DNA of 33,335 nucleotides. Source: a virus. Position 1 is the first letter of the stretch; every line of letters begins with the position of its first letter. This document shows, piece after piece, positions 1 to 33,335 of the stretch. Under the pieces are notes generated by a model. That model had not been told where the DNA came from. It ran no database searches and worked only from the letters and a program-made list of their open reading frames with translations. The position numbers and the translations under genes are program-made. Location: positions 1 to 33,335 of the IMG/VR virus record IMGVR_UViG_3300031951_000710; one strand, given 5' to 3'.

Positions 1-490
1 TTGGCACTGATTTATAAGTTGTAATCTTATCTCCACTACCCTTAACTCCCTTTACTGCACCAATCACTTTTGTTTTATCAACAACTTTTTTCATCTCAAT
101 CTCAACTTCAATTTCTGTTGGTTGTTGTAGGGATTGAAATTTGATAATAGCATCTTCAAAAGAAAGCTCATATATTGACATTATGTTCATAATATAAGCC
201 ATATCTCCTTTACTAAACACCTTGTCTTTATTCAACTCCATTGCTTTGTTGAATCCTAATATGAAAGTATTTCTCATTTGATGTTGAGGGTGAAGCATAT
301 TGGAAGATTCTTTTTCAAAAATTGAATCTGCCAACTTCTCAACATCAACTACTCCAAATATCTCATCACAGTTTTGTTTGGATAGTTTCTGTTTGTAATC
401 TTCAGTAGATGCAAAGGTTACTCTCTTACCATCTTCATCAATTTTATACAAGTCATAGTAGTCTTTTTCTTTAATCAGTTTTGCTTTCAT
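1..490 (-). CDS. Phage protein of unknown function, C-terminus outside window
   Basis: An open frame starts with ATG at 490 and runs leftward without a stop to the window edge, so about 163 residues of the N-terminal part are visible. The protein starts MKAKLIKEKDYYDLYKI and is rich in Lys and Glu with no membrane segment. The first 50 residues resemble the small 'KDYYDLY' proteins common in Bacteroidetes phages, which have no assigned role. It is the most downstream minus-strand gene seen here and ends beyond base 1. Coding is well supported by uninterrupted frame and phage-like codon use; function is unknown. Confidence 0.75.
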   Translation of the reverse strand, partial: MKAKLIKEKDYYDLYKIDEDGKRVTFASTEDYKQKLSKQNCDEIFGVVDVEKLADSIFEKESSNMLHPQHQMRNTFILGFNKAMELNKDKVFSKGDMAYIMNIMSIYELSFEDAIIKFQSLQQPTEIEVEIEMKKVVDKTKVIGAVKGVKGSGDKITTYKSVP

Positions 491-501
491 CTTACTCTAA
501 T

Positions 502-672
502 TTAAAGGTTTCTATAAATTGAATCTAATACTGCAAGAACCAAAGGAAATGTAAGCAATGGCAGAATAATTCTTATCCATATTGGTATATACTTTTCAGT
601 AAATGCAATTACTATACATGAAATAAATAGTATTACTACTGATAATACTGCAATTATGTGAAATACAATCAT
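502..672 (-). CDS. Small two-segment membrane protein
   Basis: A 56-residue frame begins MIVFHIIAVLSVVILF and is almost wholly hydrophobic. One membrane segment spans residues 2-23 and a second spans about 33-50, separated by a short TEKYIP turn. It lies between the tRNA-like RNA and the partial gene at 1-490, in the same direction. No family is recognised. Small membrane proteins of this type in early phage regions sometimes affect superinfection, but nothing in the sequence shows that here. Confidence 0.6.
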   Translation of the reverse strand: MIVFHIIAVLSVVILFISCIVIAFTEKYIPIWIRIILPLLTFPLVLAVLDSIYRNL

Positions 673-694
673 TTTCTTTGATTTTAAAAGTTTG

Positions 695-842
695 TGCCTC
701 CAGTGGGAATTGAACCCACCTATCAGATTACTCTAGGTTACAGCATCTTTTTTCAAATCTCTACCGTCATAGAGTATGCTTGTTACATATTTCTATCTGA
801 ACCACTCACTGCTTCAGTTGCGACCCTAACAGCTATGGAGGC
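695..842 (-). tRNA. tRNA-like RNA with canonical acceptor and T arm but an unusual, enlarged interior
   Basis: Read on the minus strand, positions 842-836 (GCCTCCA) pair perfectly with 702-696 (TGGAGGC), followed by discriminator A at 695. Directly inside the 3' strand is a textbook T arm, stem GTGGG/CCCAC with loop TTCAATT. The length is 148 bases, not 75-90. The 5' acceptor strand is followed by TA as in tRNA positions 8-9, but no normal D arm follows. A six-base helix TCAGAT/ATCTGA could be the anticodon stem with about 65 bases inside it, including a CTCTA/TAGAG hairpin and an AGCAT/ATGCT pair. CCA is not encoded. It may be an intron-bearing or degenerate tRNA, or a tRNA-like regulatory RNA; I cannot assign an anticodon. 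Confidence 0.5.
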
Positions 843-850
843 TTAAGTTT

Positions 851-1048
851 TTATTTTCTTGAATCTAAGTAATCTATAATAAACCCTACAGCAACAATTA
901 GATTCATTCCAATTGAAGCTAAGATTTCATAAATATCTTCATAGATATTAGTGGATAAATGAATATGACCCACCATCCAAAATGGTATGGACAAGTTTTG
1001 ACTTATCCACACCACTAAGTATTTGAAAAAGTTAATCACCTCTTTCAT
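851..1048 (-). CDS. Small membrane protein
   Basis: This 65-residue protein has an amphipathic N-terminus (MKEVINFFKYLVVWI), a central loop with aspartate and glutamate, and a C-terminal hydrophobic segment at about 43-60 (ASIGMNLIVAVGFIIDYL) ending in DSRK. It starts at 1048, about 25 bases downstream of the previous minus-strand gene, and ends just before the tRNA-like RNA. No family is recognised. The upstream minus-strand frames follow without a promoter-like gap, so it probably belongs to the leftward operon. Confidence 0.6.
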   Translation of the reverse strand: MKEVINFFKYLVVWISQNLSIPFWMVGHIHLSTNIYEDIYEILASIGMNLIVAVGFIIDYLDSRK

Positions 1049-1074
1049 TATTCACTCTCTGTATACAAATTGCT

Positions 1075-1275
1075 TTAGTTCTCACCATTGCTTTGCTTAC
1101 AATCTCCATTCTGATCAGGTTCTCCAACACTGTTCTCCTTCTGGGACTGCAGATTTTTTTGATGTTCTTGCCATTCAGCATTTTCTATTTCCTTTTTGCG
1201 TAAGTATTCAGTTAAACTAAAGTTTTCTGGAAGTAGCCCATTCTCTTGAACTACTTCCATGTAAATATCTTTCAT
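1075..1275 (-). CDS. Small hydrophilic phage protein
   Basis: The frame is open from 1290, but the start at 1275 is preferred because its ATG overlaps the TGA of the upstream gene as ATGA, the usual coupling in this region. The 66-residue product (MKDIYMEVVQENGLLPENF) is acidic in its first half and ends in a low-complexity Gln/Asn/Ser tail. No domain is recognised. It sits between two small genes in a tightly packed minus-strand operon. Confidence 0.6.
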   Translation of the reverse strand: MKDIYMEVVQENGLLPENFSLTEYLRKKEIENAEWQEHQKNLQSQKENSVGEPDQNGDCKQSNGEN

Positions 1276-1616
1276 TCTTCCCATGTCCAAAGTTTTGTTG
1301 ATGTGTCCTTCTTTGCAATAAGCTTTTCTTCTCCAGTCAAATCTTCAAGTTTATACACCGGCATAGATAATTTTTCATCACTATAATAAGCTTCATTCTT
1401 ATGACCTATTACAGCAGGAGGTGAATAGTCAGGTAAACAATACTTATCATGCAGTATCTCTGCCCAATTATGCGGTATATTAAACTCTCTGACAATTGTT
1501 GCTGGCTTATACCCAATCCTAACACAACACTTTATTCTTTCTAGTTTAGATTCTGGTATAGAGTTTAATACTCTTGTAATATAACCCTTACCATACTTAG
1601 TTTTTACTTTTGGCAT
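1272..1616 (-). CDS. Conserved-looking phage protein, possible DNA-binding helix pair
   Basis: The likely start is the ATG at 1616, giving 114 residues (MPKVKTKYGKGYITRVLNS); the frame extends to 1637 but that adds only a poor leader. Residues about 20-48 read as two helices (ESKLERIKCCVRIGYKPATI then VREFNIPHNWAEIL), which could be a helix-turn-helix, though this is only an impression. The end overlaps the next gene by ATGA and the start overlaps the membrane protein gene at 1597-1803 by about 20 bases. Function unknown. Confidence 0.6.
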   Translation of the reverse strand: MPKVKTKYGKGYITRVLNSIPESKLERIKCCVRIGYKPATIVREFNIPHNWAEILHDKYCLPDYSPPAVIGHKNEAYYSDEKLSMPVYKLEDLTGEEKLIAKKDTSTKLWTWEE

Positions 1617-1803
1617 CTTCAATGTCCATATATCCAATTACAATACCCAACGGAAATATTGCAATACCTACTCCGCGTATTACTTCTGTTTTCAGGGGTA
1701 CATCAAAATCACATTGACTAAACTTATACAGGTTGGCAAACCATCCGTAGATACAAAGTACCCAGATAGCAAATCCAATCCATGCTGGCATTGATGTTTT
1801 CAT
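1597..1803 (-). CDS. Small membrane protein with two segments
   Basis: The 68-residue product starts MKTSMPAWIGFAIWVLCIYGW. The first membrane segment is at about residues 6-24 and a second is at about 44-58 (GVGIAIFPLGIVIGY), with a short charged tail (DIEDAKSKN). The start has an A/T-rich leader rather than a Shine-Dalgarno site. It overlaps the downstream gene at 1272-1616. No family recognised. Confidence 0.6.
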   Translation of the reverse strand: MKTSMPAWIGFAIWVLCIYGWFANLYKFSQCDFDVPLKTEVIRGVGIAIFPLGIVIGYMDIEDAKSKN

Positions 1804-1821
1804 ACATTAAATTTTAAAGGT

Positions 1822-2091
1822 TTAAACTTGTTCCATTTCAAACACTTCTTCCTTAGATAAAGCTTCAGCTAATTCAGTTGGTTTAAATCTATTAGCATCA
1901 AAGTACTCATATGGAAAGCAAGACTGGTCTAATTCTATTTCTTTTAGTTTTAGACCAATCTTGTTCTTCTGAATACTTAAATGGGACGCACCTATTACTG
2001 TATAGATTTGACCTTTTCTTATCCACTTCTCTTGAGGAATCTGTTTTGGTTTTCTTGAGTCATCAATACATATCACCTGCATACTCTTCAA
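1822..2091 (-). CDS. Small beta-rich phage protein of the 'IDDSxRP' type
   Basis: This 89-residue protein opens MKSMQVICIDDSRKPKQIP and continues WIRKGQIYTVIG. That pattern recurs in small proteins of Bacteroidetes bacteria and phages whose role is not known. The alternation of hydrophobic strands (QIYTVIG, KIGLKLKEIEL) suggests a small beta-barrel, SH3-like fold. Its start lies inside the end of the ClpS-like gene (29-base overlap), so the two are probably translated together. I infer no function. Confidence 0.65.
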   Translation of the reverse strand: MKSMQVICIDDSRKPKQIPQEKWIRKGQIYTVIGASHLSIQKNKIGLKLKEIELDQSCFPYEYFDANRFKPTELAEALSKEEVFEMEQV

Positions 2092-2317
2092 TTTCTACTT
2101 TAAGTTCTAATTGACTAAGATTAGCATGCATTTCAAGTATGTCTACTATATTGCCTGACTTGATATTACATTTACCTACATTGTGTGCTATCAATGCACA
2201 CTGTTCAGCCTGGTCTCTTTCATGGTTACAATACCTTATAAGCAAGGCCATGACATAGAGAAAATCATTTTCTGAGTCATTGTATAAAACCAGCTGATGT
2301 GTCTTTTCCAAAACCAT
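2063..2317 (-). CDS. clpS: ClpS-like N-degron adaptor
   Basis: The 84-residue product aligns by eye along the core of ClpS, the adaptor that delivers proteins with destabilising N-terminal residues to the ClpAP protease. The strand HQLVLYND (residues 7-14) matches the ClpS strand ending in Asn-Asp; in ClpS the Asn, Asp and a later His hold the substrate's amino group. F19 and V22 match the helix after it, and QAEQCALIAHNVGKC (36-50) matches the ClpS helix ending in His-x-x-Gly-Lys, with His at 45. The second Asp of the usual NDD is Ser15. The long unstructured N-terminal tail of bacterial ClpS is missing, and that tail is the part that engages ClpA. The protein could therefore be a competitor rather than a working adaptor. 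It lies just downstream of the helicase gene. Confidence 0.65.
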   Translation of the reverse strand: MVLEKTHQLVLYNDSENDFLYVMALLIRYCNHERDQAEQCALIAHNVGKCNIKSGNIVDILEMHANLSQLELKVEIEEYAGDMY

Positions 2318-2352
2318 ATTGTTTCAGTTAAATTAATAAAAAATCATGTACC

Positions 2353-3447
2353 TCAAAGTTTGATGTTAAAATCTTTCCAGGTGACTTTGTTTTGATCATA
2401 CCCTTCAAGAGCTTCCTTAACCCATGCTTCATCTACAGTATCCATGTAACATAGTATATGAACTACTGCTGTGTCATCTGGATTAAGTCTCAACAATCTA
2501 CCAATTCTCTGGGCAGACTTTCTCTCATTACCATAGGCATGCATGATAATACCTTGCTTTAGTTCTGGGATGTTAACACCCTCATTCAACTGCATTACTG
2601 CAGCCAACTTAAGTATCTCACCTCTCTTAAACTTATTTAAGTTTTCTAAAGACTTAGAGTTATTACTATGATAACTATGTTCACAGAGTCTATCTGCTTG
2701 CTCCTGAGTATTAGCAAAGATAATACACTTGGTTTTAATACTGTCAGAAAGAAGCTTTGCATACTTCTCTTTGCTTGGATAAGCCATAAGAGCTTTCATA
2801 CGCATAATTCTTGCTATCTGCAGTCCTTTGCCACTAGCACCGGATATCCTATTAGACCAATAAGAATAGTTAGCCTGTTCTGTAGTCATAAAACCACCTG
2901 ATTTGGTATCTACCTTAACATCTTTTGCTGTACCTAATTTGAGCTGGTGTACAATGATCTTATAGTCATTTAAGATATTATCCTCAATTGCATCATCAAT
3001 AAAGTAATTGTAGACAATAGGACAAAACTCATTGACCATTACACCTTTCTCAGAATGGCTTCTCTTTGGAGGAGTACCTGACAAACCTAATATCTTACCA
3101 CTATAGTTCTCTAAGAACTCTCTATGAGAATCCAATAGACTATGACACTCATCAAGATAGAGTAAATCATAATCTGCAGGATCATGTTTATTTAGACTTA
3201 AATAAGTGGTAAAAGTAACCTGGCTTAACAGCCTGTCTTTCTTAAACTTATGTGCTTGCACTTGCCATTCAGATAGAATACTTCTGGTTGGACCAACTAC
3301 AAGAACATTTTTAAGAGGTGTACAATGTTGTTCAATATGTTTTAGGCCAACAAGGGTCTTACCGACCCCTGTGCCCAAACCCAAACCACATCTATGTCTA
3401 CCTTCAGTAGCTTTCAATGCTTGTTCTTGTATCTCGTCTCTTGTCAT
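2353..3447 (-). CDS. Superfamily 2 DNA/RNA helicase (DEAD/SNF2-type)
   Basis: The 364-residue protein carries the ordered motifs of an SF2 helicase: Walker A GTGVGKT (25-31), Ia VVGPTRSILSEW (about 50-61), Walker B DECH (99-102), motif III SGTPP (123-127), an IIFANT strand at the start of the second RecA domain, and motif VI QRIGR (about 313-317). crAss-like phages carry an SNF2-type helicase in their replication arm, and this compact form fits. It probably unwinds DNA during replication, recombination or transcription. Its ATG overlaps the end of the ParB-like gene by four bases (ATGA). Confidence 0.9.
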   Translation of the reverse strand: MTRDEIQEQALKATEGRHRCGLGLGTGVGKTLVGLKHIEQHCTPLKNVLVVGPTRSILSEWQVQAHKFKKDRLLSQVTFTTYLSLNKHDPADYDLLYLDECHSLLDSHREFLENYSGKILGLSGTPPKRSHSEKGVMVNEFCPIVYNYFIDDAIEDNILNDYKIIVHQLKLGTAKDVKVDTKSGGFMTTEQANYSYWSNRISGASGKGLQIARIMRMKALMAYPSKEKYAKLLSDSIKTKCIIFANTQEQADRLCEHSYHSNNSKSLENLNKFKRGEILKLAAVMQLNEGVNIPELKQGIIMHAYGNERKSAQRIGRLLRLNPDDTAVVHILCYMDTVDEAWVKEALEGYDQNKVTWKDFNIKL

Positions 3448-4214
3448 TTTGGTAAATTGAAAATTCTTTTTCTTATATAAGCTCCACTTTCTTCTGAATT
3501 AGCAATAAGCTTTACAGTTTTGATGTGCTTATCAAGATTTGCCATTACTTTTTGATGACTGTATGTACTGTAAGCTTGTAAAAAAGCATGAAGAAACTGA
3601 AATTTAACAGGTCTGTCTACATTACCAATCTTTATAAAGATCTCATTAAATGCTTTACACATTTGCTCAGCTTGTGGATTAGTAATAATAAAGTTACCTG
3701 TTTTAATGATGGATGTATTATGTCTAATTGCAATGTTATTGATAGCTATCATTGCAAGCATAGTAACTTCAATATCATACATATTCTTCCACTTAAATAA
3801 CTTCATGTAATCAGGACGAATCATTTTCCATGCATTGATAAAATCCATCATGTCCCATGACTTACTTGAATTATTCATATAGGCCATAATCTCAATTAAT
3901 TCTTCTTCAGACTGAACAGATCTTTCAATATAAGGAATAGGTAAACCCTCTCTTTCAAGAGCAGTAGCTAAGTGTTGACCATCAATAATATAAGTCTTCA
4001 TTGTACCCTCTATTAGATTTGTAGTAGTAGTAATAACAGTTCTAACTACTCCAATTTTCCTCATACTTGCAATCATTTTCTGTACATGTTTACTATCTAT
4101 TGCTCTATTCATTGGCAATACAGCAAACTTTGAGTAATCATTTGCATACTTAATTTTAAGTTCTTTTCCAATCATTTCCATAATCATAATTTTTAAGTTG
4201 TTAGATTTTCTCAT
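3444..4214 (-). CDS. ParB/Srx-like nucleotide-binding fold protein
   Basis: In this 256-residue protein, residues 30-90 have the ParB N-terminal pattern. It runs AVLPMNRAIDSKHVQKMIASM, then a strand pair, then IIDGQHLATALEREGLPIP, where DGQH replaces the usual GERR/DGNH box of ParB/Srx CTPase or nuclease folds. The remaining 160 residues are helical, without a clear helix-turn-helix. The family includes chromosome partition proteins, sulfiredoxins and phage modulators of methylation or nucleases, so I do not choose a reaction. Four-base overlap with the helicase suggests they act together. Confidence 0.7.
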   Translation of the reverse strand: MRKSNNLKIMIMEMIGKELKIKYANDYSKFAVLPMNRAIDSKHVQKMIASMRKIGVVRTVITTTTNLIEGTMKTYIIDGQHLATALEREGLPIPYIERSVQSEEELIEIMAYMNNSSKSWDMMDFINAWKMIRPDYMKLFKWKNMYDIEVTMLAMIAINNIAIRHNTSIIKTGNFIITNPQAEQMCKAFNEIFIKIGNVDRPVKFQFLHAFLQAYSTYSHQKVMANLDKHIKTVKLIANSEESGAYIRKRIFNLPK

Positions 4215-4380
4215 TCTTAATCAATAGACTGTTTGCATACAGTGTGTTCTTAAATGCAGCAATAGCAAGCTTCCCAGCTTCAATTTTACCACTCTTATTG
4301 AATGTGTCATATGCCTTGTTGCCAATTTGTTCTGACTTATCAGCAACATCCTTAATCTGTTTTGTGTTTACTTTGCTCAT
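4201..4380 (-). CDS. Small helical protein
   Basis: A 59-residue frame from ATG at 4380 to TAA at 4201 gives MSKVNTKQIKDVADKSEQIG and continues as an amphipathic helix (GKLAIAAFKNTLYANSLLI). It overlaps both neighbours: 29 bases with the zinc-ribbon gene upstream and 14 bases with the ParB-like gene downstream. That is how real genes sit in this operon. No family is recognised. Confidence 0.65.
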   Translation of the reverse strand: MSKVNTKQIKDVADKSEQIGNKAYDTFNKSGKIEAGKLAIAAFKNTLYANSLLIKNEKI

Positions 4381-5110
4381 ACTCTATTTGTTTAATTGTT
4401 CTTATTAACTCTAACTGTTTTCTCTTAACTTCAATTAACTCAGGGGTTATTTGTTGAACATTTAACTTGTGATTCCCAGCAATACGTTGTTTTATATAAA
4501 CATCACCAAGTGCAGTTCTTTGTTTTTTGGAGTAAACCTTTTGATTAACTGTGTATTTGTCTTTGTATTTCTCAAGGGTTACCTTAAGTGCTGCTTTGTA
4601 CACTTCGGGATTTCTAACTTTATCTATTTTAAGATTTAACCTTATATTGTTTTTCTTAGATAAAATTTGAAGTTCTTCAGTAGGATAAACCACTTTACAA
4701 CTTTTATATCCATATGTACAAGTCTTACACTTTGCACTCTTGTGATTAACTGCTGAAACTATATACAGTTCATTTTTATCACAAAGTTTAACACCACATT
4801 GTTTACATTCTTTTGGTTCCACATAAGGAATCTTGACAGCTTCTTTTTTAGGCTTAATAATTCTTTTATAGTAACTTTTACCATGTAGCATTTTAGCTTG
4901 TTTAGCAGCAAACTTTTCTAACTCTGGAGTTGCATACGTATAAACACAGAACTTAGCTTTTCTTGAACAGTGGTTACATGTACTTTTAAGAAAGTAAACT
5001 CCAGTATCTTTATCATATGTAGATAACCTACTATTTCTCTCAATTAGTTCTACACCGCACTTTTTACAGTTTGTGTGATTCCTTACTATTTTTTTAATCA
5101 TATACATCAT
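4352..5110 (-). CDS. Zinc-ribbon protein with two CxxC modules, HNH-associated type
   Basis: The 252-residue basic protein contains two similar modules: CKKCGVEL (about 16-23) followed by CNHC, and CKQCGVKLC (about 101-109) followed by CKTC. Each looks like a four-Cys zinc ribbon. The C-terminal third ends in a motif of the type YIKQRIAGNHKLNVQQITPE, which often follows such ribbons in phage proteins near HNH nucleases. The start at 5110 overlaps the HNH gene by ATGA. It likely binds nucleic acid; no catalytic HNH residues are evident, so nuclease activity is not claimed. Confidence 0.65.
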   Translation of the reverse strand: MMYMIKKIVRNHTNCKKCGVELIERNSRLSTYDKDTGVYFLKSTCNHCSRKAKFCVYTYATPELEKFAAKQAKMLHGKSYYKRIIKPKKEAVKIPYVEPKECKQCGVKLCDKNELYIVSAVNHKSAKCKTCTYGYKSCKVVYPTEELQILSKKNNIRLNLKIDKVRNPEVYKAALKVTLEKYKDKYTVNQKVYSKKQRTALGDVYIKQRIAGNHKLNVQQITPELIEVKRKQLELIRTIKQIEYEQSKHKTD

Positions 5111-5505
5111 TTTAAATAACCTAATTCTCTAGCCTGTTCTGGATGTTCATGCACCCAATTGTGACAATTCCTACAGACTGCTAACCACGTACTTTGTATA
5201 AGGTAATACACATTTCTGTTGGCACCGGCATATGTATGATGCACGTCTGTGGCATGCATCATACAACCGGTTACCTTCACCTCACACAAAGTATGTTCAG
5301 TCATGAATCTCTCTCTTAGTTTGAGATATTCATCATCTAGTTTTTTACGTTTAGAAGAGACCTTGGGGATAAGTGTTGGTTTCTGTGAAGGGTCTTTGCT
5401 TTTGTGGCAACTCCAGCATGTCTTACAGTAAGGTTCCCCAAGGTGTCTCTTCCAAATATATTGCTCAGTATTACATCCCGAGCACAGCTTTTTCTTTGCT
5501 TGCAT
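5107..5505 (-). CDS. HNH endonuclease
   Basis: The 132-residue protein begins with a CxxC ribbon (LCSGCNTEQ) paired with CKTC at about 27-30. It then has the HNH core: ATDVHHTYAG with the catalytic His pair at about 88-89, Asn residues in ANRNVYYL, and CRNCHNWVHEHP with a second CxxC and the final metal-binding His. The likely activity is metal-dependent DNA nicking or cleavage. Such genes may serve replication, packaging or homing. It overlaps the zinc-ribbon gene downstream and the gene at 5471-5998 upstream. Confidence 0.85.
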   Translation of the reverse strand: MQAKKKLCSGCNTEQYIWKRHLGEPYCKTCWSCHKSKDPSQKPTLIPKVSSKRKKLDDEYLKLRERFMTEHTLCEVKVTGCMMHATDVHHTYAGANRNVYYLIQSTWLAVCRNCHNWVHEHPEQARELGYLK

Positions 5506-5998
5506 TTCTTAATCTTGGCAATTGATTAGGATCTGTAGAGATCTCCATAAAGTTCTTTGGTAGAACACCTTCTTGAATAAAGATACAAATAATATCATCT
5601 TTTGTGATGTTTAAATCTTTAAAGTTTAGGGTATTCTTGAACTTATCATCAGTCTCACTATTGTTAGTAAAGAACTGAGCAATTGGAGACTCTGGAAATA
5701 ATCTATTGAACAACAGATTTGTGATTTGATTTGTCAATTTCTGTTTGTGGAGGTTAATTACCTGTTGTCCTCTTAGATATACTCTTTCAATCCTCTTCTT
5801 CTTTTTACTACACATAGTAGTAAGCTCTTGTTGTGTGAGGGCATTAAGTCCATACAAAGCTCTTTTGTATAGATAGTTTTGATACGAAGTATATTTATCA
5901 ATTTCATACTCCATTGTGAGTTTCTTAGGCATTAACTGATACTCTTCAAGTTTACCTGTGTACTCAAATCTGTCTTTTCTTTTGTTTAACTTTTCCAT
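5471..5998 (-). CDS. Phage protein of unknown function, basic
   Basis: The preferred start is the ATG at 5998 (MEKLNKRKDRFEYTGKLEEY), 175 residues; the frame opens at 6010 with MYIN. The middle is strongly basic (CSKKKKRIERVYLRGQ, about 65-80), consistent with nucleic-acid binding, and the rest is helical. It overlaps the HNH gene by 35 bases and lies directly after the strong terminator at 6024-6060. No family recognised. Confidence 0.7.
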   Translation of the reverse strand: MEKLNKRKDRFEYTGKLEEYQLMPKKLTMEYEIDKYTSYQNYLYKRALYGLNALTQQELTTMCSKKKKRIERVYLRGQQVINLHKQKLTNQITNLLFNRLFPESPIAQFFTNNSETDDKFKNTLNFKDLNITKDDIICIFIQEGVLPKNFMEISTDPNQLPRLRNASKEKAVLGM

Positions 5999-6023
5999 AT
6001 TGATATACATTTAATAATTACAA

Positions 6024-6060
6024 TAAAAAAAAGAGAAAGTGGACGAAGTCCACTCTCTCT
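6024..6060 (-). terminator. Rho-independent terminator of the 6077-6550 gene
   Basis: On the minus strand, AGTGGAC and GTCCACT pair over a three-base TTC loop, extended by partly paired AGAGAG/CTCTTT arms. The stem is followed directly by a run of eight T. It sits 16 bases after the stop of the 6077-6550 gene and before the next start. Confidence 0.85.
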
Positions 6061-6076
6061 TCTACCTAATCAGGTA

Positions 6077-6550
6077 TTAATTACCTAATTCATCAAAGTT
6101 TGTATTTGCTTTGATAGCAGCAGACTTATTTGCATAAGCAGCTCTCAGCTGATCTACATTGTCATGCTTGATCAATGTATCTTCTGCATTTACTGATGCT
6201 GAGTATACAGTTTTGCGGTAAATTGGAGCACCTGCTACAGTACAAACAATACCTGTTTCACCTGCAATTTTCAGGTCACGCTCAGGATTCTTCTTATTAA
6301 ATGCTTCAAGAGACTCAATAATAGAAATTTTACCTGGAAGTTCCTGACCATTGTAGAATCCAAGAGACTGAAGTGTTTCAACTTCACCTTGCAATAGTGT
6401 AGAAATTGTTTTAGGTTTAACAAAACCATTGTCATCAATCATTACACGTGTTTGCTCTAAACGAATGTAACCGTAAATTGGGTTGTTTTCTGAAACATTA
6501 ACAACTGCACCTGATGTAGCATCTGCTACTACTTTAACTGAAGAGTTCAT
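6077..6550 (-). CDS. Conserved phage protein, possible OB-fold/ssDNA-binding role
   Basis: The 157-residue protein begins MNSSVKVVADATSGAVVNVS and has many short beta strands, for example GYIRLEQTRVMI, LPGKISIIES and GIVCTVAGAPIYRKT. I recall similar proteins in other Bacteroidetes phages but no proven function. The strand-rich pattern would fit an OB-fold single-strand binding protein, which crAss-like phages encode, but this is inference. The gene has its own terminator and its own 120-base leader, so it is probably made as a single abundant transcript, which fits a binding protein. Confidence 0.75.
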   Translation of the reverse strand: MNSSVKVVADATSGAVVNVSENNPIYGYIRLEQTRVMIDDNGFVKPKTISTLLQGEVETLQSLGFYNGQELPGKISIIESLEAFNKKNPERDLKIAGETGIVCTVAGAPIYRKTVYSASVNAEDTLIKHDNVDQLRAAYANKSAAIKANTNFDELGN

Positions 6551-6629
6551 AGCTCTAAATTTTGATTAATAAATAAATGAATTGACTTTTTGAGTAGGAA
6601 ATTACTATATCAACAATTACTCAAGTTGT

Positions 6630-6670
6630 TTGATAAGTGGTAGTATTGTATATCGCGAGTAACAATACTA
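6630..6670 (-). promoter_or_regulatory. Inverted repeat in the leader/promoter region of 6077-6550
   Basis: TAGTATTGT and ACAATACTA form a nine-base inverted repeat around a 12-base centre that includes TCGCGA. It lies between the stop of the 6671 gene and the start of 6077-6550. No T run follows on the minus strand, so it looks more like an operator or leader hairpin than a terminator. Confidence 0.4.
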
Positions 6671-7009
6671 TTATTCAAGTGGATCCGATAAATCTATAAT
6701 GTCATCAAATGGTATATCATCTGAAGGCATATTCACAATTTCATCATCTGACTCTGGTAAACACTCAAAGTCATAGACTTTTTCAGACTCTTTTTTATCC
6801 ACACAAGAGCCATAGAAGGGATTAAGCACTGATTCACCGTAGTCTAGAGACATCAAGTACTGTATATCTGCATCAGTGAGATCTAGATATTCTTCTACTG
6901 TTAAGTAGACAGTCTTGCCATTCGGTAATTGATAGTACAATTTTACAAATAAGAGTAAATATATGCTATTTAAACTTAAGTGTAAATTACAGCACATCTT
7001 TGATTGCAC
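6671..7009 (-). CDS. Small acidic phage protein of the 'YYQLPNGKT' type
   Basis: The frame opens at 7009, but the first 23 residues (MQSKMCCNLHLSLNS...) look like leader sequence. The recognisable protein starts around a TTG codon at 6940 (LYYQLPNGKTVYLTVEEYLD), about 89 residues. It is very acidic at the end (SDDIPFDDIIDLSDPLE). Similar short proteins occur widely in Bacteroidetes phages without known role. A TTG start would be unusual here and would place the promoter in the AT-rich 6945-7000 segment. The C-terminal DDIPFDD recalls acidic tails that bind partner proteins. Confidence 0.65.
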   Translation of the reverse strand: MQSKMCCNLHLSLNSIYLLLFVKLYYQLPNGKTVYLTVEEYLDLTDADIQYLMSLDYGESVLNPFYGSCVDKKESEKVYDFECLPESDDEIVNMPSDDIPFDDIIDLSDPLE

Positions 7010-7020
7010 TATATAGCTAA
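7004..7020 (-). promoter_or_regulatory. 17-base element shared with 33209-33225
   Basis: The minus-strand sequence TTAGCTATATAGTGCAA is identical to positions 33209-33225 on the plus strand. Both copies lie directly after a stop codon and 60-90 bases before the next gene. It contains the palindrome CTATATAG. A promoter or operator read by a phage factor is the simplest idea. Confidence 0.4.
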
Positions 7021-7446
7021 CTAGTACAAATCAAACTCATCAGTGGGTATAAAATCCTTTACATCAACAGCAAATTCATTATTCCATGCTTCCCCTGTCT
7101 GTTCATCAATTGCTCCTGGGGCAAGTACTCTTAGTGGATAATAGTTGTGTAACCCCTGAAAACTTTTTACAGTAACAGGAATATACCCTTGTTGATTAAA
7201 CATGGAGTCTTTGTACTTATCCTTATCACCAGACCAGCCTTTATAATTCTCAATAGATATGTATCCATGTGCACCTATTGCTGGTACTTCAGGATACTTA
7301 GCACCTAAATGAATTTTAAATAGCCACTCTGTACCAGGATGTGATGAACCAAGAGTATCACACAGTAAACGTGCAATATCCTCATTCTTTACATGTTTCT
7401 TAATTACATTGTATAGATCAGACTCATTAAGACTTATTTGTATCAT
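7021..7446 (-). CDS. Phage protein of unknown function
   Basis: The start at 7446 (MIQISLNESDLYNVIKKHVK) is preferred over 7467, giving 141 residues. It is a soluble protein with helices at the N-terminus and strands in the middle (GAHGYISIENYKGW; GYIPVTVKSF). It is the only gene in the window I found ending in TAG. No domain is recognised. Its start lies within the end of the small membrane peptide gene at 7427-7537. Confidence 0.65.
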   Translation of the reverse strand: MIQISLNESDLYNVIKKHVKNEDIARLLCDTLGSSHPGTEWLFKIHLGAKYPEVPAIGAHGYISIENYKGWSGDKDKYKDSMFNQQGYIPVTVKSFQGLHNYYPLRVLAPGAIDEQTGEAWNNEFAVDVKDFIPTDEFDLY

Positions 7447-7537
7447 CTTTCTCAAAATAGTTAGCAAGTCTTACTACAAGAACAACACCGGCAAAAACTA
7501 CTGCCAGTGCTGTAAATACTACGATTAATGTTTTCAT
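7427..7537 (-). CDS. 36-residue single-span membrane peptide
   Basis: ATG at 7537 overlaps the stop of the upstream gene as ATGA and the frame ends at TAA 7427. The product MKTLIVVFTALAVVFAGVVL continues VRLANYFEKDDTNKS. It has one membrane helix at residues 3-23 with a charged C-terminal tail. The coupling to 7534-7884 supports it as real. Peptides of this kind can be regulators or superinfection factors, but no function can be read from it. Confidence 0.6.
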   Translation of the reverse strand: MKTLIVVFTALAVVFAGVVLVVRLANYFEKDDTNKS

Positions 7538-7884
7538 TTGGATGTGAGTTCTAAAGGTTCAAATACTAATACTCCATGTCTAAACTCGTAGTTAGTGTGT
7601 GCTGAGATAGATAAATCTCTCTCATCTATAATATCATCACTCATAGGAGTAATTGAGATTATAGTATGATTATTTATTACTATCTCATAGTCACGGTACT
7701 GTTGTACATAGAGAACTAACTTAGACCCTTGATACTCAGGTACTCCCAGGTCATACAGTTTGTCATTTTCAATGTAGTACCATTCACATTGTTCAATTGG
7801 AGTTTGTATATCAATAACTAACTCCATTGGTTCATAATCAGGCTTTCCAGCAAGTAGCTGGATTAATAAAATCATACTTTTCAT
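7534..7884 (-). CDS. Phage protein of unknown function, beta-rich
   Basis: The 116-residue product starts MKSMILLIQLLAGKPDYEPM. It has many short strands (LVIDIQTPI, KLVLYVQQYRDYEIVIN), and is acidic. It is coupled by ATGA to the peptide gene at 7427-7537 and follows 7896-8672 by 11 bases. The hydrophobic start is too short to be a clear signal peptide. No family recognised. Confidence 0.65.
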   Translation of the reverse strand: MKSMILLIQLLAGKPDYEPMELVIDIQTPIEQCEWYYIENDKLYDLGVPEYQGSKLVLYVQQYRDYEIVINNHTIISITPMSDDIIDERDLSISAHTNYEFRHGVLVFEPLELTSK

Positions 7885-7895
7885 AATCAGTTGTT

Positions 7896-8672
7896 TTAAA
7901 ATGGTAATACTGCATCATCAGGACAATACAGCTGTTTTGTAACATAGTAGATTTTTCTAAGTCTTTCAGCTTCATCATCAAGATTTGTAAAGTCAATCTT
8001 TAAGTTAAGAGCCTGTGCATATCTAATAGCATCCTCAGTATGATAATAATGACTCTTGCTAATTAAATACTCTATACAGTCATCTTTATCTTTTGCAACA
8101 GACAATGCACTACCGATATAGCTTAAGCTCACATGAAATATATCAGTTTGAGCTTTCAGTACATATATCATTTTACACAAAGACTTTGGATCTACATTCT
8201 TAAATATCAATGACCGCTTACACAAGTGCGTAGCATAATCTTCTATTGTGTTTATTTTGTTTTTTGCAACTGCCTTAGCCAAAGAGAGAGTAAAATACTC
8301 CTGAAATGATCTTGGTAGCTCACACCACCAACCTGTATTCATACGTCCTAAAAAGGATTCTATAATGAATGGATGTGGTGTTTTGCCAAACCAAAATTTC
8401 AGGTCTCTGGTCTTCTTGTCAAAACTAATACCTGAGACACCTGTAGTGATATAAAATAAACTCTTGTTAAACTTGGGTTTAAACTTATCTTCACTCCAAT
8501 AGATGTGAGTATCAGTCTCTATTACTTTATACAAATGAAAGTCAGTAATTCTGTTCTCATAGAATAAGAATCTTTGCTCATCAACTGATTTCTGTAGAAA
8601 CTCTCTGCTTCTATCAAAACTATTCTGATGAGCTAAGATAATTACCCTTGATTCTTCTGTGCTCTCTTCCAT
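7896..8672 (-). CDS. Phage protein of unknown function, 258 residues
   Basis: This soluble, mixed alpha/beta protein contains aromatic-rich stretches (LKFWFGKTPHPFIIESFLG, about 91-109; TGWWCELPRSFQEYF). It ends in LPF, as does the product of 9410-10267. Both have a middle strand region and a helical end, so they may be distant paralogues, but I cannot align them with confidence. No catalytic motif is seen. It overlaps the gene at 8642-8866 by 31 bases. Confidence 0.7.
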   Translation of the reverse strand: MEESTEESRVIILAHQNSFDRSREFLQKSVDEQRFLFYENRITDFHLYKVIETDTHIYWSEDKFKPKFNKSLFYITTGVSGISFDKKTRDLKFWFGKTPHPFIIESFLGRMNTGWWCELPRSFQEYFTLSLAKAVAKNKINTIEDYATHLCKRSLIFKNVDPKSLCKMIYVLKAQTDIFHVSLSYIGSALSVAKDKDDCIEYLISKSHYYHTEDAIRYAQALNLKIDFTNLDDEAERLRKIYYVTKQLYCPDDAVLPF

Positions 8673-8866
8673 TTGCTTTTAGCATTAGAAAGTTCTAATC
8701 TTTCTATCTCTGTTTTCTTGAACACAGACCTGTCAATAAGAACTGGATTAGCATTGATTGCAGACTGTATCTTTGTTCTCTCAACATTGTAAGCATTAGA
8801 GCTTTCACTCTTAGCCATTGCCATACTTGCTACACGAGTAGCAAAGTTTAATTTAAGTTTACTCAT
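8642..8866 (-). CDS. Small basic protein
   Basis: The 74-residue product (MSKLKLNFATRVASMAMAKS) is basic at both ends and ends KSKWKRAQKNQG, consistent with nucleic-acid contact. The start overlaps the end of the 8859-8972 gene and the end overlaps 7896-8672. No family recognised. Confidence 0.6.
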   Translation of the reverse strand: MSKLKLNFATRVASMAMAKSESSNAYNVERTKIQSAINANPVLIDRSVFKKTEIERLELSNAKSKWKRAQKNQG

Positions 8867-8972
8867 CTTTCTTGTGTTTGGTTTTACGTGTATACTTTTT
8901 CTTATTCTTCTGTATGACAGGCCGTGTGGCCTGCCATATCTCCTGCATAGTTAATTCAACAGTAGTCATCAT
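8859..8972 (-). CDS. 37-residue highly basic peptide
   Basis: The ATG at 8972 (or 8969) lies inside the last codons of the upstream gene. The frame ends at TAA 8859, overlapping the next ATG. The product starts MMTTVELTMQEIWQATRPVI and ends in a Lys/Arg-rich tail (KNKKKYTRKTKHKKDE). The overlaps on both sides and the compositional contrast with out-of-frame sequence support it. It probably binds nucleic acid. Confidence 0.55.
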   Translation of the reverse strand: MMTTVELTMQEIWQATRPVIQKNKKKYTRKTKHKKDE

Positions 8973-9174
8973 CTTCTTCATAGTCTCTAACTTGTTCCTC
9001 TATAAAGTTATCTACAATACCACTGCCACGGTTAATTACCGGTGCTGCATTTTTAGCAATGAGTGTCTCATAATATACAATAATATCTGTGACACTGTAC
9101 CTTGGAAGAATTTTACCATCTAACAGATTAGTAAATCTTTCTCTTGTTTTCTGAAGTGCTTCTGCTTTTCTCAT
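8956..9174 (-). CDS. Small acidic-tailed protein
   Basis: The 72-residue product (MRKAEALQKTRERFTNLLDG) has a helical basic start, a strand region and a strongly acidic end (RDYEEDDDYC). The start follows the leader AACTCAAATG, which is also used by three other genes in this arm. No family recognised. Confidence 0.65.
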   Translation of the reverse strand: MRKAEALQKTRERFTNLLDGKILPRYSVTDIIVYYETLIAKNAAPVINRGSGIVDNFIEEQVRDYEEDDDYC

Positions 9175-9185
9175 TTGAGTTGGTT

Positions 9186-9353
9186 TTAAAGTTGAATATC
9201 ATATTGTTTAAGATAGCATAGATCATCAATTACTCTTAGTTTAAGAGAATTGATTTTACTCTTACCATCTAGGCAAATCTCTTTTCTAATCTCTTCAAGA
9301 GACTGAATAGAGAACTTCTTAAAGAAGTTATAAAAGTCAATGTAAGTTTTCAT
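9186..9353 (-). CDS. Small helical protein, 55 residues
   Basis: The frame from ATG 9353 to TAA 9186 gives MKTYIDFYNFFKKFSIQSLE and ends LKQYDIQL. It is preceded by the shared leader AACTCAAATG and followed 11 bases later by the gene at 8956-9174, which has the same leader. It is amphipathic helical. No family is recognised. Confidence 0.6.
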   Translation of the reverse strand: MKTYIDFYNFFKKFSIQSLEEIRKEICLDGKSKINSLKLRVIDDLCYLKQYDIQL

Positions 9354-9409
9354 TTGAGTTAATTTTTAAGTTAAATGAGCACTTTAAACGTCATACTCAG
9401 GACAGCAGG

Positions 9410-10267
9410 TTAAAATGGTAATTCTGTAAATAGATTATCTAATTCTGAATCCCATTGTCTTCCCGCATAAGAATGAATTTCTTTATTTGGGAACAGTCTC
9501 TTTGCACACTCTATAGCAACAGTATCATTATACACACCATAGTCTCCTGATTTATAGTAAAGGATAACATCATTACCTATTACTTTCAACCATCCACCAT
9601 TAGCAGTAAAATATTTGCTGTTACGGTATACTTCACTGATAGAGCTATGAAAGTTCTCTACAAATTGATATGGATCAAAACACATTCTGCAATCTGTTTC
9701 ATCATCATGGGCAACTTGTATAATAAACTTGATACCATTGCTATTCTGAAAGTCTGATAAATCAACTGGTGACTTATAGACTTTAGAAGCAATATTTACA
9801 AGTTTCTTTCTTAATCTCTCAGTTTCATCTTGCTTCTCTTGAATTTTAGCATACCATTGTTCAGGAGTTCTTGCAAGATCTTGTCTTCTCATTTCAGCTT
9901 CATAAGAATCTTCAAGATCATCAGTATTGAGAACTGTATTTTCATAGTCTTCTCCTTCTTGTGCAGCAATAGCAGATATATACTCAGAAGCAAGATTCTT
10001 TGCTTTGTCTCTGATATCAATTAAACTTGCCATTGCAGTTATCTTTGCTTCTATCTCCATTGTTTTTTGAAGAGCAAGAGGAGCTACTACTGACATAAAC
10101 AGTCTTTGTTCTTCAGCTGTAGACTCTGCCCATCCACCACCTGCAAAACATTTGAAGTCTTCAGATGGTACACTAAATGTTTCATGCTTAGTGCACAGTG
10201 TTATTGAGTTTCTACCATAGGTAACTACAGTAAATAATCCTTGTCTAGATTTTAAGTGAATTTTCAT
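9410..10267 (-). CDS. Phage protein of unknown function with a central coiled region
   Basis: The frame is open from 10372 but the start at 10267 (MKIHLKSRQGLFTVVTYGRN) is chosen because it follows the shared AACTCAAATG leader; this gives 285 residues. Residues about 65-175 are helical and acidic, with Glu/Arg heptad-like spacing (WYAKIQEKQDETERLRKKL). The C-terminal part is strand-rich, with NGGWLKVIGNDVILYYKSGD, ending in LPF. Two Cys at DCRMCFDP might bind metal, but only as a single pair. Function unknown. Confidence 0.7.
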   Translation of the reverse strand: MKIHLKSRQGLFTVVTYGRNSITLCTKHETFSVPSEDFKCFAGGGWAESTAEEQRLFMSVVAPLALQKTMEIEAKITAMASLIDIRDKAKNLASEYISAIAAQEGEDYENTVLNTDDLEDSYEAEMRRQDLARTPEQWYAKIQEKQDETERLRKKLVNIASKVYKSPVDLSDFQNSNGIKFIIQVAHDDETDCRMCFDPYQFVENFHSSISEVYRNSKYFTANGGWLKVIGNDVILYYKSGDYGVYNDTVAIECAKRLFPNKEIHSYAGRQWDSELDNLFTELPF

Positions 10268-10432
10268 TTGAGTTGATTTTTGAGTTGATAAATAAGAGCC
10301 TAAAGTTATTAGCTCTTCTGGTGCTTCTACTGACCGCGTTATCTGTATAGCCACATAAATGTGTAACAGCACGGCTGCACTTTTGAAAGTTCATAAGGTA
10401 TGCTTCCCAACCACCTGCATCCTAAAGATGCA

Positions 10433-10594
10433 TCAATTTTTTGTAACAATAGAGAGTTCTTGCTCATAAGATTCTTTGAGCATAAGCAAATCACTCTTCT
10501 GTAATTTACTTAATGATTCTTTGTACTCTTTAGGACAAGAACCATTTACTGCTGTTACTAATACAGCAATTTCCAAAATCAAATTTGAAATCAT
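10433..10594 (-). CDS. Small protein with hydrophobic N-terminus
   Basis: A 53-residue frame begins MISNLILEIAVLVTAVNGSC and continues with a helical, charged region (YKESLSKLQKSDLLMLKESY). The first 17 residues could be a signal peptide or membrane anchor followed by NGSCP. It is isolated between the structured region upstream and a TGCATC/GATGCA hairpin at its stop. Coding is probable but not certain. Confidence 0.5.
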   Translation of the reverse strand: MISNLILEIAVLVTAVNGSCPKEYKESLSKLQKSDLLMLKESYEQELSIVTKN

Positions 10595-10631
10595 ATATGT
10601 GTGTTTAATTGGTTACTGATTAATACTTTTT

Positions 10632-10716
10632 TGCACTGAGACACAACTAACTACTAGGCAGATAGACAGAATAAATCCTGTGATGACGGCCTCTGTTCAT
10701 TAGTTGTGTCAGTGCA
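10632..10716 (-). ncRNA. Long hairpin RNA element A
   Basis: TGCACTG-AG-ACACAACTAA at 10632-10650 pairs with TTAGTTGTGT-CAGTGCA at 10700-10716, giving 17 pairs with one two-base bulge. The 49-base head contains a further ACAG/CTGT hairpin. Stems of this length do not arise by chance often in 33 kb. It has no T run on either side that would make it a simple terminator on the minus strand. Strand is inferred from the neighbouring genes. Confidence 0.55.
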
Positions 10717-10731
10717 TCAAAGATAGATTAG

Positions 10732-10760
10732 TGCTACAGAGGTTATCCACCAATGTAGCA
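10732..10760 (-). repeat. Stem-loop TGCTACA/TGTAGCA
   Basis: A seven-base perfect stem closes a 15-base loop (GAGGTTATCCACCAA). It lies between element A and the next hairpin with one base or less of spacing, as part of a chain of hairpins. Confidence 0.45.
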
Positions 10761-10805
10761 TAGGTTAGTGGAACCGTTCCGCTCTAAACTATTTTTACTA
10801 ACCTA
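10761..10805 (-). repeat. Stem-loop TAGGTTAGT/ACTAACCTA
   Basis: A nine-base perfect stem encloses a 27-base head with an inner GGAA/TTCC hairpin. It abuts the preceding stem-loop. No following T run on the minus strand. Confidence 0.45.
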
Positions 10806-10819
10806 TTATTTGACCCCTC

Positions 10820-10918
10820 TGCACTTAGTTGTGATAACTGGTATTCCAGCATCCCGTATACTCACAGGCTAACTACATGTTAGTATCACAACTGCCTGAC
10901 CAAGGTCAGATTAGTGCA
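10820..10918 (-). ncRNA. Structured RNA element B (same architecture as 11381-11529)
   Basis: The outer stem is TGCACT/AGTGCA (10820-10825 with 10913-10918). Inside it are a ten-base arm AGTTGTGATA/TATCACAACT and a separate small hairpin CTGACC-AA-GGTCAG (10896-10909), giving a three-way junction. Element C at 11381-11529 shares the outer stem, the AGTTGT arm, the GC spacer and the CTGA...TCAG hairpin, as well as a CCCCTC flank. The stop codon of the 10906-11127 gene lies inside its 5' strand on the minus strand. Role unknown: 3' end processing, leader control or a free small RNA. Confidence 0.6.
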
Positions 10919-11127
10919 TTAGGATACAGGCTTTGCACCTGTCTATTGTATTTCAAGAAGTTTTTTTCTGCTATCTCAATTTGATTCTTGAAATAACCTG
11001 TTTTGTTACCCTTTCTTTTATTAAAAATCATCAATGATTCCATCACCATTATATGTTTTCTCAACTTTCTTGTAAGTATAACATACTCTAAAAAGTTTTC
11101 TTCAGTTATTGATTTAATTGTTTTCAT
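10906..11127 (-). CDS. Small basic helical protein
   Basis: The 73-residue product (MKTIKSITEENFLEYVILTR) is basic and helical, ending VQSLYPNALI. Its last codons run into RNA element B. The start has an A/T-rich leader (CTTAAAATG). No family recognised. Confidence 0.6.
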   Translation of the reverse strand: MKTIKSITEENFLEYVILTRKLRKHIMVMESLMIFNKRKGNKTGYFKNQIEIAEKNFLKYNRQVQSLYPNALI

Positions 11128-11140
11128 TTTAAGTTTTAAA

Positions 11141-11335
11141 TTAAGGTTCTGTTACAACATAAGGTTCATTACCTATATATCGTTTTGAGGGAGTATACTC
11201 TTCTAACACTTGTAGTATCGTGAATGATTCATCTCCAATGGAGATATGTGTACTACTCCCTATATATTTAGATAGGTCTTTAGTAGTATAGTAAGAGTAC
11301 ATGTTACCTGATTGGGTTTTGATAAGATAGTTCAT
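11141..11335 (-). CDS. Small beta-rich protein
   Basis: The 64-residue product (MNYLIKTQSGNMYSYYTTKD) has strand-like stretches and ends YIGNEPYVVTEP. It begins after the shared leader AACTCAAATG and lies directly downstream of RNA element C, which would be its 5' untranslated region if both are on one transcript. No family recognised. Confidence 0.65.
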   Translation of the reverse strand: MNYLIKTQSGNMYSYYTTKDLSKYIGSSTHISIGDESFTILQVLEEYTPSKRYIGNEPYVVTEP

Positions 11336-11380
11336 TTGAGTTGAGTTTTAAGTTTTATTAATCTATTGTTTATACCCCTC

Positions 11381-11529
11381 TGCACTCAGTTGTAAGATCA
11401 CTGTGCAAGTACATAAACTCCACCCGTTACGGTTTCACAGTCTACATTCCACTCGTGATGCACAAGTACTCTCTTGGAACTTAAGATGATACTTACAACT
11501 GCCTGACCTTGGGAATCAGGAATGGTGCA
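11381..11529 (-). ncRNA. Structured RNA element C (second copy of the element B architecture)
   Basis: TGCACT at 11381 pairs with GGTGCA at 11524-11529. AGTTGTAAG at 11388-11396 pairs with CTTACAACT at 11492-11500. A small hairpin CCTGA/TCAGG follows the GC spacer. The head of the long arm is about 95 bases and has further pairings (ACTGTG/CACAGT, CCG-TTA-CGG). The closing stems and the flank CCCCTCTGCACT are shared with element B although the heads differ, the pattern expected of a conserved RNA family. It lies just upstream of the 11141-11335 gene. Confidence 0.6.
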
Positions 11530-11536
11530 TTAATAA

Positions 11537-11615
11537 AACAAAGAGAACTAAAGCCCACGACCTAACCATTGTTGATCTAACAGGCAACCCCATGGTACGA
11601 GTTGTTCTCTTTGTT
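11537..11615 (-). ncRNA. Hairpin RNA element D with 12-base perfect arms
   Basis: AACAAAGAGAAC at 11537-11548 and GTTCTCTTTGTT at 11604-11615 are exact reverse complements. The 55-base head contains ACCAT/ATGGT and GTTG/CAAC pairs when read on the minus strand. A U-rich stretch (TTTGTTTTATTA) follows on the minus strand, so termination is possible. The long branched head is unusual for a simple terminator. Confidence 0.5.
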
Positions 11616-11618
11616 ATA

Positions 11619-11713
11619 TGGTACTCTCACAAGGTTGCAACCCTTGACATACATCCAACACCGAGGCATCATAAGCCAATTGGTAGTATGTTATCCTGCA
11701 ATTGGATGAGAGT
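11619..11713 (-). ncRNA. tRNA-like element F ending in an encoded CCA
   Basis: On the minus strand ACTCTCA (11713-11707) pairs with TGAGAGT (11629-11623) as a seven-base acceptor stem, followed by A and then CCA (11621-11619). A T-arm-like hairpin, CAAGG/CCTTG with a seven-base loop GTTGCAA, abuts the 3' acceptor strand with no gap. The length of 92 plus CCA is in the range of long-variable-arm tRNAs. The loop lacks the usual TTCRA and no proper D or anticodon arm is found; TCCAA/TTGGA and CCAATTG/CAATTGG are the inner helices. It may mimic a tRNA 3' end for CCA enzymes, RNase P or aminoacyl-tRNA proteins. Confidence 0.35.
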
Positions 11714-11729
11714 AATATTGGTAATTAAT

Positions 11730-11858
11730 TTACAGTGTGTACTCTATGCTATAGTACTTACCGTCTTCACTGCGCATGCTGGCAATGATTTCATTTGGGG
11801 TGTAATAAGTAACACCATTTCTTGTATACTCAAAGAGTATTACTTTGTTATCCTCCAT
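11730..11858 (-). CDS. Small protein, 42 residues
   Basis: The frame from ATG 11858 to TAA 11730 gives MEDNKVILFEYTRNGVTYYT and then PNEIIASMRSEDGKYYSIEYTL. The even spread of charged residues and beta-type pattern look like a real small protein. The ATG is preceded by AAATTAC, without Shine-Dalgarno. It ends 16 bases before tRNA-like element F. Function unknown. Confidence 0.55.
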   Translation of the reverse strand: MEDNKVILFEYTRNGVTYYTPNEIIASMRSEDGKYYSIEYTL

Positions 11859-11893
11859 GTAATTTATTTTGAGGGTGAATATACTAATGAATG

Positions 11894-11943
11894 AGTAGTT
11901 TTATATCATACTCAGGATAATCTCGGGTGGCTATGAGACTACT
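11894..11943 (-). repeat. Hairpin element E', related to 12368-12416
   Basis: AGTAGT and ACTACT close a 50-base hairpin with an inner CTCA/TGAG pair. Size, closing bases and the inner GAG/CTC pair match the hairpin at 12368-12416. It lies between the genes at 11730-11858 and 12013-12285. Confidence 0.4.
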
Positions 11944-12012
11944 TAATAAAGTAATACTCATACAAAGAGTAATCATACATATATGTAATCAGATAAAAGG
12001 GTTACGTATTAA

Positions 12013-12285
12013 TTAAAGATTGTCTATTAGTATTAGACTGTCAAGATCTGAATACTTACCACCATATACTTTGTGGGTATTGTAGTTTTCTATCCAGATA
12101 CTATCTTCAGATACTTCTAAGTAGTATTCTATGTCAATGTTACCACCAACATCAGACCAGTCCTGAGATATATCCGCGGGAGACTCTGTTGCTCTTCTAT
12201 TAATGTCTCCTATAGAGAATCCTATAGTAAAGAATACAATAGATAGTAGAACAAATACAGTTGTAATCATATACTCTCTTTTCAT
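12013..12285 (-). CDS. Membrane-anchored small protein
   Basis: The 90-residue product starts MKREYMITTVFVLLSIVFFT, with one membrane helix at about 7-26. It is followed by an acidic soluble domain of about 60 residues with strand pattern (NIDIEYYLEVSEDSIWIENY). The positive N-terminus suggests the soluble part faces the periplasm. It is preceded by the long structured leader region 12286-12665 and the promoter-like motif at 12667. No family recognised. Confidence 0.65.
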   Translation of the reverse strand: MKREYMITTVFVLLSIVFFTIGFSIGDINRRATESPADISQDWSDVGGNIDIEYYLEVSEDSIWIENYNTHKVYGGKYSDLDSLILIDNL

Positions 12286-12316
12286 ATGTATAGTTTTAAT
12301 TGATTGCAGTGTTTTA

Positions 12317-12344
12317 TAGCCATATACTCAGTGAAGAGTGGCTA
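12317..12344 (-). repeat. Stem-loop TAGCC/GGCTA with inner ACTC/GAGT
   Basis: TAGCC-ATAT-ACTC and GAGT-GGCTA pair over the loop AGTGAA. It lies about 30 bases before the start of the 12013-12285 gene, so it is in that gene's leader. Confidence 0.4.
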
Positions 12345-12367
12345 CTTATGTGTGTATTTTGAGCTTT

Positions 12368-12416
12368 GGTTAAGTAGTATGAGTATAAGGTATGATTGAT
12401 TCTCAACTACTTAGCC
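12368..12416 (-). repeat. Hairpin element E
   Basis: GGTTAAGTAGT at 12368-12378 pairs with ACTACTTAGCC at 12406-12416, extended by TGAG/CTCA after one bulged A, for about 15 pairs. A CCCCTC tract follows at 12415-12420, as also seen beside elements B and C. The related hairpin E' is at 11894-11943. Confidence 0.45.
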
Positions 12417-12454
12417 CCTCTTACTTAAAGTAATTATGTATTATTTATACTCAA

Positions 12455-12472
12455 CTTTAGGAATCCAAGAAT
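12455..12472 (-). repeat. 18-base direct repeat, copy 1
   Basis: CTTTAGGAATCCAAGAAT is identical to copy 2 at 12525-12542, 70 bases away in the same orientation. A TCCAGT/ACTGGA hairpin (12477-12492) lies between the copies. Confidence 0.55.
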
Positions 12473-12524
12473 GTTTTCCAGTGTTTACTGGATACTCACC
12501 CCGTAATTTCCAAGACTTGTTTAC

Positions 12525-12542
12525 CTTTAGGAATCCAAGAAT
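12525..12542 (-). repeat. 18-base direct repeat, copy 2
   Basis: It is identical to 12455-12472. The two copies and intervening hairpin suggest a binding array or a duplicated leader segment. Confidence 0.55.
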
Positions 12543-12585
12543 AGTATATTGTGAATAGTTAATACTTAATACACATGTGCATACG

Positions 12586-12663
12586 CTGATACAGTTTCAG
12601 TGACCAGGGAGAATATACAATTAACAGTATTCAATGTACATATATCTGCATATCCTGTATCAG
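12586..12663 (-). ncRNA. Branched hairpin next to promoter-like motif M1
   Basis: CTGATACAG (12586-12594) and CTGTATCAG (12655-12663) are exact nine-base reverse complements, 60 bases apart. The head holds GAATA/TATTC. It begins four bases downstream of motif M1 on the minus strand, so it would be the very 5' end of that transcript. Confidence 0.45.
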
Positions 12664-12666
12664 TTT

Positions 12667-12689
12667 GAGTAGAGGGTTGTCCAAATAGG
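12667..12689 (-). promoter_or_regulatory. Promoter-like motif M1
   Basis: The minus-strand core TTTGGACAACCCTCTACTCA matches M2 (13879-13902) and M3 (14336-14360) almost exactly. It stands upstream of the structured leader and the 12013-12285 gene, directly after the terminator of the preceding gene. See M2. Confidence 0.5.
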
Positions 12690-12695
12690 ATATGA

Positions 12696-12731
12696 GAAAG
12701 ACAAAAGAGCAAGGCTTGTGTAGCCCTGCTC
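12696..12731 (-). terminator. Terminator of the 12758-12973 gene
   Basis: On the minus strand GAGCAGGGCT and AGCCTTGCTC pair around the loop ACACA and are followed by TTTTGTCTTT. It lies 27 bases after the stop. Confidence 0.75.
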
Positions 12732-12757
12732 ATGTCTTGTGTAACATAAACTGTAGA

Positions 12758-12973
12758 TTACTCTATAGTAATTGGGGATTGTTTATTATTGTATGGTGAA
12801 AGACCTGTGTAGTCTTGTACCATTATAAGTGTCTTGCCTATGATAGGATTGCTAGTTTCTGATTCTAGCCTGTATCCTAATTTGACTGCATGTACAAATG
12901 CTTGTTCAATGTTTGTGTAGTCTTGTTCAGTAATGAATAGAACTAATTTTCCTTTTGTAACAAATGGTTTCAT
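12758..12973 (-). CDS. Small phage protein, 71 residues
   Basis: The product MKPFVTKGKLVLFITEQDYT continues with a helix (NIEQAFVHAVKLGYRL) and a strand (GKTLIMVQDYTG). It is a compact alpha/beta pattern with no known motif. It follows the 12989-13177 gene by 15 bases and ends in a good terminator, so the two form the end of a transcript. Confidence 0.65.
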   Translation of the reverse strand: MKPFVTKGKLVLFITEQDYTNIEQAFVHAVKLGYRLESETSNPIIGKTLIMVQDYTGLSPYNNKQSPITIE

Positions 12974-12988
12974 AATGTGTAATGTTTG

Positions 12989-13177
12989 TTATATTGTAGG
13001 TGGATAACTGTATTCCCATGACCATGAATAAGTGCCTTCTTCTGTTATAATGTAACGTTTAACCTGAAGACCTTGTGCCTTTCTTTTTAATGCTAAGTAA
13101 GGATTACTTGTGATGTGTTCAATACCATCTTTAGTATATGTGAAGATAGTGTTGTAAATTGAGTACAATGGATTCAT
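12989..13177 (-). CDS. Small phage protein, 62 residues
   Basis: The product MNPLYSIYNTIFTYTKDGIE is aromatic-rich and ends SWSWEYSYPPTI. The pattern is mostly beta. It is preceded by a hairpin (13212-13237) that may terminate the upstream gene, so it might depend on read-through. No family recognised. Confidence 0.6.
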   Translation of the reverse strand: MNPLYSIYNTIFTYTKDGIEHITSNPYLALKRKAQGLQVKRYIITEEGTYSWSWEYSYPPTI

Positions 13178-13205
13178 GCTGTGTAAGGTTAAGTGATTGA
13201 ATTGT

Positions 13206-13240
13206 TAAAGAACAGGGCAGGCATGTGCCCACCCTGTGTG
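13206..13240 (-). terminator. Hairpin terminator of the 13260-13799 gene
   Basis: ACAGGG-GGC and GCC-CCCTGT pair with small internal loops (13212-13237). The following minus-strand bases TTCTTTAAC form only a weak U tract, so termination may be partial. Confidence 0.55.
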
Positions 13241-13259
13241 ATCATGTGAAATCCTTGAG

Positions 13260-13799
13260 TTACTCTGCTTCACTCTCTGGATTTACTTTGGCTTTTGCTT
13301 TAGGCTTTGGAGCCTCTGTGTCCTGATCAGTGTCATCATCTACAGAATCAATGTCAATGCTGTTCATTGCCTGTACAGCAGTTGCACTTGGCTTGAGCCC
13401 CATAACACTGTAAGCCTTTGCATTGATGAGAATGTCTTGGATCTTCTCATTCTTAACTCTGTCTAACTGACCAGTAAGACGTGTAAAGCCTGATTCATCC
13501 AAACCGTAGTTATAAGTGCCAGTCTTTGGATTCACTTTGCGTGATCTGTAGAGTGTGCACTCATCTGTAATGCTTGGATAAAGAGTTGAGAAGATAACTG
13601 ATCCATCATCACTGACCGGATTGAATGTTGCTGTTTTGACAGTGTCAATGTACAACTGCAGTTCTTCTTTAGGACCTGAGACAGTATAGAAATGTCTGTG
13701 TCCTTCTGGGCAAACTCCTTTGTCACCACGTGCCAATAATTCGTCTGCTTTGCCTGTTGTGTCTTTTCTTGAGAAAGACCATGTTGCTTTAAGTGCCAT
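13260..13799 (-). CDS. Phage protein with acidic/Lys-Pro-Ala tail, probably early and abundant
   Basis: The start at 13799 (MALKATWSFSRKDTTGKADE) is preferred over the open frame from 13910, whose extra part covers promoter motif M2. The 179-residue protein has a globular part to about residue 145. It is then very acidic (DIDSVDDDTDQDTEAPKP) followed by an Ala/Lys stretch. It has its own promoter-like motif and terminator, and its codons are richer in G+C than those of nearby genes, all fitting high early expression. Function unknown; an acidic tail would suit a single-strand binding protein, without proof. Confidence 0.7.
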   Translation of the reverse strand: MALKATWSFSRKDTTGKADELLARGDKGVCPEGHRHFYTVSGPKEELQLYIDTVKTATFNPVSDDGSVIFSTLYPSITDECTLYRSRKVNPKTGTYNYGLDESGFTRLTGQLDRVKNEKIQDILINAKAYSVMGLKPSATAVQAMNSIDIDSVDDDTDQDTEAPKPKAKAKVNPESEAE

Positions 13800-13878
13800 C
13801 TTGTGTAAGTTTTTAAGATGTGAATAAATAAAGTGAATTACCTGTGAACACATGTGCATTTCTGCTTGTGTCCATGTT

Positions 13879-13902
13879 AAGTTAAGGGTTGTCCAAACAA
13901 GG
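13879..13902 (-). promoter_or_regulatory. Promoter-like motif M2
   Basis: The minus-strand sequence CCTTGTTTGGACAACCCTTA continues ACTTAA. The consensus over M1-M3 is TTGTTYRGACAACCCTTWAC (approximate). All three sit on the minus strand upstream of a transcription unit that is closed by a terminator. It does not resemble the Bacteroidetes TTTG/TAnnTTTG promoter, so it may be read by the phage's own RNA polymerase, which crAss-like phages carry. Confidence 0.55.
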
Positions 13903-13950
13903 ATGTGCATAGTCTGCGTAAGAAAGAGAAGTTGTTGTGAAAAAATGTGA

Positions 13951-13980
13951 AGAAAAAAAGAGTAACATTTCTGTTACTCT
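13951..13980 (-). terminator. Terminator of the 13987-14310 gene
   Basis: AGAGTAACA and TGTTACTCT form a nine-base perfect stem with a GAAA loop on the minus strand, followed by seven T. It begins six bases after the stop. Confidence 0.9.
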
Positions 13981-13986
13981 GTGCAA

Positions 13987-14310
13987 TCATTGAGCAGATT
14001 TGAGCTCGGCAGCAAGCTGTCTTTGCTCAATCTTGCTCTTGATTGGGTCAATATCAGACAAACTGAGTTTGTCATGAGGTTGGCCCGGCTCAGGTGTGAG
14101 TGTAAACGTGGCAAGGTATGTCATACCGCTGACAAGTTTGCATGCCTGAGCATAATTGGTGTGAACTGGCCAATATGTTTTTGGCCGAGTGACACCTTCA
14201 TAAGTCTCTGGTGGCATTGCCACATCAGAGGCTTTAATGATGATTTGGTCCCAATTGCCATCCTTGGCATTGTACTGGAACAAAGCTGTGCAAGAAAATT
14301 GTTTTTTCAT
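13987..14310 (-). CDS. Small early phage protein, 107 residues
   Basis: The start at 14310 (MKKQFSCTALFQYNAKDGNW) is chosen; the longer frame to 14460 runs through motif M3 and the GC-rich intergenic hairpin. The protein is strand-rich in its first two thirds (TYLATFTLTPEPG) and helical at the end (KSKIEQRQLAAELKSAQ). It is the first gene of the leftward arm, with its own promoter-like motif and strong terminator, and is relatively G+C-rich. No family recognised. Confidence 0.7.
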   Translation of the reverse strand: MKKQFSCTALFQYNAKDGNWDQIIIKASDVAMPPETYEGVTRPKTYWPVHTNYAQACKLVSGMTYLATFTLTPEPGQPHDKLSLSDIDPIKSKIEQRQLAAELKSAQ

Positions 14311-14561
14311 TTTGTATAAGTTTATGTTACAAAATGAGTAAAGGGTTGTCTGAACAAGCATGCAATCCAGCATAAGCAAAAACTTTTTGACAAGGGAAAA
14401 AAGTTGCATGCTTTGCTGCAAGATTGCTCCCACGTGGTGCAAGTCAAGGGGGGTCCCCACCCTTGCGCGGCAGCCGGGGGGCTTGTGATATAGGACCCAT
14501 CACATGCTCTACTATAGTATTAAAATTTTACCCTTATAGTATTTTGTTTTATCTTTACCTT
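14311..14561. promoter_or_regulatory. Divergent intergenic region with GC-rich hairpin
   Basis: The leftward and rightward arms separate here. The left part holds motif M3. The centre (about 14425-14485) is far more G+C-rich than anything nearby, with the palindrome CCACGTGG at 14430-14437 and a hairpin CAAGGG/CCCTTG enclosing GG...CC at 14445-14465. The right part (14505-14561) is AT-rich with TATAGTATT twice (14513 and 14536), likely promoter sequence for the rightward operon. A replication origin is a reasonable alternative. Confidence 0.5.
14336..14360 (-). promoter_or_regulatory. Promoter-like motif M3
   Basis: The minus-strand core GCTTGTTCAGACAACCCTTT matches M1 and M2. It ends about 26 bases before the start codon of the 13987-14310 gene, so transcription would begin very close to the start. 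Confidence 0.5.
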
Positions 14562-14975
14562 ATGAAGAAGATTGATATGGGGAAGTTTGTTCTTCTTATA
14601 GGAGATGATGCTACTGAGATCTTTGATTACTATGGTGTCAAAGAGATGCACGGGTTGAACCGTAAAGATGCCCAGGCAGAAGAAGTTGATAAGACTACAG
14701 GTAATGGTGTTTATATATATGGTTGGACTAATTATGATCCCCGGGACAAGAAGCTTACAGCAAAAGCCCCGTATAAACCTTTTCTCTTTCTGAACAAAAA
14801 ACACTTTACTGGAAAGTTTACTGATATTACCCTTGTTAATCATGAGGCTATGCATATAGTTATTTTGCTTAATAACTGGGATATCCGGGATAAGGAAGAA
14901 GAGACAATATCTGAAGCAGAAGATATTACTAATAGGATAGTGAAGATGCTTAAGCTAGATAAATTTACTAAGTGA
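14562..14975 (+). CDS. Small HExxH zinc-peptidase-like protein
   Basis: The start at 14562 (MKKIDMGKFVLLIGDDATEI) gives 137 residues; ATG at 14577 is a second choice. Residues 94-98 are HEAMH in the helix LVNHEAMHIVILLNN, the signature of zinc metallopeptidases, followed by several Glu at 112-120 (EEETISEAED) that could supply the third ligand. No signal peptide or membrane segment, so it acts in the cytoplasm. The protein is short for a peptidase, which leaves an inactive or regulatory role possible. Its TGA overlaps the GTG start of the transferase-like gene, so the two are translationally coupled. It is the first gene of the rightward arm. Confidence 0.65.
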   Translation: MKKIDMGKFVLLIGDDATEIFDYYGVKEMHGLNRKDAQAEEVDKTTGNGVYIYGWTNYDPRDKKLTAKAPYKPFLFLNKKHFTGKFTDITLVNHEAMHIVILLNNWDIRDKEEETISEAEDITNRIVKMLKLDKFTK

Positions 14976-15646
14976 AAGTATACTTTGACCATATCAAAGG
15001 CTTTGGTAAAGTCAGTGATCTAGAGCTTATCATTAACTGTGCCTATGGTATATTAGAACCAAATGAATCTTGTATAGATGCACTAAAGCAAGGATGGATA
15101 CCATGGGAGGGCAGATGGTATAATGAGCGTAGCACTAGATTAGATCTGAGTATTTATCAACCCACAAAGACTACAAAAAAATTATCTAAGAAAGTTAATG
15201 TTGCTGTAGGAGATGTATTAGCTCATAAAGAGATGTATGAAGAGCTTTATGAAAAGTACTGTTCTTATCATGGGTTTAAAAGAGATATTAAGTTAGAGTC
15301 TTTTAAAGATTGTCAGGTTATAGAATACTGGACAGATTACCTAGTAGGGATTAGTTTATATAAACAGTTTGAAACACAGTTTGTAGCATATCAGTTTATA
15401 TGGGATTATGCAGACCCTAAATTATCCCTAGGTACAGTTGCTCAGTACTATGAATGTGAGACTGCTAAGCTACTTGATTGTGAATATGTTTATCTCTTAG
15501 GTGGGTATGAAAAATGTTGTGAGTATAAAGCTAACTATCCCGGGTTTGAGTTTTGGACCGGTCAAGAATGGTCTAGTGATGTAGACTTATACAAGCAACT
15601 AGTAGGAAGAGATGAAAGAATTAAAATTATTGAATATGATGTATGA
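14972..15646 (+). CDS. Aminoacyl-tRNA-protein transferase-like protein (Bpt/ATE family)
   Basis: The 224-residue protein, starting with GTG, resembles the C-terminal half of bacterial Bpt and eukaryotic ATE1. These move Leu or Arg from tRNA to the N-terminus of proteins. Landmarks in order are a basic strand-helix (STRLDLSIYQPTKTTKKLSK), LYEKYCSYHG (92-101) matching the LYxxY...H region, the strand pair IEYWTDYLVGISLY, LSLGT at 151-155 (identical in Bpt), EYVYLLGGYEKCCEYKANYP (171-190) matching YLGYxxxxCxxMxYKxxF, and a final W200. The N-terminal Cys-rich segment of ATE is reduced to a few Cys. GNAT-type acyl transfer is expected; the amino acid is not known. Confidence 0.65.
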   Translation: MKVYFDHIKGFGKVSDLELIINCAYGILEPNESCIDALKQGWIPWEGRWYNERSTRLDLSIYQPTKTTKKLSKKVNVAVGDVLAHKEMYEELYEKYCSYHGFKRDIKLESFKDCQVIEYWTDYLVGISLYKQFETQFVAYQFIWDYADPKLSLGTVAQYYECETAKLLDCEYVYLLGGYEKCCEYKANYPGFEFWTGQEWSSDVDLYKQLVGRDERIKIIEYDV

Positions 15647-15860
15647 ACCTAAAAATAGAGTAGAAGTAGATACACCAAAAGGCTCAGGCTTCATATGGAT
15701 GATAACAGACTATGGTCATGAGACAGACACTATTTATACTGTGATTATAAATAGTACAGGAGAATTTTGGCAGTTTACTCATAGAGATATAAAAGCTAAA
15801 AGTAATATTACGTTTCGTAGAAATATGAAAAAAGCAATAGATCCTCTTATTGGAAAATAA
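15636..15860 (+). CDS. Small beta-barrel-like protein coupled to the transferase gene
   Basis: The start is ATG at 15636 or 15639, inside the last codons of the transferase gene, giving about 74 residues (MMYEPKNRVEVDTPKGSGFI). The strand pattern VEVDTPKGSGFIWMITDYG with DTIYTVIINSTGEFWQFTHR resembles a KOW or SH3-like barrel. Coupling suggests it works with the transferase or peptidase-like protein. No family is assigned. Confidence 0.6.
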   Translation: MMYEPKNRVEVDTPKGSGFIWMITDYGHETDTIYTVIINSTGEFWQFTHRDIKAKSNITFRRNMKKAIDPLIGK

Positions 15861-15865
15861 TAATT

Positions 15866-15876
15866 AGTATATTATA
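15866..15876 (+). promoter_or_regulatory. AT-rich box AGTATATTATA
   Basis: The same 11 bases occur at 17387-17397 before the structural operon. Here the box lies 14 bases before the 15891 start. It may be part of a promoter for the basic peptide and lipoprotein genes. Confidence 0.3.
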
Positions 15877-15890
15877 AAAAAGGATATACT

Positions 15891-16031
15891 ATGGCAAAGG
15901 TTAAAGATGCAGCTGTAAGAGCATATGCAAAGAACAAGGTGTCACGCCCAGGCGTACATGCAAAGACTAAAACATCTGTTTCAAAGAAGTCTAGGAATTA
16001 CAAGAAATTATATAGGGGACAGGGAAGATGA
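15891..16031 (+). CDS. Small basic phage protein, 46 residues
   Basis: MAKVKDAAVRAYAKNKVSRP is followed by GVHAKTKTSVSKKSRNYKK. Very similar short basic proteins, with the GVHAKTKTS motif, occur across Bacteroidetes phages. The composition suggests DNA or RNA binding, perhaps as a virion or nucleoid component, but no role is established. Its TGA overlaps the lipoprotein ATG. Confidence 0.75.
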   Translation: MAKVKDAAVRAYAKNKVSRPGVHAKTKTSVSKKSRNYKKLYRGQGR

Positions 16032-16186
16032 AAAAGTTATTAGTAGTTACCGGTTTGATTATGTTGGCATCATGTAAGTCTACCTCACACAAGTGTGATG
16101 CTTATGGATCAGTAGAAGAATATGATATACATAAGAATGATTTAGAGTTACAAAAAAAATATTCATCATATATTGTAATTAAATAA
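16028..16186 (+). CDS. Small lipoprotein
   Basis: The 52-residue product has a classic lipoprotein signal, MKKLLVVTGLIMLASCKSTS, with lipobox LASC and lipidated Cys16. The mature part is only about 36 residues and contains a second Cys (HKCDAYGS). It would be anchored in a host membrane. Phage lipoproteins made in this way often block superinfection at the surface, which is a hypothesis here. It is coupled by ATGA to the basic peptide gene and ends its operon before the terminator at 16246. Confidence 0.7.
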   Translation: MKKLLVVTGLIMLASCKSTSHKCDAYGSVEEYDIHKNDLELQKKYSSYIVIK

Positions 16187-16245
16187 AATAGTTCTACATT
16201 TGTAGAGCCCTGCTTGGCATAGTGATTAATGGATAAATGACGAAT

Positions 16246-16281
16246 AATAAGCTCCTAGGAAACTTGGAGCTTATTTTTTTT
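16246..16281 (+). terminator. Rho-independent terminator
   Basis: AATAAGCTCC and GGAGCTTATT form a ten-base perfect stem with loop TAGGAAACTT, followed by a run of T (16274-16281). It closes the operon that starts at 14562. Confidence 0.92.
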
Positions 16282-16293
16282 ATACTATCTTTG
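16264..16293 (+). promoter_or_regulatory. Bacteroidetes-type promoter candidate
   Basis: TATCTTTG at 16286-16293 matches the -7 consensus TAnnTTTG exactly. TTGG at 16264-16267 is at near the right distance for the -33 TTTG. It lies 22 bases before the 16316 start and overlaps the preceding terminator. Confidence 0.45.
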
Positions 16294-16315
16294 TTTAAAC
16301 CAACAAAGTTTAAAT

Positions 16316-16504
16316 ATGGAAGATAGAGTAGTACTTGAAGTCATCATAGATAAGGATGACCAAATAGTAGTTCAAATGGGTGATGCATCTGGTAGTATTA
16401 GCCCAGCAACTCTAGTAGGAATACTAGAACAAGTTAAGCATAGTATCTTTGAAAACCTTCGTGTAGAGAAAGTATCTAAGTCTAACCAATCATATGATGC
16501 GTAA
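16316..16504 (+). CDS. Small acidic phage protein, 62 residues
   Basis: MEDRVVLEVIIDKDDQIVVQ has two strands then a helix (SPATLVGILEQVKHSIFENL). It is the first gene of a four-gene operon; its TAA overlaps the ATG of the Acb2-like gene by one base. No family is recognised. Confidence 0.65.
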   Translation: MEDRVVLEVIIDKDDQIVVQMGDASGSISPATLVGILEQVKHSIFENLRVEKVSKSNQSYDA

Positions 16505-16785
16505 TGGAAATTAAAGAAACAAAGATTCCAAGCTTTGGTGAACAGCTTATTGGAATTACTTATAATCCAGAATCAGAAGACACTGTAGTTAAAATTAAGT
16601 CTATGTTTGCTGAGATAGCAGAGATAATGAAGAAGGATTACACAGAGAATAATAGACACCCGCTTAAGAGTCTCCTGTTTGATCATGCCGTGGGGGAGAT
16701 AGTTAATGCACAAATGGCAGTAGTAAAATTAATAACACTTAAACATTACACAGATGAAGTTGATGGGGAGAAGAATCCTGATTGA
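16504..16785 (+). CDS. Acb2/Tad1-like protein (candidate cyclic-nucleotide sponge)
   Basis: The 93-residue protein has the two-helix pattern of the Acb2/Tad1 hairpin family. FGEQLIGITYNPESEDTVVK is followed by IKSMFAEIAEIMKKDY (first long helix), then Pro and a second helix with EIVNAQMAVVKLITL matching the family's LExAxMxAVKAxT. Known members bind cyclic oligonucleotides or gcADPR and shut down CBASS or Thoeris defence. The phage version would act in the cytoplasm early in infection. Which ligand it binds cannot be read here. It overlaps the GroES-like gene by 32 bases. Confidence 0.6.
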   Translation: MEIKETKIPSFGEQLIGITYNPESEDTVVKIKSMFAEIAEIMKKDYTENNRHPLKSLLFDHAVGEIVNAQMAVVKLITLKHYTDEVDGEKNPD

Positions 16786-17029
16786 TATTCCTAAGAAGAA
16801 GGAATCAGTAATTGAGCTTACAGCAAAAGATGAGGAAGCAGTAATGCAAGAAGCTATGAAGCTTTGGACTAAGCTTAATGTTTATGCTACGGGGGATACA
16901 GTAGAGAAAGTATCACCGGGGGATAAAGTATATGTAACTACTGGTTCACTCCAGAATGCAGAGAAGGTAGAAATAGAAGGTGATGTTAAGCTCATGTTGA
17001 GCGAAGGTGATGTTGCAATAGTATGGTAA
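16754..17029 (+). CDS. GroES-like co-chaperonin
   Basis: The 91-residue product begins MKLMGRRILIDIPKKKESVI; the ATG at 16763 is an alternative start. It shows the GroES pattern: an N-terminal strand RRILIDIPK, a variable mobile-loop region, VSPGDKVYVT with the conserved GD turn, and a final LSEGDVAIVW equivalent to the C-terminal strand. Phage GroES-like proteins such as T4 gp31 adapt host GroEL for folding capsid protein. The canonical mobile-loop motif is not obvious, so GroEL binding is unproven. Confidence 0.65.
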   Translation: MKLMGRRILIDIPKKKESVIELTAKDEEAVMQEAMKLWTKLNVYATGDTVEKVSPGDKVYVTTGSLQNAEKVEIEGDVKLMLSEGDVAIVW

Positions 17030-17289
17030 AGTTTTATAGAAAGAAGCCTGTAGTAATTCAGGCTCTTCAGTGGACGGGTGATAACAGAGATAAGGTATTT
17101 GAGTTTTGCAAAGACTGTTATTTTAATGTAGACTTTGAAACAGTAAAGCCAAAACTAGTAATTAGAACACTTGAAGGTGATATGCAAGCTACAGTAAATG
17201 ACTTTGTTATCAAGGGAGTTAATGGTGAGTTCTACGCATGTAAACCAGATGTGTTTGAAAAAACTTATGAGTCAGTTACTAATGAATAA
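17023..17289 (+). CDS. Conserved phage protein of the 'KPVVIQAxQW' type
   Basis: The 88-residue protein opens MVKFYRKKPVVIQALQWTGD and ends VIKGVNGEFYACKPDVFEKT. Both ends match a small protein family found in phages of many hosts whose role is not settled. The GD/ND-V-IKGV-GEFY-CKPD-F segment is the diagnostic part. It overlaps the GroES-like gene by seven bases and closes the operon before the terminator at 17343. Confidence 0.75.
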   Translation: MVKFYRKKPVVIQALQWTGDNRDKVFEFCKDCYFNVDFETVKPKLVIRTLEGDMQATVNDFVIKGVNGEFYACKPDVFEKTYESVTNE

Positions 17290-17342
17290 TATTTATATAT
17301 TAGTATCTCTTTTTCAGTGAATAGTAGTTAATTTAGGTAAAG

Positions 17343-17370
17343 TCCCCAGGAATTTTCTTGGGGATTTTGT
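17343..17370 (+). terminator. Rho-independent terminator
   Basis: TCCCCAGG and CTTGGGGA form an eight-pair stem (one G-T) around AATTTT, followed by TTTTG. It ends the 16316-17289 operon. Confidence 0.8.
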
Positions 17371-17382
17371 TATTTAAAAAGT

Positions 17383-17413
17383 TTTCAGTATATTATAGTG
17401 TAACATAATTTTT
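17383..17413 (+). promoter_or_regulatory. Bacteroidetes-type promoter candidate for the structural operon
   Basis: TTTC at 17383-17386 and TAATTTTT at 17406-17413 are separated by exactly 19 bases, close to TTTG-N19-TAnnTTTG. The spacer contains the AGTATATTATA box also found at 15866. The start codon is at 17421. Confidence 0.45.
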
Positions 17414-17420
17414 ATATACC

Positions 17421-18233
17421 ATGGATATTTTAAACTGGCTCTATTTACGTAAAGAGCGTCTCATTAAGAAAACAGCAAATAATGCAAATACAGATCTAGT
17501 AGCAATTGGTGCAGATGTATCTTTCCTTAAAAGGGATGATAAGTACAAGACTTATGCAATGCCTATTAAAGATCTGTCTTTAGCAGGTGATGTAGCTAAT
17601 ACGGGATATTATACAGTAGATCTTAATACTACTAGTACAGTAAACGTAACTACACCTAAAGGAGTTATTGAGATCACTATGGATTTTACTAATGCTATTG
17701 ACCCAGCTGCAAACTTTGCAACATCAGTAGGACTTACCATTAATAACCCAGATATGGATTTTTCAGATCTTGATAAAGTGTACTATCAAGCAACTCCATA
17801 TTATAATCCAGATCAATTAGGTGATACTTTTATCCCGTATGTTCTTGCAGTTGGTGCACTTCCTGGATTAAATCTTGAAATCTTCAATGCAAGTTCTGTA
17901 GAAATAGGAGGAGTAGCTTCATTAGCTCTTGGAACATCTACGACTATACTTGCTGAAGCAAATAAGATTTATACTTACTTGCCTACTACTACTACCGGTC
18001 CTGGATCAGGAGCTGTGGTTACACTTGAACGTGATGGTGCTGGAGCAATATCTAATATTATTGTTGCAAATACAGGTAGAGAATATGTTGTTTCAGATAC
18101 ATTAGATATTCCTGGTAATTACGTTGGGGGTGCTTCACCTGCAGATGATGTTACACTTAATGTTACTGCAGTAGACAATGAAAACATATTTACTGGAAAA
18201 TTCTATCTATACTACGAACTATATAATTTCTAA
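17421..18233 (+). CDS. Virion protein, probably fibre or decoration protein
   Basis: The 270-residue protein has an N-terminal segment (KKTANNANTDLVAIGADVSF, then KYKTYAMPIKDL) shared with the product of 18347-18868. It is followed by Thr/Asn-rich beta sequence typical of phage fibres. Residues about 195-255 contain a GSGAVVTLERDGAGAIS module ending GREYVVSDTLDIPGN, a repeat type seen in T4-like baseplate and fibre proteins. It starts the structural operon. The exact position in the particle is unknown. Confidence 0.65.
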   Translation: MDILNWLYLRKERLIKKTANNANTDLVAIGADVSFLKRDDKYKTYAMPIKDLSLAGDVANTGYYTVDLNTTSTVNVTTPKGVIEITMDFTNAIDPAANFATSVGLTINNPDMDFSDLDKVYYQATPYYNPDQLGDTFIPYVLAVGALPGLNLEIFNASSVEIGGVASLALGTSTTILAEANKIYTYLPTTTTGPGSGAVVTLERDGAGAISNIIVANTGREYVVSDTLDIPGNYVGGASPADDVTLNVTAVDNENIFTGKFYLYYELYNF

Positions 18234-18238
18234 TTGTC

Positions 18239-18343
18239 ATGGCAAAGAAAAAGAAAGTTGAGGAGCAGCCACAAGTTGTTGTGGTAAGAACAACTCCAAC
18301 ATGGAGTGAAAAAGTACGTGAGAGAAACACTGTAAAGAAATAA
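18239..18343 (+). CDS. 34-residue basic peptide
   Basis: MAKKKKVEEQPQVVVVRTTP ends WSEKVRERNTVKK. It lies between the two paralogous virion genes with spacers of 5 and 3 bases, as part of the same operon. Coding is supported by the spacing. It may be a small virion or assembly peptide; no family is recognised. Confidence 0.55.
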   Translation: MAKKKKVEEQPQVVVVRTTPTWSEKVRERNTVKK

Positions 18344-18346
18344 GTA

Positions 18347-18868
18347 ATGTTAAATAATCTTACTAACTTCTTTAACCTGATAAGGGGAAGGAAGATCAAG
18401 AAAACTCTGGCTAATTCAGATCTTATTGCTATTGGGGTAAGGGATGATAGATTTGATGGTAAATACCAACCTTCTGCTATTAAGTATGAAGATTTACAAA
18501 CACAAGTAGGTGTACCTTATAAAAGTTATGTAGCTCATTTGATACAGTCAGGTACAAATGCTCCTACGCCATTTGTGTTAGAAAATTCATTAGGTGTTAA
18601 TGTAACATTTCAACGTGTTGTTGCAGGTCAATACATTATGTTATTTAGTGAGCCGGTCTTTACATCTCCTACATCAGCTTTTGTAACAATATCACAATTG
18701 TATGATTATGATGTACCAAGTGGAAATGGGTATAGAATTGGATATGGAATTAGTTTTTTTAATGTAATTACCATAGAAAGTTTTGATTTGCTTACTGCTA
18801 CTTATAATGATGATATTCTTGGTCAAGCAATAGTACCTTGCATAATTGAAGTAAGAATTTATAATTAA
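18347..18868 (+). CDS. Virion protein sharing its N-terminus with 17421-18233
   Basis: The 173-residue protein starts MLNNLTNFFNLIRGRKIKKT and continues LANSDLIAIGVRDDRFDGKY, matching the N-terminal module of the 17421 product. The remainder is strand-rich. A shared N-terminal module with different bodies suggests a common attachment point on the particle. The fold and role are inferred only. Confidence 0.6.
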   Translation: MLNNLTNFFNLIRGRKIKKTLANSDLIAIGVRDDRFDGKYQPSAIKYEDLQTQVGVPYKSYVAHLIQSGTNAPTPFVLENSLGVNVTFQRVVAGQYIMLFSEPVFTSPTSAFVTISQLYDYDVPSGNGYRIGYGISFFNVITIESFDLLTATYNDDILGQAIVPCIIEVRIYN

Positions 18869-18879
18869 TAAATACTGTC

Positions 18880-19005
18880 ATGAATACATTTACACCAGAA
18901 GCATTACTTGCAAGTTTAATTACAAAGTATGCATATCTAAATGATAATAATGCTACAGCCAATACAGTATACGAAATAATAATGGCTAGTATGCCTAAAA
19001 ATTAA
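18880..19005 (+). CDS. Small phage protein, 41 residues
   Basis: MNTFTPEALLASLITKYAYL and then NDNNATANTVYEIIMASMPKN. It is helical and compact, located between virion genes with gaps of 11 and 5 bases. No family recognised. Confidence 0.55.
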   Translation: MNTFTPEALLASLITKYAYLNDNNATANTVYEIIMASMPKN

Positions 19006-19010
19006 TAGTC

Positions 19011-19364
19011 ATGTCAATAGGTAATTTAAAATCAGAAGGTGACAAGGGTAATAACTTTCCTTGGCAGTTAAAAATGTTACGTGGTCTACAAGCAATTGTA
19101 GATGCTCTTACTGGAAATATAATTGGAAGCTCAAGAGCTGCTAAAGTACAAAGAGTCACAGGACCATGGACAAATCCTGCAAATGTATTTAGCTTTTCTG
19201 TAGCTAATGTAGGAGCTGCAAATGGTACTGTACTTGGAGTTACAATAAAACCAGGTGAAATAGTTAATTATGATGCTAATGGTATAAATAACTATTTTGG
19301 AACTGGAGATATTATAGCAAATGGAACTGGTACAGAATTACTAATTACCTGGATCACTGCGTAA
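19011..19364 (+). CDS. Virion-associated protein, 117 residues
   Basis: The N-terminus MSIGNLKSEGDKGNNFPWQL followed by KMLRGLQAIVDAL matches a small protein type repeatedly found among fibre genes of Bacteroidetes phages. The C-terminal two thirds is a beta domain. Its TAA overlaps the ATG of the next gene by one base. Probably a fibre-base or connector protein. Confidence 0.6.
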   Translation: MSIGNLKSEGDKGNNFPWQLKMLRGLQAIVDALTGNIIGSSRAAKVQRVTGPWTNPANVFSFSVANVGAANGTVLGVTIKPGEIVNYDANGINNYFGTGDIIANGTGTELLITWITA

Positions 19365-20614
19365 TGGGTACTATAATATCTACTTCTGGTTCATCAAATA
19401 GTGGTAATATTCTTACTAATCTTCCTATGCTAGCAGATGCATTTGGAAGATTGAGAGTATCTAATCCACTTACACTGTTTGATTCATCTCATAGATACAG
19501 GGATAATGGTCTATGGAATACTGATACTGCTAATGGTGGAACTGCTGTATTTAGTGCAAATGAGGGATTAGTAAACTTAAATGTAACTGGTACAAATGGA
19601 TCTGAAGTACTAAGAGAAACTACAAAAGTATTCTCTTATCAACCTGGTAAGTCACTACTTGTATTCAATACATTTGTAATGGCTCCTGCACAAAACGATT
19701 TAGTACAAAAAGTAGGTTATTTTGGAACAGAGAATGGTATCTACATTCAGTTAAAAGACAGCACTTTAAGTTTTGTAGAAAGAAGTTCAGTTACAGGTTT
19801 GGTAACTGAGACTATTGTTGATCAAGCTGCTTGGAATGCAGATACATTAGATGGTAACGGAGCTTCAGGAGTAATCTTAGACATAACCAAGGCTCAAATC
19901 ATGTTTATGGATATTGAGTGGTTAGGGGAAGGAACAGTAAGATTAGGGTTTGTAATAGATGGTAATTTTATAGTATGTCATAGATTTAATCATGCTAACT
20001 TAATTCCATCTACTTATATTACCACGGCTTCATTACCGCTAAGGTATGAGATAACTAATACAGGAACAGCAACTGCAAGTACTTTAAAACAAGTTTGTTC
20101 TACTGTAATATCTGAAGGTGGATATGAATTAAGAGGAGCACAACAAGCTATTGGTACTCCTATAAACGCACCTATATCTTTTGCAGCTCCTGCAACATAT
20201 TATCCCCTTGTAGGTGTAAAACTTACAGCAACCAAACTAGATGCTATAGTTATATTAACTGCTATATCTATACTTGGATTAGGTAATGGTAAAAACTATG
20301 CTTGGAGAATAGTTCAAGGTGGAACAGTCACAGGAGGTGCTTGGGTACCAGTTGGTGCTGATTCGGCAGTAGAATACAATCTTACAGGCACATCAGTTGC
20401 TGGCGGAAGAATACTTGCACAAGGGTATGTAAATTCATCTAACCAAGGTTCTCCAAGTATCAATATATTGAAAGAAGCTTTGTTCTCAACTCAGCTTGAA
20501 AGAAATAGTTTTACCGGTGTAGCAACAGAACTTATTGTAGAAGCAGCAATAGATGCTATAGGAGGTACATTAGGTATGTATGCATCAGCAGACTGGGAAG
20601 AAATAAGTAGATAA
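19364..20614 (+). CDS. Virion structural protein of the 'DAFGRLRVSNPxTLFD' family
   Basis: The 416-residue protein carries ADAFGRLRVSNPLTLFDSSH near residues 29-48, then YRDNGLWNTDT, YQPGKSLLVFNTFVMAP and VGYFGTENGIYI. This conserved block is known from many marine and gut phages, as a structural protein that may line the capsid or fibre base. The C-terminal 180 residues form a separate beta domain, perhaps for receptor or particle contact. Family membership is clear; location in the particle is not. Confidence 0.8.
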   Translation: MGTIISTSGSSNSGNILTNLPMLADAFGRLRVSNPLTLFDSSHRYRDNGLWNTDTANGGTAVFSANEGLVNLNVTGTNGSEVLRETTKVFSYQPGKSLLVFNTFVMAPAQNDLVQKVGYFGTENGIYIQLKDSTLSFVERSSVTGLVTETIVDQAAWNADTLDGNGASGVILDITKAQIMFMDIEWLGEGTVRLGFVIDGNFIVCHRFNHANLIPSTYITTASLPLRYEITNTGTATASTLKQVCSTVISEGGYELRGAQQAIGTPINAPISFAAPATYYPLVGVKLTATKLDAIVILTAISILGLGNGKNYAWRIVQGGTVTGGAWVPVGADSAVEYNLTGTSVAGGRILAQGYVNSSNQGSPSINILKEALFSTQLERNSFTGVATELIVEAAIDAIGGTLGMYASADWEEISR

Positions 20615-20625
20615 AACTAAAGATA

Positions 20626-21171
20626 ATGAGTACACAAATAACTATTAGTGAAGCAAAATCCAATGTTGTATATCTACAAACCACAGGTTCTGCAGTAATT
20701 ACTGGAAACAGTCCTATATCCTTAATAGCATCAGGAATAGGATCTTTGGTAATTCCTGCTAATACTCTAGTAGAAGGCACCACATATAGATATTCTATGG
20801 GAGGTATACTTGACAATGATAATGTATCCGGTGAAGTAGTAAAATTTGCAATTGGTTTAGATAATTTCATCCCAGTTTCTTTAACGGGCCCTACAACTTT
20901 ACAGTATTCAATGCCTCCTCTTAACAATGGCTATTTTAAAATTGAAGGTGAATTTACTATAACTAATTCGGGTTCTGTTCTTACTTCAGTTTTATTTACA
21001 TGTGGAGATAATGCCGTTCCTGTAGTACCAAATACAACAAGTGCATATTCTTCTGCAGTAATAATTGATGTAACAGTTCCTTATACATTTGCTTTAGCTG
21101 CTAGTTTTGGGTCTGCACTGGGTACAAATAAAATAGGTTCTTGGACATTTATTCTTGAAAAAATAAAGTAA
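20626..21171 (+). CDS. Virion protein, beta-rich
   Basis: The 181-residue protein (MSTQITISEAKSNVVYLQTT) is Thr/Ser/Val-rich with short strands throughout and a hydrophobic patch (TVPYTFALAASFGSALGT). It has the look of a small fibre or decoration protein and lies between recognised structural genes. No specific family. Confidence 0.6.
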   Translation: MSTQITISEAKSNVVYLQTTGSAVITGNSPISLIASGIGSLVIPANTLVEGTTYRYSMGGILDNDNVSGEVVKFAIGLDNFIPVSLTGPTTLQYSMPPLNNGYFKIEGEFTITNSGSVLTSVLFTCGDNAVPVVPNTTSAYSSAVIIDVTVPYTFALAASFGSALGTNKIGSWTFILEKIK

Positions 21172-21181
21172 TACTTCTGAT

Positions 21182-21481
21182 ATGGTTAATATACCGATAC
21201 AAGGCATAGTAAGTGTAACAGGTACTACTCTATATACTGTACCTTCTACAAAGAAAGCTAGGTTTGTAACTATTACAGCAACAAACCCGGCAGCCTATGT
21301 ATTGACTCTATCAAGATTTGATAAATCACTAAACAACACAGTTACAATCTTTAGCTATACACTCAATGCAGGAGATAGTGTTATTGATCAAACTGGTTAT
21401 TTTCTTGAAGAGGGAGATAAACTAATTCTCACATCTTCAATCCCGGGAACTAACTATACAGCTTATTTTACTGTTGAGTAA
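21182..21481 (+). CDS. Small beta-sandwich virion protein
   Basis: The 99-residue product (MVNIPIQGIVSVTGTTLYTV) reads as a beta sandwich. A pattern of VxxTGTTxYTVPxxKxARFV is typical of phage fibre-associated domains. Its stop overlaps the ATG of the fibre gene by one base. Probably a fibre accessory protein. Confidence 0.6.
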   Translation: MVNIPIQGIVSVTGTTLYTVPSTKKARFVTITATNPAAYVLTLSRFDKSLNNTVTIFSYTLNAGDSVIDQTGYFLEEGDKLILTSSIPGTNYTAYFTVE

Positions 21482-23262
21482 TGGAAGTAGTAGATGGTAA
21501 CGGTAATGTATTTGGTAGACTTCCTATACAAGTAATAGGTCCTGATGGTAAACCTAAAACTACTAGTGGAGGTGGTTCTCCTACAGGCCCCGCAGGTGGA
21601 GATCTAACAGGTTTCTATCCTAATCCAGGAGTTAACTGGCCTAATGGTTTACCTACTTATAACTTATCTTATTATCCATTATCATCTAACCCAGCAGGAT
21701 ACTTAACGGGTATCACAAGTACTCAAATAACAACAGCATTAGGATACACACCTTATTCAGCAGCTAACCCGGCCGGTTATATATCAGGTATTACATCACT
21801 TGATGTTACAACAGCACTAGGTTATACCCCTGTAAATAAAGCGGGAGATACTATGTTAGGTTTCCTAACTCTAAATGCAGACCCAACATCAGCCCTACAC
21901 GCAGCTACTAAGCAGTATGTAGATAACCTTTCAGGTGGTATTAATTTCCATGCACCATGTCACGTAGCTACAACAGGTAACTTATCTGCTACATATCTTA
22001 ATGGTGTGTCAGGAGTAGGTGCTACACTTACTTCTACAGTAAATGCAGCACTAGTTATTGATACACATACTTTAGCAGTTAATGATAGAGTGCTTGTGTG
22101 GCAACAGTCTGCGGGGCTTGAGAATGGTATATATAGTGTTACTGATGCAGGATCTCCTACTACACCATGGATACTAACTAGAGCAACAGATGCAGATAAC
22201 TCACCCGCAGGAGAACTTCAGAACGGAGACTTTACTTTTATTCAAGTAGGTGCAACTTATGGTGGTTTTGGATTTATCTTGAATACCACAGGTACAATTA
22301 CTGTAGGAGTTACTGCTATAAACTATGTTCAGTTTAATGCAGCCCAAGTTGTTACTGCTGGTTTTGGATTACAAGAGCTTACTCCTAATGTACTTTCAGT
22401 AGATACATCTGTCATAGCTACAGTAGCAAGTTTAGGATCATATCTAACTTCAGCAACAGCTGCGGCAACCTATTACCCTCTTACAAACCCATCAGGATAT
22501 ATATCAGGAATAACTTCTCTAGATGTTACCACAGCTCTAGGATATACACCTTATAATGCAACAAACCCTGCAGGATATATCACAGGCATCACATCTCTAG
22601 ATGTAACTACTGCACTTGGATTTACTCCATATAACTCTACTAACCCAGCTGGGTATATTACATCTGCAGCTTTATCACCATATCTTACTTCTGCTACAGC
22701 AGCTTCTACATATGTACCTCTTACCAGAACCTTAACTATTAATGGTACCACACAAGATCTATCTGCTAATAGAACATTTACAGTAACAGCACCAGATCCT
22801 GCAGGATGGACTACAATAGTAAAGAGTGCAAACCAAGATGTGACAAATAATGCAACTCCACAAATAGATACAGACTTGCAATTTTCCGTTGTGGCAGGTG
22901 GTCATTATATGTTACAAATGGATGTATGTTACTCAGGGAATAACACTACAGGAGACTATGCCTTTGAATTACGAGTTACTTCAGGAAATATGAAAGGGCA
23001 AGGTACTATTTATGCTTATTCTTCGGCAGGTACTATTACTAACGGTTCTTTTACAGCTAATAGCTCAGCGGTCACAAATACTCCATTTGTGGGTGTTAAT
23101 TTAGCTGATTTAGACCAATTGCAATTTTTACAGATTTGGTTTAATTTCACAGCATCAGCAAATGCTACTCTCAACTACCGTTTCTCTAATGCAGCAGCAG
23201 CAGCAGGACGAACGTCAAGAACTTGGAAGGGTTCAATTTTAAGATATAAAAGAATAGATTAA
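21481..23262 (+). CDS. Tail fibre protein with repeated 'TTALGYTP' modules
   Basis: The 593-residue protein opens with a Gly/Pro-rich collagen-like piece (GGGSPTGPAGGDLTG). It then has four TTALG(Y/F)TP repeats separated by NPAGYI(S/T)GITSLDV spacers, two near residues 83-117 and two near 350-385. Between them lies the classical fibre block (DPTSALHAATKQYVDN, GLENGIYSVTDAGSP). The last 150 residues form a different, jelly-roll-like domain ending SRTWKGSILRYKR, likely the receptor-binding tip. The near-identical DNA of the repeats makes this gene prone to recombination. Confidence 0.85.
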   Translation: MEVVDGNGNVFGRLPIQVIGPDGKPKTTSGGGSPTGPAGGDLTGFYPNPGVNWPNGLPTYNLSYYPLSSNPAGYLTGITSTQITTALGYTPYSAANPAGYISGITSLDVTTALGYTPVNKAGDTMLGFLTLNADPTSALHAATKQYVDNLSGGINFHAPCHVATTGNLSATYLNGVSGVGATLTSTVNAALVIDTHTLAVNDRVLVWQQSAGLENGIYSVTDAGSPTTPWILTRATDADNSPAGELQNGDFTFIQVGATYGGFGFILNTTGTITVGVTAINYVQFNAAQVVTAGFGLQELTPNVLSVDTSVIATVASLGSYLTSATAAATYYPLTNPSGYISGITSLDVTTALGYTPYNATNPAGYITGITSLDVTTALGFTPYNSTNPAGYITSAALSPYLTSATAASTYVPLTRTLTINGTTQDLSANRTFTVTAPDPAGWTTIVKSANQDVTNNATPQIDTDLQFSVVAGGHYMLQMDVCYSGNNTTGDYAFELRVTSGNMKGQGTIYAYSSAGTITNGSFTANSSAVTNTPFVGVNLADLDQLQFLQIWFNFTASANATLNYRFSNAAAAAGRTSRTWKGSILRYKRID

Positions 23263-23272
23263 TCAGCTTTTT

Positions 23273-23303
23273 TTTGTATATTAAGTATATATACTTATTT
23301 TTT
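23273..23303 (+). promoter_or_regulatory. Bacteroidetes-type promoter candidate for the lysis genes
   Basis: TTTG at 23273-23276 and TATTTTTT at 23296-23303 are separated by 19 bases, near-consensus. The holin start is at 23317. Confidence 0.45.
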
Positions 23304-23316
23304 ATAATTAATAGAA

Positions 23317-23754
23317 ATGAAAGCAACTCTTATTAAAGTATACAGCTCACTAATCTTACCAATAATAGTATTCTTTGCACCCATCTATGTTATGGTTTTT
23401 TTAGTAGGTTTGGCTACTCTTGTAGATACTTGTTTTGGTATATGGAAAGCTAAGTCACTAGGAGAACACTGTGATTCCAAAAAGTGCCGTAAAGGTTTGA
23501 TACCAAAGATAAGATCATATGTAGGAATTGTACTTCTTTTATTTGTAGCTGACTTCTATATAGTAAATGAACTTACTAAGCTTTTTATAGATATTGACTT
23601 TGTATCAACAAAACTTGTATCTTTAGGCCTGATTGTTATTGAAGTTAAGTCAATGGATGAGTCTTTTGAGAAAGTAAAAGGTTATTCTTTCATTGCTAAA
23701 CTTTATAACAATCTAAGGAATATCAAGAAAGTAAAGGATGACATGCAACCATGA
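23317..23754 (+). CDS. Holin
   Basis: The 145-residue protein has a long hydrophobic N-terminal region (SSLILPIIVFFAPIYVMVFL with VGLATLVDTCFGIWKA) and a further segment GIVLLLFVADFYIVNEL. It ends with a charged cytoplasmic tail. The LxDxxxGIxKA motif after the first hairpin is typical of the Phage_holin_4 type. It would form membrane lesions that release the endolysin. It stands first in a cassette with spanin-like and endolysin genes, overlapping the next by four bases (ATGA). Confidence 0.8.
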   Translation: MKATLIKVYSSLILPIIVFFAPIYVMVFLVGLATLVDTCFGIWKAKSLGEHCDSKKCRKGLIPKIRSYVGIVLLLFVADFYIVNELTKLFIDIDFVSTKLVSLGLIVIEVKSMDESFEKVKGYSFIAKLYNNLRNIKKVKDDMQP

Positions 23755-24284
23755 AGTTTAACTGGCCACAATTTATATTGCTATTAATAACCTGGGCACT
23801 GGGAGTAACTATCTTAATTGCTCTTCTTAATTCCTGCTCAGTAGAGCATCACTTAGCTAAAGCAAGAAAACATACTGACATTGCAATACGCAAGGGAGCA
23901 GTAATTAAACCTGACACAGTATGGCAGTATCATTACACAAAAGAAGTTGTGTATGATACAGTAACCAATACTTACAGGGAGATACTCAAGAAAGATAGCA
24001 GCTTCCAAACTATAAATAATACTATAGCTCCTGGAATGTCACGTCAAGAAAGAATAGCATTAGAATCTTACTACAAGCATCTAGAGAAGATGATGAAGCT
24101 ACAGAATGATTCACTAGCTAAACAACTCAGGGCTCTTATCAAGACTAACAGACAAGACAATAGAACTGATAGAGTTATTACACGTGTAGAAAATAGACAA
24201 CCTTGGGCTTGGGTAGTACTAGCCGGGTTTATATTTGCAATACTAATATTACTAAGAAGCATATTGAAGCATTATGGGTTATGA
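23751..24284 (+). CDS. Candidate unimolecular spanin (u-spanin)
   Basis: The 177-residue protein has an N-terminal hydrophobic signal ending in a lipobox-like LLNSC (Cys29), a central charged helical region of about 110 residues (RQERIALESYYKHLEKMMKL), and a C-terminal membrane segment at about 150-171 (PWAWVVLAGFIFAILILL). A lipidated N-terminus and a C-terminal membrane helix on one chain is the layout of a u-spanin, which joins outer and inner membranes in the last step of lysis. Its position between holin and endolysin agrees. The Asn at -2 of the lipobox is slightly unusual. Confidence 0.65.
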   Translation: MKFNWPQFILLLITWALGVTILIALLNSCSVEHHLAKARKHTDIAIRKGAVIKPDTVWQYHYTKEVVYDTVTNTYREILKKDSSFQTINNTIAPGMSRQERIALESYYKHLEKMMKLQNDSLAKQLRALIKTNRQDNRTDRVITRVENRQPWAWVVLAGFIFAILILLRSILKHYGL

Positions 24285-24789
24285 ATGGTTAAAAGCAGAG
24301 AAGGCTCCAAAGATTTTAGTAGAAGCTGTAAAGCATATTGGAGTAAAAGAGATTGTAGGAAAAGAACACAATCCTGAGATTATGCGTTGGGCAGATGTTG
24401 TTGGTGTATCTTGGTACACTAATGATGAGATACCTTGGTGTGGTCTTTATATTGCTTATTGTGCAAAGGCATCAGGTCTTGAGGTTGTTAAAGCTCCTCT
24501 CCGTGCTTTGTCTTGGGCAGAATATGGAACTGCAGTAGATGAACCTATGCTTGGTGATATCCTTACATTCAAAAGAGATGGTGGAGGTCATGTAGGTATA
24601 TATGTAGGAGAAGATCCTAAATACTATCATGTTCTAGGTGGAAACCAGAACAATTCAGTTAATGTTGCACGGATAGCTAAATCTAGATTGTTTAAAGCAC
24701 GTAGAACAAAATGGAAAGTAGCTCAACCGGCAAATGTGAGAAAGGTATTCCTTGAAGCAAAAGGAACAATAACAACTAATGAAGCTTGA
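24274..24789 (+). CDS. Endolysin, cysteine peptidase of NlpC/CHAP type
   Basis: The 171-residue protein matches the TIGR02594-type peptidoglycan hydrolases. PWCGLYIAYC places catalytic Cys at 56, GDILTFKRDGGGHVGIYVGE places His at 106, and VLGGNQNNSVNV supplies the polar third residue near 124. It likely cuts stem or cross-bridge peptides in the host wall. There is no signal peptide, so release depends on the holin. It overlaps the spanin gene by 11 bases. Confidence 0.88.
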   Translation: MGYEWLKAEKAPKILVEAVKHIGVKEIVGKEHNPEIMRWADVVGVSWYTNDEIPWCGLYIAYCAKASGLEVVKAPLRALSWAEYGTAVDEPMLGDILTFKRDGGGHVGIYVGEDPKYYHVLGGNQNNSVNVARIAKSRLFKARRTKWKVAQPANVRKVFLEAKGTITTNEA

Positions 24790-24791
24790 TT

Positions 24792-24950
24792 ATGAAACTT
24801 AGAAATAACTGGAAAGTAAAGAATAAGCAGTGGGATAAGTTCCAAATAAGAATTAGAATTGGAAGGATTGATTTTGTATCTATTGATATAGATGTATCTA
24901 GAGAGTTCTATATGTTGACTCTATTAAACTTTAGCATTAAAAACAGATAA
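24792..24950 (+). CDS. Small basic protein, 52 residues
   Basis: MKLRNNWKVKNKQWDKFQIR is followed by two strands (IRIGRIDFVSIDIDVSREFY) and a short helix. It begins two bases after the endolysin stop and ends two bases before the next start, in the same operon. No family recognised. Confidence 0.6.
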   Translation: MKLRNNWKVKNKQWDKFQIRIRIGRIDFVSIDIDVSREFYMLTLLNFSIKNR

Positions 24951-24952
24951 TC

Positions 24953-25138
24953 ATGAAGAATTTTAAAGGTTTGCAAAAGTATGCTCAAGGAGCTATGGTA
25001 AATACTGAAGATTTTATGCAGTCATCTCAGGCAGATACATCTATGATGGAATGGCCAGGAAGACCAAAAAGAAAAAAGTTACCTAAAAAAAGAAGGATAG
25101 CTAATCCTGGTAAGTGTACTTACAAAGGATGTCTATAA
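24953..25138 (+). CDS. Small basic protein, 61 residues
   Basis: MKNFKGLQKYAQGAMVNTED leads into a Lys/Arg-rich stretch (RPKRKKLPKKRRIANPG) and a CTYKGCL end. It is probably a nucleic-acid or virion-associated peptide. It closes the lysis operon before the terminator at 25155. Confidence 0.6.
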   Translation: MKNFKGLQKYAQGAMVNTEDFMQSSQADTSMMEWPGRPKRKKLPKKRRIANPGKCTYKGCL

Positions 25139-25154
25139 TTTAAAAACAGCTTGA

Positions 25155-25186
25155 TCAACCCAGGTATACTGTACCTGGGTTTTTTG
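25155..25186 (+). terminator. Rho-independent terminator
   Basis: AACCCAGGTA and TACCTGGGTT form a ten-base perfect stem with loop TACTG, followed by TTTTTG. It separates the lysis genes from the head block. Confidence 0.92.
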
Positions 25187-25218
25187 TTTCTAAATATTTC
25201 AAGTTTAAACTTTATTTG

Positions 25219-25226
25219 TATATTTG
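25219..25226 (+). promoter_or_regulatory. TAnnTTTG box for the head/packaging operon
   Basis: TATATTTG matches the Bacteroidetes -7 consensus exactly, 24 bases before the 25250 start and directly after the terminator. The -33 element is not clear. Confidence 0.4.
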
Positions 25227-25249
25227 TTATAAACTTAAAATACAGTAGT

Positions 25250-25561
25250 ATGCAAAACCAACAACAAGAAATGGATCTTAGTCCAGAAGAACTAGCAACT
25301 AGAAAAGAGGAAATGCTTAAGTTCTACACAGACTCACTACCTTATCTAGAAGCACAGTTTAAGTATGAAGAAATGCTTATGAAACTAGATGAAGTAAGAT
25401 TCAAAAGAACAAGTATTCAAATGCAGTTTGCAATGATGATGCAGGGACCAGGTCCTGAAGAAGAGGAAAATGATGAACCAGATCAAAATACTGGTGAAGA
25501 GTTTAGAACTGTAATGCAACAAACTGAAGATTCAAGTAAAAGAAAACTTAAGAAATCATAA
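25250..25561 (+). CDS. Small acidic protein at the head of the packaging operon
   Basis: The ATG at 25250 is preferred to the upstream frame, which crosses the terminator and promoter. The 103-residue protein (MQNQQQEMDLSPEELATRKE) is helical to about residue 65, then acidic (EEEENDEPDQNTGEEF). Its position suggests a small head or scaffold-like protein. No family is assigned. Confidence 0.65.
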   Translation: MQNQQQEMDLSPEELATRKEEMLKFYTDSLPYLEAQFKYEEMLMKLDEVRFKRTSIQMQFAMMMQGPGPEEEENDEPDQNTGEEFRTVMQQTEDSSKRKLKKS

Positions 25562-25563
25562 TC

Positions 25564-25953
25564 ATGGCACTTGTTACTCAAGTAGAGAAACGTGTAAAAA
25601 TGAGTAAATGGGATGCTGTAAAGTTTCAGATACTAACTCACTGTTATATTAATCGTATAGCAGTGAGTGAATCTGACTTAAACTGTCTAACATTACTTAG
25701 CTTTAATCAACCTATTGGGTTGAATGATTTTTGTTATGATGCATCTTCAGAAGAATCTTGGATTTTTAAATCTCCACAAACAGTAAGAAACTGTATTAAT
25801 AAAGCTGAGAAAAATAAGTTAGTTCTTAAAGACAAGAAGAATAAAAAACTTATTAGTCTCAACCCAGATTTAAAAATACAAACTGAGGGAACTTTACTTC
25901 TTGATTTTAAATTCTTAGGATATGATACCCAAGAAACCCAAGGAAATAATTAA
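25564..25953 (+). CDS. Winged-helix-like protein
   Basis: The 129-residue protein begins MALVTQVEKRVKMSKWDAVK. Helices are followed by TVRNCINKAEKNKLVLKDKK and KLISLNPDL, a pattern like the recognition helix and wing of a winged-helix DNA-binding domain. It lies two bases after the previous gene and overlaps the IHF-like gene. It might serve as a late regulator or a packaging-site reader. Confidence 0.55.
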   Translation: MALVTQVEKRVKMSKWDAVKFQILTHCYINRIAVSESDLNCLTLLSFNQPIGLNDFCYDASSEESWIFKSPQTVRNCINKAEKNKLVLKDKKNKKLISLNPDLKIQTEGTLLLDFKFLGYDTQETQGNN

Positions 25954-26338
25954 GCAAGTAGCAGAAGAACTTGATGTTCCTCAAAGTATGGTAGATGACG
26001 TGATTACATTCTACTATAAGACGCTAAGAAAGAAGTTATCAAATCTTGAAGATCTCAAATTTAGTAATCCTGGACTTGGGCATTTTTTAATACGCAACAC
26101 AGGTGTAGCAAAGACTATAAAGAAATATGAGTCCATGAGATCTGGAATGGGAGATGCAACATTTTCAAATTATCATAATAGAAAACTTATTGAAGCACGT
26201 TTAGATAAACTCTACGCAATCAATGAAAAAATAAAAGAGTTTATGGAGGTTAAGAAAAAATTTAAAGACTTAAGATATGGCAAACAAACTGAAGGACATT
26301 TGGAAGAACCGAAAACAGATTCTGGAGGGAATAACTAA
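25922..26338 (+). CDS. IHF/HU-like DNA-bending protein
   Basis: The 138-residue protein has an N-terminal helix pair (EIIKQVAEELDVPQSMVDDV, ITFYYKTLRKKLSNLED). It is followed by the strand KFSNPGLGHFLIRNTGVAKT, equivalent to the HU/IHF beta-arm region 'v.l.g.G.F...r..r'. The last 60 residues are a charged helical extension. crAss-like phages encode an IHF-type protein close to the packaging genes. It probably bends DNA for replication, transcription or packaging. Confidence 0.7.
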   Translation: MIPKKPKEIIKQVAEELDVPQSMVDDVITFYYKTLRKKLSNLEDLKFSNPGLGHFLIRNTGVAKTIKKYESMRSGMGDATFSNYHNRKLIEARLDKLYAINEKIKEFMEVKKKFKDLRYGKQTEGHLEEPKTDSGGNN

Positions 26339-26573
26339 TGCTTTACTCAGAGATGAGTATGTAGAAGCAGTATCCAGAGTAAGACTAGAAGTTTGTGATG
26401 CATGTCCCAGTAAAGGTAATAAGTGTGTAGTAAAAGGTACTGCTCCATGTTGCAATGAATGCGGTTGCTCACTTGGATTTAAGACAAGAGCTCTATCTAC
26501 TGAATGTCCTCTAGGTAAGTGGAAAGCTCTAATGACAGAGGAGGAAGAAGAGAAACTTGATAATCTAAATTAA
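26277..26573 (+). CDS. Cys-rich zinc-binding protein
   Basis: The 98-residue protein contains CDACPSKGNKC, then CCNECGC and ECPLGKW, which make seven or more Cys in two clusters, enough for one or two zinc sites. The N-terminus is basic helical (MANKLKDIWKNRKQILEGI). It overlaps the IHF-like gene by 62 bases. Small zinc proteins of this form are common in this part of Bacteroidetes phage genomes; role unknown. Confidence 0.7.
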   Translation: MANKLKDIWKNRKQILEGITNALLRDEYVEAVSRVRLEVCDACPSKGNKCVVKGTAPCCNECGCSLGFKTRALSTECPLGKWKALMTEEEEEKLDNLN

Positions 26574-26574
26574 T

Positions 26575-26922
26575 ATGTATTCAAACAGTACACCAGAGAA
26601 TTGGGATCCTGAAAAGTTTTTAGAAACTTGGAGTAGTATGGGTAACCCAGTAGATAAGCATCAAACAATAACATCAACAACTACATCAATAGATCCTGAT
26701 AAGTGGAAAAGAAGTGTTGTTGAAAATACTTATAAAAGTCCGGTAGTATTACTTGAAGAAAGAGTAAAGAAACTAGAACTAGATAACAAACTATTAAGAC
26801 TAAAGATGCTTTCTATGGAAGGCAAGTTTACACAAGACGAGATTATAAACATAAGAAAGATGCTAATGTCAAATGATGAAGCATCAATTACACTAGCTGA
26901 TTCTATAATTGAAAATGCATGA
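26575..26922 (+). CDS. Small protein with coiled-coil end
   Basis: The 115-residue protein (MYSNSTPENWDPEKFLETWS) has a flexible N-terminal half and a heptad-like helix (LEERVKKLELDNKLLRLKML). It overlaps the nuclease gene by four bases (ATGA). It could be a terminase small subunit or scaffold, but no DNA-binding motif is visible. Confidence 0.6.
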   Translation: MYSNSTPENWDPEKFLETWSSMGNPVDKHQTITSTTTSIDPDKWKRSVVENTYKSPVVLLEERVKKLELDNKLLRLKMLSMEGKFTQDEIINIRKMLMSNDEASITLADSIIENA

Positions 26923-27752
26923 GTATAGTATTTAATGCTGCAGATCATAGCTATAAAAGCATTGATAATGCAGAAGACATAAATTGGATAAGTGTTACAT
27001 CACTTGTTTCCAGCTTAAAAGAACCTTTTGATGCAAAAGGTATTGCGGCTAAAATAACAAAGTCTAAAAGATCTAAGTGGTATGGTGTACCACCAGATAA
27101 GATACTTGAGTTATGGCAAGCTGAATCAGACAGAGCTATTGCACTGGGTACCTTTTATCATAACCAAAGAGAATCTGATATTTGTTCTTTATCGTCAATA
27201 GAAAAGGAAGGTATACCAATTCCTGTGTATACACCTATACAAGAGAATAATGTTAAGACTGCACCCCCACAAAGACTTACCGATGGTATATATCCTGAAC
27301 ATATGGTATATCTTAAGTCTGCAGGTATATGCGGTCAATCTGATTTAGTTGAAGTAGTTAATGGTAGAGTACATATCATAGATTACAAAACAAACAAAGA
27401 GATAAAGACAGAATCTTTCAAAGACTGGGAAGGTATATCTAAGAAGATGTTACACCCGGTAAATAACTTAGATGACTGTAACTTTAATCATTATTCTCTA
27501 CAGCTTAGTATTTATATGTATATTATACTAAAGCACAATCCTAAATTAAAACCAGGAGATATATACATACACCACATAGTCTTTGAAGAAGAAGGTAAAG
27601 ATGAGTATGGCTATCCTATTACAAAGTACTCTATTGAAGGAGATCCTATTGTAAAAGAAGTTATACCTCTTAAAGTACCTTATCTTAAAGATGAAGTTAT
27701 ATCAATAATTAACTGGTTACATGATAACCGAGACAAAATAACTAAGAAATGA
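26919..27752 (+). CDS. PD-(D/E)XK family nuclease
   Basis: The 277-residue protein has the core CGQSDLVEVVNGRVHIIDYK at about 139-158, in which Asp143 and the IIDYKT strand give D...D-x-K. It is followed by HYSLQLSIYMYIL with the QxxxY motif of RecB-like nucleases, and an upstream LGTFYHNQRES helix. Such a nuclease beside the terminase is a known feature of crAss-like phages. It likely processes replication intermediates before packaging. It is coupled by ATGA overlaps on both sides. Confidence 0.8.
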   Translation: MSIVFNAADHSYKSIDNAEDINWISVTSLVSSLKEPFDAKGIAAKITKSKRSKWYGVPPDKILELWQAESDRAIALGTFYHNQRESDICSLSSIEKEGIPIPVYTPIQENNVKTAPPQRLTDGIYPEHMVYLKSAGICGQSDLVEVVNGRVHIIDYKTNKEIKTESFKDWEGISKKMLHPVNNLDDCNFNHYSLQLSIYMYIILKHNPKLKPGDIYIHHIVFEEEGKDEYGYPITKYSIEGDPIVKEVIPLKVPYLKDEVISIINWLHDNRDKITKK

Positions 27753-28264
27753 TAGCAAGACTATTTGATGTTCAAAACGGTAAAGTGATTCCTACAGAAC
27801 ACTGTTATACACTAAAATCACTAAAAGATATAATGGATAATTATCCTGATGATTATTTGAAAATATATCAGTACCTTTTCTACATGACTTGTCCGAATCC
27901 AGATATGAATCCTTTTTTCAATGTGCCGCACATGGACAAAGAGGAGCTTATACTAGATGAAATAGAAGCAGAGTTCTCTACTGAAGATGATGATATATCA
28001 ACAGCACTTAAGTTCTGTGAGAGAATGTATGAAACACCTACCTCACGCGCGTATGAGGGCATGCAGAAAGCACTAGACAGAATCTCAAGATATCTTGCTA
28101 CCACACAAATCACTGATGGTAAAGATGGTAATATAGCACAGATTAGAGCAATTGCTAAAGACTTTGACAGTATTAGACAATCCTTCAAGGGTGTGTATAA
28201 AGATCTACAGGAAGAACAACAAAGTAGAGTAAGAGGTGGTCAGGGTCTTGCATATGATATGTAA
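27749..28264 (+). CDS. Protein upstream of terminase, possible small terminase subunit
   Basis: The 171-residue protein is acidic in the middle (DKEELILDEIEAEFSTEDDD) and has a helical C-terminal half (EGMQKALDRISRYLATTQIT). Its last base is shared with the ATG of the large terminase. The position is where small terminase subunits often lie, but no clear DNA-binding motif is present, so this is context-based inference. Confidence 0.6.
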   Translation: MIARLFDVQNGKVIPTEHCYTLKSLKDIMDNYPDDYLKIYQYLFYMTCPNPDMNPFFNVPHMDKEELILDEIEAEFSTEDDDISTALKFCERMYETPTSRAYEGMQKALDRISRYLATTQITDGKDGNIAQIRAIAKDFDSIRQSFKGVYKDLQEEQQSRVRGGQGLAYDM

Positions 28265-30468
28265 TGGATAATATTTGGATAGACATACCAACCTGGGATA
28301 ACGGTACTTGGACTACTACAAGTTTTGATTCTAAAGAAGACTTTAGAACTTTTGTGTTTTCTATTTTTAAAGAACCAGGTCAATATAACTTTAACTCAGA
28401 TACATCCAAAGTATTTAATGAGCAAGCTCAAATATTTGCTAAGGAAAAGGTTTACTGTACTGCACCCTTTAAGTCCAAAGATTTTATAGCTTACTGGGAT
28501 GATCAAAAGAAGAAATGCAGACAAGGTATATTAGTTAAGTCAGGTAAGGAAATATGGTATCTTACCAGAGACTACTATATGTGGTTAAACTTCTTACCAA
28601 TCTTTGATAAAGAGATACAAGCATTTGGTTTTGCCAAAATCAGGGATGCACAGTATCATATGGCCCTATATGAATGTTTAGCAGAACTATACTATATGCA
28701 TGCTGCTATTCTTAAGAAACGTCAGATAGCATCATCATATTTTCACATGGGTAAATTCATCAACCAGATATGGTTTGAAGAAGGGGTTACTCTTAAGATG
28801 GGTGCATCACTCAAAGATTATATCAATGAGAAAGGTTCTTGGAAATTTTTAAATGAATATGCCGCATTCTTAAATGAACATACTGCATGGTACCGTCCAA
28901 TGTCACCAGACAAAGTAATGATGTGGCAGCAGAAGATTGAAGTAAGAAAAGGTAACCGTAAAACAGAAGTAGGTCTCAAAGGTGTAATACAAGGTATGTC
29001 TTTTGAAAAGGATCCTACTAATGGTGTCGGTGGACCAGTAAAGTACTTCTTTCATGAAGAAGCAGGTATTGCACCTAAGATGGATCAAACATATGGATAT
29101 ATTAAACCTGCACTTAAATCAGGTATGATTACCACAGGTATGTTTATAGCAGCAGGATCTGTGGGTGACTTGGATCAGTGTGTTCCACTAAAGAATATGG
29201 TTCTTAAACCAGAGGTTAATCAGATATATGCAGTAGATACTAATCTAATAGATTCAGAAGGTACTATAGGAAGAACAGGACTATTTATTCCTGAGCAGTG
29301 GTCAATGCCTCCTTTTATAGATAATTATGGTAACTCCCAAGTAGAAGAAGCACTCAAAGCTCTTGATGAGTACTTTGATAAGTGTAAGAGGGAAATGACT
29401 CCAGAAGATTACCAGCTTGAAGTATCACAGAGACCTAGAAACATTGAAGAAGCATTTGCATATAGAAAAGCATCTATATTTCCACCACATCTTCTTGGTG
29501 CTCAACAAAGGAGAATTGAAGACAAAGAATATGCATATGAGTTCTTAGATATCTATGCTGATGATAATGGTAAACCTGCAGTAAAAGCAACAAACAAACT
29601 TCCTATATCTGAATTCCCAATATCTAAAAAGACTGAAGATAAAACAGGAACTCTTGTAGTATGGGAAAGACCGGTAAAGGATCCAACCTTTGGAATGTAT
29701 TATGCATCTATTGACCCCGTATCTGAAGGTAAGACAACTACCTCAGAATCACTGTGTTCTATATATGTAATGAAAGCACCGGTTGAAGTAACTAAAGTTA
29801 ATGGTGTTGAAACAGAGAACTTTATAGAACAAAGTCAAATGGTAGCAGCATGGTGTGGCAGGTTTGATGATATAAAGAAAACACATGAGAGATTAGAACT
29901 TATTATAGAATGGTATAATGCCTGGACTGTAATAGAAAATAACATATCTCTTTTTATTCAGTACATGATATCCCGTAAGAAACAAAAGTATCTAGTACCA
30001 AGAACTCAGATAATGTTTCTTAAAGATCTTCAGGCTAATGCTAATGTATTCCAAGAATATGGGTGGAAGAACACTGGTACACTCTTTAGGTCACATCTAA
30101 TTAGTTATGCTATAGAATACATCCGGGAGGAACTTGATGTAATAACAACAGAGGATGGCTCCATACTAAAAACTATATATGGAATAGAGAGAATAAAAGA
30201 TCCAATGCTCATCAAAGAAATGAAGGAGTATGTGGAAGGACTCAACGTTGACCGGTTAGTTTCTTTCTGTGCACTAGTTGCATTTATGAAAATTCAAGAA
30301 TCTAATAGAGGTTATATAAAAAGAACTATAATGGATGATGCAGCTAAAAAGTTGCAAAAGTCAGATAATTTGTTTAAATTATCTAATAGCCCTTTCCGGC
30401 ATATGGGAAAGGGTAAACTTGCTAATGGACAACAATATAAACGTTCACCGTTTAAACATTTTAAATAA
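28264..30468 (+). CDS. terL: Terminase large subunit
   Basis: The 734-residue protein has an ATPase half with a degenerate P-loop region around KKRQIASSYFHMGK (151-164), Walker B VKYFFHEEAG (259-268), and coupling motif region ITTGMFIAAGSVGD. The nuclease half has the RNase H-like strand YYASIDPVSEGKTTT with Asp484, VIENN, and VDRLVSFCALVAFM with Asp663. It drives DNA into the prohead and cuts it. A lack of the standard GKS/T at Walker A is usual for this clade. It is followed by the portal gene after five bases. Confidence 0.9.
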   Translation: MDNIWIDIPTWDNGTWTTTSFDSKEDFRTFVFSIFKEPGQYNFNSDTSKVFNEQAQIFAKEKVYCTAPFKSKDFIAYWDDQKKKCRQGILVKSGKEIWYLTRDYYMWLNFLPIFDKEIQAFGFAKIRDAQYHMALYECLAELYYMHAAILKKRQIASSYFHMGKFINQIWFEEGVTLKMGASLKDYINEKGSWKFLNEYAAFLNEHTAWYRPMSPDKVMMWQQKIEVRKGNRKTEVGLKGVIQGMSFEKDPTNGVGGPVKYFFHEEAGIAPKMDQTYGYIKPALKSGMITTGMFIAAGSVGDLDQCVPLKNMVLKPEVNQIYAVDTNLIDSEGTIGRTGLFIPEQWSMPPFIDNYGNSQVEEALKALDEYFDKCKREMTPEDYQLEVSQRPRNIEEAFAYRKASIFPPHLLGAQQRRIEDKEYAYEFLDIYADDNGKPAVKATNKLPISEFPISKKTEDKTGTLVVWERPVKDPTFGMYYASIDPVSEGKTTTSESLCSIYVMKAPVEVTKVNGVETENFIEQSQMVAAWCGRFDDIKKTHERLELIIEWYNAWTVIENNISLFIQYMISRKKQKYLVPRTQIMFLKDLQANANVFQEYGWKNTGTLFRSHLISYAIEYIREELDVITTEDGSILKTIYGIERIKDPMLIKEMKEYVEGLNVDRLVSFCALVAFMKIQESNRGYIKRTIMDDAAKKLQKSDNLFKLSNSPFRHMGKGKLANGQQYKRSPFKHFK

Positions 30469-30473
30469 AAGCT

Positions 30474-33203
30474 ATGCAGGTATATAACGCCTTACAGCTC
30501 AAGAAGGGAGCAAAAGTTCAACACAATAGGATGGGTAGTATTACTCAGCCACTTCAGTTTATACCAAAAAAAGATAAAGATGAAGAGTGGGCAGCATGGA
30601 ACTTAGACTGGCTAGAGTGGAATGGACTTAAGCAACTACGCAGGAATGCACGTAGGTTAATGAAGAACTACAAGCTTGCAAAGGGTATTATAGACAGAAC
30701 AGACTACATTGTAGAGGAAGACAATGAGTATGTAGATATTATTGAAACTCTTACAAAAGAAGATGCTACTGCACTAGAATTAAAGTTCTACCCTATTATC
30801 CCTAATGTTATTAATGTTTTAGTAGCAGAGTTTGCAAAGAGATCCACTAAACTTACTTACCGTGCAATAGATGAGTTCTCATATAATGAGATGTTGGAAC
30901 AAAAAAGAGCTGCTGTAGAAGAAGTATTAATGGCAGATGCTCAAATGAAAATTGTTGCCGCATTAATGGAGCAAGGTCTAGATCCACAATCAGAAGAAGC
31001 ACAACAACAATTAAACCCACAGAATCTAAAGTCATTACCAGAGATAGAACAGTTCTTTAAGAAAGACTACAAATCTATGGTAGAACAGTGGGCTTCACAT
31101 CAACATAAGATTGATGTAGAAAGATTCAAGATGGATGAGCTTGAAGAAAGAGGTTTCCGTGACATGCTTATTACAGATAGAGAGTTCTGGCATTTCCGTA
31201 TGATGGAAGATGACTATGAAGTAGAACTATGGAATCCTGTTCTTACATTCTATCATAAGTCACCAGATGCAAGATATATATCTCAAGCTAACTGGGTAGG
31301 GAAAACAGATATGTATACTGTTGCTGATGTAATTGACAGGTATGGATACTTAATGACTGAAGATCAATTAGAAGCACTAGAAGCAATATATCCTATTAGA
31401 TCTGCGGGTTATAATATTGGTGGTCTCCAAAATGATGGTTCTTATTATGATGCTACAAGAACTCATGAGTGGAACGTAAACATGCCTTCACTTGCATACC
31501 GTCAATACACATCTATGATGGCAGGATCTGTACTACAGGGAGGTGATGTAGTAACACAAATTCTTTCTGAAGGTGAAGATTATGATACTGCAGGTACTGC
31601 ATACTTACTAAGAGTAACAACATGCTACTGGAAGTCACAGCGTAAAGTAGGACATCTTACTAAAGTAGCAGACAATGGTGAAGTTGTTACTGAGATTGTA
31701 ACAGAAGATTATAAAGTTACAGACAAACCTATCTATGATACTAGACTCTTTAAGAACAGAACTAAAGATAATCTGGTGTATGGTGAACATATAGATTGGA
31801 TTTGGATCAATGAGGTATGGGGTGGTGTAAAGATTGGACCAAACATTCCATCATTCTGGGGTATGAATAACCCAGGTGGATTTACTCCAATTTACATAGG
31901 TGTAGATAAAAACAAAATAGGTCCTATTAAGTTTCAGTTTAAGGGTGATGCAACTCTATATGGATGTAAACTACCAGTAGAAGGTTCTGTATTCTCAGAT
32001 AGGAACACTAAGTCTACTGCTCTTATTGACTTAATGAAGCCATACCAGATTGGATATAATATTGTTAATAACCAGATTGCAGATATCCTTGTTGATGAAC
32101 TAGGTACAGTTATTCTTTTAGATCAGAATGCACTTCCTAGACACTCCATGAATGAAGACTGGGGTAAGAATAACTTAGCAAAAGCTTATGTGGCAATGAA
32201 GAACTTCCAGATGTTACCACTGGACACTTCTATTACAAATACAGAGAATGCATTAAATTTCCAGCACTTCCAAAAACTTGACCTAGAACAAACAAACCGT
32301 TTGCTTTCCAGGGTTAACCTAGCTAATTACTTTAAGCAACAAGCATATGAAGTAATTGGTGTTAACCCCCAAAGGATGGGTCAACAGTTATCACAGCAAA
32401 CTGCTACCGGTGTAGAACAAGCAGTAAATGCATCTTATGCACAAACAGAGATGTACTTTATCCAGCACTGTGATTATCTAATGCCAAGGGTGCATCAAAT
32501 GCGTACAGACTTAGCTCAGTACTACCACTCTAATAAACCTTCAGTAAGATTGTCATATATTACTGGAGCAGATGAAAAAGTAAACTTTGAAATCAACGGT
32601 ACTGATTTACTTCTTAGAGATCTTAATATATTCTGTACTACTACTGCAAATCATAGGGCTATACTAGAACAGTTAAAAGCAATGGCTCTACAGAATAACA
32701 CTACCGGTGCTTCTATATATGACTTAGGTAGAGTAGTACAGTCTGATTCTATTGCAGAGCTTAATACAGTACTTAAAACGGCAGAAGATAAGTCTACTCA
32801 GATGAAGCAGCAAGAAATGCAACAGCAACAGCAAATGCAAGAACAGATGCTTCAGGCTAAAGCTCAAGAAGAACAACTTAGAAGAGACCATGAAGCAATG
32901 GAGGCTGAGAAGAATAGACAACGTGATATTCTTGTTGCAGAAATTAGATCTGCTGGTATGGGATCAATGGTTGACCTTAATCAAAACTTGATGTCTGACT
33001 ATAGTGATGCTATGAAAGAAATCAGACAAACTGAACAGTATCAAGAACAGACAAGTTTAGAAAGACAAAAGGAAACAAATAGAAATATGCTTTCTTCAGA
33101 GAAGAATCAAATTGAAAGAGAAAAGATACAAGCTCAGAAAGAAATAGCTGATAAACAATTGCAGATTGCTAGGGAGAACAAAAATAAATATGATAAAGAA
33201 TAA
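30474..33203 (+). CDS. Portal protein
   Basis: The 909-residue protein directly follows terL and has the size and order of the crAss-like portal. It has a charged N-terminal region (WLEWNGLKQLRRNARRLMKN), a long alpha/beta core containing YDTRLFKNRTKDNLVYGEHI, and helices near residues 590-670 (LDLEQTNRLLSRVNLANYFK; QQTATGVEQAVNASYAQTEM). The last 140 residues are a Gln/Glu-rich coiled coil (QQEMQQQQQMQEQMLQAKAQ). The ring forms the DNA gate at the capsid vertex. The coiled coil may form the barrel reaching into the capsid. Confidence 0.85.
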   Translation: MQVYNALQLKKGAKVQHNRMGSITQPLQFIPKKDKDEEWAAWNLDWLEWNGLKQLRRNARRLMKNYKLAKGIIDRTDYIVEEDNEYVDIIETLTKEDATALELKFYPIIPNVINVLVAEFAKRSTKLTYRAIDEFSYNEMLEQKRAAVEEVLMADAQMKIVAALMEQGLDPQSEEAQQQLNPQNLKSLPEIEQFFKKDYKSMVEQWASHQHKIDVERFKMDELEERGFRDMLITDREFWHFRMMEDDYEVELWNPVLTFYHKSPDARYISQANWVGKTDMYTVADVIDRYGYLMTEDQLEALEAIYPIRSAGYNIGGLQNDGSYYDATRTHEWNVNMPSLAYRQYTSMMAGSVLQGGDVVTQILSEGEDYDTAGTAYLLRVTTCYWKSQRKVGHLTKVADNGEVVTEIVTEDYKVTDKPIYDTRLFKNRTKDNLVYGEHIDWIWINEVWGGVKIGPNIPSFWGMNNPGGFTPIYIGVDKNKIGPIKFQFKGDATLYGCKLPVEGSVFSDRNTKSTALIDLMKPYQIGYNIVNNQIADILVDELGTVILLDQNALPRHSMNEDWGKNNLAKAYVAMKNFQMLPLDTSITNTENALNFQHFQKLDLEQTNRLLSRVNLANYFKQQAYEVIGVNPQRMGQQLSQQTATGVEQAVNASYAQTEMYFIQHCDYLMPRVHQMRTDLAQYYHSNKPSVRLSYITGADEKVNFEINGTDLLLRDLNIFCTTTANHRAILEQLKAMALQNNTTGASIYDLGRVVQSDSIAELNTVLKTAEDKSTQMKQQEMQQQQQMQEQMLQAKAQEEQLRRDHEAMEAEKNRQRDILVAEIRSAGMGSMVDLNQNLMSDYSDAMKEIRQTEQYQEQTSLERQKETNRNMLSSEKNQIEREKIQAQKEIADKQLQIARENKNKYDKE

Positions 33204-33208
33204 TCTAT

Positions 33209-33225
33209 TTAGCTATATAGTGCAA
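33209..33225 (+). promoter_or_regulatory. 17-base element shared with 7004-7020
   Basis: TTAGCTATATAGTGCAA lies six bases after the portal stop and 86 bases before the next start; the other copy is on the minus strand at 7004-7020. An AT-rich region with TTTG at 33250 follows. It may mark a promoter used in both arms. Confidence 0.4.
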
Positions 33226-33311
33226 AAAACGTTTCAGAAACTTTAAATTTTTGAAGTTTATTTCACTTATTCTTCTTATATTAAATTAAGTAATAAATAA
33301 AACCAACAACA

Positions 33312-33335
33312 ATGACAGAACCAACAAATGAGTCA
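33312..33335 (+). CDS. Start of a head gene, truncated by window end
   Basis: ATG at 33312 opens the frame MTEPTNES and runs off the window. Position after the portal suggests a scaffold or capsid-associated protein, but only eight residues are visible. The A/T-rich, CAACAACA leader is typical of starts in this phage. Confidence 0.5.

Follow-up and report, generated by a model that had tools for sequence, protein, structure and literature searches.

The window, a 33,335-nt stretch of viral DNA, encodes an aminoacyl-tRNA-protein transferase of the ATE_C type whose constant genomic partner is a small gene directly downstream, and not the HExxH gene that it overlaps. A ClpS-like adaptor is encoded in the same window, which suggests that the phage steers host protein disposal by means of a tagger and a ClpS-like reader, and on balance the transferase probably widens the set of host N-degrons that enter ClpS-Clp proteolysis. 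The terminase is 25-26% identical over 85% to crAss-like records (E down to 2e-35) and ∼24% identical to Flavobacterium phages, and by terminase identity the window is assigned to a probable crAss-like phage. The features in question are as follows.

2063..2317, minus strand: ClpS-like N-recognin adaptor, 84 aa (Pfam PF02617, N/D/H triad)
14320..14561, no strand: presumed control region, intergenic between the leftward gene and the first rightward operon (ORF map)
14562..14975, plus strand: HExxH protein, 137 aa, HEAMH at residues 94-98, overlaps the transferase gene
14972..15646, plus strand: ATE_C-type aminoacyl-tRNA-protein transferase, 224 aa, GTG start (Pfam PF04377, AlphaFold2 fold, Foldseek, dN/dS)
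15636..15860, plus strand: small partner protein, 74 aa, overlaps the transferase stop (longer start at 15612)

Organization of the arms

The ORF map places the start of the leftward arm near 14311 and the rightward arm from 14562 onwards. The first three rightward genes (HExxH, transferase and 74-aa protein) have overlapping ends, and all three ORFs were recovered at the positions given for them in an earlier, sequence-only reading of this DNA. Promoters from a consensus scan and terminators around the operon are about as numerous as in shuffled sequence, and neither structured RNAs nor tRNAs were found in the window. Elsewhere, a region of ∼1.6 kb between leftward genes (10373-12012) lacks any leftward ORF of at least 80 aa and gave no Rfam or tRNA match. 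A 91-aa protein encoded at 16754-17029 (plus strand) looks GroES-like by eye (GD-V-PGD-V); searches of Pfam, PHROG and the PDB gave no support to a co-chaperonin, and this reading was discarded.

The transferase belongs to the ATE_C superfamily

The GTG start of the transferase gene overlaps the TGA of the upstream HExxH gene (GTGA), and relatives have their start codon, mostly ATG, at the same position. The product carries the LSLGT motif (residues 151-155), the Tyr/Cys block YVYLLGGYEKCCEYK (172-186) and two tryptophans, W195 and W200; LSLGT, this block and a Trp had first prompted the proposal of a Bpt/ATE-like transferase. Across 29 relatives L151, S152, G154, Y174, G178, Y179, C182, C183, Y185, K186, W195 and W200 are invariant. 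The window protein matches Pfam ATE_C (PF04377) at 28.8 bits with a gathering score of 25, and as the family is matched by all 25 relatives scanned with a best E of 3e-9, the resemblance to ATE lies beyond chance. ATE_C also exceeds its gathering score in 14/14 large contigs, whereas a general GNAT match is weak and limited to six of the 25 relatives. The alignable match starts near residue 34, so that part of the ATE N-terminal region can be aligned too.

A CxxC...CC cysteine motif has been described for ATE1 (PMC9884297, PMC10115844), and no such metal-binding cluster occurs within residues 1-90 of the phage alignment. The arginyltransferase equivalog models of NCBIfam give scores of about a tenth of their cut-offs or less (the window protein reaches at most 25.7 bits, cut-off 252). 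Because the cysteine cluster is absent and the equivalog scores fall far below the cut-off, the protein is placed in the ATE_C superfamily and not within ATE1 or Bpt.

A model was predicted with AlphaFold2 from an alignment of 29 phage sequences that are 58-82% identical to the window protein (mean pLDDT 87, pTM 0.86). In a Foldseek comparison with the PDB, ATE1 structures of human, Kluyveromyces and yeast fill the first 27 places (probability 1.00, E down to 1.1e-8), and the folds that come next, L-PGS/MprF, FemX and L/F-transferase, are all aminoacyl-tRNA transferases. A profile of the relatives likewise finds yeast ATE1 in the PDB with an E of 3e-5. Structure prediction, suggested earlier as a check against the GNAT fold of Bpt/ATE1, thus returns ATE1 as the best PDB match. 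Profile, profile-profile comparison and fold agree in upholding the proposal of a Bpt/ATE-like enzyme: family and fold are those of an ATE_C-type aminoacyl-tRNA transferase. The dN/dS values between relatives of ∼0.03-0.22 indicate purifying selection, and the gene is therefore maintained. Yeast ATE1 inserts a helix bearing a basic patch into the groove of the tRNA acceptor stem (PMC10115844). The basic stretch KTTKKLSKK of the phage protein aligns with the position of this Lys/Arg-rich helix, and the phage helix may tentatively be equated with it on the strength of the alignment.

The transferase is present in dozens of environmental phage contigs. Among the named GenBank phages searched, none carries the transferase, the HExxH protein or the operon DNA; PHROG gave no meaningful match for any of the three operon genes, and a search by peptide patterns found no close cellular homologues of the transferase. 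In BFVD a single clear viral relative was found (A0A6J7WRI5, 30% identity), the remainder being mostly general GNAT matches. The sequence-only reading had known of no described phage system of this kind, and the literature searched, from which subscription papers were mostly absent, likewise joins neither phages with an ATE-type transferase nor crAss-like phages with ClpS or arginyltransferase.

The small downstream gene is the constant partner

In nearly all loci the small gene starts between 22 nt inside and 26 nt past the matched end of ATE. The exceptions are L112, L115 and L116, where a divergent version lies upstream (27-30% identical to the small partner), and the truncated L114. The protein has no Pfam or NCBIfam match; it is strongly conserved at 65-74 aa, and the copy at L116:7738-7944 (minus strand) is a divergent one located 5′ of ATE.

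The constant partner of the transferase is this gene and not the HExxH gene. In many relatives the HExxH gene precedes ATE at a distance of 33-45 bases, measured by matched ends, but it is absent from the ATE-bearing contigs G003, G008, G010, G011 and G012 (91-187 kb), lies ∼58 kb from ATE in G009 and is found downstream of the small gene in some other loci. Conversely, no ATE occurs within 2 kb at 63 of the 79 HExxH loci (flanks of up to 2 kb). This absence and distance rule out the HExxH gene as a constant partner. In the protein itself, HEAMH reads HETMH or HETVH in aligned relatives, E112, E113 and E120 are invariant, and the HExxH motif and the downstream glutamates lie in helices of a predicted model of middling confidence (pLDDT 80). 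A metalloenzyme may well be encoded. The best PDB match of the model has an E of 0.94, and no peptidase family or fold was matched in Pfam, PHROG, NCBIfam or the PDB. The earlier proposal that a peptidase-like protein is coupled to the transferase consequently holds for the overlap of the two genes in the window, but the functional partnership is not supported, since the gene order is not conserved across ATE-bearing contigs and the model matches no peptidase.

A ClpS-like adaptor in the same window

The ORF at 2063-2317 on the minus strand, in the leftward arm, had gone unremarked in the sequence-only reading. It matches Pfam ClpS (PF02617) at 42.6 bits (cut-off 23, E 5e-11) and contains an amino-group-binding triad, N13, D14 and H45, of which all three residues are kept in 79 of 82 viral homologues. 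Their spacing, 32 residues from N to H, is that of the residues that bind the substrate's α-amino group in E. coli ClpS. In the ClpS of G004 and G008 (L132 and L139) an Asp replaces the otherwise conserved amino-group-binding His. The closest cellular relatives found are almost all ClpS proteins of Bacteroidota (41-52% identical), and from the phage type and this source of the closest ClpS the host is likely a member of the Bacteroidota.

Pfam ClpS is found in 9 of 14 large ATE-bearing contigs, including one whose sequence around the operon is the same as that of the window, and in 9/15 once G003, which has no ClpS, is counted. Relatives picked by HExxH or terminase include ClpS in eight of ten cases and ATE in none. 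No co-occurrence of ATE and ClpS above the lineage background is thus seen (9/15 with ATE versus 8/10 without). As ClpS is common with or without ATE, it is a trait of the lineage to which ATE is an addition, and the lack of enrichment means that the two genes need not act together; co-occurrence by itself gives no evidence of joint action.

The N-terminus of the phage protein is shorter than that of its cellular counterparts. The nearest ATG lies 12 residues before the ND motif in 77 of 82 viral genes; of 40 Bacteroidota homologues, 27 have 25 residues there. The delivery extension is thus shorter in the phage protein by ∼13 residues, or about half. In E. coli, the substrate is released when ClpA pulls on the N-terminal extension of ClpS, and delivery is inhibited if the extension is kept from entering (PMC9663308). 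By analogy, phage ClpS might deliver by another route or might block the pathway.

A second phage type carries ATE near a Clp ATPase

In G011 and G012 the ATE is 58-61% identical to the window transferase, and a Clp/Hsp100 ATPase of 684-686 aa that is devoid of an N-domain is encoded on the same strand, 2.4-2.7 kb upstream of ATE.

L116:3554-5608 and L112:3282-5342, same strand as ATE: Clp/Hsp100 AAA+ ATPase; Hsp20 close in L116, DnaK close in L112
L116:6383-7168 and L112:5353-6138, minus strand: short protein resembling M20/PepT, encoded between the Clp ATPase and ATE; NCBIfam matches weak (L116 copy scanned)

The ATPase carries a TSNIG...GVGF loop, which resembles the ClpP-contacting loop of ClpC. 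Because the intervening genes run in the opposite direction, the arrangement is a neighbourhood and not an operon. ClpS was not found in G011 or G012, and the genes located after the operon in relatives of the window were not detected there either.

Proposed role and alternatives

Bpt, ATE1 and Aat are host enzymes for the tRNA-dependent tagging of protein N-termini. Among 396 Bacteroidota genomes, ClpS is found in 370 and Aat in 335, and ATE_C exceeds its cut-off in 18. Aat acts on Arg and Lys N-termini, and the Bpt of Vibrio vulnificus, atop Aat and ClpS, adds Leu to N-terminal Asp and Glu, which thereby become destabilising (PMC3692480).

For the amino acid, the acceptor, the targets and their degradation we infer the following scheme. 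The conserved basic helix of the transferase would bind a charged host tRNA at its acceptor stem, and the amino acid would be moved to the α-amino group of proteins, most likely as Leu onto Asp or Glu in the manner of Vibrio Bpt. Leu N-termini are what ClpS reads, and phage ClpS, host ClpS or both would hand the tagged proteins to the host Clp protease. Acidic N-termini would in this way be added to the degradable set of a host with Aat and ClpS, and since most Bacteroidota possess both but no ATE-type enzyme, the phage would extend that set. A Leu writer that is read by ClpS and run by the host Clp protease is the most economical account, and we give it slightly better than an even chance. 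It is favoured by the family, fold and selection of the transferase, by the ClpS gene in the window, by the gene content of the likely hosts and by the second phage type, in which ATE lies near a Clp-type ATPase, Hsp20 or DnaK. Against it count the lack of ClpS enrichment alongside ATE, the short N-terminus of phage ClpS and the missing ATE1 cysteine cluster. A broader version, in which two kinds of phage each pair an ATE-type N-degron writer with a reader or disposal part, one having ClpS and the other a Clp-type unfoldase, and so shorten the life of chosen host or phage proteins during infection, is put forward tentatively, as something possible that we would not yet call probable.

A serious if unlikely alternative is that the phage blocks the host N-degron pathway: an extension-less ClpS core would occupy the ClpS site of the Clp unfoldase and hold N-degron proteins, with the transferase changing N-termini to a non-degradative end, for instance masking. 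The shorter reach before the ND motif (12 versus 25 residues) and the inhibition of delivery when the extension is blocked in E. coli (PMC9663308) are in line with such a role. However, the extension requirement is an E. coli ClpA result and the Clp unfoldase of Bacteroidota may differ in the length that it needs, and the triad kept in nearly all viral homologues fits delivery as well as binding.

Equally improbable in our estimate is a transferase of the same fold whose acceptor is not a protein N-terminus but the small partner protein, an internal side chain, a small molecule or a lipid. After ATE1 the best-matching folds are MprF/L-PGS and FemX, the N-terminal region on the substrate side is unlike that of ATE1, and a 74-aa gene so strictly paired with the transferase could well encode its dedicated acceptor or a regulator, but the ATE_C profile is found in every relative scanned, with the general GNAT match weak in six, and all 27 best structural matches are ATE1.

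The protein could also be a relative without catalysis that binds charged tRNA, for example to withhold it or to regulate translation, a reading favoured by a GY-YK loop that is shorter than in Bacteroidota homologues and that holds CC; the SLG/SMG, GY and YK motifs are nonetheless invariant, those common to bacterial homologues are kept and dN/dS is low, all of which make it quite unlikely. That the HExxH protein is a peptidase exposing the N-termini tagged by the transferase has little chance of being correct, as the gene overlap, the frequent upstream position and the invariant HExxH with its downstream glutamates in helices are outweighed by the inconstant gene neighbourhood, the many HExxH loci free of ATE and the lack of a peptidase family or fold match.

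If the favoured account, a Leu writer read by ClpS, is true, these phages would reprogramme bacterial protein turnover by altering which N-termini are destabilising, and not by bringing a protease. A phage-encoded ATE-type writer is new to the literature searched, whereas phage ClpS adaptors were already known, from jumbo phages (PMC7824862). The phage protein is also a small ATE free of the cysteine cluster and suited to mechanistic work, and the natural substrates of bacterial N-degron pathways could be studied during infection.

Comparison with known systems

With Bpt of Vibrio vulnificus the phage protein shares the ATE_C domain, and several NCBIfam arginyltransferase (PRK01305) models match (E as low as 1e-8 among relatives); both systems have a ClpS reader. 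Unlike Bpt, the phage protein is phage-borne, is paired with a small gene, has no ATE cysteine cluster and reaches only 25.7 of the 252 bits of the equivalog cut-off. Eukaryotic ATE1 (PF04376 and PF04377) has the fold and the C-terminal GNAT-type domain in common with the phage protein, which is half its length and lacks both the CxxC/CC metal site and the variable domain. Aat shares the aminoacyl-tRNA transferase fold (E ∼1e-5) and the pathway, but it constitutes a separate Pfam family (PF03588) and, unlike the phage protein, is host-encoded, in 335/396 Bacteroidota. Phage ClpS has the same N/D/H triad and core as the ClpS of Bacteroidota and of jumbo phages, with an extension shorter than in Bacteroidota.

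The closest cellular proteins found are 22 ATE_C proteins of Bacteroidota, with 164 columns alignable to the phage profile (E 5.8e-9). Common to both are a G-W/Y start, the Arg of the LRI/TRL strand, the Lys/Arg-rich helix, SLG, GY, YK and the final Trp. The phage transferases nevertheless group as a single, long-branched clade (100/100), with a shorter GY-YK loop and a different N-terminus. As the 22 extracted Bacteroidota proteins also appear to be free of the cysteine cluster, a cysteine-free class of ATE_C exists in cells as well.
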